A DNA stretch of 64,000 bases from Blastococcus sp. PRF04-17. Its GTDB lineage: Bacteria; Actinomycetota; Actinomycetes; Mycobacteriales; Geodermatophilaceae. Below the pieces are notes generated by a model that saw nothing but the letters and a program-made list of their open reading frames with translations, was not told the origin of the DNA and ran no database searches. Numbering within the stretch: the stretch's first letter is position 1; every line of letters begins with the position of its first letter. Below, one piece after another: positions 1 to 64,000 of this stretch. The stretch is from positions 1,612,001-1,676,000 of the forward strand of contig NZ_CP095412.1 in NCBI RefSeq assembly GCF_023016265.1, in the 5' to 3' direction. The position numbers and the translations under genes are program-made.

Positions 1-775
1 GCTCGCCGGGGTTCGTGGAACTCAGCGCGGCCACCCGGGCGGCGGTGCGCACCCCGTCGGCGATGGCGTCGGCGATGAGCACGTGGGCCACCCCGCGCTC
101 GAGGGCCCAGCGCAGCATCTCGATGGAGCCGGCGCGGTCGCCGAGCAACACCCGCTCGGCGACGGTGAAACCGCTGACCTCCGCCTGGCCCTGGTGGAAC
201 CGGGCCACCGCGTCGGCGTCGACGGTGCCGCCGAAGTCGGACACCAGCTGGGTGGCCGCGGCCGAGAGCTGGCGGAGGTCGGCGCCGATCGCGTCGACGA
301 GAGCGACGACGGCGTCGGCGGTGATCCGGCCGCCCGCGGAGCGGACCTCGTTGCGCACGAATGCCCCGCGGTCGCCCGCCGAGGTGATCTTCAGGCACTC
401 GTCGACGGCGGCACCCGCGGCGGTGAAGGCCTTGACCAGGGCCTCGTTCCGCTTGCCGCCGAAGTGGACGATCACCAGCGTCAGGTCGGGATCGGGGTCC
501 TTCGCGTAGCCGATCAGCGCATCGGCCAGCGCGGCGGCGCACTCGTGGACGCCGCTGACGACCACCAGGCGGTGCCCGCCGAACAGCGAGGGGGCGAGCA
601 CGTCGGCGAGCTCGCCGACCGGGAGGCCCGCGGCCTGCAGCTCGTGGACCTCCGCCTCCTCGTGGCGGGCGAGCACGGCGGTGCGGACCGCCGAGACGGC
701 GCGGGAGCGGAGCAGCTCCTCCTCCCCCATCACCACGCGCAGGCGGGAGGTGGGTTCGACGGGAGCGGCCGGCAC
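1..775 (-). CDS. holA: DNA polymerase III delta subunit (partial, C-terminus off the window)
   Basis: Delta is the clamp-loader subunit that opens the beta sliding clamp. About 258 codons are visible; the family usually has about 320 residues, so the last 60-70 lie before base 1. The protein begins VPAAPVEPTSRLRVVMGEEE and carries the delta-type N-terminal pattern (LRVVMGEEELLRSRAV, then SLFGGHRLVVVSG). The GTG start at 775 is fixed by an in-frame TGA at 790-788. It lies directly downstream of comEC, the usual actinobacterial order. Family assignment is by recognition. Confidence 0.88.
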   Translation of the reverse strand, partial: MPAAPVEPTSRLRVVMGEEELLRSRAVSAVRTAVLARHEEAEVHELQAAGLPVGELADVLAPSLFGGHRLVVVSGVHECAAALADALIGYAKDPDPDLTLVIVHFGGKRNEALVKAFTAAGAAVDECLKITSAGDRGAFVRNEVRSAGGRITADAVVALVDAIGADLRQLSAAATQLVSDFGGTVDADAVARFHQGQAEVSGFTVAERVLLGDRAGSIEMLRWALERGVAHVLIADAIADGVRTAARVAALSSTNPGE

Positions 776-787
776 CCCTGCATCGTG

Positions 788-3130
788 TCACGCGGGTACG
801 ACCTTCCCTGCTCCTCCCGCCGCCGCGGGCGGCGACTCCCCACTCCTCCGCGGAACCCGCGATCGCCAGATCGCCGTCCTGGTCCGTGCGGTGGACCCGC
901 ATGCCGGCCAGTGCCAGCCAGTCGAGCAGCCTGCGGGCGGGATGGCCGTAGGTGTTGTCGGCGCCGACGGAGATCAAGGCGGCGCGGGCACCGCTGGCGG
1001 CGAGGAACTCCGGGTCGGCGTCGCCGCTGCCGTGGTGGGGGACCTTGAGGACGTCGGCCCGCAGGTCGATGCCGGCGCGCAGCAGTCGGGCCTCCGCGTC
1101 GGCGCTCAGGTCTCCGGTGAACAGGATCCGGATGCCGGAGACGGTGATCCGCGCGACCAGGGACAGGTCGTTGGGCTCGGCCCCGGCGGTCGCCCGCGCC
1201 GGATCGGGGGCGAGCACGTCGATCGCGGCGGGACCGATCGTCCGGCGGTCGCCGGGGACGAGCACCTCCCACTCGGCTCCGTGGGCCCGGACCGCGCGAC
1301 GGAGGTCATCGACGCGCTCGTCGGCGGGCGACAGCGTGCCCGTGGCGACCACCCCGACGTCCCGGCCGCCGAGCGCACCCGCCAGCCCCCGACGTGGTCG
1401 GCGTCGAGGTGGGACAGCACCACGAGGGGCAGGATGTCGATGCCGAGCCGCTCCAGGCAGCGATCCACCGCCGCCACGTCCGGGCCGGCGTCGACGAGGA
1501 TCCCGGCCCGCGTCCCGGTCGGCAGCACGAGCGCATCCCCCTGCCCGACGTCGCAGGCGACCAGCACGGTCTGCGGCGGCGGCCAGCCACGCACGGCCTG
1601 TCGCATCGGCCAGCCGACCGCGACCAGACCGACCAGCGCGGCCAGCGCCAGCGGGCGCAGCCGGCCGAACCGCCACAGCAGCCACCCGGCCAGGGCCAGC
1701 AGCACCGTCAGCAACGCGGCGCCGGGTGTTCCGGCCGGCCAGCCCGTCACGGCGTCGGGGAGGTCGGCCGAGCGCTCGGCGACCGCGACGAGCCAGCGCG
1801 CGGGCCAGCCGGCCAGCCACACCAGACCGTCGCCGAGCCACGGAGACGGCACGGACAGCAGCGCGCCCGCCAGCCCGAGGACGGTGGCCGCCGGGACGGC
1901 GGGCGCCGCCAGCAGGTTGGCCGGCAGCGACACCAGGCTCACCGTGCCGGACAGGCCGGCGACGACCGGCGCGGTCACCAGTCCGGCCGCGGCGCTGACC
2001 GCCAGTGCGTCGGCCACGGGCGGCCAGCACCGTGACTCGCGGAGCCTCCGCGACCAGCCCGGCGCCAGCACGACGATGCCGGCCGTCGCCGCGACGGACA
2101 GGACGAAGCCCGGATCCCGCGCCAGGCTCGGGTCGATGAGCAGCAGGACGCACACCGCGGCCCCCAGGGCCGGCAGCGCCACCCGCGGTCGGCCGGTCGC
2201 CAGCGCCACGAGCGTCACCGCGCCCATGGCGGCAGCGCGCACCACGCTCGGGCTGGGCCGGGCGAGCACCACGAAGCCGACCAGCGCCAACGTCGCCACG
2301 ACCGCCTGGACCCGTCGGTCGACCGCCCGGCGGCGCAGCGGCCAGAGGACCCCGGCGAGGACGATCGCGACGTTGGCACCAGACACCGCGGTGAGATGAG
2401 CCAGGCCGGCGCTGCGGAAGTCCTCCTCGAGCACCGGGTCCATGGCGCGGGTGTCGCCGACGACCAGGCCCGGCAGCAGACCCGCCGGCCGCGGTGCGAG
2501 CACCCTCGCCGCGCTGTCCGACAGGTCGTCCCGCACCGCTCCCGCGACCCGCTGCACCCACGGTGGCTCGCCGACGACGGCGGGCGGCCCGCGAGCCGAG
2601 AGGACGGCGACGACGTCGTCCCCAGGCTCCGGCGGCGCCACCTTCACCCGCACCCGCACCTGCTGCCCGGGAAGCAGCGTCCGCCACTCGCGAGCCGAGG
2701 CGAACAGCACCACCGTTGCGTGCAGCCGGTGCACGACCGGCTCGTCGAGGACGGCCGTCACGGTTGCGTCGACCACGACGCGCGGCTCGCCGCCGCCGGT
2801 CAGCAGGTGCGGATCCCCGTCGAGCTCGAGGTCGACGACAGCCGTGCCCTCGACCGCACCGAGGGGGGAGTCGGCCCTCGTCGCGTGCCGGACCGCGGCC
2901 GCCGTCGACGTGACGGCGACGCCGGCCAGCACCGCCAGGGCCATCGTGGCGGCCGCGGTCCGACGCCGGGCCAGGGGGGCCGCCACGATCGTCGCGGTGA
3001 CCGCGGCGGCGGACAGGACACCGGCGGTCGTCCAGGGCGCGACGAGGCTGGTGACCCAGACGGCGGCCGCCACCGGGGCGAGGCGGAGGTCGACCCAGGA
3101 CCAGCGCGCCGCGTCCCTCGCGGTGGTCAC
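788..3130 (-). CDS. comEC: ComEC/Rec2-type DNA-uptake channel protein, frameshifted
   Basis: ComEC family proteins form the inner-membrane channel for single-stranded DNA in competence. An N-terminal hydrophobic region is followed by the competence domain with many membrane segments, then a metallo-beta-lactamase domain with the metal motif SHLDADHVGG. Near 1393 one base is missing: the frame leaves the family just after HVGG, and one base over it resumes (AGALGGRDVGVVATGTLSP, RILFTGDLSADAE, VPHHGSGD, NTYGHPARRLLDW). The resumed frame meets no stop before the window edge, so a second indel near the C-terminus is likely; the end given (788, the first stop in a neighbouring frame) is approximate. 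GTG start 3130 overlaps the comEA stop (GTGA). Confidence 0.85.
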
Positions 3131-3951
3131 ACGCCCACCAGGTCGGCGAGCTCGGCGGCGATCGTGGGGCCGATGCCCGGTACGTCGTCCAGCTGGTCGA
3201 CGCTGGTGAACGGCCCCTCCGCCGTGCGGTGGTCGACGATCCGCTGCGCGAGCACGGGCCCGATGCCCGGCAGGGCGTCCAGTTCCGCGACGCCCGCCGT
3301 GTTCAGGTTGACCACGCCTCCTGCGGCGGGCCCGGCCCCTGCTGGAGCAGGCCCCGCTGGGCCAGCTCCCGGGAGGCCGACGACGACCTGCTGCCCGTCG
3401 GCGACCACGGCCGCCAGGTTCACCGACGCCGGGTCGGCGTCCGGCAGGAGTCCGCCCGCGGCCTGGACCGCGTCGGCGATCCGGGCGCCGGTGGGCAGGG
3501 TGACCAGGCCGGGGCTGGCCACGAGCCCCACCACAGAGACGACGACGGTGCTGGAGGCGTCGGCCGCCTCCCCCACCGGCGTCGCCGAGGGGGCCGGCTC
3601 GCTGACGGCCGGAGTGGCGTCGCCGACGGGCTCGACCGTCGGCCGCTGCAGCCAGGTCCAGGCGACGAGCAGGCAGGCGGCGAGGAGACCGGCGATCCAG
3701 AGCGACCGTGCCGCCGGCCGGCCGGGGTTCCAGCGGACCACTGCATCGGGGGCGCGATGGCGCCCGAGATTGGGCAACGGCGGGCCGGGCTCGTCGCCCT
3801 CGTCGGGCGGGGGCACGGTCACGCGGTCGTCGTCCGGGAGCCAGTCGTCGTCCGGCAACCAGCCCCCGATGCTGGTGCGCTCGTCCAGGAGCACCCGCAG
3901 GCGGGCGCGGATCACGTCGGCGTCGTCGCTGCGTCGGGAGGAGAGGCGCAC
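3127..3951 (-). CDS. comEA: ComEA-like DNA-binding protein (SLBB + helix-hairpin-helix)
   Basis: A membrane-anchored double-stranded DNA receptor that would hand DNA to ComEC. In order: a charged cytoplasmic N-terminus, one membrane segment (SLWIAGLLAACLLVAWTWL), an SLBB domain (VSVVGLVASPGLVTLPTG) and two helix-hairpin-helix repeats (AELDALPGIGPVLAQRI and VDQLDDVPGIGPTIAAEL). The frame is open up to 4212 but the far N-terminus looks non-coding. I chose the GTG at 3951 because the sequence becomes protein-like there (VRLSSRRSDDADVIRARLRV). The start is uncertain. The stop overlaps the comEC start. Confidence 0.85.
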   Translation of the reverse strand: MRLSSRRSDDADVIRARLRVLLDERTSIGGWLPDDDWLPDDDRVTVPPPDEGDEPGPPLPNLGRHRAPDAVVRWNPGRPAARSLWIAGLLAACLLVAWTWLQRPTVEPVGDATPAVSEPAPSATPVGEAADASSTVVVSVVGLVASPGLVTLPTGARIADAVQAAGGLLPDADPASVNLAAVVADGQQVVVGLPGAGPAGPAPAGAGPAAGGVVNLNTAGVAELDALPGIGPVLAQRIVDHRTAEGPFTSVDQLDDVPGIGPTIAAELADLVGV

Positions 3952-4245
3952 CGACGGATCGTCAGTCGCTCGTCGGCGTCGCCACGGCCTCCGTGGAGAT
4001 CTGTGGACAGTGATGATGCCTGTGCATGCTCGGCACCGCCGCGGGGCCCGATCCCTCTGCGAGGCCGTCACGCCGACACGTCGGGCGCCCCGGCCCCCAG
4101 CGGGTGCGCGCACTGAGCATTCGACGCGCCAGAATGGGCACCCGGCGCACCCACTCGTCGGGAGAGGACCAGCGGACTCAGGCCGCTCGGTTCGCGAAGT
4201 CTCCCCCACCATGCCGTGCGTCTCGACCGCGTCCGAGCGGTCCGA

Positions 4246-5124
4246 TCAGCGTTGCAGCGGGTCGTCCAGCGGGTCCTGCCAGAACGGTGCGACCACCGCG
4301 CCCACCGCTCCCGGTCCGACGTGCGCGCCGATCGCGGCGCCCAGTTCGCTGACGTGGAGCTCGCGCAGCGAGGGCACGCGCGCCCGGATCTCCGACGCCA
4401 GCCGCTCCGCCCGCTCCTCGGCGGCGAGGTGGTGCACCGCCACCGACACCGGCCCGTCGGCGGCGGCATCGACGACCCGCTGGACCAGCCGGTTGAGGGC
4501 ACGCGCCGAGGTCCGCACCTTCTCGAGCGGGACGACGCGGCCGTCGACGACGTGCAGCACCGGCTTCACGGCGAGCGCCGAGCCGAACAACGTCGCTGCC
4601 GAGCCGATCCGCCCGCCTCGCCGGAGATGCTCGAGGGTGTCCACCACGAAGAGGGTGCGGGTGCCCGCCGCCGTCGAGCGGGCCGACTCCGCGACCGCCG
4701 CGGCGTCGGCACCGGCGGCGGCGGAGCGGGCGGCCGCCAGCACGGCGAACCCGGTGCCCATCGCCGCCGACTTGGAGTCGATGACGGTGACGATGTGCTC
4801 GCCGACCTGCGATGCGGCCAGCCGTGCGGCGTCCCAGGTCCCGGAGAGCTCCGCCGACAGGTGGATCGAGACCAGACGCTCGGCCCCCTCGTCCAGCGCC
4901 CGCCGGTAGGCCGCCACGAAGTCCCCGGGCGTCGGCCGGGACGTCGACACGTGCTGGCCCCGCACGGCCAGCGCGCCGGCGACGTCGGCCGGGCTGATGT
5001 CCCAGCCCTCCCGCCCCGACCGGCCGGCGAGCACGACGTACAGCGGGACGACGTGGATGCCGTACCCGTCGACCAATTCATCGGGCAGATACGCCGACGA
5101 ATCGGTGACGACGACGACGGACAT
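4246..5124 (-). CDS. DegV family (fatty-acid-binding) protein
   Basis: DegV proteins bind a fatty acyl chain; those studied work with fatty acid kinase FakA. The 292-residue protein has the family marks: the N-terminal VTDSSAYLP strand-loop, TSRPTPGDF, HLSAELSGTWDAARLA and IDSKSAAMGTGF, then the C-terminal GGRIGSAATLFGSALAVKPVL region. Length is normal. It stands alone between comEA and a phosphatase gene. The roughly 290 bases on its comEA side (3952-4245) hold no gene I recognise. Confidence 0.88.
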   Translation of the reverse strand: MSVVVVTDSSAYLPDELVDGYGIHVVPLYVVLAGRSGREGWDISPADVAGALAVRGQHVSTSRPTPGDFVAAYRRALDEGAERLVSIHLSAELSGTWDAARLAASQVGEHIVTVIDSKSAAMGTGFAVLAAARSAAAGADAAAVAESARSTAAGTRTLFVVDTLEHLRRGGRIGSAATLFGSALAVKPVLHVVDGRVVPLEKVRTSARALNRLVQRVVDAAADGPVSVAVHHLAAEERAERLASEIRARVPSLRELHVSELGAAIGAHVGPGAVGAVVAPFWQDPLDDPLQR

Positions 5125-5192
5125 CCGGCGAGGCTAACCCGCTGCGCCGCCGATCCCGCGGGGACGCAGCCGACGGCGCGCGGGCCGCGATG

Positions 5193-5957
5193 TCAGAGCA
5201 CCGCGTCCGCGTCGGAGGCAGGTGGTGGCGCGTCGTCCGGTGTTCCCCCACCGTCGGTGGCGTCCCGCACCACACGGAGGGCCGGCCCCGGGGTGGGGAC
5301 ACTCTCGGCGGCGATCTCCGGCAGCTGGAGCACCGTGCTGTTGTGCCGCACGATCCGCCAGCGGCCGCCATGCGCCACCAGCTCGCTCCACGCGCAGTTG
5401 GCCAGCGGCCCGAACATCCGCCGGTGGTCCGGCCCGAGACCCAGCAACCGCTCCATGAGCCGGCCTGCGGTGCCCCCGTGGGTGACGACGACCGCGACGG
5501 GGGCCTCCGGGAGGGTGGCCAGCGCGGCCAGGGCCCGCTCGGCCACGGCTGCCGGCTCTTCGCCGCCCCGGCCACGCACGGTCCGGCCGGCCATCCAGTC
5601 GGCGTACTGCTCGGGGAACCTCTGCGCCACCTCGGCGCGGGTCAGCCCCTCCCAGCAGCCCATGCCGTGCTCACGCAGGCGCGGGTCGAGGTGCAGCGGC
5701 ACACCGAGCAGCGCCGTCAGCGTCGCGGCGGTCTCCGCGGCCCGGCTCAGGTCGCTGGAGATCACGATCGTCTCGCCGGGGGTCAAGCCGCCGGCCACGA
5801 GGTGCGGCGCCGCGAGCGCGGCCTGGTGGCGGCCCTCCTCGTCGAGCGGCGGGTCGAGCTGCCCCTGGAACCGACCGCTGGCGTTCCACTCGGTCCGGCC
5901 GTGGCGCCAGAGGATGAGCCGCGGCACGGCCAGCGGAGGCAGCCCTGGGCCGGTCAC
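5193..5957 (-). CDS. Histidine phosphatase family protein
   Basis: A 254-residue phosphatase of the RHG superfamily. The catalytic motif LILWRHGRTEWN near residue 15 holds the phospho-accepting His; the second His is in VVVTHGGTAGR, and the acid/base Glu is probably in LREHGMGCWEG. The roughly 50-residue C-terminal tail rich in Pro, Asp and Ala is probably disordered. GTG start 5957 overlaps the rsfS stop (GTGA), so translation is probably coupled. In actinobacteria this neighbour of rsfS is often called phosphoglycerate mutase or glucosyl-3-phosphoglycerate phosphatase; the sequence does not settle the substrate. Confidence 0.88.
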   Translation of the reverse strand: MTGPGLPPLAVPRLILWRHGRTEWNASGRFQGQLDPPLDEEGRHQAALAAPHLVAGGLTPGETIVISSDLSRAAETAATLTALLGVPLHLDPRLREHGMGCWEGLTRAEVAQRFPEQYADWMAGRTVRGRGGEEPAAVAERALAALATLPEAPVAVVVTHGGTAGRLMERLLGLGPDHRRMFGPLANCAWSELVAHGGRWRIVRHNSTVLQLPEIAAESVPTPGPALRVVRDATDGGGTPDDAPPPASDADAVL

Positions 5958-6352
5958 TGCCCGGTCGTGCCCTCGTCAGCCGGCGCCGGCCGGGCACGAT
6001 CGGAGAAGGGGATGGTCGGGCAGTCCTTCCAGAGCCGCTCGAGCGCGTAGTACGCGCGCTCCTCCGCGTGCTGGACGTGCACGACGACGTCGACGAAGTC
6101 GAGCAGGACCCAGCGCGCCTCGGCGACGCCCTCGCGTCGCACCGGCCTGATGCCGTGCTCGCGCAGCCGCTCCTCCACCTCGTCGACGATCGACTGCACC
6201 TGGCGCTCGTTCGGCGCCGAGGCCAGCACGAACGCGTCGGTGATCGCGAGCCGGTCGCTGACGTCGACGATCGACACGTCGGTGGCGAGCTTGTCCGCAG
6301 CCGCCTGCGCGGCGAGCAGCGCGGTGTCCCGCGCCTCGGCCGAGGCGGTCAT
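5954..6352 (-). CDS. rsfS: Ribosome silencing factor RsfS
   Basis: RsfS binds uL14 on the large subunit and blocks subunit joining when nutrients are low. The 132-residue protein has the whole domain: an N-terminal helix ([19 protein letters not shown]), [20 protein letters not shown] and the C-terminal [20 protein letters not shown]. An acidic/Pro tail follows. ATG start 6352 overlaps the nadD stop (ATGA); the nadD-rsfS order is conserved in actinobacteria. Confidence 0.95.
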
Positions 6353-7023
6353 CGGGGTACCTCCTGGAGATGTGTGTCGGTGTGGCGGGCGGTGTCGGTC
6401 GGCCCTCGACGGGGGCCGGAGCGGTAGAGCCCGCGCTTCTCGATGTACTGCACCACGCCGTCCGGCACGAGGTACCAGATCGGCATCCCGCGCCCGACCC
6501 GGTCACGGCAGTCGCTGGAGCTGATCGCCAGCGCGGGCACCTCGACCAGGCTGACCGCGCCCTCGGGCAGGTGCGCGTCCGCGAGATGGAAGCCGGGCCG
6601 GGTGACGCCGATGAAGTGCGCGAGCTGGAACAGCTGCTCGTTGTCGCGCCAGGTCAGGATCTGACCGAGCGCATCGGCGCCGGTGATGAAGAACAGGTCG
6701 GCGTCGGGACGCTGCCGGCTCAGGTCGGTGAGCGTGTCGATCGTGTAGGTGGGCCCGCCGCGGTCGATGTCGACCCGGCTGACCGAGAAGCGCGGATTGG
6801 AGGCGGTCGCGATGACCGTCATGAGGTAGCGGTCCTCGGGAGGGCTGACCGCCCGCTCGGTCTTCTGCCACGGTTGGCCGGTCGGCACGAAGACGACCTC
6901 GTCCAGACCGAAGAGGCCGGCGACCTCGCTGGCGGCGACCAGGTGACCGTGGTGGACGGGATCGAACGTCCCGCCCATGATCCCGATCCGGCCGCCTGCC
7001 ACCGGGCGAGCGTATCCGGGCAT
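6349..7023 (-). CDS. nadD: Nicotinate-nucleotide adenylyltransferase
   Basis: Adenylates nicotinate mononucleotide to deamido-NAD, the penultimate step of NAD synthesis. 224 residues. The nucleotidyltransferase motif [15 protein letters not shown] lies near residue 13; the C-terminal [13 protein letters not shown] is the family's ISSTxIR-type phosphate-binding motif. The ATG at 7023 gives a normal N-terminus ([18 protein letters not shown]). The frame stays open upstream into the VWA gene, but that stretch has no coding character. First of the coupled set nadD-rsfS-phosphatase. Confidence 0.94.
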
Positions 7024-7351
7024 ACCGGAGCCGGCCCCGTGAGGGACCGGCTCCGGCCGGCGAGCCCAGCGGCCCCTCAGCGGGGACGACGGATCGCCGC
7101 GACCGGCTCCCCGTGCAGCCGGTCGCAGCCTCCGGAGGCGCTGAGCGTCTCCGGAGATGTCGGGGCTGACGCCCCGGCACCGCGCTGCCCAACGGATGAA
7201 TACCGGTTCGGTTACGGCTGCGCACCGGAACTTCGCACGATGCGCCCGACGGCACCGGAGCGAGGCCTCCGGTCGACGAGGCGACGTGTCGACAGGACGC
7301 GGTGTCGACAGGACGCGGCGTCGACAAGGGAACAGGTCGACGACGTGCACC
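7024..7351. other. Non-coding stretch between the VWA gene and nadD
   Basis: About 330 bases without a recognisable gene. It is noticeably less GC-rich than its surroundings near 7190-7260 and holds the 16-base-spaced GTCGAC array described separately. The nadD promoter is probably here, since the VWA gene upstream reads the same way. Open frames crossing it are low-complexity. Confidence 0.6.
7272..7341. repeat. Five GTCGAC palindromes spaced exactly 16 bases apart
   Basis: GTCGAC occurs at 7272, 7288, 7304, 7320 and 7336. Two units (7286-7301 and 7302-7317) are identical over 16 bases, GTGTCGACAGGACGCG; the others keep only the palindrome and phase. The array starts 11 bases past the VWA stop codon (minus-strand sense) and lies about 250 bases upstream of nadD. 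It could be a protein-binding array or a diverged tandem repeat; sequence alone does not decide. Confidence 0.75.
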
Positions 7352-8772
7352 TCACAGGGTCGTGATGAACTCCGACAACTGGACGGCGTTGCGGCACTCC
7401 ACCATGTCGATGACCTCGCCGTACCGGTCGGCCGCCGAGTCACCGCTCCCCCATGACCGCCGCGGCTCCGGGTTGAGCCAGTGCGCGGACCGCGACCGGC
7501 GGACCAGCTCGGCCAGCACCGGCACGCCCGGGGGCGGTAGTTGGTCCGCCCGTCGCCGAGCACCAGCAGCGACGTCTTCGGCCCGACCGCCGACGCCCAC
7601 CGGTCGGCGAACACGTCGAAGGCGGTGCCGTAGTCGCTGTGCCCGTCGAAGCCGACGACGTCGGCCTCCCGGCCGATGCGGGCGACGGCGTCGATCACGT
7701 CGGCCCCGGGGCGGAAGAACCGCGTCACCTCGTCGGTGGTGTCGACGAAGGCGAACGCCCGCACGCCGGTGAAGTGCTCGCGCAGCGCCTGCGTGAGCAT
7801 CAAGGTGAAGTGGCTGAACCCGGCCACCGAACCGCTGACGTCGCACAGCACGACCAGCTCCGGCTTGTGGACCTTGCGCGGGCGGTGGTGGGTCACCACC
7901 GGCACGCCGCCGGTGCCCAGTGACGCGCGCACCGTCCTGCGGAAGTCCAGGCGGCCCTCCCGGCCCAGGCGCCGCCGCGCGGACAGCCGCACGGCCAGTC
8001 GCCGGGCCAGCGGGGCCACCGCCCGCCGCAGCTCGGCGAGGTCGGCGGACTGCGCCCGCAGGAAGTCCACCTGGTCGGCAAGCGGGCGGACGGCGTTCTT
8101 CGCGACCTTCTCCCGGCCCTTCTCCGCCGCCGTCCGCCGACGCACCTCGGCCTCGATCGCGGCACGGAAGGCGGCCAGCCGCTCCCGCACCGCCTGCCGC
8201 GCGACCCGCTCGGCCAGACCGCTTCGGTCGCCCTCGGCCAGCAGCCCCGCGAGCAGTTGGGAGACCAGCGTGTCCGGCGACAGCGCCCGCAGCACCCGGT
8301 AGCTGAAGTACGACTGCCCCGACGGCGAGGGCTGGCCGCGACCGAGCAGCTCGACGGCCTGGCGGGCGAACCGGCGCAGCGCCTCCTCGTCGCCGTCCAC
8401 CAGCAGCTGGAGGAGCTGCTCGCGCATGAGCTGCGCCAGGTCGGCGTCGTCCCCACCGGGCACGTCCAGCGTCGAGCCGCCGGGTTCCTCGGGCTCGTCC
8501 GGATCCGACCCGGACGCAGCCGGCCGGTCGGACAGCGGCCACCAGAGGTCGAAGAGGACGTCGTAGGTCGGCCGCTGCGCCGCGCGCTGCAGCAGGACCG
8601 CCGCCAGCCCGTGCCGCAGCTGTTCGCGGTCGAGCAGATCGACCACGGTGAGGATCTCGGCCGCGTCGACCGCCTGGCTGATCCCGACGGGGATGCCGGC
8701 TTCGCGCACGGCGCGGACGAAGCCGTCCAGGTGCCCGGCGAGTCCGCCGGGGGCAGGCACCGGGGCCGTCAT
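7352..8772 (-). CDS. VWA domain-containing CoxE-like protein, frameshifted
   Basis: A von Willebrand factor A protein of the CoxE type, usually working with a MoxR AAA+ ATPase in metal insertion or complex assembly. The N-terminal two-thirds is the helical CoxE region; the VWA domain has the MIDAS motif [13 protein letters not shown] and [12 protein letters not shown]. One base is missing near 7530 (run gcccggggg): the frame breaks after [13 protein letters not shown] and resumes as [25 protein letters not shown] and a C-terminus [15 protein letters not shown] typical of the family. Without the repair it would read into nadD. It lies 13 bases after the MoxR gene, probably co-transcribed. Confidence 0.87.
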
Positions 8773-8785
8773 CGGTTCGGCTCCG

Positions 8786-9667
8786 TCAGTTCAGCCGCAG
8801 CTCGGCCGCGGCGCGGTCCTGGTCGCTGGCGTGCTTGAGGACCACCCCGAGCGTCGAGCGCATGGCCGACTCGTCGAGCGTGTCCAGCCCCAGCTCGAGC
8901 AGGGTCTGCGCCCAGTCGAGGGTCTCGGAGATCGACGGCGACTTCTTCAGCTCCAGTGCCCGCAGCGCCCGGATGGTCCGCACCAGCTGCTCGGCCAGCC
9001 CGGGCGCCAGGTCGGGCACCCGCGAGAGCACGATCTCGCGCTCCCGCTCGGCCGAGGGGTAGTCCAGCGCCAGGTACAGGCAGCGGCGCTTGAGTGCCTC
9101 CGACAGCTCACGCGTGGCGTTCGAGGTGAGCACCACCATCGGCCGCCGGGTGGCGGTGACCGTGCCGAGCTCCGGGATGGTCACCTGGAAGTCCGAGAGC
9201 ACCTCGAGCAGCAGACCCTCGACCTCGACGTCGGCCTTGTCGGTCTCGTCGACGAGCAGCACCGTCGGCTCGGTGCGCCGGATCGCGGTCAGCAGCGGCC
9301 GGGAGAGCAGGAACTCCTCACCGAAGATGTCGTCGTGGACGGTGTCCCAGTCCGCGCCGTCGCCGCCCTGGGCGGCCTGGATGCGCAGGAGCTGCTTCTT
9401 GTAGTTCCACTCGTAGAGGGCCCGGGCCTCGTCCAGACCCTCGTAGCACTGCAGCCTGATCAGCTCCGAGCCGGTCGCCGTGGCCAGCGCCTTGGCCAGC
9501 TCGGTCTTGCCCGTGCCGGCAGGCCCCTCGACCAGCAGCGGCTTGCCCAGGCGGTCGGCCAGGAAGACCGTGGTCGCGATCTGCGCGTCAGGCAGGTAGC
9601 CGGCTTCCGAGAGCCGCTTCTCGACGTCCCCGACCGAGGAGAACTGCGGGGACTGCGGGCGGGTCAT
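8786..9667 (-). CDS. MoxR family AAA+ ATPase
   Basis: A 293-residue AAA+ ATPase that would act as a chaperone with the VWA protein downstream. Walker A is [12 protein letters not shown] (about residue 47), Walker B is [11 protein letters not shown], sensor 1 is [19 protein letters not shown]. Length and order are standard for MoxR-VWA pairs. It starts at 9667, about 30 bases after proA ends. The client is unknown. Confidence 0.92.
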
Positions 9668-9698
9668 GCGGCTCCTGGTCAGGCGGGTGGACGACGGC

Positions 9699-10952
9699 TC
9701 AGCGGACGTGGCCGTTGCCGGTCACGACGTACGTGGTGGACGTGAGCTCGGGCAGGCCCAGGGGCCCGCGGGCGTGCAGCTTCTGCGTGGAGATGCCGAT
9801 TTCGGCACCGAACCCGAACTCCCCGCCGTCGGTGAACCGCGTCGAGGCGTTCACCAGGACGGCGGCGGCGTCCACCCCGGCGACGAAGTCGGCGATCGCG
9901 GTGGCGGAGTCGGCGACGATGGCCTCGCTGTGCCCGCTCCCCCAGCGCGCGATGTGATCCAGTGCCGACGGGAGGTCGTCGACGACCCGCACCGCCATGT
10001 CCATCGACAGGTACTCGGTCGCCCAGTCCTCGTCGGTGGCGGGGACGACCGACGGATGGGCCGCCCGGGCGGCGGGATCACCGTGGAGGGTCACCCCGGC
10101 GTCGGCCAGCGCCGCCAAGAGCCGCGGCAGGTACGGGACGTCGCGGTGGACGAGCAGCGTCTCGGCGGAGTTGCAGACGCTCACCCGGTGGGTCTTCGCG
10201 TTGAGGACGATCGCCTCGGCCATGGCCGCGTCGGCCGACGCGTCGACGTAGACGTGGCAGTTGCCGACGCCGGTCTCGATCACCGGCACCGTCGACTCGC
10301 GGACCACCCGCTCGATCAGCGAGGCGCCACCGCGGGGGATCACGACGTCGACGACGCCGCGGGCGTTCAGCAGCTCGCCCACCGACGCGCGGTCGGCGGG
10401 CAGCAGCTCGACGAAGCCCTCGGGCAGCCCTGCCTTCGCGCCGGCCTCGCGCAACACCTCGACCAGCGCGGTGTTCGTGCCGAACGCCGATGCCGAGCCG
10501 CGGAGCAGGGCCGCGTTGCCGCTCTTGAGGCAGAGCCCGGCGGCGTCGACGGTCACGTTGGGTCGGGCCTCGTAGACGATGCCCACGACGCCGAGCGGCA
10601 CGCGGACCTGGCGCAGCTGCAGCCCGTTCGGCAGCCGCGAGCCGCGGACGACGTCCCCGACCGGGTCGGGCAGCGCGACCAGCTGGCGCAGCGCGTCGGC
10701 GACCCCGGCGACGCGGCCGGCGTCCAGCCGCAGCCGGTCGAGGATCGACTCCGGCGTCCCGTCGGCCCGCGCGGCCGCCACGTCGGCGGCGTTGGCGGAA
10801 AGGAGCTCGTCGGCGCGCCTCACCAGCGCGTCGGCCATCGCGGCCAGCGCGGCGTCCTTGGCGTCGGTGGGCAGGGTGCGCAGCACCCGGGCGGCCGACC
10901 GTGCACGGAGCGCGGCGGCGCCGATCAGCGGCAGGTCGGAGACGTCGGACAC
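9699..10952 (-). CDS. proA: Gamma-glutamyl phosphate reductase
   Basis: Second step of proline synthesis: reduces glutamyl-5-phosphate to glutamate semialdehyde. 417 residues from the GTG at 10952 ([20 protein letters not shown]). An ATG at 11045 in frame would add 31 atypical residues and cross the divergent zinc promoter, so I reject it. Catalytic Cys is in [34 protein letters not shown] and [15 protein letters not shown] are signatures. proB lies about 15 kb away, past the zinc block, although the two usually adjoin. Confidence 0.95.
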
Positions 10953-11000
10953 GAAGCGAGGGTACGCGGAGACGGTCGAACCACCGGCGGGAACCTGGCC

Positions 11001-11017
11001 GGCGGAACGGTTCCGCC
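11001..11017. promoter_or_regulatory. Perfect inverted repeat between proA and znuA
   Basis: GGCGGAACGGTTCCGCC has 8-base arms around one central base. It is about 20 bases before the Zur-box candidate and about 50 bases upstream of the proA start. It may be an operator or, in RNA, a small hairpin. No regulator can be named. Confidence 0.45.
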
Positions 11018-11023
11018 GCTGTG

Positions 11024-11040
11024 TGAGAATGATTCCCATG
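11024..11040. promoter_or_regulatory. Zur-box candidate overlapping the znuA start codon
   Basis: TGAGAATGATTCCCATG, an imperfect palindrome (TGAGAA / TTCCCA). The identical 17 bases occur in reverse at 16422-16438 before the COG0523 and ribosomal-protein operons, so both probably bind the Zur encoded at 13887. GAGAAT (11025-11030) is placed as a -10 element with the ATG at 11038 seven bases further on, the geometry of a leaderless transcript. Zur binding would cover the -10 and the start. Confidence 0.75.
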
Positions 11041-12054
11041 GCCACTTCCGTACATCACCGGACCACACTGGCGGCCGCTTCGGCCGCCGCCCTCCTGCTC
11101 GCCGGTTGCGGCGACGACGGTCGGGCTCAGAGCGGCTCCGACGGCGGGCTGGACGTCGTCGCCGGCTTCTATCCGCTGCAGTGGGCCACCGAACGCATCG
11201 GCGGCGACCGGGTCTCGGTGTCGTCGGCCACCCCACCGGGCGGTGAGCCGCACGACCTCGAGCTGACGCCCCGCGACGTCGCCGTGGTCTCGGAGGCCGA
11301 TCTCGTCGTGTACCTGGCGGGCTTCCAGCCCGCCCTCGACGAGGCCGTGCAGTCCGAGGCCGGCGACCGGGCCTGGGACGCCGGGCAGGCGGCAGACCTC
11401 TCACTGACCTCCGAAGGCGAGGGTCACACCGACGACGAGGGCCACACCGACGACGAGGGCCACACCGACGACGAGGGCCACACCGACGACGAGGGCCACA
11501 CCGACGACGAGGGCCACGCGCACGAGGAGGGAGCGGCCGACCCTCACTTCTGGCTGGACCCGACCCGGCTCGCCGCCGTGGGGGACGCGCTCGCCGAGCG
11601 GCTGACCGAACTCGACCCGGAGGGCGAGTCGACCTATGAGGAGAACGCCGCAGCGCTGCGTGCCGAGCTCGAGGCGCTGGACCAGGAGATGCAGGCCGGA
11701 CTCGCGGACTGCGCCGTGACCACCCTGGTCACGAGCCATGACGCCTTCGGGTACCTCGCGGATCGGTACGGTCTGGAGGTGGTCGGCATCAGCGGGCTGA
11801 GCCCCTCGCAGGAGCCTCGGCCCTCGCAGCTCGCGGAGATCGCCACCCTGGTCGGCGACCGCGGCGTCACCACCGTCTACACCGAGACGCTGGTGGATCC
11901 GGCCGTCGCCGAGACCGTCGCGCAGGAGGCGGGGGTGCAGACCGCCGTCCTCGACCCGCTGGAGGGGCTGACCGACGAGTCGGCGGGCGACGACTACGTC
12001 CAGGTGATGCGCGCCAATCTCGCGACCCTCCAGGAGGGCCAGTCCTGTTCATGA
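11038..12054 (+). CDS. znuA: Zinc ABC transporter substrate-binding lipoprotein
   Basis: Captures zinc outside the cell for ZnuBC. 338 residues with a lipoprotein signal ending LLLAGCGDD (about residue 24). The likely zinc ligands are His in [18 protein letters not shown] and [15 protein letters not shown] and the acid in VYTETLVDP. Between the lobes is a His/Asp loop made of five GHTDDE repeats ending GHAHEEG, the ZnuA-type metal-rich loop. ATG 11038 has no Shine-Dalgarno and lies inside the Zur box; an ATG at 11029 would add MIP. The stop overlaps znuC (ATGA). Confidence 0.93.
11422..11511 (+). repeat. 18-base tandem repeat encoding GHTDDE x5 in znuA
   Basis: Five consecutive 18-base units (ggccacaccgacgacgag; the first has ggt for ggc) starting at 11422, 11440, 11458, 11476 and 11494. 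Near-perfect identity points to recent slippage expansion. Each unit adds one His and three acidic residues to the metal-rich loop. A repeat like this could also be miscounted in assembly. Confidence 0.9.
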
Positions 12055-12860
12055 CCGCCACGCCCGGCGAGGACCTCGCCGTCCGCATCCGCGACGCCAG
12101 CATCGGCTACGGCGACGTGCCGATCCTCGGCGGCCTCGACCTGACCGTCGGCCGGGGCGAGGCGCTCGCCGTCCTCGGCTCGAACGGCTCCGGGAAGACG
12201 ACGCTGGCCCGCGGCCTGCTCGGCCTCGCCACCGTGCTCGGTGGCGAGGTCGCCGTGCTCGGTGCACCGGTCGGGCGACGGCGCGAGCGGGGCCGGGTGG
12301 GCTACGTCCCGCAGCGCCACACGGTCAGCGGAGCGGTACCGGCCACGGTCCGGGAGGTCGTCTCCGTGGGCCGGCTCGCGCGCAAGGGGCTCCTCCGCCG
12401 GCTCGGCCCTGTCGACCGCGCCGCCGTCGGCGAGGCCGTCGCGGCGGTCGGTCTCGCCGACCGGATGGAGGAGCCGGTCGCCTCGCTGTCCGGCGGCCAG
12501 CAGCGCCGGGTGCTCGTCGCACGCGCCCTGGCCGCCCAGCCCGAGCTGCTGATCATGGACGAGCCCACCGCCGGGGTGGACGCCGCGAGCCAGCAGGCCC
12601 TGGCCGGCGTGCTCGCCCAGGTGTCGGCCGCCGGCACCACCCTCCTCGTCGTGACCCACGAGGCCGGGCCGCTGTCGGGGGTGCTGACCCGGGCCGTCGT
12701 CGTCGACCACGGCCGGATCCGCTACGACGGTCCGCTGCCGGAGGCGGCTGCGCACGGCGGCCACGGCGACGAGCACTGCGCCGAGCCGGAGCCGCCGGTG
12801 CGGGGATACCGGCTGGACCAGCCCACCGTCTCCGTCCGGACGGCCGGCGGGGGACGATGA
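12051..12860 (+). CDS. znuC: Zinc ABC transporter ATP-binding protein
   Basis: Energises zinc import. 269 residues. Walker A is LGSNGSGKTTL (about residue 44), signature LSGGQQRRV, Walker B LLIMDEPTAG, H-loop VVTHEAG. The C-terminal extension after the ATPase domain holds a short HGGHGDEHCAE metal-binding-looking stretch. It overlaps znuA by four bases and ends just before the znuB GTG, so one operon. Confidence 0.95.
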   Translation: MTATPGEDLAVRIRDASIGYGDVPILGGLDLTVGRGEALAVLGSNGSGKTTLARGLLGLATVLGGEVAVLGAPVGRRRERGRVGYVPQRHTVSGAVPATVREVVSVGRLARKGLLRRLGPVDRAAVGEAVAAVGLADRMEEPVASLSGGQQRRVLVARALAAQPELLIMDEPTAGVDAASQQALAGVLAQVSAAGTTLLVVTHEAGPLSGVLTRAVVVDHGRIRYDGPLPEAAAHGGHGDEHCAEPEPPVRGYRLDQPTVSVRTAGGGR

Positions 12861-12861
12861 C

Positions 12862-13890
12862 GTGGAGATCCTCGAGTACGGATTCATGCAGCGGGCGCTG
12901 CTCGCATCGCTGATGGTCGGCCTGGTCGCGCCGGCGGTCGGCGTCTTCCTGGTCCAGCGGCGACTGTCGCTGCTCGGCGACGGCCTGGGGCACGTCGCGC
13001 TGACCGGTGTCGGCATCGGCGTCCTCACGTCGACGGCGCCGGTCGGCGCCGCTCTGGTCGCCGCGGTCCTCGGTGCGGTGCTCATCGAACTGGTGCGGGC
13101 CCGCGGTCGCACCAGCGGTGACGTCGCGCTCGCCGTCCTGTTCTACGGCGGCATCGCCGGCGGCGTGGTGCTGCTCAGCCTCGCCCCCCGCGGTCAGGCG
13201 ACCAATCTGGAGGCCTACCTCTTCGGGGCGATCACGACGACCAGCAACGCCGACCTCGCCGTCTTCGCGGTCATCACCGTGGCCGTGCTCGCCGTCGTCG
13301 GCCTGCTCGGTGCCCGGCTGTACGCGGTCAGCGACGACGAGGAGTACGCCCGCGCGGTCGGGCTGCCCGTGCTCGGCCTCAACGTCGTGCTCGCCGCCCT
13401 CGTCGCGTGCACGGTGGTGCTCTCGATGCGCGTGGTCGGCCTGCTCCTGATCAGCGCGCTGATGATCGTGCCGAGCGCCGTCGCCCAGCTGTTGGCCCGC
13501 AGCTTCCGCCAGGCGCTGTTCCTGGCGTGCGCACTCGGCCTCGTGGTCAGCGTCTCGGGGACGGCGGCGTCCTACTACACCGGCACCCCGTCGGGTGGAA
13601 CCATCGTGCTGATCGCCATCGCGTTGTTCCTGACCGTCTCGGCGGGCGTGGCCCTGCGCGATGCGACCGCACGCCGCCGGCACCGTCGCCGCGGCGAGGT
13701 GCACGCCGCCCATCCACACGTCCACGGCGACGGCTGCGGGCACCCACCGGTGCGGCACGGCGACCATGTCGACTACGACCACGACGGCCACCTGCACGCA
13801 CCGCACCTGACCGGCGCGGGGGTCCACTACGACGAGCACGGCACGACCCGGCCGCCCGTCGAGCCGGCCGCCGCGAGGGAGACCCCGTGA
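12862..13890 (+). CDS. znuB: Zinc ABC transporter permease with His-rich tail
   Basis: Membrane channel of the zinc importer (ABC-3 family), about eight hydrophobic segments. It starts GTG 12862 (MEILEYGFMQRALLAS), typical of the family; GDGLGHVALTGVGIG and DDEEYARAVGLPV are recognisable. Unusually, after the last membrane segment (about residue 270) there is a cytoplasmic tail of some 70 residues with HAAHPHVHGDGCGH, HGDHVDYDHDGHLHAPH and GVHYDEHG, likely zinc-binding. The stop overlaps zur (GTGA). Confidence 0.94.
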   Translation: MEILEYGFMQRALLASLMVGLVAPAVGVFLVQRRLSLLGDGLGHVALTGVGIGVLTSTAPVGAALVAAVLGAVLIELVRARGRTSGDVALAVLFYGGIAGGVVLLSLAPRGQATNLEAYLFGAITTTSNADLAVFAVITVAVLAVVGLLGARLYAVSDDEEYARAVGLPVLGLNVVLAALVACTVVLSMRVVGLLLISALMIVPSAVAQLLARSFRQALFLACALGLVVSVSGTAASYYTGTPSGGTIVLIAIALFLTVSAGVALRDATARRRHRRRGEVHAAHPHVHGDGCGHPPVRHGDHVDYDHDGHLHAPHLTGAGVHYDEHGTTRPPVEPAAARETP

Positions 13891-14300
13891 GCACCACGGA
13901 CCCGGTCCAGGGGACGACGCGGCGACCGAGCCGGCAGCGCAGCGCCGTCCTGGCGCTGCTCGCCGACCTGGACGGCTTCCGGAGTGCGCAGGAGCTGCAC
14001 GCGCTGCTGCGGGAACGCGGTGACACCGTCGGCCTGGCCACCGTCTACCGGGCGCTGCAGGCCCTCGTGGACGACGGGCACCTGGACGTGCTGCGGAGCG
14101 CGGAGGGCGAGGCCTCCTACCGGCGGTGTTCGCCGGTGCACCACCATCACCTCGTCTGCCGCGGCTGCGGGACGACGGCCGAAGTCGCGGACCCTCCGGT
14201 GGAGCGCTGGGCGGCACGGGTCGCGGCCGAGCACGGGTTCGTCGACGTCCAGCACCAGGTGGAGGTCTTCGGCACCTGCGCCTCCTGCCGGACCGGCTGA
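13887..14300 (+). CDS. zur: Fur-family zinc uptake regulator
   Basis: 137-residue Fur-superfamily repressor at the end of the zinc import operon, so probably Zur. The winged helix is RQRSAVLALLADLDGFRSAQ with recognition helix region TVGLATVYRALQAL. Metal-site residues are in PVHHHHLVCRGCG and the C-terminal CASC, giving two CxxC pairs for structural zinc. It would repress its own operon and both flanking operons through the two identical boxes. The GTG start overlaps the znuB stop. Confidence 0.93.
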   Translation: MSTTDPVQGTTRRPSRQRSAVLALLADLDGFRSAQELHALLRERGDTVGLATVYRALQALVDDGHLDVLRSAEGEASYRRCSPVHHHHLVCRGCGTTAEVADPPVERWAARVAAEHGFVDVQHQVEVFGTCASCRTG

Positions 14301-14309
14301 TCGGGCCGC

Positions 14310-14693
14310 TCAGGTCGGCGACTGCATCCGCATGGGCGGTCCGAGCCCGGCGGCGGCCGGGACGAGGCTCGCCGGGAGCGTGCTGTCGGGCTGCCCCTCG
14401 GCCGCGGGTCCGCCGTCCCTGACCCACACCGCCAGCGCCTCGGCCCGAGACGGCTCGTGGACACCGGAGAGCCACACCGTGGCCCCGGAGCTGCGGCCCC
14501 CTCCGTCCCGGTGCGCGACCACCGCCACGGCTGCGGCAGTGCAGCGACCGAGGCAGGCCGTCGTGACGAGGACGGCGCCGCGCGAGCCCCGAACGGCGTC
14601 GCGGACCGGCAGCGCGCCCGCCCGCGTGGGCCGGAGGGCTGCGGCGCAGGCCGGCCCGAGGCAGAGCGCCACCACCGGGCCACCCGGGTCCAC
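14310..14693 (-). CDS. (2Fe-2S) thioredoxin-like ferredoxin domain protein
   Basis: About 127 residues with four cysteines as in thioredoxin-fold [2Fe-2S] ferredoxins: VVALCLGPACAAALRP near the N-terminus and VLVTTACLGRCTAAAVAVV some 30 residues later. It is the last gene of the minus-strand operon COG0523-rpmE2-rpmF, 13 bases after rpmF, so probably under the same Zur box. I took GTG 14693 (VDPGGPVVALCLG); the frame opens earlier, inside rpmF. Redox partner unknown. It lies 9 bases from the end of convergent zur. Confidence 0.7.
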   Translation of the reverse strand: MDPGGPVVALCLGPACAAALRPTRAGALPVRDAVRGSRGAVLVTTACLGRCTAAAVAVVAHRDGGGRSSGATVWLSGVHEPSRAEALAVWVRDGGPAAEGQPDSTLPASLVPAAAGLGPPMRMQSPT

Positions 14694-14706
14694 CCCCGCG
14701 CGGCGG

Positions 14707-14868
14707 TCACCGGAGGAGGCCCCGCTCGTACGCCCGGCGCAGGTTGGCCGGCACCAGTCGCTCCTGGCCATCGACCCGGATCCGCACCAGCTGGACCGGG
14801 ACGGCCTTCCACTGCGCCCGCCGGGATCGGGTGCGCGAGCGGGACATGCGTCGCTTCGGGACGGCCAC
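14707..14868 (-). CDS. rpmF: 50S ribosomal protein bL32, zinc-independent type
   Basis: 53 residues, beginning VAVPKRRMSRSRTRSRRAQW, the L32 signature. It has no cysteine, whereas zinc-binding bL32 has a four-Cys ribbon, so this is the zinc-free paralogue expected when zinc is scarce. GTG start 14868 is 3 bases after the bL31 stop. It ends with the RRAYERGLLR motif usual for the C-terminus. Confidence 0.9.
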   Translation of the reverse strand: MAVPKRRMSRSRTRSRRAQWKAVPVQLVRIRVDGQERLVPANLRRAYERGLLR

Positions 14869-14871
14869 CGG

Positions 14872-15123
14872 TCAGCCCTCCGTGGGGAGGCCGTAGCGAC
14901 GGCGGAACTTCTCGACCCGGCCGGCGCTGTCGACCACCCGCTGGGTGCCGGTCCAGAAGGGGTGGGAGGCCGCGCTGATGTCGACGACCACCAGCGGGTA
15001 GCTGCGCCCGTCCACCTCCACCGTCTGGTCGGTGGCCACGGTCGACCGCGTGCGGTACAGGGCGCCGCTGGCCGCGTCCCGGAAGACGACGTCGCGGCAC
15101 TCGGGATGGATGCCGTGCTTCAT
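14872..15123 (-). CDS. rpmE2: 50S ribosomal protein bL31 type B (zinc-independent)
   Basis: 83 residues of the longer type B bL31: [20 protein letters not shown] at the start, then [26 protein letters not shown]. It lacks the CxxC of zinc-binding type A. Replacement of type A by type B under zinc starvation frees zinc and is Zur-controlled in other bacteria. The ATG overlaps the COG0523 stop (ATGA), so translation is probably coupled. Confidence 0.95.
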
Positions 15124-16403
15124 CGGGAACGTTCCTCTCGGTCGGGCTCGGTGGTGGCGCCGGTCCGGTCGTCGACCGGGGTGGAGGCCTCGCAGGGGTC
15201 CTCGTGCCAGGTGCCGAAGGGGTCGGGGAGCGTGCGCCAGTCATCCGGGCCGGCCGCCAGCTCCTCGTCGGTCAGCAGGGCCGCCTCCAGCGCCGCGATC
15301 ACCGCGACGGCGGGCTGTCGGTGCGACAGGACGACGAGTTCGGTGTGCCGGTCGCCGTACCGGGCATCCCATCTCAGCGCTGCGGCCACGCGCCGCTGAG
15401 GAGCCACGTCGCGCCACGCGTCCGGGTGGTCCGGCAAGGTCGCCAGCCAGGGGCCGGCGTCGCCGACGCGCAACCCCTGGCCCGCCGACTCCAGCCAGAC
15501 GGCCCGGTCGTGCTGACTGGCCAACCACAGCCGCCCGCGGCTGCAGACCACGCCCTCCAGGAGCACGTCGAGGGCCTCGTGCAGGCGACCCGGGTGGAAC
15601 GGCCGACCGGCGGAGTACCGGACGAGTCCGACGCCGACGTCCTCGCCGAGCGGCGGCTCGCCCGGGAGCAGGGGGTCGAAGGCCGTGGAGAGCCGACCGC
15701 GCCGGGAGTCCCGCGGAATGGCTGCCAGCAACCGCTCGGGCCCGACAGCGGTCTGCGCCCTCGGCACGCCGGCCACCAGCCGGTCGAGCACCGCATGCAG
15801 CCGGGCACTGGTCCAGGCGTCCAGCGGACCGCCGGCCAGCAGCACCGCGTCGGCGAAGGCGACCTGTCCCAGCGCGACCTGCGCCAGGGAGCGGTCGTCG
15901 TCCGGCGTCGCCGCGAGGGCACGGTCGGCCAGGTCGTCACCGCCCGTGACGTCGTCCAGCCACGTGGCTCCGTCGATCACCGCCAGCACCCCGGTCACGT
16001 CGACGAAGTCGCCGGCGACCTCCGGTGCGCCCTCCGGTTCGTCGTCGAGCACCACGTTCGCGATGGCCCAGCACAGGTGTTCCGGCTCCAACGCGGGATC
16101 GAGGTGCAGGGCGATCCGGGTGACGTCGCGGCGGCGGCCCAGCTCGCGGAGAAGAGGCAGGAGGTCGAGGCGGAGCGTGCAGGACACGCAGCCGTGGGCC
16201 AGTTCCACGGCAGTCGTCTCCTCGACCACGACGCCGGCGCGGCGGCGGCGGAGTGTCCGGACGACCACGCCTTCGCCGAGCCGCGTCACGTCGTGGTGGA
16301 TCAGCACCGTTCCCGGTCGGTCGAGCAACGCCGAGGCCACCCGGGCCGAGTCGGCCGCCCGGAGACCGGTCACGAGCACCAGGGGCGTGTCTGCCGCAGT
16401 CAT
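15120..16403 (-). CDS. COG0523 (CobW/ZNG1-like) protein lacking a P-loop
   Basis: COG0523 members are putative zinc chaperone GTPases. This one resembles the actinobacterial Rv0106-like branch. The metal motif [16 protein letters not shown] is a variant of the usual GCxCC; the C-terminal CobW domain is seen in [19 protein letters not shown] and GRLWLASQ. The N-terminus reads [19 protein letters not shown], with no GxxxxGK[ST], so ordinary GTP binding is doubtful. ATG 16403 gives MTAADTPLV; an in-frame ATG at 16424 inside the Zur box would add seven residues as a leaderless start. First gene of the operon with rpmE2 and rpmF. Confidence 0.9.
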
Positions 16404-16421
16404 ACCGGCCACCCTACTGCA

Positions 16422-16438
16422 CATGGGAATCATTCTCA
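16422..16438. promoter_or_regulatory. Zur-box candidate between divergent zinc-stress operons
   Basis: Read on the minus strand this is TGAGAATGATTCCCATG, identical over 17 bases to 11024-11040. It sits in the 79-base gap between the COG0523 operon (minus) and rpmB (plus), so one bound Zur could silence both. On the minus strand GAGAAT is again seven bases from an ATG (16424-16422). On the plus strand TAGGGT at 16441 could be the -10 for rpmB. Confidence 0.78.
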
Positions 16439-16482
16439 TCTAGGGTTATCGGCGTCCCGACTCCCCACGACTGGAGACGATC

Positions 16483-16749
16483 ATGGCCACCTACTGCGAG
16501 GTGACCGGCCGCAGGCCTGGCTTCGGCAAGGCAGTCAGCCACTCGCACCGGCGCACCAGCCGGCGGTTCGACCCCAACCTGCAGCGCAAGCGCTTCTTCC
16601 TGCCGTCGGAGAACCGCTGGGTCAGGCTGACCGTGTCGGCCAAGGGCATCAAGACGATCGACGCCCAGGGCATCGAGGCGGTCATCGCCCGGCTGCGCGC
16701 CACCGACCCCGACGTCCGCCGTCGGCTGGGCGCCGGGCGGGACGCCTGA
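16483..16749 (+). CDS. rpmB: 50S ribosomal protein bL28, zinc-independent type
   Basis: 88 residues: [20 protein letters not shown], then [18 protein letters not shown], plainly bL28. Only one cysteine remains (Cys5) where zinc-binding bL28 has CxxC pairs. First gene of the plus-strand operon rpmB-rpmG-rpsN-rpsR behind the Zur box. A GGAGA Shine-Dalgarno lies upstream of ATG 16483. The stop overlaps rpmG (TGATG). Confidence 0.95.
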
Positions 16750-16916
16750 TGGCACGCGGCACCGACATCCGTCCCGTCGTCCGGCTCAAGTCGACGGCCG
16801 GCACCGGCTACACCTACGTGACCCGCAAGAACCGGCGCAACGACCCCGACCGCCTGGTGCTGCGCAAGTACGACCCGGTCGTCCGCCGCCACGTCGAGTT
16901 CCGGGAGGAGCGCTGA
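16749..16916 (+). CDS. rpmG: 50S ribosomal protein bL33, zinc-independent type
   Basis: 55 residues: [20 protein letters not shown], then the hallmark [20 protein letters not shown]. No cysteines, unlike zinc-ribbon bL33. It sits between rpmB (TGATG overlap) and rpsN (one base gap). Confidence 0.95.
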
Positions 16917-16917
16917 G

Positions 16918-17220
16918 ATGGCCAAGACGTCGAAGATCGTGAAGGACCGGCAGCGCCGGGAGATCGTCGCCCGGCACGCCGAACGCCGCCTCGCGCTGAA
17001 GGAGACGGCCCGCACCGCGGCCACGCCGGAGGAGCGCGCCGAGGCCCTGCGTGCCCTCCGCCGACTGCCGAGGGACGCCAGCCCCACCCGGCTGCGCAAT
17101 CGTGACGTGGCCGACGGCCGGCCGCGCGGCCATCTGCGGAAGTTCGGGCTCTCCCGGATCCGCTTCCGGCAGATGGCTCACGCCGGCGAGCTGCCCGGGG
17201 TCCGGAAGTCGTCGTGGTGA
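16918..17220 (+). CDS. rpsN: 30S ribosomal protein uS14, zinc-independent long type
   Basis: 100 residues starting [20 protein letters not shown]. The C-terminal half [20 protein letters not shown] and [20 protein letters not shown] are uS14 signatures. It is the long form without the CxxC...CxxC of zinc-binding uS14 (about 61 residues), fitting the zinc-starvation set. Its 3' end overlaps rpsR. Confidence 0.95.
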
Positions 17221-17432
17221 GGCCGGCGCGGCCCCGCCGCCGACGGACCCTGCCCGATCCGGTGAGCTGGTACGACGTGCCGACGCTGCGCTCGTTCATC
17301 TCCGATCGCGGGAAGATCCGCAGCCGCAGGCTCACCGGACTGGACCCGCAGCAACACCGCCAGGTCGCCCGCGCCATCAAGAACGCGCGGGAGATGGCAC
17401 TGCTGCCCTACCCGACCGCCGCACAGCGGTGA
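17214..17432 (+). CDS. rpsR: 30S ribosomal protein bS18, zinc-independent type
   Basis: 72 residues. [20 protein letters not shown] and [19 protein letters not shown] are the bS18 signature. No cysteines; several actinobacteria keep a CxxC zinc form and a Cys-free form, and this is the latter. GTG at 17214 or 17217 may start it; the latter overlaps the rpsN stop as GTGA. Last of the four ribosomal genes, 13 bases before a methyltransferase gene. Confidence 0.92.
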
Positions 17433-17445
17433 GCCGGGCAGCCCG

Positions 17446-18062
17446 GTGAGCGACTCCTACCAGGACATGGGCGAGCTCCACGACCTGTTCGTCGAGGACG
17501 CCTGGGCGAGGCTCCGGCCGGCGCTCACCCAGGCCTTCGGGCAGCTGGACGGGTCGGCGGTCGTCCTCGACGTGGGCGCGGGCACCGGTGTCCGCACACG
17601 GGTGACGGTGCTGGCCGGGCAGGTACCGGAGGCGCTCGACGCGATGCGCGGACCGATCGCGGGGTTCGTCTGCGCGCACGTGCTCGGCCACCTGCCCCCG
17701 CGGGACCGGAGGGCTACCTTCGCCGGACTCGCGCGGTTGCTCGGCCCGTCCGGTGTGGGGTCGTGACACTCGCCACCCGGGCCCGGGACGACGTCCCGGT
17801 GCTGGAGCAGCCCCGCACGATCGGCGACCTCCGCTACCTCGCCCGCCACCTGCAGTCCGCGGACGACGGCACCTCGGTGACGGAGTACCAGGTTCTCGAC
17901 GGCGCGCGCGCCGTCCGCAGCGAGCGCCCCACCTCGGCCTGGGCAGCATCCACCGCCGAGGAGCTGAGCGCCGAGCTGACCGCCGCGGGCCTCGATCTCG
18001 AGCTCCTCGGGAGCGGAGCCGGGCTCGAGTGGAGGGCAGTCACCCGCCGCGACGTGCCGTGA
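17446..18062 (+). pseudogene. Class I SAM-methyltransferase-like gene, frameshifted and internally shortened
   Basis: It starts MSDSYQDMGELHDLFVEDAW and has SAM motif I (VVLDVGAGTG), then runs at once into RVTVLAGQVPEAL and VCAHVLGHLPPRDRRATFAG. The stretch that normally follows motif I (about 30 residues with the SAM-ribose acidic residue) seems to be missing in frame. Near 17757 one base is also missing: the frame stops after LLGPSGVGS and continues as VTLATRARDDVPVLEQPRTI to 18062. The frameshift may be a sequencing fault; the internal gap is harder to explain so. It follows rpsR and overlaps the FAD gene (GTGA), so probably Zur-controlled. Confidence 0.65.
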
Positions 18063-19309
18063 GAGATCCCGAGGTACTGGTCGTGGGCGCCGGTCCGCAT
18101 GGCCTCGCGGCGGTGTCCTACCTGCTCGCGGCCGATCCGTCGCTCGCCGGCCGGCTCGCCGTGGCCGACTCCGATCCCTGGCTGGCGGGCTGGGACGCCC
18201 GCTTCTCCTCGCTCGAGCTCACCACCCTCCGGTCGGCCTGCGTCCATCACCCGCACCCGGAGCCGTACGCGCTGCTCGACTGGGCCTCCGCCGCCGGCCG
18301 CTCCGGGCACTTCAGCGGTCCGGTCGGCGCCCCGGACACCACCCTGTTCGCCGACTTCTGCCGGTCCCTCGTCGCACGGCACGACCTGGAGCGCGCTCGC
18401 ATCGCGCTGCGGGTTACCGGCCTCCACCCGCGCGACGACGGCCGCGTCGACGTCGAACTCCCGGGTCGCCGGCTGCGGGTCCGCCGCGTCGTGCTCGCCG
18501 CAGGCGGCGGGCGCCCCCACGTGCCCGTGCCGGGCGGGGTGCACAGCGGATCGGTCGACCTGTCCGCCGTCCGCGCCGGGCAGGCGGTGGTCGTCGTCGG
18601 CGGCGGGCTCACCGCGGCGCACCTCGCCCGGCGCGCGGCCCTCCGCGGCGCGCACGTCGTGCTGGTGCCCCGGGCGCCACTGCGCTCCCGGTTGATGGAC
18701 GTCGACGCGGTTTGGCTCGGCACGGAGCTGCCCGGCTTCTTCGCGCGACCGGCGGCCGACCGCGCCGCGCTGGTCCGCACCGCCCGCCCGGGGACCGTGC
18801 CGCCCGCGGTCCGTGACGCCGTGCACGTCGATCCACGGGTTCGGATCCGGCTCGGACGTCTGCACCGCGTGTCGGCCGGCCGGGCCCACCTCGCCGACGG
18901 CGAGGACCTCCACGCGGACCACGTCTGGCTCGCCACCGGCTACTCCTTCGACGTCCGCCGCCACCGCCTCACCGCCGGGCTCCTGCAGGAGGCGCCCGTG
19001 GAGGTGGTGGACGGACTGCCGGTGCTGACGGCGTCCCTGTCGTGGGGCGGCACGTCCGTGCACGTCAGCGGCGGGCTCGCTGCCATGGGCATCGGACCCG
19101 CCGCCCGCGGTCTGGCCGGCGCGCGCATGGCTGCGGAGCGCTACACGGAGGCCATCACCGGCCTCGCGACCGGACGGCGTCAGTACCCGGTCCCGGAGAC
19201 GGCCCCGCCCGAGGCGATGCCGGCTCAGCCGCCGGGTCTGCGCCCCGCCGCGACGAGCCTCCATGCCGGGAAGCAGAAGACGCCCAGCACCCCCTGGACG
19301 ACGTCATAG
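18059..19309 (+). CDS. FAD/NAD(P)-binding oxidoreductase, flavin-monooxygenase-like, role unknown
   Basis: 416 residues with two Rossmann motifs: EVLVVGAGPHGLAAVSYLL at the N-terminus (FAD) and VVVVGGGLTAAHLARRAALR near residue 178 (NAD(P)H), plus the late ATG-type motif VWLATGYSF. The layout resembles lysine/ornithine N-hydroxylases and related flavin monooxygenases, but the substrate is not evident. GTG 18059 overlaps the methyltransferase stop. As the last gene of the zinc-free ribosomal operon it may modify a small molecule, perhaps a metallophore; that is inference. Its 3' end overlaps the methyltransferase remnant on the other strand. Confidence 0.75.
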   Translation: MRDPEVLVVGAGPHGLAAVSYLLAADPSLAGRLAVADSDPWLAGWDARFSSLELTTLRSACVHHPHPEPYALLDWASAAGRSGHFSGPVGAPDTTLFADFCRSLVARHDLERARIALRVTGLHPRDDGRVDVELPGRRLRVRRVVLAAGGGRPHVPVPGGVHSGSVDLSAVRAGQAVVVVGGGLTAAHLARRAALRGAHVVLVPRAPLRSRLMDVDAVWLGTELPGFFARPAADRAALVRTARPGTVPPAVRDAVHVDPRVRIRLGRLHRVSAGRAHLADGEDLHADHVWLATGYSFDVRRHRLTAGLLQEAPVEVVDGLPVLTASLSWGGTSVHVSGGLAAMGIGPAARGLAGARMAAERYTEAITGLATGRRQYPVPETAPPEAMPAQPPGLRPAATSLHAGKQKTPSTPWTTS

Positions 19310-19636
19310 GAGCCCGCATGCCGGGTGGTGACGTCGGTCCGGTGGACCCGCGCAGCCACGCCATCCCGTGAGCGGCACGCGCGGTGAAGCCCACCATCGG
19401 CGCGAAGAGGTCGACGGCGTCGACGGCCCCGGTGGGACCGACGACCACGGCGGTCGCCGATGCCGAGGCGCCCGCTCCGCACCACGCGTCGAGGACGCAC
19501 TCTCCTTCGACGGGACGCGTGACGCCCACGGTGCCCTCGTCCGCCGGTCCCCGCAGGTGCGGGGTGAGGTGCGCGACATCGCGCGCCGCCGCGTCGAAGG
19601 CCCGAGTGCGGGCAGTGGTACACCTTGGGCGCGCAT
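19225..19636 (-). pseudogene. Second methyltransferase remnant, broken in several places
   Basis: Minus-strand fragments in different frames line up as one class I methyltransferase: KVYHC, then (one base over) RTRAFDAAARDVAHLTPHLR, ECVLDAWCGAGASASATAVV (SAM motif I), GAVDAVDLFAPMVGF, and in another frame HRTDVTTRHAGSYDVVQGVL ending in a stop at 19225. Only about 135 residues survive; the rest is gone. Two or more frame breaks in 400 bases plus truncation mark real decay rather than one sequencing slip. Convergent with and overlapping the FAD gene. Confidence 0.55.
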
Positions 19637-19654
19637 CGAGGTGACGATGTAGGA

Positions 19655-19669
19655 ATGGGAACCGTTGTC
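19655..19669. promoter_or_regulatory. Degenerate Zur-like box before pacL-ctpC
   Basis: ATGGGAACCGTTGTC matches 12 of 15 bases of the box at 16423-16437 (ATGGGAATCATTCTC). It lies between the methyltransferase remnant (minus) and the PacL gene (plus), 30 bases before the PacL ATG. It could be a weak Zur site for either side or chance. Confidence 0.35.
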
Positions 19670-19698
19670 GCAAGGACCCACGATTGCACGGAGGGCAC

Positions 19699-20013
19699 AT
19701 GTCCGACTCACCAGCCCACGGGCGGACCGCCGGTGCCGGGCGCCTGCTCCGCAAGGCCGCCGGCACGGTCGTGACCGGGGTCGTCGGCGTGCTCGTCGTG
19801 CGAGCGGCGGAGCGCGGAGAGCCCGGCAGTCTCCCGCGCAAGGCCGCCGTCCGCGCCACCCGCTGGGGGATCGTGGCGTCCCGCCGCGCCGAGGCTGCCA
19901 TGGAGCAGGCGCGCCTGGCCGCCGGCGACGTCCGGGCACAGGCGTACGCCGATCTCGGCGAGCGGGTGCCTCCGCCGGCCGACCGGTCCGGCGGACACGA
20001 CCACAGCCACTGA
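19699..20013 (+). CDS. PacL-like (DUF1490) small membrane protein
   Basis: 104 residues: a polar start MSDSPAHGRTAGAG, one hydrophobic segment (AGTVVTGVVGVLVVRAA), an amphipathic region, and a C-terminus GGHDHSH. In mycobacteria DUF1490/PacL proteins carry a C-terminal His/Asp metal motif and form clusters with P-type metal exporters; PacL1 is encoded before CtpC exactly as here. GGAGGG precedes ATG 19699, and the stop overlaps the ATPase ATG (TGATG). Confidence 0.8.
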   Translation: MSDSPAHGRTAGAGRLLRKAAGTVVTGVVGVLVVRAAERGEPGSLPRKAAVRATRWGIVASRRAEAAMEQARLAAGDVRAQAYADLGERVPPPADRSGGHDHSH

Positions 20014-22192
20014 TGCGCCCCCGCATCGTCGCGGATGCCGGCGGGCGGATGCGGCTCTCGGCGCCCGCCCTCATCGGTTCGGCGGCCCGAGCCGTGCACG
20101 TGGAGAACGCCCTCGACGAGATCCCCGGCGTGCTGGCCGCACACGCCTACCCGATCACCGGGACGGTGGTGGTCTTCGTCGGTCCCGGCGCCGACCCCGA
20201 GGAGATCCTCACCGCCATCGCCGCCGTCGAGGAGCTTCCGGCCGACGCGGTGGCCGACCGAGCCCCGCGCTCCGCCGACGTCGCCACGATCGATCTGGTG
20301 CGGATCGGCGTCGGAGGTGCTGCCCTGGTCCTGCTCGGCGTCCGCCGCTACGGACTGCGGCGCCCTCCCCTGCTGTCGGGAAGAAGCCGCTTCGCGGCGA
20401 CCGTGGTGACGATCTTCACCGGCTACCCGTTCGCCAGGGGCACGGTCGGCACCCTGGCCGGCGAGCGCACCGCCGGGACCGACGCCCTGGTGACCGCCGC
20501 GACCCTGGCCAGCCTGCTGCTGCGCGAGAACGTGGTCGCGCTCACCGTTCTCTGGCTGCTCAACATCGGCGAGTGGCTGCAGGACCTCACGCTGCGCCGG
20601 ACGCGTGCCGCCATCTCCGCGCTGCTCGCCGGTACCCAGACCTCGGCGTGGGTGCTCCGGCCGGGGACCCCGGACGTCGAGGTCCAGGTCGAGCTCGCCC
20701 GGCTGCGAGTCGGCGACCACGTCGTGGTCCACGACCAGGCCACTCTCCCGGTCGACGGCGAGGTCGTCGACGGCGAGAGCGTCGTCGACCAGGCGGCCAT
20801 CACCGGCGAGCCGCTGCCGGTGTCCGTCCGGCCTGGGTCTCGCGTGCACGCCGGCTCGGTCAACCTGCGTGGACGGATCGTGGTCCGGGCGACCGCCACC
20901 GGCTCGGACACCGCCATCGGCCGGATCATCGCCCGGGTCGAGCGGGCTCAGGGCGACCGGGCGCCGGTCCAGACGGTCGGCGAGACCTTCTCCGGCCGCT
21001 TCGTGCCGCTGTCGTTCGCCCTCGCCGGAGCCACCTGGCTGGTCACCGGCGACGTCCGCCGGGCCATGACGATGCTGCTGATCGCCTGCCCCTGCGCCGT
21101 GGGTCTGTCGACCCCCACGGCGGTCAGCGCCGCCATCGGCAACGGCGCGTCCCGCGGCGTGCTGATCAAGGGAGGCGCGCACCTGGAGGCGGCCGGCCGG
21201 GTGGACACGGTGGTGTTCGACAAGACCGGGACGCTCACCGTCGGGCGCCCGGTGGTCACCAACGTCGTCTCCTTCTCCCCGGCCTGGACGCCCGAGACGG
21301 TCCTGGGCTACGCCGCGAGCTCGGAGGTGCACAGCCGGCACCCGCTCGCCCAGGCGGTCATCCGCTCGACCGAGGAGCGGCACGTGTACATCCCGCCCCA
21401 CGAGGAGTGCGAGGTGCTCCTCGGTCTGGGCATGCGCACCCAGGCCGACGGGCGCGTGCTCCTCCTGGGCAGCGAGGCCCTCATGGCCGACCAGGACGTG
21501 CCGGTGGCCGCGGAGGCGCTGGACTGGCTGGCCCAGCTGCGCGCGGCGACCGAGACCCCCTGCTGCTGGCAGTGGACGGCGAGCTCGTGGGGCTGGTCAG
21601 CCTGCGGGACGAGATCCGCCCCGAGGCCGCGCAGGTGCTGGCCACGCTGCGTGCCACGGGGGTCGAGCGCATCGTCATGCTGACCGGCGACCACGAGGCG
21701 ACCGCGCAGGCCGTGGCGGGCTCGCTCGGCATCACCGAGTGGCGGGCGGAGACGCTGCCGGAGGACAAACAGGACGTCGTGACCGCCCTCAAGGCCGAGG
21801 GCCGCACGGTCGCCGTCGTGGGTGACGGGACCAACGACGCACCGGCCCTGGCCAGCGCGGACATCGGAATCGCCATGGGCGTCTCCGGAACCGACGTGGC
21901 CGTGGAGACCGCCGACGTCGCGCTCGTGGGCGACGACCTGAGGCATCTGCTCGACCTGCGCGACCTGGGCCGGCAGACCCTGCGGATCGTCCGCCAGAAC
22001 TACGGCATGTCCATCGCCGTCAACGGGGCCGGTCTCCTGGTCGGAGCCGCCGGCGCACTGTCACCGGTGTTGGCAGCCGTACTGCACAACGCGTCGTCGG
22101 TAGCGGTGGCCGTCAACTCCGCCCGACTCGTCCGGTACCGGCGCACCATCGCGTCGGAACGGCTCGGATCGGGCGCACCGGCGGCGCGGTGA
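20013..22192 (+). CDS. ctpC: CtpC-like P1B metal-transporting ATPase, frameshifted
   Basis: Metal (probably zinc) exporter. N-terminal HMA-like region without CxxC (SAARAVHVENALDEIPGVLA), actuator motif AAITGEPLP, membrane CPC motif LLIACPCAVGLSTPTA, phosphorylation site VVFDKTGTLTVG, SRHPLAQAV (the HP motif), hinge VGDGTNDAPALASADIG. One base is missing near 21561 (acccccctgctg): after ATETP the frame changes and resumes LLLAVDGELVGLVSLRDEIR. Repaired length about 726, near M. tuberculosis CtpC. Coupled to the PacL-like gene. Confidence 0.88.
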
Positions 22193-22334
22193 GCGGTGAC
22201 CCACCGAGAGGCCGGGCGCCCGGCGGGCGGCAGTCGACGTGCCACCCGTGGAGGTTCCGCCGGGAAGCACCCGGAGCGTGAGAGCCTCGGTCGCCCGTGT
22301 GCGGCGACCCACCATCCCCGAGGAGACCGTACCG

Positions 22335-23351
22335 ATGACGCCTGAGGCGCCGCCGTTGCGGGACGACGTCCACACCGGGGCGGATGCCGCTCCGCCCACG
22401 CGGCGCATCACCTCCGGCGACCTCCTCTTCCTTCTCCTGCTGATCCCGATCGCGCTGCACTTCGTGCGCCCCGACTGGTTCCAGGGCGCGGCACTGCGGG
22501 CGTGGTCGACGGTGTTCGTGGCGGTCTGCCTGCAGGCACTGCCGTTCCTGGTGTTCGGCGTCCTCCTGTCCGCGGCGATCACGGCCTTCGTCCCGGCGTC
22601 CTTCTTCGAGCGGGCCCTGCCGAGCCGCCCCAACGTCGCCGTCCCCGTCGCCGGCGCCGCCGGTGCGGTGCTGCCCGGCTGCGAGTGCGCCTCCGTACCT
22701 GTGGCGGGCAGCCTCGTCCGCCGAGGCGTGGCGCCGTCCGCGGCGCTGGCGTTCCTGCTCAGCGCGCCGGCCATCAACCCCGTCGTCGTCGTGGCGACCG
22801 TGGTCGCCTTCCCGGACGAACCCATGATGGCCGCAGGCAGGTTCATCGCGTCGCTGCTGGTGGCGCTGATCATGGGCTGGTTGTGGTCGGCGTTCGGACG
22901 CCCGTCCTGGCTACGGCTCTCCTCTCGGTCGCCATCGACCGCCGACGGCAGTCGCGCAGCGACCTTCGTGGGCACGGCGCAGCACGACTTCGCGCACGCC
23001 GGTGGGTTCCTCGTCGTCGGCGGCCTCACCGCGGCCACCCTCAACGTCGTCGTCCCGCGAGCCTGGCTGGACACCCTGGCCGGGTCGGTCGTGCTGTCGA
23101 TCGTCGTGATGGCCCTTCTCGCCGTCATCCTCGCCATCTGTTCGGAGGCCGACGCCTTCGTGGCGGCCAGCCTCACCTCGTTCAGCCTCACCTCCCGGCT
23201 GGTCTTCCTCGTGGTGGGGCCGGTCGTGGACGTCAAGCTGATCGCGTTGCAGTCGGGCACCTTCGGCACGCGCTTCGCCGTGCGATTCGCCCCGGCCACG
23301 CTGGTCGTCGCCGTCGGTTGCGCCCTCCTCGTCGGGTGGGCGCTGCTGTGA
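22335..23351 (+). CDS. Permease of the YcgR/YraQ (UPF0718, DUF318) family
   Basis: 338 residues with about eight hydrophobic segments. The family motif LPGCECASVPVAGSLVRRG lies in the first half, followed by LLSAPAINPVVVVATVVAF. ATG 22335 is preceded by GAGGAGA. It is paired with the next gene as in B. subtilis ycgR-ycgQ. In several genomes this pair sits with COG0523 and zinc-free ribosomal genes, and a role in metal handling is suspected but unproven. No Zur box is visible in the 140 bases upstream. Confidence 0.85.
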   Translation: MTPEAPPLRDDVHTGADAAPPTRRITSGDLLFLLLLIPIALHFVRPDWFQGAALRAWSTVFVAVCLQALPFLVFGVLLSAAITAFVPASFFERALPSRPNVAVPVAGAAGAVLPGCECASVPVAGSLVRRGVAPSAALAFLLSAPAINPVVVVATVVAFPDEPMMAAGRFIASLLVALIMGWLWSAFGRPSWLRLSSRSPSTADGSRAATFVGTAQHDFAHAGGFLVVGGLTAATLNVVVPRAWLDTLAGSVVLSIVVMALLAVILAICSEADAFVAASLTSFSLTSRLVFLVVGPVVDVKLIALQSGTFGTRFAVRFAPATLVVAVGCALLVGWALL

Positions 23352-23361
23352 AGGACGTCCC

Positions 23362-24132
23362 GTGGAACGGCTGACCCAGCACCTGCTGCTGGTCCTGCTG
23401 GGTGGGGTGACCCTGCGGACCGCCCTGACCGATGCGCACCTGGCCTACGTGCTGGCCGGGTTCCGCCCGCTCCTGGTCGGCGCGGGGGCCGTCCTCCTGG
23501 TGCTCGGCGCGGTCGGAGTAGTGCGCGACTGGCCACTGCGTCTCTCTGACGAGGAGGACGAGGACGTCGACGAGGACATCGACGAGGGTGGCGCCGGCGA
23601 CCACGACCACCCGACGCACGGCCCCCCGAGGATCGCGTGGCTGCTCGTGCTGCCCGTCGCCGTCCTGCTCCTCGTCGCGCCGCCTGCCCTGGGCGCATAC
23701 ACGGCCGAGCGCCAGGCGCAGGCCGTCGTGGTGCCCGAGACCGACCGCGGCTCCTCCTGGCGCCTGGGTCCCGACGACGTCGGGGCCGACCACCGCTCGA
23801 TGACGCTGCTGGAGTACTCCATGTACGCACTCGGCGGCGGAGAGGAGGCCCTGCGCGACCGATCGGTTCGGTTGACCGGGTTCGTACTCCCGCGCAGCGA
23901 CGGCACCTGGTCGATCGCGCGCATCCGGATCAGCTGCTGCGCAGCGGACGCCGTGCCCGTCGGCGTCGTGGTCGCCGGCGACCAGGGAGACCTCGTGGCG
24001 GACCAGTGGGTGCAGATCATCGGCACCTGGGGGCCGGCCACGACGCACCCGGACGGCGGGTATCCCGAGCCGGTGATCGTGCCGGTCGAGGTGCGGGTGA
24101 TCGACGCTCCGGAGAACCCCTACGAGGTCTGA
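23362..24132 (+). CDS. TIGR03943 (YcgQ-like) putative permease subunit
   Basis: 256 residues. Two N-terminal membrane segments, then a loop with DEEDEDVDEDIDEGG and GDHDHPTHG that looks metal-binding, a third segment (WLLVLPVAVLLLVAPPA), and an outer domain with the conserved RISCCAADAVPVGV. It starts GTG 23362, 10 bases after the permease, so surely co-transcribed and likely a complex with it. Function unknown. Confidence 0.85.
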   Translation: MERLTQHLLLVLLGGVTLRTALTDAHLAYVLAGFRPLLVGAGAVLLVLGAVGVVRDWPLRLSDEEDEDVDEDIDEGGAGDHDHPTHGPPRIAWLLVLPVAVLLLVAPPALGAYTAERQAQAVVVPETDRGSSWRLGPDDVGADHRSMTLLEYSMYALGGGEEALRDRSVRLTGFVLPRSDGTWSIARIRISCCAADAVPVGVVVAGDQGDLVADQWVQIIGTWGPATTHPDGGYPEPVIVPVEVRVIDAPENPYEV

Positions 24133-24151
24133 CGGCCCGAGCGCGCATGCG

Positions 24152-24175
24152 GGTCACCGATACGGGTCGGTGACC
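24152..24175. terminator. 9-bp hairpin at convergent ends of the TIGR03943 and MarR genes
   Basis: GGTCACCGA and TCGGTGACC flank a 6-base loop. It includes the MarR stop and lies about 20 bases past the TIGR03943 stop. No T-run follows, as is common in GC-rich actinobacteria. Confidence 0.5.
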
Positions 24176-24600
24176 TCGCGCAGCCGCTCCAAGGCTGCCC
24201 GCAGCTGCGCCGTGGTCTCGGGGCCGAGGTGCGCCGTCCACTCGGCCTCCACCTCGGCCTCCACCTGCCGCGCCAGGGCGACCACCTGCTGTCCGCGCTC
24301 ATCGATCCGCACCAGTCGCGCGCGCCCGTCGGTCGGGTCGGGCACCCGGCGGACGTAGCCGGCGCGCTCGAGCTGGTCGACCAGGTGACCGGCGGTCTGC
24401 TTCGTCACCAGCGACTGCTCGGCGAGGTCGGTCAGCCGGGTGCCGTCCGGGCCGATGCGTGCGGCGATCCGGGCCTGCGCCGGCGTGAGATCGTCCATCC
24501 CGGCCGCGGCGAGCGCCGCGAGCACTCGGGCCTCCATGGCCCGGGACGGGTAGAAGCAGAGCAGGCCGAGGTTCTGCCGCTCCTCCGTTGCCACGCGCAC
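24154..24600 (-). CDS. MarR family transcriptional regulator
   Basis: 148-residue winged-helix regulator. DDLTPAQARIAARIG, then LTDLAEQSLVTKQTAGHLVD (recognition region) and the wing RRVPDPTDGRARLVRIDERG. GTG 24600 has GGGGGA upstream. It is divergent from a two-gene operon, with two near-identical palindromic sites in the shared promoter, so it probably represses both itself and that operon. The ligand is unknown. Confidence 0.92.
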   Translation of the reverse strand: MRVATEERQNLGLLCFYPSRAMEARVLAALAAAGMDDLTPAQARIAARIGPDGTRLTDLAEQSLVTKQTAGHLVDQLERAGYVRRVPDPTDGRARLVRIDERGQQVVALARQVEAEVEAEWTAHLGPETTAQLRAALERLREVTDPYR

Positions 24601-24614
24601 GATCCCCCTTGACG

Positions 24615-24657
24615 TTGGTCAGAACATCGAACCAAGATGGTCAGGACATCGTACCAA
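24615..24657. promoter_or_regulatory. Two direct copies of a palindromic MarR operator candidate
   Basis: Copy 1 (24615-24635) has arms TTGGT and ACCAA; copy 2 (24637-24657) has ATGGT and ACCAA. The 21-base copies differ at three positions and start 22 bases apart, two helical turns, so bound dimers would lie on the same face. They fill the 71-base gap between marR and the divergent operon. Confidence 0.75.
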
Positions 24658-24671
24658 GTGCAGGGGGCGAC

Positions 24672-25316
24672 ATGGACGTCGACCAGATCTGGGCGGCCAT
24701 CGACGCGGAACGGTCGAGCCTGGCCGACCTGCTCGAGGACCTCTCGCCGTCCGAGTGGCGCACGCCCCCGCTGTGCGACGCCTGGCGGGTCGGCGACGTC
24801 GCCGCCCACCTGACCCTCGCCCATGCGGGCTACCGCGACGTGTTCACCGCCGCCCTTCGCGCGCGGGGGAACTTCGACCGCATGATCCGGGACGAGGCCC
24901 TGCGGGCTGCCTCCCTGCCGCAGGAGGAGTATCCGCGCCGGCTGCGGGCGATGCTGGGCTCGCGGCGCACCGCTCCCTTCCTCACGCCCAAGCAGCCCCT
25001 CCTCGACGTGCTGGTCCACGGGCAGGACATCACGGTCCCGCTGGGCCGCTCCCGTCCCATGCCGGCCGCGGCGGCAGCCGTGGCCGCCCAGGCGGCGTGG
25101 GACGTCGGCTTCCCGTTCCGCGCCCGCCGGCGACTGGCCGGGCTCCGGCTCACCGCGACCGACGCCGACTGGACCGTCGGGTCGGGCGCACAGGTGGAGG
25201 GCCCCATCGCGGCCCTCCTGCTCCTGCTCACCGGCCGCCAGGCCGCCCTCGACCAGCTCACCGGCGACGGCGTGCGCACCCTGCGGCGCCGCGAGGAGAT
25301 GAGGAGACCGTCATGA
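24672..25316 (+). CDS. Maleylpyruvate isomerase N-terminal/DinB-like domain protein
   Basis: 214 residues of the TIGR03083-type mycothiol-dependent family: MDVDQIWAAIDAERSSLADL, then WRTPPLCDAWRVGDVAAHLT with the metal-site His, and LLDVLVHGQDITVPLG with the second His. Some members use mycothiol as thiol; the reaction here is not known. GGGGG is well placed before ATG 24672. Shares a stop/start (ATGA) with the next gene and is probably repressed by the MarR. Confidence 0.8.
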   Translation: MDVDQIWAAIDAERSSLADLLEDLSPSEWRTPPLCDAWRVGDVAAHLTLAHAGYRDVFTAALRARGNFDRMIRDEALRAASLPQEEYPRRLRAMLGSRRTAPFLTPKQPLLDVLVHGQDITVPLGRSRPMPAAAAAVAAQAAWDVGFPFRARRRLAGLRLTATDADWTVGSGAQVEGPIAALLLLLTGRQAALDQLTGDGVRTLRRREEMRRPS

Positions 25317-25624
25317 CCTGGGGTGTGATCGTCGACGTGCCGGCGCCGGTGGAGGTCTACGACGCGATGCACGCCCGCCTCCTGGAACGGACCGGCGGCT
25401 CGGTCGAGGGCCTGCTGGTCCACCTCGCCCGGGAGACCGGCAGCGGGTTCCAGATCGTCGAGGTGTGGGAGTCGCAGGCCGCCTACGAGCGGAGCACGAC
25501 CGAGATCGTCGGCCCGATCGCGCGGGAGCTCACCGGCGACGCCCCGCCGCCGTCTTCGGCCGACACCGCGCGGACGTTCGAGGTGCGCGGCCTGGTGCTC
25601 CCCCGCGCGCAGATCGCCGTCTGA
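25313..25624 (+). CDS. Small protein, possible ABM-like (dimeric alpha-beta barrel) fold
   Basis: 103 residues: [40 protein letters not shown] and [18 protein letters not shown] read like antibiotic-biosynthesis-monooxygenase-type proteins, but no catalytic residues can be named. It overlaps the preceding gene by four bases, so one operon under MarR. It ends 5 bases from the convergent def gene. Confidence 0.75.
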
Positions 25625-25629
25625 GGGGG

Positions 25630-26114
25630 TCAGCTCCGGTCGCGCAGGGCCCGCAGTGCGGACTTGCGCGCGTCACCGGTGAGCCGGTCGAGGAAGACCT
25701 TGCCGTCGAGGTGGTCGACCTCGTGCTGCAGGCAGCGGGCCATGAGGCCCTCCCCTCCAGCCGCAGCGGCTTGCCGTCGACGTCGAAGCCCTCCACGACG
25801 GCGTGCATCGCGCGCACCGTCGGCGCCCAGATGCCGGGCACCGAGAGACAACCTTCGTCGCCGTCCTGCGTCTCCTCCGACAGCTCGACGATGGTCGGGT
25901 TGACCATGTGCCCGATCTCGCCGTCGATGTTGTAGGAGAACGCGCGCACGCCCACGCCGATCTGTGGAGCGGCGAGCCCGGCCCGGCCCGGGTGGTCGAC
26001 GGTCTCGAGGAGGTCCCGGATCAGGCTGGCCAGCCAGCCGTCGAACGCCTTGACCTCGTCGGCGGGGGTGCGCAGGACCGGGTCACCGAGCTCTCGGATG
26101 GGACGGATCGTCAC
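25630..26114 (-). CDS. def: Peptide deformylase, frameshifted
   Basis: Removes the formyl group from new proteins. Motif 1 [11 protein letters not shown], motif 2 [12 protein letters not shown] (Cys ligand) and motif 3 [11 protein letters not shown] (two His and the catalytic Glu) are all present, but motif 3 lies one base out of frame: near 25753, in GAGGGGAGGG, a G is missing. Restored, the protein ends [17 protein letters not shown] at 25630. Full-length about 161 residues. Loss of an often essential enzyme is unlikely, so a sequencing fault is probable. Confidence 0.9.
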
Positions 26115-26171
26115 GCCCGGCAGTCTCTCAGCCGCTCGCCCCGGCCTCGACCGGCCCTCCCGCCGTACGAG

Positions 26172-27276
26172 TCAGCGGCCGACCAGCACCATCTCGTCGC
26201 GGTGCACGACCTCCCGCCGGTGCTCCGGCGGCAGGTCGGCGGTCTTGCGACCGAGCAGCCCGGGCATCTCGCGGGCGTCGTAGGCGACCAGACCGCGGGC
26301 GACCACGGCGCCGTCCGGCCCGACCAGCTCCACCGGGTCGTCGGCGAGGAAGTCACCGGCGAGCCCGGTGATGCCCGCCGCCAGCAGCGAGGCGTGCCGC
26401 TCCAGGACGGCGCGGACGGCGCCCTCGTCGAGGAGCAGCCGGCCGCGTGGCCGGCTGGCGTAGCGCAGCCAGAACTGACGCGCGCCGGGACGCCGACCGG
26501 TCGCCGGGAAGAGGGTGCCCACCCGCTCCCCGCCAGGGCGGCCGCGGCCTGGGCGGTCGAGGTCACGACGACCGGCACGCCCGCCTGGGCGGCGATCAAC
26601 GCGGCCTCGACCTTGGTCGCCATGCCGCCGGTGCCGACGCCGTTGCGCTTGGCGGTGCCGAGGGTGACCGCGGCGAGGTCATCCGGGCCGGTGACCGTGT
26701 CGATCAGCTGCGCGGGGCCGACCCGTGGATCGCCGTCGTAGAGGCCGTCGACGTCCGAGAGCAGCACCAGGGCGTCGGCCTGCGCCACGTGCGCGACCAG
26801 GGCGGCGAGCCGGTCGTTGTCGCCGAACCGGATCTCCTCGGTCGCGACCGTGTCGTTCTCGTTGACGATCGGCAGCGCGCCCAGGGCGAGGAGGCGCTCC
26901 ACGGTCCGGTGCGCGTTGCGGTAGTGGCTGCGCCGGGTCAGGTCGTCGGCGGTGAGCAGCACCTGCCCGACGGTGATCCGGTGCCGGGCGAAGGCGTCGG
27001 CGTAGGTCTGCACCAGCCGGAGCTGGCCGACGCTGGCCGCGGCCTGGGCCGTCGCGAGGTCCCGCGGGCGGCCACCGATGCCCAGCGGCGCGAGCCCCGC
27101 GGCGATCGCGCCCGAGGACACCAGGACGACCTCCCGGCCGGAGGCCCGCACCGCTCCGAGGACGTCGACCAGCGCTGCCAGGCGGCCGGCGTCCAGCCCC
27201 CCGGCAGCGTGGTGAGGGACGACGAGCCCACCTTCACGACCACCCGCCGCGCGCCGGCGAGCTCCGGCCGCGTCAC
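26172..27276 (-). CDS. proB: Glutamate 5-kinase with PUA domain, two frameshifts
   Basis: First step of proline synthesis. The N-terminus [20 protein letters not shown] is the kinase nucleotide site; one base is missing near 27199 (G6 run after LTTLPG). The core [35 protein letters not shown] and [20 protein letters not shown] follows. A second base is missing near 26533 (GGGGAG), after which [20 protein letters not shown] begins the PUA RNA-binding-like domain, ending [11 protein letters not shown]. Its start overlaps the obgE stop. Repaired length about 368. Confidence 0.9.
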
Positions 27277-28760
27277 GTCCGGTCGTCCGGGATGTCGCCG
27301 TCGGTCCAGGTGTCCTCGCTGAGCTCGTAGGGCACCCGGCGAGCCCGCTTGGCCGCCAGCCGCTCCTCGGCGCGCACCCGGTGCGGCGCGTCGACGCGCG
27401 CATCGGTGCCGCGGCCGCCGAGACCCGCCGACTCCTCGACGGTGAGCGTTCCGGCGGGCAGCGTCGGGACCCAGTCGAAGGTGACCCCGCCGATCGTGAC
27501 GGCGTCGCCCTCCACCGCACCGGCCTTGGCCAGCTCCTCCTCGACGCCCAGCCGGTTGAGCCGGTCGGCGAGGAAGCCGACGGCCTCGTCGTTGGTGAAG
27601 TCCGTCTGCCGCACCCAGCGCTCGGGCCGCACGCCGCGGACGACGAAAGCGGCTGGATCCTCCGGGTCGCGCTCGACCGTGAAGCCCGAGTCGTCGACGG
27701 CCTTCGGCGTGACGGTGATCCGCGCGGGCTCCATCGGGGGCAGGCTCGCCCGGTGCTCCTCGACCGCCGCGGCGAGCGCGTAGCCGAACTCGGCCAGCCC
27801 CTCGCCGGTCGCCGCGCTCACCGCGTACACCGCCAAGCCGCGCTTCTCGAGGCTGTCGCGGACGAGGTCCACCAGCTCCCGCGCGTCCGGCACGTCGATC
27901 TTGTTGAGGACGGCGATCCGCAGTCGCCCGACCAGGTCGAGCTCGTCCCCGCCGTACTCGGCGAGCTCGTGCTCGAGCGCGTCGATGTCGGTTTCGGGGT
28001 CGCGGCCGGGCTCCATGGTGGCCATGTCGACGACGTGCACCAGGACGGCGCAGCGCTCGACGTGCCGGAGGAACTGCACACCCAGGCCCTTGCCGGTGGA
28101 CGCGCCGGGAATGAGCCCCGGGACGTCGGCCATCGTGTAGACCGTGTCGCCCGAGCGGATCACGCCCAGGTTCGGCACGAGCGTGGTGAACGGGTAGTCG
28201 GCGATCTTCGGCCGGGCCGCGGACATGGCGGCGACGAGCGACGACTTGCCCGCCGACGGGAAGCCGACCAGGCCGACGTCGGCGATGCTCTTCAGCTCGA
28301 TGACCGCGTCGAAGGCCTCGCCCTCCTCGCCGAGCAGCGCGAAGCCGGGGGCCTTGCGGCGGGCGTTGGCCAGCGCCGCGTTGCCGAGTCCGCCCTTGCC
28401 GCCCCTCGCGAGGACGACGCGCGTGCCGGCGCCGACGAGGTCGGCGATCTGGCGGCCGTCGGGGGTGCTCACGACGGTGCCGGCAGGCACGCGCAGGACC
28501 TTGTCCTCGCCGCGGGCGCCGTGCCGGTTGCTGCCCTCGCCGGGGCGGCCGTTGCCGGCCTTCTGGTGCGGGCGGTGGTGGAAGTCGAGGAGCGTGTGGA
28601 CGTTCGGGTCGACCTCGAGGACGACGTCCCCGCCGTCGCCGCCGTTGCCGCCGTCGGGACCGCCGAGGGGCTTGAACTTCTCGCGGTGGATCGAGGAGAC
28701 GCCGTGCCCGCCGTTGCCGGCTGCCACGTGCACGACTACCCGATCGACGAAAGCGGCCAT
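27273..28760 (-). CDS. obgE: GTPase Obg (CgtA)
   Basis: Essential ribosome-associated GTPase. 495 residues: Gly-rich Obg fold ([19 protein letters not shown]), G domain with G1 [10 protein letters not shown], switch [13 protein letters not shown]3 [11 protein letters not shown]4 NKID, then an OCT domain ([20 protein letters not shown]) and a charged tail typical of actinobacteria. Sits in the conserved rplU-rpmA-obgE-proB order. Confidence 0.97.
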
Positions 28761-28781
28761 GCTCTACCTACCAAGCGCCGC

Positions 28782-28811
28782 GAGCGCACGGGCCCGATCG
28801 CCCGTGCGCTC
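28782..28811 (-). terminator. 12-bp hairpin after rpmA
   Basis: GAGCGCACGGGC and GCCCGTGCGCTC form a perfect stem around a 6-base loop, 24 bases past the rpmA stop and before obgE. Probably ends or attenuates rplU-rpmA transcripts so that obgE is made at a lower level. Confidence 0.7.
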
Positions 28812-28835
28812 GACGGCGTGTGACTGAGGGGTGGT

Positions 28836-29093
28836 TCAGGCGTCGACAGCGGTGATGGAGACGGTCTTGCGTCCCCGCCGCGTGCCGAAGGTGACCGCAC
28901 CGGCCTCGAGGGCGAACAGCGTGTCGTCGCCACCGCGGCCGACGCCCAGGCCCGGGTGGAAGTGGGTGCCGCGCTGGCGCACGATGATCTCGCCGGCCTT
29001 GACGACCTGGCCACCGAAGCGCTTCACGCCCAGGCGCTGGGAGTTCGAGTCGCGACCGTTACGGGACGACGAGGCGCCCTTCTTGTGTGCCAT
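28836..29093 (-). CDS. rpmA: 50S ribosomal protein bL27
   Basis: 85 residues: [20 protein letters not shown], then [20 protein letters not shown]. The N-terminus reaches the peptidyl-transferase centre and begins directly with AHKKG after Met, so no propeptide. Seven bases after rplU; ends at the hairpin before obgE. Confidence 0.97.
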
Positions 29094-29100
29094 GTCGGCC

Positions 29101-29427
29101 TCAGCCCTTCGAGGTGTCTGTGCTGATGTCGGTGACCACGAGGCTGGTCAGGGGCTGACGGTGCCCCTGCCGCTTGTGGTAGCCGGTCTTGTTCTTGAAC
29201 TTGTGGATCTTGATCTTCGGGCCCTTGCCGTGCTCGACGATCTCGCCGGTCACGGTCACCTTCGCCAGGGCGGCGGCGTCGCTGGTGACGGTGTCGCCGT
29301 CGACCAGCAGGATGGCCGGGAGGGCGACGGTGTCGCCGGTCGCACCCGCCAGGCGGTTGATCCTGAGCGTGTCGCCCACGGCCACCTTGTGCTGGCTGCC
29401 ACCAGCCTTCACCACTGCGTACACCAC
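29101..29427 (-). CDS. rplU: 50S ribosomal protein bL21
   Basis: 108 residues: [40 protein letters not shown] and [13 protein letters not shown] are bL21 signatures. First gene of rplU-rpmA. The 200 bases between it and rne hold its promoter and leader. Confidence 0.96.
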
Positions 29428-29574
29428 TGAACTCCTCGTTCGCTTCTTCGTGTCCTCACGCGCACGACCGGAGCGATGGCCGGGTGCTGGACGGGCTGCG
29501 GACGCCTGACCCGCGGCACCCGGAGGCGCCCGCGCGGTGGCGGTGCAACCCGATCAGCGTACCCGACCGTCCGG

Positions 29575-29624
29575 CCCCGCTGCAGGGGCCCGCCACGAGC
29601 CTGCGAGTGGTGGGGGCAGCGGGG
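29575..29624 (-). terminator. Stem-loop after rne
   Basis: CCCCGCTGC (29575-29583) pairs with GCAGCGGGG (29616-29624) around 32 bases that hold smaller inverted repeats. Located 8 bases past the rne stop, so a likely terminator. Confidence 0.45.
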
Positions 29625-29631
29625 TCCTCCT

Positions 29632-32487
29632 TCAGGAGACGGGCGGACCCGCCGGACGGCTGGCCGCCCGGCGACGGCGCGGGCGCCCGGTCGCCGGCGC
29701 CTCGTCGGAGGCGACGGCCGGCTCGGCGGCCGGCTCGGGGGCCTCCTCCACGACCGGCTCGACCGTCGTCACGGCTGGTGAGACCGGAACCGGCTCCACC
29801 GGAGCGGCTCCCACCGGAGCGGGGACCGCGGCCACCGACTCCTCGGCCGTCGTCTCGGCGCTCTCCGGTGTCTCCGCGGTCTCCTCGACGACGGGCTCGG
29901 CAGCCGTGAGCACGGCGGCGTCCTCGGCCGCGCGCTCCTCCCCCGCCTGTCCGCGGTTGCGCCGGCCGCGGTTGCGCCGACCGCTACTACGGCCGCCCTC
30001 TGCTGCGTCGCCGTCGGTCTCGGTGGGCACGTCGGGCTGCTCCGGCGCCGCGTCGACGGCGTCCTTGCCGCCGTCCCTGCCGCCGTCCTTGTCCTTGGCG
30101 TCACGGGACCCGCTGGACCGGTCGCGGCGGCCGCTGCCGGTCCCGCCACCGCCGCTGCCTCCGCCGTTGCCTCCGCCGTTGCCTCCGCGGCGCTTCTCGT
30201 CGACCGGGTCGGTGCTGACGATGATCCCCCGCCCGCGGCAGTGCTCGCAGGGCTCCGAGAAGACCTCCAGCAGACCCTGGCCCACCCGCTTGCGGGTCAT
30301 CTGGACCAGGCCCAGCGAGGTGACCTCGGCGACCTGGTGCTTGGTGCGGTCGCGGCCCAGGCACTCGGTGAGCCGCCGCAGCACGAGATCGCGGTTGCTC
30401 TCGAGCACCATGTCGATGAAGTCGATGACGATGATGCCGCCGATGTCCCGCAGCCGGAGCTGGCGGACGATCTCCTCCGCCGCCTCCATGTTGTTGCGCG
30501 TGACCGTCTGCTCCAGGTTGCCGCCCGAGCCGACGAACTTGCCGGTGTTGACGTCCACGACGGTCATGGCCTCGGTGCGGTCGATGACCAGCGAGCCGCC
30601 CGAGGGCAGCCACACCTTGCGGTCCAGCGCCTTGGCCAGCTGCTCGTCGATGCGCAGGTCGCGGAAGGCGTCGCCCTCACCGGTGAACCGGGTAAGACGC
30701 CCGCTCAGCTCCGGGGAGACGTGCGCGACGTAGGCCTCGACGGTGTCCCAGGCGTCGTCGCCCTGCACCACGAGCTCCTTGAAGTCCTCGTTGAAGACGT
30801 CGCGGATGACCCGGATCGCCAGATCCGGCTCGCCGTAGAGCAGTGTCGGCGCGTTGCTGGTCGACTCCGCCTTCTTCTGGATCACGTCCCACTGCGCGGT
30901 CAGCCGGTTGACGTCGCGGGTGAGCTCCTCCTCGGAAGCCCCCTCGGCCGCGGTCCGGATGATCACACCGGCGTCCTCGGGCACGATCTTCTTCAGGATG
31001 TCCTTGAGCCGCTGCCGCTCGGTGTCGGGCAGCTTGCGGCTGATGCCGGTCATCGAGCCGCCGGGCACGAACACCAGGAAGCGGCCGGGCAGGTTGATCT
31101 GCTGGGTCAGCCGCGCGCCCTTGTGGCCGATCGGGTCCTTGGTGACCTGCACCAGCACCTTGTCGCCGGACTTCAGCGCGGTCTCGATGGACCGCTGCTT
31201 GCCCGACAGACCGGCGGCGTCCCAGTTGACCTCACCGGCGTAGAGGACGGCGTTGCGCCCCTTGCCGATGTCGACGAACGCCGCCTCCATGCTGGGCAGC
31301 ACGTTCTGCACCCGGCCGAGGTAGACGTTGCCCGCGAAGGACGTCGCCGACGCCTGGGTCACGTAGTGCTCCACGAGCACGTCGTCCTCGAGGACGGCGA
31401 TCTGCGTGCGCTCGCCCTTCTGCCGGATGACCATCTTGCGGTCGACGGCCTCGCGCCGGGCCAGGAACTCGGCCTCGGTGAGGATCGGCGCCCGACGACG
31501 ACCGGTGTCCCGTCCGTCGCGGCGGCGCTGCCGCTTGGCCTCGAGGCGGGTGGACCCGGTGACCCCGCGGACGTCGTCGTCGCTGGTCGTGCGTCCGTTG
31601 CGGCCGGCCCGCTCGGGGCGGTCGTCGTCGTCGACGTCGTCGGCCGAGCCCTCGCCACCGCTGCTGCCGCCGCGACGACGACGGCGGCGCCGGCGGCGGG
31701 TGCTGGAGCCGCCCTCGGCGTCGTCGGAGTCGGCATCCGAGTCGGCGTCGGCGTCGGCGGTGGTCTCGTCGTCGTCGGAGTCGGAGTCCTCGGTGTCGTC
31801 GGCGTCCGAGTCCTCGGAGCTGTCGTCGCCGGTGCGCCCCCGACCCCGGCCGCGGCGGCCGCGGCGCCGGCGTCGGCTGCCGGTGGTGCCCTCGTCGCGG
31901 TCCTCGGTGTCGTCGGAGTCCTCGGCGTCCTCGGCCTCCTCGTCGGTCAGCTCGTCGACGTCCTCGACGTCCGGCGTCTCCACCGGGCGGCGGCGCGAGC
32001 GGCTGCGGCGGGAGCGCGGTGCCGGCTCGTCGGCGTCGTCGGTCTCGGCGGTCGGTTCGTCCGTCTCGACGTCCTCGGCGGACGCCGCGGCGCGGCGGCT
32101 GCGGCGCCGCGGCGCCGGCGGGGCGTCGGGCTCCGACGGCGCGACGAAGCTGATGAACGCCGGGACCGCCGGTGCGGGCGCGGGCGCGTCCACCGAGTCG
32201 GGGTCGGCGGCGATGACCGTGCGGGTGGCACGGCGGCGGGGACGGGCGACGACGGCCGTCGGCTCCGGGGAGCTGAACGGCGCGGCGAACCGCGGCAGCT
32301 CCGGCTCCGGCTCCTGCTCCGGCTCCTGCTCCGGCTCCGGCTCGTCCTCGGCCGGCTCGGCCGCTTCGGCGTCGTTCGGCACGGAGGAGTCCTCGGAGAC
32401 CGCGGGGACCTCGGTGACCGCGGTCCCGGTGTCCTCCTCCGTCGTCTCGTCGGTGGTGTCGTTGGTGGTGCTGTCGGTGTCGGCCAC
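29632..32487 (-). CDS. rne: Ribonuclease E/G
   Basis: Endoribonuclease for rRNA and mRNA processing; about 951 residues. An acidic, Arg-blocked N-terminal region of about 350 residues comes first, then the S1 domain (AGNVYLGRVQNVLPSMEAAF), the 5' sensor and the DNase-I-like catalytic part with VVDVNTGKFVGSG and GGIIVIDFIDM (magnesium-binding Asp residues), and the zinc-link SEPCEHCRGRG. A disordered Gly/Arg/acidic tail ends it. GTG 32487 is chosen because AGAGGAGG precedes it at good spacing; an ATG at 32526 lies further upstream. Confidence 0.95.
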   Translation of the reverse strand: MADTDSTTNDTTDETTEEDTGTAVTEVPAVSEDSSVPNDAEAAEPAEDEPEPEQEPEQEPEPELPRFAAPFSSPEPTAVVARPRRRATRTVIAADPDSVDAPAPAPAVPAFISFVAPSEPDAPPAPRRRSRRAAASAEDVETDEPTAETDDADEPAPRSRRSRSRRRPVETPDVEDVDELTDEEAEDAEDSDDTEDRDEGTTGSRRRRRGRRGRGRGRTGDDSSEDSDADDTEDSDSDDDETTADADADSDADSDDAEGGSSTRRRRRRRRRGGSSGGEGSADDVDDDDRPERAGRNGRTTSDDDVRGVTGSTRLEAKRQRRRDGRDTGRRRAPILTEAEFLARREAVDRKMVIRQKGERTQIAVLEDDVLVEHYVTQASATSFAGNVYLGRVQNVLPSMEAAFVDIGKGRNAVLYAGEVNWDAAGLSGKQRSIETALKSGDKVLVQVTKDPIGHKGARLTQQINLPGRFLVFVPGGSMTGISRKLPDTERQRLKDILKKIVPEDAGVIIRTAAEGASEEELTRDVNRLTAQWDVIQKKAESTSNAPTLLYGEPDLAIRVIRDVFNEDFKELVVQGDDAWDTVEAYVAHVSPELSGRLTRFTGEGDAFRDLRIDEQLAKALDRKVWLPSGGSLVIDRTEAMTVVDVNTGKFVGSGGNLEQTVTRNNMEAAEEIVRQLRLRDIGGIIVIDFIDMVLESNRDLVLRRLTECLGRDRTKHQVAEVTSLGLVQMTRKRVGQGLLEVFSEPCEHCRGRGIIVSTDPVDEKRRGGNGGGNGGGSGGGGTGSGRRDRSSGSRDAKDKDGGRDGGKDAVDAAPEQPDVPTETDGDAAEGGRSSGRRNRGRRNRGQAGEERAAEDAAVLTAAEPVVEETAETPESAETTAEESVAAVPAPVGAAPVEPVPVSPAVTTVEPVVEEAPEPAAEPAVASDEAPATGRPRRRRAASRPAGPPVS

Positions 32488-32785
32488 GAGGGCTCGCCTC
32501 CTCTGTCGCTCCCGGGCGCCGATCACGAGGACTGGCAGCCGCGCAGGAGCACGGGTTGGGCCGGACGGGCCGTCGCACGGGGTACGGCGGGTGTGGCTCG
32601 TCCTGCGGAAGTCTGTGGGTCGGCCACATCGCGGCGGTTGCCGCGGCCGTGGCCGGTGGAGCTGGTCTGGCGGTCGTGCCGGTCTTTCCGGGTGGTCTGG
32701 GTTGGCCGGGCCCGGGCGGGCCGGTCGGGTGCGTCACGTCTGGCAGCCGTGCCGCTCGACGGCGCGCGGCCCCGGGGACCGCCGG
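32488..32785. other. Gap between the DUF2344 gene and rne
   Basis: About 300 bases with no gene I can support. It carries the rne Shine-Dalgarno and probably a long rne leader; open frames through it are Pro/Arg-rich shadows. No strong hairpin seen. Confidence 0.5.
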
Positions 32786-33547
32786 TCAGCCCGCCGCGTG
32801 CCCCTGGAGGAGGCGCGCCGCGCGGTCCGGACCGAGCGGATCGGCCACGGTCCCGGTGTCGTCGAGCCGGCCCTGCGCCTCACGCACGGCCCTGGCGGGC
32901 AACGGCGGGTGCAGGTCGGCGACGGCAGCCAGGGCGGCCAACACGTCGTCAGGTCGTACAGCGGGCGTCAGCTGCCGGACGACCATGTGCAGTATGGCAC
33001 AACCTGCCTCCTCGGCCGCCGACGCGCTGGCGACCGAGGCCCGCGCGTCGACGTCCTTGAGACCGTTCTTCGTCCGCTTCGCGACGGTCACCACGTCGCT
33101 GGCCAGGAACGCCGCCACGGCGGCCTGCAGGTCGGCCAACGCCACACCGGGCAGCTCGACCCGCCACACGGAGGTGTCGATCCGGTCGGCCAGCGCACCG
33201 GTCCCCTCCCCCGCCTCCACGCACTCGAGGATCGCGACCTCCGCCGGCAGCGCCGCGTCCAGCGCGGCGCGCACCGCCTCGGGATCGCAGGCGGTGGACA
33301 GGCCGATCTCGACGTACTCGGCCTCACTGGCCGCGCCGGTCGGGGCGGCGCCGAGATAGGAGATCTTGGGGTGCGGGCTGAAGCCGGCGGAGAAGGCCAT
33401 CGGCACCCGCGCGCGGCGCAGCGCCCGCTCCAGCGTGCGCGCCAGGTCGCGGTGGCTGGCGAACCGCAGCCGTCCCCGCTTGGCGTAGCGGATGCGCAGC
33501 TTCTGGACGGTCGGCGGCGGCGGGGGGCCGTCGGGCTGGCGGGCCAT
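32786..33547 (-). CDS. TIGR03936/DUF2344 radical-SAM-associated protein
   Basis: 253 residues: VQKLRIRYAKRGRLRFASHR, DLARTLERALRRARVPMAFS, GFSPHPKISYLGAAPTG define DUF2344. These are found next to, or fused with, TIGR03960 radical SAM proteins, as here; substrate unknown. Follows the radical SAM gene by 27 bases, so co-transcribed and probably a functional pair. Confidence 0.9.
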   Translation of the reverse strand: MARQPDGPPPPPTVQKLRIRYAKRGRLRFASHRDLARTLERALRRARVPMAFSAGFSPHPKISYLGAAPTGAASEAEYVEIGLSTACDPEAVRAALDAALPAEVAILECVEAGEGTGALADRIDTSVWRVELPGVALADLQAAVAAFLASDVVTVAKRTKNGLKDVDARASVASASAAEEAGCAILHMVVRQLTPAVRPDDVLAALAAVADLHPPLPARAVREAQGRLDDTGTVADPLGPDRAARLLQGHAAG

Positions 33548-33581
33548 CAGACGGTGTCCATCAGACGGTGTCCATCAGACG
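33544..33581. repeat. 14-base tandem repeat between the radical SAM and DUF2344 genes
   Basis: CCATCAGACGGTGT occurs at 33544 and 33558, with a partial third copy to 33581. It spans the DUF2344 start and the radical SAM stop, so copy number changes the gene spacing. Confidence 0.7.
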
Positions 33582-35496
33582 ACGGTCAGCGGCAGCAGGC
33601 TGCGCCCGGTGGGACCGATCTGGATCTCGGTGCCCATGGTGGGGCAGACGCCGCAGTCGTAGCAGGGAGTCCACCGGCAGTCGGCGACCTCCTCCTCCGA
33701 GAGCGCCTCCTGCCAGTCCTCCCAGAGCCACTCCTTGTCCAGCCCGGAGTCAAGGTGGTCCCAGGGCAGGACCTCGTGCTCGCCGCGCTCCCGGGTGGTG
33801 AACCAGTCGAGGTCGACGCCGAAGGTCGCGAGCTCCTCCGCAGCCGCTGTCGTCCAGCGGTCGTAGGAGAAGTGCTCGCTCCAGCCGTCGAACCTGCCGC
33901 CGTCGCGCCAGACCCGCTCGATGACCCGGCCGACACGCCGGTCGCCGCGGGAGAGCAGTCCCTCGATCACGCCGGGCTTGCCGTCGTGGTAGCGCAGGCC
34001 GATCGACCGGCCGATGCGGCGGTCGGCGTTGATCGCCTGCCGGAGAACCCTCAACCGGTGGTCGATGGTCTCGGCGCTGGCCTGGGCCGCCCACTGGAAC
34101 GGGGTGTGCGGCTTGGGCACGAACCCACCGATGGAGACGGTGCAGCGGATGTCCTTGCGGCCGCTGGCCTCGCGGCCGGCCTTGATGACCTCGACCGCCA
34201 GCTCCGCGATCTCCAGCACGTCCTCGTCGGTCTCCGTCGGCAGCCCGCACATGAAGTAGAGCTTCACCTGCTGCCAGCCGTTGGCGTAGGCGGTGGTGAC
34301 GGTGCGGACCAGGTCCTCCTTGGACACGGTCTTGTTGATCACCCGCCGGATGCGCTCGCTGCCGCCCTCGGGGGCGAAGGTCAGGCCGCTGCGCCGCCCG
34401 TTGCGGGACAGCTCGTTGGCCAGCGTGACGTTGAATGCGTCCACGCGGGTCGACGGCAGGCTCAGGCTGGTGTTGGTGCCCTCGTAGCGGTCGGCGAGCT
34501 CCTTGGCCAGCTGCCCGATCTCGGAGTGGTCGGCGGAGCTGAGGCTGAGCAGACCGACCTCCTCGTAGCCGGTACTCCTGAGCCCCTGCTCGACCATCGA
34601 GCCGATGCCGGTGATGGTCCGCTCGCGCACCGGGCGGGTGATCATGCCGGCCTGGCAGAAGCGGCAGCCACGCGTGCAGCCGCGGAAGATCTCGACGCTC
34701 ATCCGCTCGTGCACGCTCTCGGCCAGCGGCACGATCGGCGTCTTCGGGTACGGCCACTCGTCGAGGTCCATGACCGTGCGCTTGGCGATCTTCGTCGGGA
34801 CGTCGTCCCGCAGCGGGACCACCTGGGCGATGGCGCCGTCCGCCCCGTAGGTGACCGCGTAGAAGCCGGGGACGTAGACGCCCTCGACGCGGGCCAGGCG
34901 GGCCAGCAGTTCGGTCCGGCCACCGGGCGGCCCTGGTCCTTCCAGGCGGCGACGACGTCGGTGATGTCGCCGACGACCTGCTCGCCGTCACCGAGGACGG
35001 CGCAGTCGACGAAGTCGGCGACCGGCTCGGGGTTGAACGCCGCGTGCCCGCCGGCGACGACGACCGGGTGGGTCTCGTCGCGATCCACTGCGTGGATCGG
35101 CACCCCGGCGAGGTCGAGGGCCTCGAGCAGATTGGTGTAGCCCAGCTCGGTGGCGAAGCTGACGCCGAGCAGGTCGAAGTCCCTGACCGATCGGTGACCG
35201 TCGACGGTGAACTGCGGGACGCCGTGCTCGCGCATGAGGGCGGCGAGGTCCGGCCAGACGGCGTAGGTGCGCTCGGCCAGGGCGTCCGGGCGCTCGTTGA
35301 GCACCTCGTAGAGGATCATCAGCCCCTGGTTGGGCAGCCCGACCTCGTAGGCGTCGGGATACATCAGCGCCCAGTGGACCGCGACGTCGTCCCAGGGCTT
35401 CACCTGCGAGTTCAGTTCACCGCCGACGTACTGGATCGGCTTCTGGATCTGGGCCAGCAGGGGCTCGAGGCGCGGGTAGACAGTCTCACCAGTCAT
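33575..35496 (-). CDS. TIGR03960 B12-binding/radical SAM protein, frameshifted
   Basis: About 640 residues when repaired. The N-terminal B12-binding-like half (MTGETVYPRLEPLLAQIQKP, HWALMYPDAYEVGLPNQGLM, VVVAGGHAAFNPEPVADFVD) is followed by the radical SAM core with FRGCTRGCRFCQAG (CxxxCxxC, the [4Fe-4S] site). One base is missing near 34923: the frame goes wrong after KDQGRPVA and resumes TELLARLARVEGVYVPGFYA. It ends with a Cys-rich stretch CRWTPCYDCGVCPTMG. Reaction unknown; partner is the DUF2344 gene. Confidence 0.88.
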
Positions 35497-35525
35497 GACC
35501 TGTCCAGGGTAGACGGCTGCGTGGA

Positions 35526-36866
35526 TCAGCCCCCCGCCCCGACCTCCGTCGCGGCGACGCGCAGGACGGCGTCCACGGTCGTCAGCCACACGTCCCCGGT
35601 GTCGTCGACCGCGATCTCGAGGCGCTGTGTCGGGTGCCAGACCGCCGACCGCTGGACGACCTCCCCGGTGTCGGCGTCGATCCGGAGCAGCTCCACGTCG
35701 GCCGCCGGGGAGTCCCCGCCGACCGTGACCACCCAGAGCACCTCCCCGGACGCCGCGAGGACCTGCGGACGGCGCCCTTGCCCCACGCCCACCCGCAGCT
35801 CAGGGACACCGTCGGCGCCGATCCGGGTGACCCAGCCGGCGTTGCCTCCCTCGACGGCCCACACCGCGTCCGGGGTCGTCGCCAGCCGGCTGGTCACCCG
35901 GCCGGTGTAGAACGACGAGACCTTCTCCGTCGGTGGCTCGATCTGCGCGATCTGCCCGTCCTGCGGAACGCTGACCAGGACGCGCCCGCCGAAGGCGACG
36001 ACGTCCTGCGGCACGCCGATCCCCGCCTGGGCCACCGCGACGGTCCGGGTGACCCTTCCGGTGGCCGCGGCGATCCGGCTGACCGTGCCGTCCCCCCCGT
36101 TGGCCACCCACATGTCGTCGCCGGACGCGAGGAGGCCGCCCGAGGGGTTCCGGCCGACCGGGATCCTCGCGGCGACCCGCCCTGCGCCGGCGTCGATGCG
36201 CGTGACGGTGCTGCGCAGCCAGCTGGTCAGCCACACGGCGCCGTCCCCGGCGGCCAGGCCGGGGACCTGCTCGGTGTACCCGACGTCCACGGTGCCGGCG
36301 ACCGAGTCGGTGGTCCGGTCGATGCGTGCGATCTCGGTGGACCCCACGAGGGCGGCCCACACCGAGCCGTCGTCGAGCGCCAGGTCCGCGGCCCCGGGAA
36401 GAGGAACGGTCGCCGCCACCTCGGCCGGACGGGCGGCCGGCAGGTCGGTGGTCATGGGCGGGGGCGTGTAGGTCGTCCACGGTCCCGCGGTCAGCAGCTG
36501 CTGGCGGGGTGGGCACCCGTCCGGGCCGACCGCCTCGAACGTGACCGTGCCGCCGTCCCGGTCGACGTCGTACAGCCCTCCGCTGGTGGCCCGGTCGCAC
36601 CGCGGGTTGGGGCCCAGCTCCAGCTTCCCGCCGGAGAAGCGAGCGACCTCGCCGATGGTCTCGATCGTCCCCGTGGGACCCATCAGCTCGAGGGACCCGT
36701 CGGCGAACTCGAGCGAGAACCATCCGGGTGGCGCGCCCTCGGGGATCGGGAGCAGGGCCTGCAGATGCCGGATGCGCTCCTCCTCGCCCCCGTCTCCCCG
36801 GGCGGCCACGACCGCGAGGACCAGCAGGAGGGCGGCGCCGGCCGCGACCACCCACCTGCTGGGCAC
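35526..36866 (-). CDS. Membrane-anchored YVTN/virginiamycin-B-lyase-type beta-propeller protein
   Basis: 446 residues. An N-terminal signal anchor (RWVVAAGAALLLVLAVVAA), then a small domain with DRATSGGLYDVDRDGG, then repeating units such as DGSVWAALVGSTEIARIDR, GAVWLTSWLRSTVTRIDAG and DDMWVANGGDGTVSRIAAAT, about seven blades. Probably exported; no catalytic residues evident. Alone between ndk and the radical SAM genes. Confidence 0.8.
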   Translation of the reverse strand: MPSRWVVAAGAALLLVLAVVAARGDGGEEERIRHLQALLPIPEGAPPGWFSLEFADGSLELMGPTGTIETIGEVARFSGGKLELGPNPRCDRATSGGLYDVDRDGGTVTFEAVGPDGCPPRQQLLTAGPWTTYTPPPMTTDLPAARPAEVAATVPLPGAADLALDDGSVWAALVGSTEIARIDRTTDSVAGTVDVGYTEQVPGLAAGDGAVWLTSWLRSTVTRIDAGAGRVAARIPVGRNPSGGLLASGDDMWVANGGDGTVSRIAAATGRVTRTVAVAQAGIGVPQDVVAFGGRVLVSVPQDGQIAQIEPPTEKVSSFYTGRVTSRLATTPDAVWAVEGGNAGWVTRIGADGVPELRVGVGQGRRPQVLAASGEVLWVVTVGGDSPAADVELLRIDADTGEVVQRSAVWHPTQRLEIAVDDTGDVWLTTVDAVLRVAATEVGAGG

Positions 36867-36877
36867 GGGGTCCTGCC

Positions 36878-37288
36878 TCAGCCGAGGTCGGGGAAGAACA
36901 GGCCGATCTCGCGGGCGGCCGACTCCGGCGAGTCGGAACCGTGGACGATGTTGTTCTGCACCTCGAGGGCGAAGTCGCCCCGGATCGTGCCGGGTGCGGC
37001 CTTGACCGGGTCGGTGGCGCCGGCCAGCGCGCGGAACGCCTCGATGGCCCGCGGGCCCTCGACGACCAGCGCGACGAGCGGGCCGCTGGTGATGAACTCG
37101 ACGAGCGAGCCGAAGAACGGGCGCTCCCGGTGCTCGGCGTAGTGGGTCTCCGCGACATCGGCGGTCAGCGTGCGCAGCTCGGCGGCCACCAGCCGGAGGC
37201 CCTTGCGCTCGAGGCGGGTGATCACCTCGCCGACCAGGCCGCGGGCGACGCCGTCGGGCTTGACGAGGACGAGAGTGCGTTCGGTCAC
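36878..37288 (-). CDS. ndk: Nucleoside diphosphate kinase
   Basis: 136 residues: [20 protein letters not shown], then the phospho-His motif [20 protein letters not shown]. Balances NTP pools. GTG 37288 is the only sensible start ([14 protein letters not shown]). Divergent from the secreted protease with about 80 bases between. Confidence 0.96.
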
Positions 37289-37367
37289 GGGGCGGCAGCC
37301 TACGGCCAGATCGACTCGCTCGTTCAGGCGACTCAAGAACTGGACCGTTGCGTCCGAATGACCTTGT

Positions 37368-40297
37368 GTGAGCACCAGGAGCTGGCGAGTCGTCGCCTGC
37401 GCGGTCGGCGTCGTCCTCGGCGTCTCCTCCGCCGCCCCCGCGCTGGCCGAGTCGCCGACGTCGCAGGACCTCGACGGCATTCCCGCGGCCCTCGATGCCG
37501 ACCTCTCGCTGGCCGAGACGCAGCGGCTGGCCGCCGCGACCAGCGGCGACGGCGTGCCGCTATCCGCCTTCGTCACCACACCCGACGGTCCGGAGATCGT
37601 CACCCTCGAGGCCGGCTCCCGGTCCGAGGCCGCCGCGGCCGCTGCGCTGCTCGAGGCGCAGCCGTCCGTCGAGGCCGCCAACGTCTCGCAGCTCGCCCTG
37701 CCCACGACCTCCGCCCGTGCCGCTGACCTGTACGGCAACGCGATGGTGCGCTCCGAGCCGGCCCGCGCCGACGTCGACAACTTGCTGTCCGACGTCGTCG
37801 TCGCCGTCCTGGACACCGGTGTGGCCCCCCACCCGGAGCTGGTCTCGGCGCTGGTGCCGGGCCGCAACTTCACCGACAGCCCGGGCGGCGTCCTGGACAC
37901 CACCGACCGGCACGGGCACGGCACCCACGTCGCCGGCACGATCGGTGCCGACGCCGGCTCCGACATGGAGGGCGTCGCCCACGGCGTGAAGCTGATGCCG
38001 GTGAAGGTGCTCGGCGACAGCGGACCCGGCTGGGACAGCTGGATCGCCGCCGGCATCGTCTGGGCGGCCGACAACGGCGCCGACGTCATCAACATGTCGC
38101 TCGGCGGCCCCGGCTACTCGGCCGTGGAGCAGTCCGCCGTCGCCCACGCCCGCTCCCTCGGCGTGACCGTGATCGCGGCCGCGGGCAACGACAACTCCTC
38201 GGCCCTGTACTCCCCCGCCGGGCTGACCGGTGTCATCGCCGTGTCGGCGGTCGACGAGGCGCAGGCCAAGGCCTCGTTCTCCAACTACGGCTCCGCCGTC
38301 GACCTCGCCGCGCCGGGCGTGCGGATCCTGTCCGCCGCCCACACCGGCGGCTTCACGGTCAAGAGCGGCACGTCGATGGCCGCCCCGCACGTCGCCGGTG
38401 TCGCCGCGCTCGTCGAAGGCGCCGCGCCGGGGCTGACCCCGGACCAGGTGGAGCAGGCACTCGTGGCCGGTGCCGTCGACCGCGGCGCCGTGGGCCGCGA
38501 CGACGTGTACGGCCACGGGGTCGTCGATGCCTCGCGTGCCGTCCGGGCGGCGAACAGCCTCGAGAGCACGGGCGCCGTCTCCCTGCCGCCGGTCGTGGTG
38601 AGCGCACCCGGTGCGCCCGCGGCGCTGTCGTCGGCGGTGGCCTCGCGCCAGGTGGACCTCGCCTGGGGTGCGCCGTCGGACGACGGCTACTCGCCGATCA
38701 CCGGGTACACGGTGCGCTTCTACGCGGGTGGCACGCTGCGGGGGACGGCCACCTTCGACGCCACGGGTCGGAGCATCCGGTTCACCGGCCTGACGAACGG
38801 CACGGAGTACACGTTCACCGTCGTCGCCGCCAACGCCCAGGGGCAGAGCCCCGTGGCCACGGTCTCGGCGACGCCCTACGGCGTTCCGGGCACGCCCGTC
38901 GTCGGCACCGTTACGCCCGGCGACGCCTCCGTGGTCCTGGGCGGGAACCCGCCGGCCGACACCGGCGGCTCGCCGATCACCGGCTACACGGTGCTGGTCC
39001 GCCAGGGGTCGACGCTGCTGCAGACCCTCACCGCGGGAGCCGCGGACAGGAGCATGACGGTCACCGGCCTCGCCAACGGGACGGCGCACACGTTCCTGGT
39101 CTCCGCCAGCAACGCGCAGGGCTCGGGCACGGTCAACACGGTCTCGGCCACGCCCCGCACCACGCCCGGTGCCCCGGTCATCGGAACGCCGACCCCGGGT
39201 CCGCTGTCCGTCGTCGTCGCCTGGACCGCGCCGGCCGACAACGGTGGCGCGGCGATCAGCGGCTACACGGTGCGCGCCTACCGGAACGGCGTGGAGGTCA
39301 CCTCCGCCGGAGCGCCGGGCACGGCGACCAGCCTGGCGCTGCCCCTCGCCGAGCAGGAGCCGCACACCTTCACCGTGACGGCGCACAACGCGGCCGGACC
39401 GGGCACCGCCTCGGCGCACAGCGCCCCGGTCACGCCGGGAGCGCCGCTGACCGTCCCGTCCGCACCGGTCATGGGGACGCCGGACCTCGGGAGCACCGCC
39501 GTCCGCGTGAAGTGGTCCGCCCCGGCCAGCGACGGCGGGTCCCCTGTCACCAGCTACACGGTGCGGCTCTACCGCGGCGCGACGCTGCTCGGGACGCGGG
39601 TGGTGTCGCCCGCCACGACGAGCTACCTGGTGACGGGCCTGCCGAACGGGACGGCGCACCGGTTCTCCGTGACCGCGACCAATGCCCAGGGCTCGGGACC
39701 GGTCGCGGAGTTCACGGCCACGCCGCGGACCGTGCCCGGCGCGACGCGGATCGGCGCGGCCTCGCCCGGCGCGGGGTCCGCCGTGGTCAGGTGGGCGGCG
39801 CCGCTCAGTGACGGCGGCGCACCGCTCACCGGCTACTCGGTCCGCGTGTACCGGGGCGCCACCTGGGTGACGTCCGTGCCGGCCGCCGGAACGGCGACCA
39901 GCGCGACCGTGACCGGGCTGACCAACGGAGTGGCGTACACCTTCGTCGTGTACGCGCAGAACGCCGCCGGATACGGGCCGGCGTCCGCGCACAGCGCCCG
40001 CGTGGTGCCCGGACTCCCCGCCCAGCCGCGCATCACCGGCTACGCACCGGGCCGGTCCTCCGCCACCGTGGTCTGGGCACCCCCGGCCGACGCAGGGGTG
40101 CCCATCAATGCCTACGTCGTGCGGATCTACTACGGCTCCACGCTCGGCCGGACGGTCACGGTCCCGGCGAGCACCACCCGCCTCACCGCGGGGGCCTGCG
40201 GCCCGGCGTGGGGTACACGTTCACCGTCACCGCGCGCAACGCCACCGGTACCGGCCCGATGTCGGCGAGGAGCGGCACCGTCGTCCCGCTGCGATGA
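37368..40297 (+). CDS. Secreted subtilisin-like (S8) serine protease with six FN3 domains, frameshifted
   Basis: About 976 residues. A signal peptide ([20 protein letters not shown]), a short propeptide-like region, then the S8 domain with Asp in [13 protein letters not shown], His in [12 protein letters not shown], oxyanion Asn in AAAGNDNSS and Ser in [12 protein letters not shown]. Six fibronectin-III-like units follow, each with an ITGYTVR-type strand and an ANAQG/HNAAG-type segment. One base is missing near 40193 (G run after RLTAG); repaired it ends [20 protein letters not shown] to 40297. No cell-wall anchor motif is seen, so it is probably released. Confidence 0.9.
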
Positions 40298-40316
40298 CCC
40301 CCGGTCAGGCCGGGGG
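40298..40316. terminator. 7-bp GC hairpin between convergent protease and DUF4233 genes
   Basis: CCCCCGG, loop tcagg, CCGGGGG, starting right after the protease stop and including the DUF4233 stop. Likely a terminator for both directions. Confidence 0.6.
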
Positions 40317-40681
40317 CGCGTCCACCGGTGGACCGAACGGCGAGCCGAGCAGCTGCTTGCGCACCTGCAGCAGGTAGAGCCAGATCAGCACGAAGGCACC
40401 CGCCACGAACCACATGACGCTGTTGAGCAGCCCGGTCAGCAGCAGCGGCACCTGGAGCACCGTGCCGATGACGACGCCGCGGGCCCGCTGCTGCACACCC
40501 GCCGCCAGGATCAGCACGACGGCCAGCACCAGCAGGACGGCCAGCCGGGCGCCGGTCAGGCCGTCGCCGGTCTGCGCGATCCCCCGCGGGACGAACAGCG
40601 TGGCGATGCCCTCGAGCACCAGGATGCCCGCGGCCGCGCCCCCAGCGCCCGCGCCGCCCGGCCCGGATCGGGGGCGGTCAC
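40305..40681 (-). CDS. DUF4233 membrane protein, frameshifted
   Basis: About 125 residues with four hydrophobic segments (LAVLLVLAVVLILAAGV, VIGTVLQVPLLLTGLL, MWFVAGAFVLIWLYLLQV). The true N-terminus [15 protein letters not shown] begins at GTG 40681, overlapping the folC stop (GTGA); a base missing near 40643 (gggggcgcgg) separates it from AGILVLEGIATLFVPRGIA. DUF4233 genes commonly follow folC in actinobacteria. Function unknown. Confidence 0.82.
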
Positions 40682-42030
40682 GACCGGCGCCCGCTCATCA
40701 GCGTGCGGGCTTCCCCTGCCGTGATCACGCTGCCGGTGACCAGCACGCCGGATCCGCCGAGCGCGTCGTCGGGGCCGGCCTCGGCCAGCTCGATCGCCTC
40801 CGTCAGGGCTTCGGGCAGCCGCGGCGACACGCTCACCCGGTCGGCGCCGAAGACGTCGACCGCCAGCGCGCCCAGCTCGTCGGCCGGCATGGCCCGCGGC
40901 GAGCTGTTCTGGGTGACGACGAGCTCGGCGCAGACGTCCTCGAGCGCGGCGAGCATGCCGCTGACGTCCTTGCCCGCGACGCATCCGACGACGCCGACCA
41001 GCCGGGTGAAGTCGAAGGACTCCTTGATCGCGGCGACGGTCGCCGCCATGCCCGCGGGGTTGTGCGCGGCGTCGACCAGCACCGTGGGGCTGGTGCGGAC
41101 CCGCTCCAGCCGACCCGGTGACCGCACGGCGGCGAACGCCGCCCGCACCGTCTCCTGCTCGATCGGCCCGGTCGCCGCACCGGCACCCAGGAACGCCTCG
41201 ACGGCCGCCAGGGCGGTCGTCGCGTTCTGCGCCTGGTGGGCACCGAACAGCGGCAGGAAGATCTCCTCGTACTCGCCCCCCAGGCCCTGCAGCCGGATCT
41301 GCTGACCGCCGACGGCGATCCGCCGGTCCAGCAGCCCGAACTCGGTGCCCTCCCGCGCGACGACGGCCTCGACCTCCACCGCCCGGCGCACCAGCGCGTC
41401 GAGCGCGCCGGGCTGCTGGTGGGCCAGCACGGCGATCGAGTCGTGCTTGATGATCCCCGCCTTCTCCCCCGCGATCGTGGCGACGTCGGGGCCCAGGTAC
41501 TCCGCGTGGTCGAGGTCCACCGGCGTGACCACGGCGACCCGCGCGTCGGCCACGTTGGTGGCATCCCAGGTGCCGCCCATGCCGACCTCGACGACCGCGA
41601 CGTCGACCGGCGCGTCGGCGAACAGCGCGTACGCCATGCCGACCATGACCTCGAAGAAGCTCATCGGGTGCTCGCCGCCGGCGTCGACCATCTGCACGTA
41701 CGGCGCGACGTCGTCGTAGGTCTCCACGAAACGTGCGGCGCCGACGGGTTCGCCGTCCAGGACGATCCGCTCGCGGATCGACTCCAGGTGCGGGCTGGTG
41801 AACCGGCCCACCCGCAGACCGAAGCCACGCAGCAGCTCGTCGATCATCCGGGCGGTCGTCGTCTTGCCGTTCGTGCCGGCGACCTGGATGACCGGCATCG
41901 CCCGGTGCGGCGACCCGAGCAGGTCGACCAGGGCGTTGATGCGGGTCAGCGAGGGCTCGAGGCGGCTCTCCGGCCAGCGGGCCAGCAGCTCCTTCTCGAC
42001 CCGGGCCATGTCTCCGGTACTGCCGTCCAC
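40678..42030 (-). CDS. folC: Dihydrofolate synthase/folylpolyglutamate synthase
   Basis: Adds glutamates to folate. 450 residues: P-loop VIQVAGTNGKTTTARMID, GRFTSPHLESIRERI, VEVGMGGTWDATNVADARVA, magnesium-site His in PVDLDHAEYLG, and VLVDAAHNPAGM. ATG 42030. It usually follows valS on the same strand; here valS points the other way. Confidence 0.95.
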   Translation of the reverse strand: MDGSTGDMARVEKELLARWPESRLEPSLTRINALVDLLGSPHRAMPVIQVAGTNGKTTTARMIDELLRGFGLRVGRFTSPHLESIRERIVLDGEPVGAARFVETYDDVAPYVQMVDAGGEHPMSFFEVMVGMAYALFADAPVDVAVVEVGMGGTWDATNVADARVAVVTPVDLDHAEYLGPDVATIAGEKAGIIKHDSIAVLAHQQPGALDALVRRAVEVEAVVAREGTEFGLLDRRIAVGGQQIRLQGLGGEYEEIFLPLFGAHQAQNATTALAAVEAFLGAGAATGPIEQETVRAAFAAVRSPGRLERVRTSPTVLVDAAHNPAGMAATVAAIKESFDFTRLVGVVGCVAGKDVSGMLAALEDVCAELVVTQNSSPRAMPADELGALAVDVFGADRVSVSPRLPEALTEAIELAEAGPDDALGGSGVLVTGSVITAGEARTLMSGRRS

Positions 42031-42051
42031 ATGTCCCAGGATGCCAGCCGG

Positions 42052-42507
42052 TCAGGCGGCGACCGCGCGCTCCCGGGGCACGCCGTGGACGACGCCGCTG
42101 CCGGCGTGCATCCAGTCGCGCGGTGGGTCCGTCGGCACCACGCGCTTGCCGAGCGGGAACAGCCCCACCGCGGCGAGCTTGAACGAGGCCACGCCGAAGG
42201 GGATGCCGACGATCGTCAGGCAGAAACCGATGCCCGCGACGACGTGCACGAGCGCCAGCCACCACCCGGCGATCAGGAACCACACCAGGTTGCCGAGCGC
42301 GGACGCCGCTCCGGCGCCGGGCGCGCGCACCGTCGTCCGGCCGAAGGGCCACAGGACGAAGGAGGCGAGACGGAACGACGCGATGCCGAACGGGATCGTG
42401 ACGACCAGCAGGCAGGCGAGCACGCCGGCCGCGGCGTAGGCCAGCGCCAGCAGCCAGCCCTGGAGGACCAGCCACACGACGTTCAGCAGGAGGCGCAGGG
42501 TGTCCAC
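42052..42507 (-). CDS. YccF domain inner-membrane protein
   Basis: 151 residues with two YccF repeats: TIPFGIASFRLASFVLWPFG and GIPFGVASFKLAAVGLFPLG, separated by hydrophobic segments. Function unknown. Divergent from valS with an 80-base gap, upstream of folC on the same strand. Confidence 0.9.
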   Translation of the reverse strand: MDTLRLLLNVVWLVLQGWLLALAYAAAGVLACLLVVTIPFGIASFRLASFVLWPFGRTTVRAPGAGAASALGNLVWFLIAGWWLALVHVVAGIGFCLTIVGIPFGVASFKLAAVGLFPLGKRVVPTDPPRDWMHAGSGVVHGVPRERAVAA

Positions 42508-42587
42508 GACTGCCCCACGGACAACGCCTGTGGTCGGTTCCCCGGCGTGCGCGGAATCGCGTTGTCGGGCCTTTCTAGGATTGGGGC

Positions 42588-45182
42588 ATGGCTTCCGACA
42601 TCGCGCCCCCGGCCACTGCTGCCCTGGGAGCGGGCGCCGGTGTACCCGAGAAGTCGTCGATCGACGGGCTCGAGGAGAAGTGGGTCGAGCGCTGGGCGGC
42701 CGACGACACGTACGCCTTCGACCGGGCGGCCGCGCTGAAGGGCCCCCGCGAGGACATCTACTCGATCGACACCCCGCCGCCGACCGCGTCGGGCTCGCTG
42801 CACGTGGGGCACGTGTTCAGCTACACCCACACCGACATCGTCGCCCGCTACCAGCGCATGCGGGGCAAGCACGTCTACTACCCGATGGGCTGGGACGACA
42901 ACGGCCTGCCGACCGAGCGCCGGGTGCAGAACTACTACGGCGTCCGGTGCGACCCGTCGCTGCACTACGACCCGTCGTTCGAGCCGCCGGCCAAGCCGGG
43001 CAAGGACCAGGTGCCGGTCTCCCGCCGCAACTTCGTCGAGTTGTGCATGCGGCTGACGGAGGAGGACGAGCGCGCCTTCGAGCAGCTGTGGCGCCGGGTC
43101 GGGCTGTCGGTGGACTGGACGAACGTCTACCGGACCATCTCCGAGTCCTCCCGCGCCACCGCCCAGCGGATGTTCCTGCACAACCTGGCCCGCGGTGAGG
43201 CCTACGCCCAGGAGGCGCCGACCCTCTGGGACGTCACCTTCCGCACCGCGGTGGCCCAGGCCGAGCTCGAGGACCGCGAGCGCCCCGGCGCCTACCACCG
43301 GATCGGGTTCTCCAGCCGGGAGGGCGTCGTCTACATCGAGACCACCCGTCCGGAGCTGATCCCGGCCTGCGTCGCGCTGGTGGCCCACCCCGACGACGAG
43401 CGGTACCAGCCGCTGTTCGGCAAGACCGTGCGGACGCCGCTGTTCGACGTCGAGGTCCCCGTCGTCGCCCACCGCCTGGCAGAGCCGGACAAGGGCTCGG
43501 GCATCGCGATGATCTGCACCTTCGGCGACCTCAACGACGTCACCTGGTGGCGGGAGCTGCAGCTGCCGACCCGGGCGATCGTGGGCTGGGACGGCCGGAT
43601 CCTGGCCGACCCGCCGCCGGGCGTTCCTGCGCGCCCCTACGACGAGCTCGCCGGGAAGACGGTCTTCAGCGCCCAGCAGCGGATCGTGGAGCTGCTCCGC
43701 GAGTCCGGCCACCTCGACGGCGAGCCGAAGCCGATCACCCACCCGGTGAAGTTCTACGAGAAGGGCGAGCGCCCGCTCGAGATCGTCACCACGCGCCAGT
43801 GGTACATCCGCAACGGCGGCCGGGACGCCGACCTGCGCGACGCGCTGATCGCCCGGGGCCGCGAGATCCAGTGGGTGCCCGAGCACATGCGGCACCGGTA
43901 CGAGAACTGGGTCGAGGGGCTCAACGGAGACTGGCTGATCAGCCGGCAGCGGTTCTTCGGCGTCCCGTTCCCGGTCTGGTACCGGCTGGACGAGTCGGGC
44001 GAGCCGATCCACGACGACCCGATCCTGGCGCCGGACTCCGCGCTTCCGGTCGATCCGTCGGAGGACGTGCCCGAGGGGTTCACCGAGGACCAGCGCGGCA
44101 AGCCCGGCGGCTTCGTCGGCGACCCCGACGTCATGGACACCTGGGCGACGTCGTCGCTGTCCCCGCAGGTCGCCTCCGGCTGGGACACCGACCCGGAGCT
44201 GTTCGCGGCGGTCTTCCCGATGGACCAGCGGCCGCAGGCGCACGACATCATCCGCACCTGGCTGTTCTCGACCGTCGTCCGGGCGCACTTCGAGCACGGC
44301 ACCGTGCCGTGGTCGCACGCCACGATCTCCGGCTTCGTCGTCGACCCCGACCGCAAGAAGATGTCGAAGTCGAAGGGCAACGCGACGACGCCGATCGACG
44401 TCCTCGAGCGGTACGGCACCGACGCGGTCCGCTGGCGGGCCGCCGGTGCGCGTCCCGGCGCGGACTCCCCCTTCGACGAGGCGCAGATGAAGGTCGGCCG
44501 GCGGCTGGCCATGAAGATCCTCAACGTCGGCAAGTTCGTGCTCGGCCTGGGCGCCGGGTCGGTCGACCTCGCCACCGCCGCCGACCGGATCACCGAGCCG
44601 ATCGACCGGGCGCTGCTGACCGCGCTGGCGTCGGTGGTCGACGAGGCCACCGCCGCCATGGAGGCCTTCAACTACACCCGCGCGCTCGAGGTGGCCGAGT
44701 CGTTCTTCTGGTCGTTCTGCGACGACTACGTGGAACTGGTGAAGTCCCGGGCCTACCGCGCCGGTCCCGACGCCGAGTCGGCGCACGCCGCCCTGGCCCT
44801 GGCGCTGTCGGTGCAGCTGCGCCTGTTCGCGCCGGTCCTGCCGTTCGTGACCGAGGAGGTCTGGTCGTGGTGGCGGTCCGGCTCGGTGCACCGGGCTGCG
44901 TGGCCGGCTGCCTCCGAGCTGCCGGCCGACGGTGACGCCGCGCTGGTCGACGCCGCGGCCGAGGCGCTGGCCGGCGTGCGCAAGGCCAAGTCGGACGCCA
45001 AGCAGTCGATGCGCGCCGACGTGCAGTCCGCGACGATCATCGCCCCGGAGGAGCGGGTGGCGGCGGTCGAGGCCATCCGCCCCGACCTGGTCGACGCCGG
45101 GCGGATCGCCTCGCTGGAGGTGCTCGCCGGGAGCGGCCCGCTCAGCGTGGCCGTCGTGCTCGCGCCGGTCGCGGAGGCGTAG
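42588..45182 (+). CDS. valS: Valyl-tRNA synthetase
   Basis: 864 residues. HIGH-type motif [15 protein letters not shown], editing domain start [42 protein letters not shown] motif [13 protein letters not shown], then the anticodon-binding domain. No long C-terminal coiled-coil arm; it ends [12 protein letters not shown]. No T-box in the 80-base upstream gap. Orientation is opposite to folC. Confidence 0.97.
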
Positions 45183-45187
45183 GGGTC

Positions 45188-45481
45188 TCAGCCGTTGCCG
45201 CGGAGCAGCCGGAGGTGCGGCCCGGTCGAGATGCTCTCCCGCTGGTCGGGGATCTGCGGCAGCCCCGCGGCGCGCCGGACCCGGTTCTCGGGGACGTCGA
45301 TGGCCTGGGCGAGGCTGCCCGCGAACGCCTCGCTGATGAATCCTCGGCCTCCGCTGCGCGCGAGCCGCTCGATGGTCTCGGGGGCGACGACCCAGCCGCA
45401 GCGGCGGGACGCCTCGACCGGGGTGATGTCCAGTTCGAGCAGCCGCCGGCGCACCAGGTCCTGCAGGTCCGTGTCCGCCAC
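45188..45481 (-). CDS. Small helix-turn-helix (XRE-like) protein
   Basis: 97 residues: LVRRRLLELDITPVEASRRC, GWVVAPETIERLARSGG and GSLAQAIDVPENRVRRAAGL look like an XRE/Cro HTH. Convergent with valS (5-base gap). No target is apparent. Confidence 0.75.
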   Translation of the reverse strand: MADTDLQDLVRRRLLELDITPVEASRRCGWVVAPETIERLARSGGRGFISEAFAGSLAQAIDVPENRVRRAAGLPQIPDQRESISTGPHLRLLRGNG

Positions 45482-45637
45482 GCGCCCAGGCTAGTTCCGC
45501 CACCAGCCCCCGGCATCCGAGAACCGGTGGACCCCCGCGGCCCAGACCCGCCCGCCGTCTGAGGCGCCCGGGTCCACTCGTCGCGCGTGTCCACAGGACG
45601 TGAGCGGCGGCGGCCGCGGATCGGCCAGTCTCTCCGC

Positions 45638-46570
45638 GTGCACCGACTGGACGACCTGTTGCCCGGTGGGGTGGCGTCGCGAGGCCAGCTGGCCCGGATC
45701 ACGAGCTCCAGCAGCGTCGGCCGGTGGCTGGCCCGCGGCGACCTCCTGCTCGTGGCGCCGGGCGTGGTCGCGATCGCGCGGCGCGCGACCGAATGGCTGG
45801 TCCGTGCCCGAGCCGCGACGCTCTACGCCGACGGCGTGCTCAGTCACCTCTCGGCGCTCACCGCCGCGGGGCTGGCTCCCGAAACCCCGGGTCCCGTGCA
45901 CGTCACCGTCCCGCCAGCGCGCCGGCTGCGCGACGCGGACGACGTCGTCGTGCACCGGTCACGGCAGCGCCTGGTCACGATCCGGCGCAGCGGACTGGAG
46001 GTCACCGAACCCGCTCGGAGCCTGGTCGAGGCGTGGGTGTGGGCGGAGTCCCCGACCCGGAACGTCCGCAGCTCCGCCGAACAGCCGGTCGTCCGCCAGG
46101 CGTTGATCGAAGCGGTGCGGACGAAGGAGGCGCGGCCAGCGGTCATCCGTCGGGAGTCGCAGCGGCGGAGCCGGCACCCAGGTCGCGCGGAACTGTCGCG
46201 ACTGCTCGCGCTCGTGGAGGCGGGTTGCCAGAGCGAACTCGAGATCTGGGGCGTCCTGCACGCTCTTCCCCGACCACCGGAGGTCCCGCCGTACGTGCAG
46301 CAGCACCGCGTCGTCCTGGCCGACGGTCGACGGGTCGAGCTGGACGCCGCCTGGCCGGAGGCGCGGGTGGCGGTCGAGCTCGACGGCGCCGCCTTCCACG
46401 GCAGTCGGCAGGCCCGTGAGCGCGATCTGCGACGGGACACCGCGCTGGCCGGCGAAGGCTGGATCGTGCTGAGGTTCAGCTACGCGAGGCTGGTCGCCGA
46501 TCCTGAGGGCTGCCGGCGCGAGATCCTCGCCGTGCTCCGGCAGCGACTGACGACCAGTGGACCCCGCTGA
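45638..46570 (+). CDS. DUF559-type protein: AbiEi-like N-terminus, PD-(D/E)XK-like C-terminus
   Basis: About 310 residues. N-terminal winged-helix-like part ([37 protein letters not shown]), then a C-terminal nuclease-like fold with [20 protein letters not shown] and [20 protein letters not shown], as in DUF559/Vsr-related proteins. Such genes are scattered singly in actinobacteria with unknown role. A GTG at 45587 would add 17 residues. Confidence 0.72.
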
Positions 46571-46631
46571 CTCGTTCCGCCGGCCGTTCTGGGCCACATG
46601 GGTCCACCGGTTGGCCGCCGAAACGCGATGG

Positions 46632-47900
46632 TCAGGCGGACTTCTCGCGGCGCTCGCGGGTGGGCTTGCGCGGCACGATCGTCGGGTTCACGTGCTCGAG
46701 GACGACCTCCTTGGTGATGACCACCTGGGCGACGTCGTCGCGGCTCGGGACGTCGTACATCACCGACTGGAGCACCTCCTCCATGATCGCGCGGAGCCCG
46801 CGGGCGCCGGTGCCACGGAGGATGGCCTGGTCGGCGATCGCCTCGAGGGCGTCGTCGGTGAACTCCAGATCGACCCCGTCGAGCTCGAAGAGCTTGCGGT
46901 ACTGGCGCACCAGCGCGTTCTTCGGCTCGGTGAGGATGTTGATCAGCGCCTCGCGGTCCAGCTTCTGCACGCTGGTGATCACCGGGAGGCGGCCGATGAA
47001 CTCGGGGATCATGCCGAACTTCAGCAGGTCCTCGGGCATGACCTCGGCGAACGCGTTCGCCTCGGCGATCTCGGCCTTGCCGCGGATCTCGGCGCCGAAG
47101 CCGATGCCCTGCTTGCCGGTGCGCGCCTCGATGACCTTCTCCAGGCCGGCGAAGGCGCCGCCCACGATGAACAGCACGTTCGTCGTGTCGATCTGGATGA
47201 ACTCCTGGTGCGGGTGCTTGCGACCGCCCTGCGGGGGCACCGACGCCGTCGTCCCCTCGAGGATCTTCAGCAGCGCCTGCTGGACGCCCTCACCGGAGAC
47301 GTCGCGGGTGATCGACGGGTTCTCCGACTTGCGGGCGATCTTGTCGACCTCGTCGATGTAGATGATGCCGGTCTCGGCGCGCTTGACGTCGTAGTCGGCG
47401 GCCTGGATGAGCTTGAGGAGGATGTTCTCGACGTCCTCACCGACGTAGCCGGCCTCGGTCAGGGCGGTCGCGTCGGCGATCGCGAAGGGTACGTTCAGCA
47501 TGCGGGCGAGGGTCTGCGCCAGGTGCGTCTTGCCGCACCCGGTCGGGCCCATCAGCAGGATGTTGGACTTGGCCAGCTCGACGCCCTCGTCGCGGCGGTC
47601 ACCACCGGCCTGGATCCGCTTGTAGTGGTTGTAGACCGCGACCGACAGCGTGCGCTTGGCCTTGTCCTGGCCGATGACGTACTGCTCGAGGAAGTCGTGG
47701 ATCTCCTTGGGCTTGGGCAGCTCGTCGAACTTCAGGTCCGAGGACTCCGACAGCTCCTCTTCGATGATCTCGTTGCAGAGGTCGATGCACTCGTCGCAGA
47801 TGTAGACCCCGGGGCCCGCGATGAGCTTCTTGACCTGCTTCTGGCTCTTCCCGCAGAAGGAGCACTTGAGCAGGTCACCGCTCTCACCGATTCGTGCCAC
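46632..47900 (-). CDS. clpX: ATP-dependent Clp protease ATP-binding subunit ClpX
   Basis: 422 residues. N-terminal zinc finger [10 protein letters not shown]...YICDEC, Walker [15 protein letters not shown], pore loop [11 protein letters not shown], Walker [15 protein letters not shown], sensor region. Unfolds substrates for ClpP1P2. About 300 bases after clpP2, separated by a strong hairpin, so it may have its own promoter. Confidence 0.98.
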
Positions 47901-48163
47901 CTGCTGACCTCCACCTGTGAAAAGCCGGTCCTGACGTCAGGACCCGCGCCTTGATTCTGACTGCTGCGCCCGCGCTCGGCCTCATGTTTCCGGGCGAATT
48001 CCGCGAGGCTCTCCACCCGCCGTCACCGGCCGGGGATCGGGCGTCCGCAGACCGTAACCGCTGCCACCGACGCTGCCGGGCAATGACTCACCCGGTCCGG
48101 CCGGCCGTCCCACATCTGTCTCGCTGGTGCCCTCTGCCCCGCGTGCCCGTGACCTGAGGCTAC
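47901..48163. other. clpX upstream region
   Basis: About 260 bases before clpX up to the clpP2 terminator hairpin. No gene seen. It probably carries the clpX promoter; no clear operator was recognised. Confidence 0.5.
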
Positions 48164-48196
48164 GGGTCGGGGACGCTCCGCGCGCGTCCCCGACCC
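48164..48196 (-). terminator. 13-bp hairpin after clpP2
   Basis: GGGTCGGGGACGC and GCGTCCCCGACCC form a perfect stem with a 7-base loop, beginning 7 bases past the clpP2 stop. Likely ends the clpP1P2 transcript. Confidence 0.8.
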
Positions 48197-48203
48197 GGCC
48201 GGG

Positions 48204-48833
48204 TCAGCGAGCGGGAAGGGCGTTGAGCTTCCGGCTCTGGATGACCTCGTCGACGATGCCGTACTCCTTCGCCTCGGGAGCGGTGAGGATCTTGTCGCGG
48301 TCGATGTCGGCGCGGACCTGGTCCACGGAGCGGCCGGTGTGCCGCGCCAGGATCTCCTCCATCTGGGACCGCACCCGCTGGATCTCGGCGGCGTGGATCT
48401 CCAGGTCCGACACCTGGCCACCGGCCTCGCCCGACGGCTGGTGGATCAGCACCCGCGAGTAGGGCAGCGCCAGCCGCTTGCCCGGCGTGCCGGCCGACAG
48501 CAGGACGGCGGCAGCCGAGGCGGCCTGGCCCATGCACACGGTCTGGATGTCCGGGCGGACGAACATCATCGTGTCGTAGATCGCCATGAGCGACGTGAAG
48601 GAGCCGCCGGGCGAGTTGATGTAGATCGTGATGTCGCGGTCGGGGTCCGCTGACTCCAGCGTGATCAGCTGGGCCATGACGTCGTTGGCCGAGGCGTCGT
48701 CGATCTGCACCCCGAGGAAGATGATCCGCTCCTCGAAGAGCTTGTTGTAGGGGTTGGACTCCTTCATGCCGTAGCTGGTCCGCTCCACGAAGGAGGGCAG
48801 CACGTAACGGCTGGAGGGCATCTGGAAGCTCAT
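48204..48833 (-). CDS. clpP2: ATP-dependent Clp protease proteolytic subunit 2
   Basis: 209 residues. [40 protein letters not shown], nucleophile Ser in [14 protein letters not shown], His in [13 protein letters not shown], Asp in [16 protein letters not shown] region. ATG 48833 fits; the frame is open further up. Second of clpP1-clpP2 (19 bases apart), together one mixed protease in actinobacteria. Confidence 0.97.
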
Positions 48834-48852
48834 GGGGTTCTCCTCCGAACCG

Positions 48853-49490
48853 TCAGTTGTCCGTGACCGGGTTCTCGGCACCGGTCATCGTGGCGCGGCT
48901 GACCACGTGGTCGACCATGCCGTACTCGAGGGCCTCCTGAGCCGTGAACCAGCGGTCGCGGTCGGAGTCCTTCTCGATCTGCTCGACGCTCTGACCGGTG
49001 TGCTGCGCCTGCAGTTCGTTGAGCTCGGACTTGGTGCGGCGGAACAGGTCGGCCTGGATGGCGATGTCGGCGGCCGTGCCGCCGACGCCGCCGACGGCTG
49101 GTGCATCATGATCCGAGCGTGTGGCAGGGCGTAGCGCTTGCCCGCGGTGCCGGCGGTGAGCAGGAACTGGCCCATCGACGCGGCCAGACCCATGCCGTAG
49201 GTGGCCACGTCGCAGTCGATGAACTGCATCGTGTCGTAGATGGCCATGCCGGCGCTCACGGAGCCACCGGGCGAGTTGATGTACAGGTGGATGTCGCGCT
49301 TGGGGTCCTCGGCGGACAGCAGCAGCATCTGGGCGGCCAACTGGTTGGCGATGACGTCGTCGACCTGGCTGCCCAGGAAGATGATGCGCTCGCGCAGCAA
49401 GCGCTCGTAGACCGAGTCGTTGAGGTTCATCCCCCCGGCAGCGGCACGCATCAGGGGCGAGCCCGCCAGGTTCGGGTCGGTAGTGCTCAC
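48853..49490 (-). CDS. clpP1: ATP-dependent Clp protease proteolytic subunit 1, frameshifted
   Basis: About 212 residues. [20 protein letters not shown], Ser in [14 protein letters not shown], His in RIMMHQPS. One base is missing near 49097 (ccgtcggcgg); the next frame continues [20 protein letters not shown] and [20 protein letters not shown] to a stop at 48853. Essential in several actinobacteria, so a consensus error is likely. Possible ClgR site about 160 bases upstream. Confidence 0.93.
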
Positions 49491-49648
49491 GGGTGCGGTG
49501 ACCTCCGTAGGACTGTCGGACAGTCGGTCTCGGTGAGTGGTGCGGTCGGGGATCGGCAGTCGCGGGTGCGGTACCCCCCGGCGATCGCCTGAGTCCTGTC
49601 GACCCTAACGCGGTCCCCGCAGGAGGCAGTCCCCGTCGGGCCGGTGTT

Positions 49649-49659
49649 CGCCGACGGCG
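49649..49659. promoter_or_regulatory. ClgR-site candidate upstream of clpP1
   Basis: CGCCGACGGCG fits the actinobacterial ClgR core CGC-N5-GCG, with the inner CNANR pattern I recall from Corynebacterium. It lies in the tig-clpP1 gap. Such motifs are frequent in GC-rich DNA, so confidence is limited. Confidence 0.4.
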
Positions 49660-49689
49660 CAGCGCACGTTCACCACGGGCCTCGGAATG

Positions 49690-49729
49690 CACGACGCCGC
49701 CTCACCTGGTCGGGCGAGGCGGCGTCGTG
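49690..49729 (-). terminator. 14-bp hairpin after tig
   Basis: CACGACGCCGCCTC and GAGGCGGCGTCGTG form a perfect stem with a 12-base loop, starting 11 bases past the tig stop. Confidence 0.8.
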
Positions 49730-49740
49730 GAGGTGTCGGC

Positions 49741-51150
49741 TCAGGCCTTGGCGGCCTCGTCGTCGCTGATCTCGACCGGGCCGGGTGCCTCGTCACCGGC
49801 CGCCTCGGCGGCTGCAGGTGCCTGCACCGTCTTCGGGCGCAGCGCCTCGAGGTCGACCACGTTGCCGGAGGCGTCGGTGATCGTCGTCTCCTCGAGCAAC
49901 TGGGCCAGCGTCTTGGTGCGGCGGACGTCGGCGACGAACTCGGCGATGTTGCCGCCCTGCTGCAACTGCTGCGCGTACTGCTCCGGGCTCATCCGGCTGC
50001 GCTGGGCCTGGGCCATGATCTGCGCCGAGAGGTCGTCGTTGTCGACGGTGACCTCACGGGCGTCGGCGATCGCGTCGAGGATGAACTGCGTCCGGACCGC
50101 CTCCTCGACGTTCTTGCGCTGCTCGGCGTCGTAGGCCTCGCGGGACTCGGTGTTGGACATGGACAGGAACGTGTCCCAGTCCATGCCGGCCTGCTGGAGC
50201 TCCTGCTCGAAAGCGCGGTTGCGCCACTCGATCTCGCGCTCGACGAGGTTCTCCGGCATCGGCACGTCGACGATCTCGAGCAGGTGCTCGACCAGCTTGT
50301 CGCGGGCCTGCGCCCCCTGCTGCAGGGTCTTGGTACGGGTCAGCCGGGTCCGGACGTCGTCCCGGAGCTCGGCCAGGGTGTCGAACTCGCTGGCGGTCTG
50401 GGCGAAGTCGTCGTCCAGCTCGGGGAGGTCCTTGGTCTTGACCGAGCGGACGGTGACGGTGACGTCGGCGGTCTCGCCGGCGTTCGGGCCCGACAGCAGC
50501 GCGGTCTGGAAGGTCTTCGACTCGTCGGCCGACAGCCCGCGGACCGCGTCGTCGAGGCCCTCCATGAGCTGGCCGGTGCCGACCTCGTAGGACATGCCGG
50601 TGGTCGAGCCGTCCTCGAGCACCTCACCGTTCAGCGTGGCCTCGAGGTCGATCGACACGAAGTCGCCGTCCTGCGCCGGCCGGTCGACGCCGGTCAGCAT
50701 CGCGAAGCGCTCGCGCATGACGGAGATCTGCTGGTCGATCTCCTCGTCGGTGATCTCGATGTCCTCGACGGTGACGGCGAGGTTCTCCAGCGACGGCAGC
50801 TCCAGCTGCGGGGCGACGTCGACCTCGGCGGTGAAGGCGAGGGTGTCGTTGTCGTCGAGGCGGGTCACCTCGATCTCGGGCTGCCCGAGCACCCGCACCT
50901 GGTTCTCGCGCACGACCTGGGAGTAGACCTCCGGGACGGCGTGCTGGACGACCTGCTCGAGGACGACCGGCCGCCCGATGCGCTGGTCGAGCACCCGGTT
51001 GGGCACCTTGCCGGGGCGGAAGCCGGGCACGCGCACCTGCTTGCCGAGCTCCTTGTAGACCTCGCCGAAGGCATGGTCCAGGTCGCCCCACGGCACCTCG
51101 ATCGCCATCCGGACCCGCGTGGGGCCGAGTTCCTCGATGGTGCTCTTCAC
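49741..51150 (-). CDS. tig: Trigger factor
   Basis: Ribosome-bound chaperone and prolyl isomerase. 469 residues: ribosome-binding VPGFRPGKVPNRVLDQRIGR, PPIase domain VDRPAQDGDFVSIDLEATLN, then the helical chaperone arms, and an acidic tail. GTG 51150 (VKSTIEELGPTRVRMAIEVP) with GAGGAG upstream; the open frame extends further back but is not coding. Upstream of clpP1 as usual. Confidence 0.96.
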   Translation of the reverse strand: MKSTIEELGPTRVRMAIEVPWGDLDHAFGEVYKELGKQVRVPGFRPGKVPNRVLDQRIGRPVVLEQVVQHAVPEVYSQVVRENQVRVLGQPEIEVTRLDDNDTLAFTAEVDVAPQLELPSLENLAVTVEDIEITDEEIDQQISVMRERFAMLTGVDRPAQDGDFVSIDLEATLNGEVLEDGSTTGMSYEVGTGQLMEGLDDAVRGLSADESKTFQTALLSGPNAGETADVTVTVRSVKTKDLPELDDDFAQTASEFDTLAELRDDVRTRLTRTKTLQQGAQARDKLVEHLLEIVDVPMPENLVEREIEWRNRAFEQELQQAGMDWDTFLSMSNTESREAYDAEQRKNVEEAVRTQFILDAIADAREVTVDNDDLSAQIMAQAQRSRMSPEQYAQQLQQGGNIAEFVADVRRTKTLAQLLEETTITDASGNVVDLEALRPKTVQAPAAAEAAGDEAPGPVEISDDEAAKA

Positions 51151-51274
51151 AGCGGCAGTGCTCCTCGGATTGCAGACAGACAGGCGCCGACAGGACCGAC
51201 GGCGCGGAATCGCCCACGAGTCTAGAGACGGGTGGGCCTTCTGGGGGTGGCGGGATACGAGCCCGCTGCACCCA

Positions 51275-51351
51275 TGGTCGGGGTGACAGGATTTGAACCT
51301 GCGGCCCCCTGCTCCCAAAGCAGGTGCGCTACCAAGCTGCGCCACACCCCG
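51275..51351 (-). tRNA. tRNA-Pro (TGG)
   Basis: Read on the minus strand: acceptor CGGGGTG pairs with CACCCCG, D-loop GCGCAGCTTGGTAGCGC, anticodon arm CTGCTTTGGGAGCAG with anticodon TGG, T-arm CAGGTTCAAATCCTG. CCA appears to be encoded (51275-51277). Confidence 0.95.
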
Positions 51352-51464
51352 CGGCCGGTCGAGTCTAGGCGTCGGCCGTGCGCGCCCGCGCCACCCGTCT
51401 GGTGAGACGCAAGGCACCCGCCGCCTCGTGCGGCGGGACGGCCGTTACGCTGGTCGGGCACCTC

Positions 51465-51538
51465 GCGGGTGTAGCTCAATGGTAGAGCCCCAGCCTTCCA
51501 AGCTGGCCATGCCGGTTCGATCCCGGTCACCCGCTCCA
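51465..51538 (+). tRNA. tRNA-Gly (TCC)
   Basis: Acceptor GCGGGTG pairs with CACCCGC, anticodon arm CAGCCTTCCAAGCTG with anticodon TCC, T-arm CCGGTTCGATCCCGG, then T and an encoded CCA at 51536-51538. Divergent from tRNA-Pro; marks the start of the catabolic region. Confidence 0.96.
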
Positions 51539-51859
51539 CCCGGGATTTCCCACGACACCGTTCACAGGTGTCTCGGGACATCGCTCATGTCGCGGGCTGT
51601 GATTGGCAGCCGCGTGTCGGCGGGGTGGTACGTCGGCCTGTAAGCCCGCGTCAGGGCCGGCAGTGAAACCCGCCTCACCGTCGCCGTCGTCGACGCTCAC
51701 AACCGCGCGAGAGCCGAAGGCCCGCCCGTGGCAGCAGCCTTGGGGTGTGAACTTGAACGAGGTCATGGCGGACCTGCGGCGGATCCCCGCCAAGACACAC
51801 GTGAGCAGTCCGGTCATGGAGAAGACGGCGACCGGGGACCCAGGAGCCTTCGAACACGA
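51539..51859. other. Non-coding stretch after tRNA-Gly
   Basis: About 320 bases without a gene I can support. Inverted repeats lie at its left side (TGTCTCGGGACA and, overlapping, GACAT-cgctc-ATGTC around 51568-51592), which could be a mobile-element end or a terminator remnant. Short open frames on both strands resemble nothing I know. Confidence 0.45.
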
Positions 51860-51892
51860 CGCCGCCGCCCGTCCAAGCGCCGGGCGGCGGCG
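51860..51892 (-). terminator. 12-bp hairpin after the aldehyde dehydrogenase
   Basis: CGCCGCCGCCCG and CGGGCGGCGGCG form a perfect stem with a 9-base loop, about 25 bases past the dehydrogenase stop. Likely the end of the minus-strand catabolic operon. Confidence 0.7.
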
Positions 51893-51917
51893 ACCGGTCA
51901 GCGGTCGGTAGAAGCCG

Positions 51918-53276
51918 CTACAGCCTGATCACTTTCTTGTTCATGAACTCCTCGATGCCCAACGGGCCGAGCTCGCGGCCCACGCCGGAACGCTTGATGC
52001 CGCCGAAAGGCAGGTCGGCCTGCGACCCGCCGGCCTGGTTCACGTACACCATGCCGGCGTCGATGCGGCTCCCCACGCGAGCCGCCCGGCCGCGGTCCTC
52101 GCTGAACACACCGGCGCCGAGCCCGAAGGGAGTGTCGTTGGCCAACCGCACCGCGTCGTCCTCGTCCTCGGCCTGGAAGACCAGGGCGACCGGCCCGAAG
52201 AGCTCCTGCCGGTAGACGTCCATCTCCGGCGTCACGTCGGTGAGCACGGTGGGCTCTACGTAGGCGCCGGGCCGTTCGACCCGGTGGCCGCCCGTCCGCA
52301 ACGTGGCTCCCTGCCGCACGGCCGACTCGATCTGCTCGACGAGCCGCTCCGCCGCCGCGTCAGACGACAACGGCGCCAGCGTGGTCGCCGGGTCGGTCGG
52401 GTCGCCCGGCGTGAACTCGGCCATCTGCCGGGTGAGCTTGTCGACGAACTCGTCGTAGAGGTCGCACAGCACAATCATGCGCTTCGGGGCGTTGCACGCC
52501 TGGCCGGTGTTCCCCATGCGGGACTCGACCGCGACCTTGACGGTCCGGTCCAGATCGGCGGTGTCGAGCACCAGCATCGGGTCGGACCCGCCGAGCTCGA
52601 GCACGACCTTCTTCAGGTGCCGACCGGCCTCTGCGGCCACCGCGGCCCCCGCCCGCTCGCTCCCGGTGAGCGACACGCCCTGCACCCGTGGGTCGGCGAT
52701 GATCTCGGCGACCTGCTCGTTGGTCGCGTAGAGGTTGAGGTAGGCGTCTTCGGGCAGGCCTGCGTCGCACAGTAGCGCCTCGATGGCCGCCGACGACCTC
52801 GGGCAGCTGGGCGCGTGCTTGAGCAGGATGGTGTTGCCCAGGACCAGGTTCGGCGCGGCGAACCGGGCGACCTGGTAGTAGGGGTAGTTCCACGGCATGA
52901 TGCCCAACAGCACCCCGACCGGGCGCTTCTGGATGACCGCCTCGCCGCCCTGGATGGTCAGCGGCTCGTCGGCGAGCAAGGTCTCGGCGTTGTCTGCGTA
53001 GTAGTTCCAGATGTCGACGACGATGCCCATCTCCCCCTTGGCCTCGGGGAGCAGCTTGCCCATCTCGGTCGTGATGATCGCGGCCAGCTCGTCGGCCCGC
53101 TCCGCGAACAGCTGCGCGGCGCGCTTGACGACCGCGGCGCGCTCGACCGGGGGCCGCTCGCGCCACAATAGGTAGCCCTGGTGCGCGCGGTCGATCGCGT
53201 CGCGGACCTCGTCGTCGGTCGCCGTCGGGAACGTCTCGATGACCTCGCCGGTCGCGGGGTTGGTCACTGCATACAT
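51918..53276 (-). CDS. NAD(P)-dependent aldehyde dehydrogenase, succinate-semialdehyde-like
   Basis: 452 residues. NAD fold [20 protein letters not shown], general base Glu in [12 protein letters not shown], nucleophile Cys in [14 protein letters not shown], end [20 protein letters not shown]. Closest by eye to succinate-semialdehyde dehydrogenases (GabD1/YneI type). ATG start 53276. Last gene of the minus-strand catabolic operon, 40 bases after the FAH gene; substrate not provable. Confidence 0.88.
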
Positions 53277-53316
53277 CTGTTCATCCTCTCCTTGGGTGCG
53301 GGTCGGCGTCGGTCGG

Positions 53317-54482
53317 TCAGATCAACTCGCGCTGCCGCAGGCTGCGCACCAGCGACCAGATGCCGAACTCCCAGCGGGGGCGGTCTCGGCCGTCGCCACC
53401 CGGTTGACCAGCGCACCGAGCTGCGGGGTCGCAATACGCACCACGTCGCCCAGCACGTGGGTGAAACCCGCGCCCGGCGCGTGCCGGTCCTGCGTCGGGC
53501 TGAACAGGGTGCCCGTGAACAGAACGAAACCGTCGGGGTACTGGTGGTGGTCGCCGATGGCGTGCTGGACGAGCTCCAGCGGGTCGCGGCTGATGTTCAG
53601 CATCGAGCTGACGCCGTTGAGCACGAAGCCGTCTGGCCCGTCCACCTCCAGGTTGACCTCCAGCTTCCGGACGTCGTCCATCCCGAAGCCGTCGTCGAAC
53701 ACCCGGATGAACGGGCCGAGCGCGCAGGAGGCGTTGTTGTCCTTCGCCTCGGTGAGCAGCAGCGCGCTGCGGCCCTCGAAGTCGCGCAGGTTGACGTCGT
53801 TGCCGAGGGTCGCGCCGACCGGAGTGCCGTCGGAGCGGACGGCCAGCGCGACCTCGGGCTCGGGGTTGTTCCAGACAGAGCGCGAGTGGACGCCGATCGT
53901 CTGGCCACTGCCCACCGCCGACAGCACGGGCGCCTTGGTGAAGATCTCCGGGTCGGGACCGATGCCCACCTCAAGGTACTGCGACCACAGGCCCTCGCGC
54001 TGCAGGATCTCCTTCACCTGGGCGGCCTGCGGCGACCCGGGCCGTACCGCGGAGATCGCCCCGCCGACGACCTCCGAGAGCTGGTCGCGGATCTCGGCGG
54101 CCTTCGACGGGTCACCTTTGGCCCGCTCCTCGATGACCCGCTCCAACATGCTCTCGACGAAGGTCACCCCCGCCGCCTTGATCACCTGCAGGTCCACCGG
54201 GGCGAGCAGGCGCGGCAGCGACCGGTCGTCCTCCGTCTCAATGGCCGCGACCAGCTGCTGCAGCGCCCAGCGGCGGGTGCCGCGCCGGGCTGCGGCGAGG
54301 ACGTCGGTCAGGTCGCGACGCTCAAGCAGAGTGGAGACGGTGGGCTCGACGTGGCTTAGGTCGACGGCGTCGGTGCCGTCGACGACGACGACGCACGGCC
54401 CCTGGGTGTCGGGGTCGAACACCCGGCCCACCAGCGTGGCGGTCTCGGCGTCCACCGGGAGCAGGTCGTGCACGGACAGCAT
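53317..54482 (-). CDS. Fumarylacetoacetate hydrolase (FAH) family enzyme, frameshifted
   Basis: About 388 residues of the long FAH type seen in sugar-acid pathways. Metal/active site: SVWNNPEPEVALAVRSDG, TLGNDVNLRDFEGRSALLLT, EAKDNNASCALGPFIRVFDD. One base is missing near 53377 (C run); repaired the end is WEFGIWSLVRSLRQRELI, stop 53317. Relatives dehydrate 2-keto-3-deoxy-pentonates or hydrolyse diketo acids; with the ketoglutarate-semialdehyde-type dehydrogenase at 62809 the first is attractive. Inference only. Confidence 0.85.
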
Positions 54483-54528
54483 GGGTCCTCGTTTCGGTTC
54501 GGGAGGGCGAGAGGGCAGGAGGACGGGG

Positions 54529-54969
54529 TCAGGCGGGCAGCGGGGCGTCGGGCGTCGGCCGGCCGGGCTTTCCGCCCTCGTACCAGGCGAAGAACTCCCA
54601 GAACTCCCCGCAGGGGCCGGCGAAGTAGACGCACCGGGCGTTCCACGGGTAGTCGGCCGGCGGCCGGTAGAATTCGACGCCGCGGGCCGTCAGGCGCTCG
54701 TACATCTCGTCGATGTGCGCCGGGGAGTCGAGCTCGCAGGCGATCATCACGCCGTGGCCCTCGGGCTCGGTGACCTGGGCCGGCACTCCGGTGGTGTCGC
54801 GGATCAGCTGGGCGTCCCAGAGGGCCAGGACGACACCCGGCCCGGTGAAGTCGGCGAAGCCGGGCATCCGGGAGTCGAGCTCGAACCCGAGCTTGTCCAT
54901 GTAGAACTGCACCGCCGTGTCTAGGTCGCGGGTGACCAGGCAGACGTCGGTGATGGTCGGTCGGCTCAC
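54529..54969 (-). CDS. VOC (glyoxalase/dioxygenase) family protein
   Basis: 146 residues: ITDVCLVTRDLDTAVQFYMD, KLGFELDSRMPGFADFTGPG, HGVMIACELDSPAHIDEMYE, VYFAGPCGEFWEFF, two beta-alpha-beta-beta-beta modules. Metal ligands may include His and Glu of EGHGVMI and GEFWEF. GTG 54969 overlaps the deaminase stop (GTGA). Role probably an isomerase or lyase step; unknown. Confidence 0.85.
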   Translation of the reverse strand: MSRPTITDVCLVTRDLDTAVQFYMDKLGFELDSRMPGFADFTGPGVVLALWDAQLIRDTTGVPAQVTEPEGHGVMIACELDSPAHIDEMYERLTARGVEFYRPPADYPWNARCVYFAGPCGEFWEFFAWYEGGKPGRPTPDAPLPA

Positions 54970-55433
54970 GGAGCGGCTCCAATGCTCGGGTCCTGCACGG
55001 ACCAGTCGTTCTCTCGGGGGAACTGCCACGGGGTGGGCAGGAGGTCGGCCGCGCGCACCTTGCGCACCGCGCCGCCGAGGTCGACGAGCACGTCGGCCGA
55101 CCGGCCGTAGGTGCCCATGAGCTCGCGGCACACCCCGCACGGGTTGGTGACGACGACCCGGCCGGCGTCGTCCTTGCACACGGCGACGATCGTCGCGATG
55201 CCCTCGTCGCCGGCCATCTGCGCGTTGGCGATCGCCGATGACTCGGCGCACACGTTCACCCGGCGGGAGCCGATGTGCAGTCCCAGGTAGGTGCGCCCGC
55301 TCGCGCTGCGCAGTGCGGCGGCGACCTGGTGCCGCTCGGGATGGTGCGCCCGGGTCAGCAGCTCACGTGCCTGTTCGAACAGCGCCAGGTCGTCGGCGTC
55401 CAGTGACCGGTCGTCCAGCGACGGGTGGGCCAT
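54966..55433 (-). CDS. Cytidine-deaminase-like zinc enzyme
   Basis: 155 residues: QVAAALRSASGRTYLGLHIG, zinc motif NVCAESSAIANAQMAG and VTNPCGVCRELMGTYG (CAE...PCxxC as in tetrameric cytidine deaminases). It follows the permease gene by two bases, in the nucleoside-type ABC operon, so it may deaminate an imported base or nucleoside. Blasticidin-S-deaminase-like and other members share the fold; substrate open. Confidence 0.82.
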   Translation of the reverse strand: MAHPSLDDRSLDADDLALFEQARELLTRAHHPERHQVAAALRSASGRTYLGLHIGSRRVNVCAESSAIANAQMAGDEGIATIVAVCKDDAGRVVVTNPCGVCRELMGTYGRSADVLVDLGGAVRKVRAADLLPTPWQFPRENDWSVQDPSIGAAP

Positions 55434-55435
55434 GC

Positions 55436-56374
55436 TCAGCTCTCCATGACGGGTGTGGCGATGCGCGTCGCGCCCTCGCGCGATGTCCGTGCCAGGACGA
55501 TCAGCCCGATGAGCGCGACGATGTACGGGATCATCTGGGCGAACTGCGGCGGCATGACGTCCTCGTTGATCTGCACGCTCGCGGCGGAGGACAGGCCGAA
55601 GCCGACCGACATGACGGCCAACAGGCCGACCCGGCCGCGGCAGAAGATGACCGCGGCGAGGGCCACGAAGCCCAGGCCGCTGGTCATACCCTCGGTGAAC
55701 AGGGTCAGCTGCCCCAGGCTCAACTGCAGGCCGGCCAGCCCGCAGAGGGCGAAGCACCAGGCCTGGGCGACGACGCGCATCCACGTCACGTTCCCGCCCG
55801 CGGTGGCCAGCGCGGCCGGGTGCTCGCCGGCGGCCTTCAGGTGCCGGACGACGACGGTGTGCCGCACGGCCAGGGCGAGCAGCAACACGAGCGTCCAGCT
55901 CAGGTACGTGAGCACGGTGTGCCCGGACAGGATGCCGCCGAGGACGGGCACGTCCTCGACACCGGGAATGTGCAGCTTCGGCAGCGGCGGGATGCCCGGG
56001 TCGCTGAGGGTGCCCTTGACCCCGTACATCGAGCGCAGCAGGTACACCGTGCCGCCCGCGCCGAGCACGTTGAGCACGATGCCGGCGACGAAGACGTTCA
56101 CCCGCAGCACCGTGATCAGGTAGCCGAAGATCATCCCGCACAACAGGCCGAGCACCGCGACGACGGCGAGGGCGGCCAGCGACGAGCCGGTGAACAAGCC
56201 GACCACGACACCGAAGAACGCCCCGAAGATCATGATGCCCTCGAGGCCCACGTTGAGGTCGCGGGTCCAGGCCGTCGCCAGGCCGCCGAGGCCGGCCAGC
56301 AGGATCGGCGTGGTGAACCGCATGCCGGAGGCGAGGAACGCATCGAGCCAGTCCACGGTCAGCGCCCCTTCCAC
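55436..56374 (-). CDS. BmpA-associated ABC transporter permease (second)
   Basis: 312 residues, about nine hydrophobic segments. MRFTTPILLAGLGGLATAWT, DLNVGLEGIMIFGAFFGVVV, GMTSGLGFVALAAVIFCRGR are typical of YufQ/NupQ-type nucleoside permeases. Overlaps the first permease by 16 bases. Confidence 0.9.
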   Translation of the reverse strand: MEGALTVDWLDAFLASGMRFTTPILLAGLGGLATAWTRDLNVGLEGIMIFGAFFGVVVGLFTGSSLAALAVVAVLGLLCGMIFGYLITVLRVNVFVAGIVLNVLGAGGTVYLLRSMYGVKGTLSDPGIPPLPKLHIPGVEDVPVLGGILSGHTVLTYLSWTLVLLLALAVRHTVVVRHLKAAGEHPAALATAGGNVTWMRVVAQAWCFALCGLAGLQLSLGQLTLFTEGMTSGLGFVALAAVIFCRGRVGLLAVMSVGFGLSSAASVQINEDVMPPQFAQMIPYIVALIGLIVLARTSREGATRIATPVMES

Positions 56375-57477
56375 GTGGCCAGCCGCCGTTGGAGCGCGGC
56401 GAACTGGGAGAACACCCCAGCGCGGGCCGCAGCGGCGATGATGATCGCGGAGATGAGGATCAGCGAGAGCTCACTAGGCACGGTGCTCACCTGCTCCAGG
56501 CCCCGGGCGGCGGAGCGCATGACGCAGTAGAGGGTCACCCACACCACGGTGGCGACCGGGCGGGCCCGGCCGATTAGAGCCACGAGCACGGCGTCCCAGC
56601 CGATTCCCGAGCCGATCTCGGTCCAGAACCGCCCCTGGGAGGCGGCCACCAGCAGCCCGCCGGCGACGCCGCAGAGAGCGCCGCTGATCGCCATAGAGGC
56701 GATCCGGGACCGTCGCACGTCGATCCCGACCGCCGAGGCGAACGCCGGGCTCTCGCCCGTCATCCGCCACCGGTATCCAGTGACCGTACGCTCGCTCAGC
56801 CACCAGCCGAGCACGCAGATCGCCACCACGAGAAACACCGCCGCGCTCAGGCCGGTGCGCGGGAGGATCTCGCCGAACCGCGCCGTGTCGGCCACCTCGC
56901 GGGTGGTGCCGCTCTGCCGGGTCGGGTCGCGCAGCGGTCCGGTGGCCAGGTACGTGCAGAAGAGGATGATCACGTAGTTGGACAGCAGTGTGGAGAGCAC
57001 CTCGTCCACGCCCCAGACGGCCCGCAGCCAGCCGAGACCGGCGGCGATGAGGCCACCGACGAGCGCGGACGCCAGGACCACGACCGCCAAGTGCGTCGGC
57101 GCGAACAGCGGGCCGATGTAGGCACCGGCCAGCGCGGCGCCCATCGCACCGCCGTATACCTGGCCCTCCGCGCCGATGTTGAACATGCCCGAGCGGAAGG
57201 CGATTGCGACGCCGATGGCGGCCACGTACAGGGGCAGCCCCCAGGCGAGCGTGCGGGCGATGCTGGTGCCGTCCCCGAGCGCGTACTCCAGCCCGGCCTG
57301 GATGGTCGGCAGCGGCGCGTAACCCTCCAACTGGATCAGCACCACCGCCGCGAGCAGCCCGGCGACCAGCACGAAGCCGGCCGAGGTCAGCCGGTCGCGC
57401 CACGAACCGAGGCGCAGCCATGGGCCGCGGCGCCCGGTGTCGCCGCGCTCCTCGGCGGGAGTCTGCACGGCGGTCAT
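56359..57477 (-). CDS. BmpA-associated ABC transporter permease (first)
   Basis: 372 residues: RSGMFNIGAEGQVYGGAMGA, GVDEVLSTLLSNYVIILFCT and GWDAVLVALIGRARPVATVV are marks of YufP/NupP permeases. ATG 57477 overlaps the ATPase stop. With the second permease it forms the membrane channel. Confidence 0.92.
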   Translation of the reverse strand: MTAVQTPAEERGDTGRRGPWLRLGSWRDRLTSAGFVLVAGLLAAVVLIQLEGYAPLPTIQAGLEYALGDGTSIARTLAWGLPLYVAAIGVAIAFRSGMFNIGAEGQVYGGAMGAALAGAYIGPLFAPTHLAVVVLASALVGGLIAAGLGWLRAVWGVDEVLSTLLSNYVIILFCTYLATGPLRDPTRQSGTTREVADTARFGEILPRTGLSAAVFLVVAICVLGWWLSERTVTGYRWRMTGESPAFASAVGIDVRRSRIASMAISGALCGVAGGLLVAASQGRFWTEIGSGIGWDAVLVALIGRARPVATVVWVTLYCVMRSAARGLEQVSTVPSELSLILISAIIIAAAARAGVFSQFAALQRRLATWKGR

Positions 57478-59027
57478 GCGGCGACTTCCCGCGGCCGCGC
57501 ACCCATCATGTGCATCCCGAGCTCCTCCCGGCTCGTCCTCTGCGCCGGCTCGTCGGCCACCACACAGCCGCGGTACATCACCAGCACCCGGTCGGAGAGG
57601 CGCAGGATCTCGTCGAGGTCGGCGGAGATGAGCACGACCGCGCAACCGCGCCGGGTCGCCTCGACGATGCGGTCGTAGATGAACTCGATGGCCCCCAGGT
57701 CGACGCCCCGGGTCGGCTGGGCGAGGACCAGGCACCGGGGCTCGTCCTCGAGCTCCCGCGCGATCACGATCTTCTGCTGGTTGCCGCCGGAGAGCGTGGC
57801 GCAGTGCGCATCCAGGCTGCTCGTCTTCACGGCGTACTGCCCCACGACGGCGGCGGCCCACGCCTTCACCGCGCGGGTGAAGGCCGGGCCGAGGGCGCGC
57901 AGCGACCGCCGGCCGCGCAGCCGATTGGCCGCCAGCCCCTCCAGCACCGTGCCGTTGATCGGCAGCCCTTCGAGGTGGCGGTCCTCCGACACGTACGACA
58001 GTCCGGCGTTGCGGCGGTCGGCGACGGTCAGCCGGTCCAGCGAGTGGTCGGCCAGGGTGATCGAGCCACCGGCGGGGGCCACGGTGCCGATGAGCGCCTC
58101 AGCGAGCACCGACTGCCCGTTCCCCTCGACCCCGGCGATCCCGACGATCTCCCCCGCCCGCACGGTGAAGGAGACGTCGTCGAGCGCGGCGTCGTGCTCG
58201 GGCTTCGCCGTCGACAGCCCGCGCACGGACAGGACGACGTCGCCGGCGGCGACGTCCCGCTCCACCCGGCCGAGGTTGACGTTCCCGCGGCCGGTCATCG
58301 CAGCGACGACCTCGGCGGGCTCGGTCCGGTCGCTGGCGAAAGTCTGCACCGTGCGGCCGTTGCGCAGGACGGTGATCCGGTCGGCCACCGCCAGGACCTC
58401 GCGCAGCTTGTGCGAGATGAAGACGATCGACGCGCCGTCGTCGGCCAGCCGGCGCAGCAGCCGGAAGAGCTCGTCGGTCTCCTGCGGCGTGAGGACGGCG
58501 GTCGGCTCGTCGAGGATGATGATCCGCGCCCCGCGGTACAGCACCTTGACGATCTCCAGCTTCTGCTGGGTCGCGACGTTGAGCGTGCCGGTGACCGTGT
58601 CGGGGTCGAGATCGATGCCGAGTCGGGCCATCGGCTCGCGCACCCTGCGGTGGGCCGCGTCGTGGTCAAACAGCCGCCCCCGCCGCGGCTCCGCGCCGAG
58701 GGTCACGTTCTCCGCGACGGTGAAGCTCGGCACCAGCATGAAGTGCTGGTGCACCATGCCGATCCCGTGCTCGATCGAGTCCAGCGGCCGGCGAAACCGC
58801 ACCGGTGCACCGTCGAGCCGGATCTGGCCGCCGTCGGGCTGGTACATCCCGTAAAGCACCCGCATCAGGGTGGTCTTGCCTGCCCCGTTCTCCCCGACCA
58901 GCGCGTGGATCTCCCCCGCGCGCAGGTCGAAGTACACCTCGGAGTTGGCCACCACCGGCCCGAACCTCTTGGTGATGTCCACCAGTTCGAGGATCGGGCC
59001 GGCGGCACCGGGAGCCTGATCAGGCAC
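57474..59027 (-). CDS. ABC transporter ATP-binding protein with two ATPase domains
   Basis: 517 residues, YufO/NupO type. Domain 1: VGENGAGKTTLMRVLYGMYQ (Walker A), IIILDEPTAVLTPQE (Walker B); domain 2: GVEGNGQSVLAEAL (degenerate Walker A, usual here), LSGGNQQKIVIARELEDEPR, LVLAQPTRGVDLGAIEFIYD. Overlaps the binding-protein gene by 8 bases. Confidence 0.95.
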   Translation of the reverse strand: MPDQAPGAAGPILELVDITKRFGPVVANSEVYFDLRAGEIHALVGENGAGKTTLMRVLYGMYQPDGGQIRLDGAPVRFRRPLDSIEHGIGMVHQHFMLVPSFTVAENVTLGAEPRRGRLFDHDAAHRRVREPMARLGIDLDPDTVTGTLNVATQQKLEIVKVLYRGARIIILDEPTAVLTPQETDELFRLLRRLADDGASIVFISHKLREVLAVADRITVLRNGRTVQTFASDRTEPAEVVAAMTGRGNVNLGRVERDVAAGDVVLSVRGLSTAKPEHDAALDDVSFTVRAGEIVGIAGVEGNGQSVLAEALIGTVAPAGGSITLADHSLDRLTVADRRNAGLSYVSEDRHLEGLPINGTVLEGLAANRLRGRRSLRALGPAFTRAVKAWAAAVVGQYAVKTSSLDAHCATLSGGNQQKIVIARELEDEPRCLVLAQPTRGVDLGAIEFIYDRIVEATRRGCAVVLISADLDEILRLSDRVLVMYRGCVVADEPAQRTSREELGMHMMGARPREVAA

Positions 59028-60036
59028 TGATCTGCAGCTCGCCGTCGACGATCTGCTGCTCGAGGGCCTCCAGGGCTGCGATCTGGTCCGGCGTCAGCAG
59101 GCTGTCGTCGTAGACCATGGCCCAGCCACCCTCGGCGAAGCCATAGTCGTGCTGCGAGCCCCGCTCGAGGTCGTCGTTCCGGTACTGGTCGGCGAGCTCC
59201 AGGATGACCGCGTCGACGCCCATCTCCAGGCTGCCCGGGACCTTCCCCGGGGCGAGATCGCTCTTGTCGGCCACCACGCCGATCGGCGCGACCGACTCAC
59301 CGGAGCTGGCGGCGTCGAACGCACCCGCGCCGGAGAGCCCGGCGTAGGCGAAGACGGAGTACGCGCCCCGCTGCGCGAGCGCCAGGGTGATCTCCCGGCC
59401 CTTCGCGGGGTCGACGAACGAGCCCACGTACTGTGAGGCCACCGACTGCGCCGGGTCGACCTGGGCTACACCCTGGTCGTAGCCGGACTCGCAGTTCTCG
59501 ACGACCGGCGCGTTCACGCCGCCGATGAAGCCGGCGACCGAGCTGCCCTGCGCGGAGTTCACCGTCGCGGCGAGCGCGCCGGCCATGAAGCAGCCCTCCG
59601 CGGTGCGGAACACGGCCGAGACGATGTTCGGGTCGTCGACGACGGCGTCGACGAACACGAACGTCGTGTCAGGGTTCTCCGCGGCCACCTTCGTCATCGC
59701 GTCGATCGCTTCGAACCCGAGCACGAAGACGAGGTCGTTGGCGTCCGCGGCATCCTGCAGCAGCGGCTCGAAGTTCTGCGCCTGGAGCTGGCCCTCGTAG
59801 GTGTTCACGACGGCGCCGTCGTCCTCGAGCGGCTGCTGCGCCCTACCGGCCTGGTCGAAGAAGTCGCCGTCACCGAAGGCGTTGTCGACGAAGATCCCCA
59901 CCCGCAGGGCCCCGTCCTCGGCCGCATCGGCCGTCCGCGGCGCTTCCCCGCCGCAGGCGGCCAAGGCAGCGGTCAGCACGGCCGTTCCCGCGAGGCCCCA
60001 CGTCCTGCGCATCCGCTGTGTCATCACCGGCTCCAT
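59020..60036 (-). CDS. BMP family (nucleoside-type) substrate-binding lipoprotein
   Basis: 338 residues. Lipobox LTAALAACGGE. Core: RVGIFVDNAFGDGDFFDQAG, DLVFVLGFEAIDAMTKVAAE, TTFVFVDAVVDDPNIVSAVF, EGCFMAGALAATVN, GGVNAPVVENCESGYDQGVA. BMP proteins mostly bind purine or other nucleosides, but some bind other ligands. First gene of the minus-strand operon; the regulatory gap lies upstream. Confidence 0.92.
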   Translation of the reverse strand: MEPVMTQRMRRTWGLAGTAVLTAALAACGGEAPRTADAAEDGALRVGIFVDNAFGDGDFFDQAGRAQQPLEDDGAVVNTYEGQLQAQNFEPLLQDAADANDLVFVLGFEAIDAMTKVAAENPDTTFVFVDAVVDDPNIVSAVFRTAEGCFMAGALAATVNSAQGSSVAGFIGGVNAPVVENCESGYDQGVAQVDPAQSVASQYVGSFVDPAKGREITLALAQRGAYSVFAYAGLSGAGAFDAASSGESVAPIGVVADKSDLAPGKVPGSLEMGVDAVILELADQYRNDDLERGSQHDYGFAEGGWAMVYDDSLLTPDQIAALEALEQQIVDGELQISA

Positions 60037-60103
60037 GTCCCTTCACCTAGAGGTCAGGTCCGCGGGAAGGCCCGTCGCCCAACGCGGCGGGAAGGAAGAT
60101 AGC

Positions 60104-60116
60104 AACATCATATGTT
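60104..60116. promoter_or_regulatory. Palindrome AACAT-cat-ATGTT in the divergent catabolic promoter
   Basis: A 13-base perfect inverted repeat in an AT-rich island between the lipoprotein gene and the dehydrogenase gene. Good candidate operator for the GntR/FadR regulator at 61181. It may also hold -10 elements for both directions. Confidence 0.55.
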
Positions 60117-60171
60117 AGGATCAACACACCACGAACACCGGCGTCGAACGCCGCGGACGGAGAGGAATGCG

Positions 60172-61140
60172 GTGGGGGACGCAGCCGGCAAGCGCGTGGT
60201 GGTGACCGATCACACCTTCAAGAGCGTGACGGCCGAGGCGAAGGTGGCCCGCGACCACGGCGCCTCGTTCGCGTGCTTCTCCTGCTCGGGCGAGGCGGAG
60301 ACCGCCGAGGCCGTCAACGGCGCCACCGTCGCCTTCGTGAACTTCGCCCCGATGACGCGATCCGTGCTCGCTCGCATGCGGCCGGGGTCGACCGTCATCC
60401 GCTACGGCATCGGCTACGACAACGTCGACGTGGCCAGCGCCACCGAGCTCGGCATCCGGGTGGCCAACGTGCCCGACTACGGCGTCGACACGGTGGCCGA
60501 CCACGCGGTGGCCGGGCTGCTCGCGCTGGTCCGCCGGCTCCCCGACTACGACCGCCGGATCCGAGGCGAGGGCTGGGTGCGTCCCGCCGAGGTCGGCCCC
60601 GTCCGCGGGTTGCGGTCCACGGTGGTCGGCCTGGTCGGCCTGGGCCGCATCGCCCAGGCCGTGCACGCCCGGCTCGTGCCGTTCGGCTGCACTTTCGTGG
60701 GGCACGACCCGCACGCCCCGCAGGAAGACTTCGACCGGCTCGGCGTCGAGCGGGTCGCGCTGCCGCAGCTGGCCCGGCGCGCCCACGCGGTGAGCCTGCA
60801 CGCGCCGAGCACGCCGGAGACGCGACGAATGGTCGACGCCGGCTTCCTGGCCGCGTTGCCGACAGGGGCGGTGCTGGTCAACACCTCCCGAGGGTCACTG
60901 GTGGACGAGGCGGCGCTCGCCGAGGCGGTCGCCCGGGGCCACCTGGCCGGCGCGGCCCTGGACGTCTTCGAGAGCGAACCGCTGGCCGCCGACTCACCGC
61001 TGCGCGTCCAGCCCGCGATCCTGCTAAGCCCGCACGCCGCGTTCTACGACGAGGACTCCCTCGCCCGGCTCCAGCAGCTGGCCAGCGAGGAAGCCGGGCG
61101 GGCGCTGCGCGGGGAGGAACTGCGATGCTCGGTCGCCTGA
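60172..61140 (+). CDS. D-isomer-specific 2-hydroxyacid dehydrogenase family protein
   Basis: 322 residues from GTG 60172 (VGDAAGKRVVVTDHTFKSVT), with GGAGAGGA upstream; an earlier ATG at 60112 would lie in the operator. Dinucleotide motif VVGLVGLGRIAQAVHARLVP, catalytic Arg in LVNTSRGSLVDE, Glu in DVFESEPL, His in AILLSPHAAFYDE. The phosphoglycerate-dehydrogenase/CtBP branch is likely; substrate unknown. Leads the plus-strand operon. Confidence 0.88.
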   Translation: MGDAAGKRVVVTDHTFKSVTAEAKVARDHGASFACFSCSGEAETAEAVNGATVAFVNFAPMTRSVLARMRPGSTVIRYGIGYDNVDVASATELGIRVANVPDYGVDTVADHAVAGLLALVRRLPDYDRRIRGEGWVRPAEVGPVRGLRSTVVGLVGLGRIAQAVHARLVPFGCTFVGHDPHAPQEDFDRLGVERVALPQLARRAHAVSLHAPSTPETRRMVDAGFLAALPTGAVLVNTSRGSLVDEAALAEAVARGHLAGAALDVFESEPLAADSPLRVQPAILLSPHAAFYDEDSLARLQQLASEEAGRALRGEELRCSVA

Positions 61141-61180
61141 TCGCCCGGCCGCCGCGCCCGGCGACGGAAGGAGCAGGGCT

Positions 61181-61939
61181 GTGACCTCGACCGGAGAGGG
61201 CGTGAGCGCGATTCCGCCGGTGTTCACCGTGGTCCCCGCCAAGCGGCAGCGCCTGTCGGAGGACGTGGCCGAGCAGATCACCCGGTACGTCATCGCCCAC
61301 GGCCTGCAGCCCGGCGACCGGCTGCCGACCGAGCCGGAGCTGGTCGAGCAGTACGAGGTCAGCCGGACGGTCGTGCGGGAGGCGGGCCGGCTGCTCGTGG
61401 AGCGCGGGCTGGTGGACATCCGGCCCGGCCGCGGGATGGTGGTGGCCGACTTCGACGGCTCCAGCATCGCGCGGCAGTACGGGTTGCTGCTGGAGCTGAA
61501 GCAAGGCAGCTTCCGCCAGCTCATGGAGATGCGGCTGGTGCTGGAGGTGGGGGTCGCGGAGTACGCCGCGCAGCGCCGGACCTCGAAGGACTTGGAACGC
61601 ATCCAGGCCGCCCTGGACTCCTTTGCCACAACCGACGAGCACGACTCCTCGCTCGAGGCGGACCTGGAGTTCCACACCGCCATCGCGCACGCCTCGCACA
61701 ACCCGTTCTTCAGCCACGTGGTGGTGCCGGTCAACGACTATCTCCGCCGGGCCTACCAGCCCAGCCTCGGGTACGAGGCGGCCCGGCCGCAGACGCTGGC
61801 CGAGCACGAGCAGATCGCTCAGGCCATCGACTCCGGTGACGCTGCCCGCGCCGGCGAGCTGATGCGCCGGCACCTCGGCCGGATCCTCGCCGGCAGCGAG
61901 GAGCTGGTGCAGGACGCGGACGCCGCGCCGGTCGACTGA
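61181..61939 (+). CDS. GntR family (FadR/FCD) transcriptional regulator
   Basis: 252 residues. Winged helix QRLSEDVAEQITRYVIAHGL, LPTEPELVEQYEVSRTVVRE; FCD ligand domain with metal-type residues ADLEFHTAIAHASHNPFFSH and ARPQTLAEHEQIAQAIDSGD. GTG 61181. Probably controls both divergent operons in response to a pathway acid. Confidence 0.92.
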   Translation: MTSTGEGVSAIPPVFTVVPAKRQRLSEDVAEQITRYVIAHGLQPGDRLPTEPELVEQYEVSRTVVREAGRLLVERGLVDIRPGRGMVVADFDGSSIARQYGLLLELKQGSFRQLMEMRLVLEVGVAEYAAQRRTSKDLERIQAALDSFATTDEHDSSLEADLEFHTAIAHASHNPFFSHVVVPVNDYLRRAYQPSLGYEAARPQTLAEHEQIAQAIDSGDAARAGELMRRHLGRILAGSEELVQDADAAPVD

Positions 61940-61974
61940 GTCCCTGACCCCTTAGCCAGTCGAGCAGGAGTATC

Positions 61975-62773
61975 ATGACCGACCCCGCCCCCGACCTTGA
62001 TGCGCTCGCCGTCTCCCCGTCGGCCTTCCGGCTCGACGGCCGGCACGTCGTGGTCACCGGCGGCGGCCGCGGGATCGGCCAAGGCATCGCCGTCTCCGCC
62101 GCCCGGGCGGCGCCCACGTGACCGTCGTCGCCCGCTCGACCGAGCAGCTCGACCGGACGGCGACCCTCGTCGAGCAGGCCGGCGGGTCCTGCACGACGTA
62201 CCCGGCCGACCTCGCCGACATCGCGGCGATCCCCGGGCACGCGGACACCATAGGTGCGCAGCGGCCCGTCGACGGCGTCGTGCACGCCGCGGGCGTGCAG
62301 CGCCGCAGGGCCGCCGTCGACATCACCGTCGAGGACTGGCGCTTCGTCCAGACGCTCAACGTCGAGGCGCCGTTCTTCCTCAGCACGGCGATCGCCCGCC
62401 GTCAGCTCGCCGACGGCCGCCCTGGCTCGCACGTCTTCATCGGCTCGCTGAACTCCACGATCGGGCTGCCCCGGATCGCCCCCTACGTCGCGTCGAAGAC
62501 CGCAGTCCTGGGCCTGGCCCGCTCGCTGTCGACCGAGTGGGCCTCGGCGGCCTGCGCGCCAACGTGATCGGCCCCGGCTACTTCCACACCGAGCTGACCG
62601 CCGACCTGCTGGCAAACCCGGACGACGAGCGGCGCATCCTGGGCCGCATCCCGATGGGCCGGCTCGGCAGCATGGCCGACCTGGGCGGCGCCGCCGTTTT
62701 CCTGCTCTCCGACGCCTCCGTCTACCTGAGCGGCCAGCTGATCAACATCGACGGCGGTTGGCTGGCCTCCTGA
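61975..62773 (+). CDS. SDR family oxidoreductase, two frameshifts
   Basis: About 266 residues. Cofactor motif HVVVTGGGRGIGQGIAVSAA, then a base missing near 62107 (gcccgggcgg); HVTVVARSTEQLDRTATLVE, VHAAGVQRRRAAVDI, catalytic Ser in VFIGSLNSTIG, Tyr/Lys in APYVASKTAVLGLARSL; a second base missing near 62542; then LGGLRANVIGPGYFHTELTA and LSGQLINIDGGWLAS. AGGAG precedes ATG 61975. Similar SDRs oxidise keto-deoxy sugar acids or gluconate-type substrates. Confidence 0.85.
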
Positions 62774-62808
62774 GTCCCGCCCGACCACCACCCGAGGAGT
62801 ACTCGCGC

Positions 62809-64000
62809 ATGACCATCTTCGGAGCATCGATCATCGCCGGCCGGCAGTTCCGCGGCGGCCACGGATCGGTCCGCGCCGTCGACCCGGCCACCGGTGAGCA
62901 GCTGGAGCCGGAGTTCTGCTTCGCGGGCCCGGAGGAGATCGAGCAGGCGACGGCCGCGGCGACCGAGGCCTTCGACGCCTACCGCGCCACGACACCGGAG
63001 GAGCGAGCGCGCTTCCTGGAGCGGATCGCCGACAACCTGGTCGAGATCAAGGACGAGATCGTGGCACGGTCGCACCGCGAGTCGGGGCTGCCGGTCGGTC
63101 GTCTGACCGGCGAGCACGACCGCACCACCAACCAGCTGCGGCTGTTCGCCCGCGAACTGCGGCTCGGCGCGCACCTGGAGGTGCGCATCGACGAGGCGCA
63201 GCCGCAGCGGCAGCCGGCGCCCGCGCCGGACCTGCGGCAGCGCCAGATCCCACTGGGCCCGGTGCTGGTGTTCGGGGCCAGCAACTTCCCGCTGGCGTTC
63301 TCCACCGCCGGCGGGGACACGGCGTCCGCGCTCGCCGCGGGTTGCCCGGTGATCGTCAAGGGGCACAACTCGCACGCAGGCACAGCCGAGCTCGCCGGGC
63401 AGGCCATCGCGCGCGCCGTCTCGGACCAGGGTCTGCCGCCCGGGGTGTTCTCTCTTCTCTTCGGCCCCGGGACGACGATCGGCCAGCAGCTCGCCGCGCA
63501 CCCGGCCGTCGCGGCGATCGCGTTCACCGGATCGCGGGCCGGCGGCACCGCCCTGATGCGTACCGCGGCGGACCGGGCGGTGCCGATTCCGGTCTACGCG
63601 GAGATGTCCAGCATCAACCCCGTCGTGCTGCTGCCCGGTGCACTGGCGACCGGCTCCGAGGAGCTCGCCGCAGGCCTCGCCGGTTCGTTGACCCTCGGTT
63701 CCGGCCAGTTCTGCACCAACCCCGGCCTGGTGCTGCTGCCGCGGGACGCGGCGCGGTTCACCGAGGCGCTCGCCGCGTCGCTGGCGGAGTCCGCGGGGCA
63801 GACCATGCTCTCGGCCGGCATCTGCCGCGCCTACAGCGAGGGCCTGCAGCGACTGGAGACGTCCGGCGCCGAACGGGTGGCCGCCGGGCGTCCCGGCCCC
63901 GGCGAGAACGCCCCTGCACCGGCGCTCTTCCGGACGACCGCGGCGCACCTGCGGGCCACGCCCGATCTGCAGGACGAGGTGTTCGGCGCGGCAGGCCTTT
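62809..64000 (+). CDS. Alpha-ketoglutarate-semialdehyde-type aldehyde dehydrogenase (partial, 3' end off window)
   Basis: 397 codons visible of about 500. Begins MTIFGASIIAGRQFRGGHGS; PLGPVLVFGASNFPLAFSTA, VIVKGHNSHAGTAELAGQAI, FTGSRAGGTALMR, base Glu in PIPVYAEMSSINPVVLLP, nucleophile Cys in GSGQFCTNPGLVLLPRD. This pattern is that of 2,5-dioxovalerate dehydrogenases (KGSADH) from pentose, glucarate or hydroxyproline pathways. GAGGAG before ATG 62809. Confidence 0.88.
   Translation, partial: MTIFGASIIAGRQFRGGHGSVRAVDPATGEQLEPEFCFAGPEEIEQATAAATEAFDAYRATTPEERARFLERIADNLVEIKDEIVARSHRESGLPVGRLTGEHDRTTNQLRLFARELRLGAHLEVRIDEAQPQRQPAPAPDLRQRQIPLGPVLVFGASNFPLAFSTAGGDTASALAAGCPVIVKGHNSHAGTAELAGQAIARAVSDQGLPPGVFSLLFGPGTTIGQQLAAHPAVAAIAFTGSRAGGTALMRTAADRAVPIPVYAEMSSINPVVLLPGALATGSEELAAGLAGSLTLGSGQFCTNPGLVLLPRDAARFTEALAASLAESAGQTMLSAGICRAYSEGLQRLETSGAERVAAGRPGPGENAPAPALFRTTAAHLRATPDLQDEVFGAAGL

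Follow-up and report, generated by a model that had tools for sequence, protein, structure and literature searches.

Two identical predicted Zur boxes with different jobs: a putative fused operator, promoter and start codon at znuA and a putative conventional operator between mrf and rpmB

Two identical boxes in a 64-kb stretch of DNA from Blastococcus sp. PRF04-17 (64,000 nt, hereafter the window) differ in job, one belonging to znuA and the other to the site between mrf and rpmB. Conservation among relatives and promoter spacing suggest that the znuA box very probably serves at once as -10 element, operator, transcription start and start codon, and the mrf/rpmB box as an ordinary operator. 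The shared 17-mer TGAGAATGATTCCCATG was found at 11024-11040 on the forward strand and at 16422-16438 on the reverse strand with 0 mismatches; no further site with up to 3 mismatches was detected in the window, and the 17-mer was absent from 100 dinucleotide-preserving shuffles. The pair of identical 17-base boxes reported by an earlier sequence-only reading of this DNA is genuine and far above chance expectation, with nothing comparable in the window or the shuffles. Across the genome (4.59 Mb, one contig), the only exact copies were the two in the window. Four extra matches carried 2-3 mismatches, and two of these were a single palindromic box at C1:1799375 (TGAGAATGATTCTCA) read on either strand; it lies upstream of an aztD gene (NCBIfam AztD 425 bits, cut-off 400). 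At the aztD locus, TAGGGT lies 7 nt after the box and AGGAGG is present at the start.

Both boxes match the 15-bp Zur consensus of S. coelicolor, tGaNNatSatNNtCa (PMC5472717), save one base (C instead of T at position 13), and their gene context is that of actinobacterial Zur boxes, upstream of genes for zinc uptake, COG0523 proteins and ribosomal paralogues. By consensus and context, both are predicted Zur boxes. The 11024 box heads znuA-znuC-znuB and a Fur-family gene, and the 16424 box sits between mrf and the genes for L28, L33 and S14 (Table 1). The mrf product passed the NCBIfam model for MRF GTPases (NF047431, 521 bits, cut-off 375). The Fur-family gene reached the cut-off of no NCBIfam model (49.8 bits against 167 for the Zur model PRK11639), and it is presumed to be Zur solely by its position in the operon. 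GAGAAT stands 7 nt before an in-frame ATG in both copies, at 11038 for znuA and at 16424 for the COG0523 gene (MCSRVAGM), and here too the sequence-only reading was borne out.

Table 1 Features at the two boxes, in positions of the 64,000-nt window
Feature	Position	Strand	Basis or remark
Fused znuA element TGTGAGAATGATTCCCATG	11022..11040	+	family pattern and column counts; -10 and transcription-start roles putative
Extended -10 TG (putative)	11022-11023	+	part of fused znuA element
-10 GAGAAT of znuA (putative)	11025-11030	+	within fused element
7-nt spacer	11031-11037	+	between GAGAAT and znuA ATG
znuA ATG, start codon and predicted transcription start	11038-11040	+	
Predicted Zur box (15-mer) within fused element	11024..11038	+	consensus fit; exact copy at 16424-16438
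znuA, zinc ABC transporter substrate-binding lipoprotein	11038..12054	+	Pfam ZnuA 2.2e-81
znuC, ABC transporter ATPase	12051..12860	+	Pfam ABC_tran 1.5e-27
znuB, ABC-3 permease	12862..13890	+	Pfam ABC-3 6.9e-62
Fur-family regulator, presumed Zur, last gene of the operon	13887..14300	+	Pfam FUR 9.5e-29
mrf (COG0523 GTPase), ATG 16403-16401	15120..16403	-	NCBIfam NF047431; start from 26 relatives
-10 of mrf (putative), TAGGGT, 7 nt upstream of ATG 16403	16411..16416	-	
Second predicted Zur box, putative operator common to divergent mrf and rpmB promoters	16424..16438	-	exact copy
-10 of divergent ribosomal protein operon (putative), TAGGGT, 2 nt off the box	16441..16446	+	
rpmB (L28), GGAG at 16473-16476 by eye	16483..16749	+	Pfam L28 3.2e-25

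In a protein search of 112 genomes of the window's family, the Geodermatophilaceae, 70 genomes yielded 73 znuA rows. The strict pattern TGNGANAATGRTTNYCATG matched 57 times in 54 of the 112 genomes, each time in frame at the znuA start, and its reversed control gave 0 matches in the same 112 genomes. These 57 fused rows came from three genera (10 in g1, 25 in g5 and 22 in g12), and columns were counted over 56 aligned rows, the 57th being G101. TG at -16/-15, GANAAT at -13 to -8 with its last T, and the final ATG were each fixed in 56/56 rows. Position -14, where a Zur palindrome would want T, was free (C 27, T 24, A 3, G 2), a freedom that corresponds to the n of a TGn extended -10. The search had a part in choosing the box positions, but not the TG, the base ending the hexamer or the flanks. 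The conserved element opens at 11022, two bases ahead of the 17-mer. Columns -19 to -49 held at most 0.6 bit in the 56 rows, so neither a -35 nor a -10 farther upstream nor a Shine-Dalgarno is conserved there, and matches to TTGACA never rose above 4/6 at spacings of 16-19. TGn lies directly before the hexamer with no conserved -35, the arrangement of an extended -10; a TGn standing in for the -35 was absent from the earlier reading of znuA. The hexamer itself (GAGAAT or GATAAT) departs from TANNNT, the mycobacterial -10 consensus (PMC3898074), in that A2 and T6 are kept and T1 is replaced by the G that the Zur box requires. By eye, no Shine-Dalgarno-like stretch was seen before ATG 11038, in agreement with the claim that znuA has none. 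A conserved candidate for an upstream znuA promoter was not found in the 56 aligned rows. GAGGGTA far upstream of znuA, whose conservation was seen by eye in several relatives, was set aside as the -10 of proA, which runs divergently on the strand opposite to znuA (TACCCT, then 6 nt, then GTG 10952).

The znuA boxes were compared with the mrf boxes of the same family. The base ending the hexamer was T in 13 of 26 mrf boxes (C in the other 13) against 56/56 znuA boxes (Fisher 2e-8), and TG stood in front of the box in 0/26 against 56/56 (Fisher 6e-22), both values ignoring kinship among the rows. Beyond the family, the class-wide pattern GANAAYGRTTNTCATG gave 53 matches in 49 of 394 genomes, and its reversed control gave 2. 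Among the 50 matches read, 22 open a znuA-like frame, 21 of them confirmed by Pfam ZnuA, and 28 do not; the 22 together with L041 (family f11), which had been found earlier and was added after inspection, form an outside-family set of 23, picked for being znuA. TTGACA with at least 5/6 matches was present 17-18 nt before GANAAT in 21 of these 23 genes (13 perfect and 8 with 5/6; the other two had 4/6 and 3/6), compared with 0/28 non-znuA matches (maximum 4/6) and 0/56 window-family rows. In 14 of the 23 rows TTGACA also belongs to a second Zur box; of the other 9, which lack an upstream Zur box, 7 nevertheless carried at least 5/6 of it, and shuffled flanks gave 0.6%. TGn was found in 56/56 window-family rows against 1/23 outside-family znuA rows. 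All 23 outside rows have AAT at the hexamer end, and 19 of the 28 non-znuA matches have AAC (by eye). Independently of the contrast with the mrf boxes, a TTGACA at -35 distance in other families indicates that GANAAT behaves as a -10, which suggests a normal -35/-10 pair outside the window's clade and a TGn that replaces the -35 within it.

These comparisons bear on two other accounts of the znuA start. That znuA is transcribed from a promoter ahead of the box, which would then be a roadblock operator within a leader and only incidentally close to the ATG, seems distinctly unlikely. The G at the first -10 position leaves GAGAAT a weak hexamer, and a single genome could hold an unconserved promoter, but -19 to -49 is unconserved while TGnGANAAT is fixed, other families place TTGACA at the right spacing for GANAAT, and a Shine-Dalgarno was not seen at znuA. 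It is very unlikely that translation starts instead at the in-frame ATG 11029 inside the box, so that the conserved AATG would mark a codon instead of ending a -10. This internal ATG is present in 56/56 family rows, but among the best 80 of 564 loci were seven Nocardioidaceae rows with GAGAATCGTTCTCATG that lack it, reading AATC at its place; they retain GAGAAT and the last ATG, which is therefore taken as their start. C. glutamicum also initiates at the last ATG, and no -10-like conservation was found before 11029 in the 56 rows. ATG 11038 is thus preferred as the znuA start. The 7-nt gap between the hexamer and the A of this ATG suits initiation at that A, which stands between C and T, in line with the mycobacterial preference for a purine with C before and T after (PMC3898074). 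On this spacing, znuA transcription would start at the start codon.

The mrf/rpmB site was compared in 26 rows from the 112 family genomes, with start positions entered by hand. TANNNT followed the box by 7-9 nt and preceded the mrf start by 6-8 nt in 25/26 rows, G107 (L160) being the sole exception, and in the window this hexamer is a TAGGGT lying past the second box and ahead of ATG 16403. TANNNT was also present on the L28 side of the box in 25/26 rows, and such hexamers on both sides point to an operator common to divergent promoters. On these alignments, mrf translation is best placed at 16403, and the conserved TANNNT 6-8 nt before this start indicates that its RNA is probably leaderless from there. 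L28 is judged to be leadered in the window genome by its GGAG. In G018, the L28 ATG lies 8 nt after TAAGGT (by eye). A general leaderless habit was not evident in the window, where only 2 of 50 gene-like ORFs had TANNNT 6-8 nt upstream of their start, a small sample with a crude gene choice in which mrf is one of the 2 and proA was missed.

The sequence-only reading had let one element act as -10, operator, transcription start and translation start at both genes; family conservation and the -35 comparison uphold this at znuA, and the COG0523 half fails. A leaderless mrf RNA beginning at box ATG 16424, with GAGAAT as its -10, is extremely unlikely: no stop interrupts the frame between 16424 and 16403 in the window genome and GAGAAT-N7-ATG is present, but the box-end ATG occurs in just 2/26 rows (the window genome and G085), an in-frame stop lies between box and mrf start in 13/26, the downstream start has its own TANNNT in 25/26, and TG precedes the box in none. 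The same reading had named an outcome contrary to itself, COG0523 translation beginning only at 16403 on a leadered RNA. The comparison supports the start at 16403, but the RNA is probably leaderless. Translation from 16403 on a leadered RNA with GGGTGG as a weak ribosome site is unlikely, although TAGGGTGG upstream of the ATG is purine-rich, for the hexamer keeps the form and spacing of a -10 in 25/26 rows and the bases after it vary.

From the conservation, spacing, frame and phylogenetic pattern observed here, we infer transcription starts, Zur binding, a zinc response and exclusion of polymerase as follows. A zinc-loaded Fur-family repressor, presumably Zur and encoded by the last gene of the znuA operon, would bind the 15-bp palindrome that is also the znuA core promoter. 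GAGAAT would be the -10, and the TG two bases ahead of this hexamer would make it an extended -10 for which a -35 is dispensable; the closing A of the palindrome would double as the A of the ATG and the +1 of the RNA. Zur and RNA polymerase would then be mutually exclusive on the site, and at low zinc Zur would leave it, allowing a leaderless znuA mRNA that opens with the codon at the operator's end. The same box at mrf/rpmB would act as a conventional operator between divergent TAGGGT -10 hexamers, with mrf leaderless from ATG 16403 and not from the box ATG 16424.

The position of the box varies within the family. The 73 znuA rows comprised 57 fused rows, 14 whose box lies over the -35, one tandem and one without a called box. 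In the 14 rows (11 of g7 and 3 of g6), TTGACA was present in 14/14 and the ATG followed 19-21 nt past the box, and G032 (g9, L039) carried tandem boxes at both places, the second degenerate. In G024, where no box was called, znuA is perhaps read from an upstream ribosomal gene. A ZnuA tree of 58 hand-chosen rows, with weak deep branches and 14 of 55 inner branches unresolved, separated its 32 fused-TGn rows from the others by a single branch (99/96). The 57 fused rows form one clade, with this support obtained on 32 of them, and are therefore not independent. The nearest row, G164 from another family, carried a fused box with a TTGACG -35 (94/87). G164, the nearest sampled relative, still combines a fused box with a -35, and the -35 appears to have been traded for TGn in the clade. 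On balance we favour, with some reserve, a reading in which 19 bp hold the repressor site, a complete promoter, the transcription start and the znuA start codon in one three-genus clade, this clade swapped its -35 for TGn, and the Zur box shifted along a fixed leaderless znuA promoter across Actinomycetes. As part of that reading, the fixed promoter would be TTGACA-N17/18-hexamer-N6/7-ATG, and the box would overlie just the -35, just the -10/start, or both.

If the reading holds, a complete regulated gene start could hardly be much shorter than these 19 bp, in which each base is multiply constrained, and the 19-mer alone should make any gene zinc-repressed and leaderless. The positions of the box (at the -35, at both, at the -10/start) would form a natural series for relating operator position to tightness of repression, which also bears on how a promoter exchanges its -35 for an extended -10. 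The two boxes of the window are also a caution that, within the same 6 kb, one start codon inside an actinobacterial regulator box can be genuine (znuA) and another accidental (mrf), and that comparison can discriminate between them.

Among known systems, the mrf site resembles the divergent mrf/alternative ribosomal protein operons with L28, L33, S14 and a common Zur box; it differs from such Zur-controlled operons in nothing essential and is ordinary. Zur control of ribosomal protein paralogues has been stated for Mycobacterium and Streptomyces (PMC2823685). The znuA gene of S. coelicolor is like that of the window in its 15-bp box of the same consensus; its repression is zinc-dependent in vitro and involves two Zur boxes, which resemble the tandem boxes in 14 of the 23 outside-family rows (PMC5472717). 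Leaderless actinobacterial genes also have a -10 a few bases before the start codon, and a TGN extended -10 is known in M. tuberculosis, where it is linked to stronger promoters (PMC3898074, PMC3160421); the leaderless genes described there have TANNNT and no operator, whereas the hexamer of the window is a half-site of a repressor palindrome. In the literature searched, mostly without subscription papers, no description of a Zur box containing a start codon was found. The znu operons of C. glutamicum are the closest in kind, being Zur-repressed with a Zur motif that overlaps the core promoter, and for cg0042 and cg2911 mapping placed the transcription start on the A of the ATG (PMC2823685); cg0043 is also named in that text, and the figure legend gives its start as deduced. 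In C. glutamicum the Zur sites are described as overlapping either the -35 or the whole of the -10/-35 region, and the motif printed for cg2911 (TGTTGACATCC...) has TTGACA and no ATG within it (PMC2823685), while the box at the window znuA spans the start codon and the -35 is absent. Leaderless Zur-controlled znu genes are thus already known from C. glutamicum (PMC2823685), and a box running through the start codon without a -35 appears to be a new variant of them.

The predicted Zur box between the divergent mrf (COG0523) and rpmB (L28) genes was flanked by the -10 form TANNNT in both directions, each side in 25 of 26 rows, a row being the mrf locus of a relative. The gap between box and TANNNT was 2-3 nt in the direction of L28 and 7-9 nt towards mrf. 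In one relative (G018) L28 itself looks leaderless. On the other side of znuA, the divergent proA carries TACCCT, then 6 nt and a GTG start codon, and may be leaderless, too.

Fused elements, in which the box ends in the start codon, occurred twice per genome in G009, G012 and G068, each znuA copy having its own. Nocardioides sp. B-3 (L202) has a fused box followed by a znuA with an early stop, and an in-frame stop codon was reported inside mrf of G130 (L153); these are perhaps pseudogenes or sequencing errors. Immediately 5' of the znuA element lies a perfect inverted repeat, a region not conserved in relatives. Within ZnuA, a histidine-rich loop is built of near-identical tandem repeats (HTDDEG) and is likely variable in length.

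Coordinates of features (G000:C1, whole genome; otherwise window)
Feature	Position	Strand	Detail
proA start region	10950-10964	-	GTG 10952
Inverted repeat	11000-11018		CGGCGGAAC-G-GTTCCGCCG
ZnuA loop	about 11420-11530		
mrf/L28 box region	16424-16446		
Third predicted Zur box (L003)	G000:C1:1799375		
Second znuA-like gene	G000:C1:1800761-1801600		

The third strong predicted Zur box stands upstream of an aztD-like zinc chaperone gene, with a second znuA-like gene also downstream of it. Here the -10, TAGGGT, stands 7 nt past the box, and the leader of the following gene contains AGGAGG.
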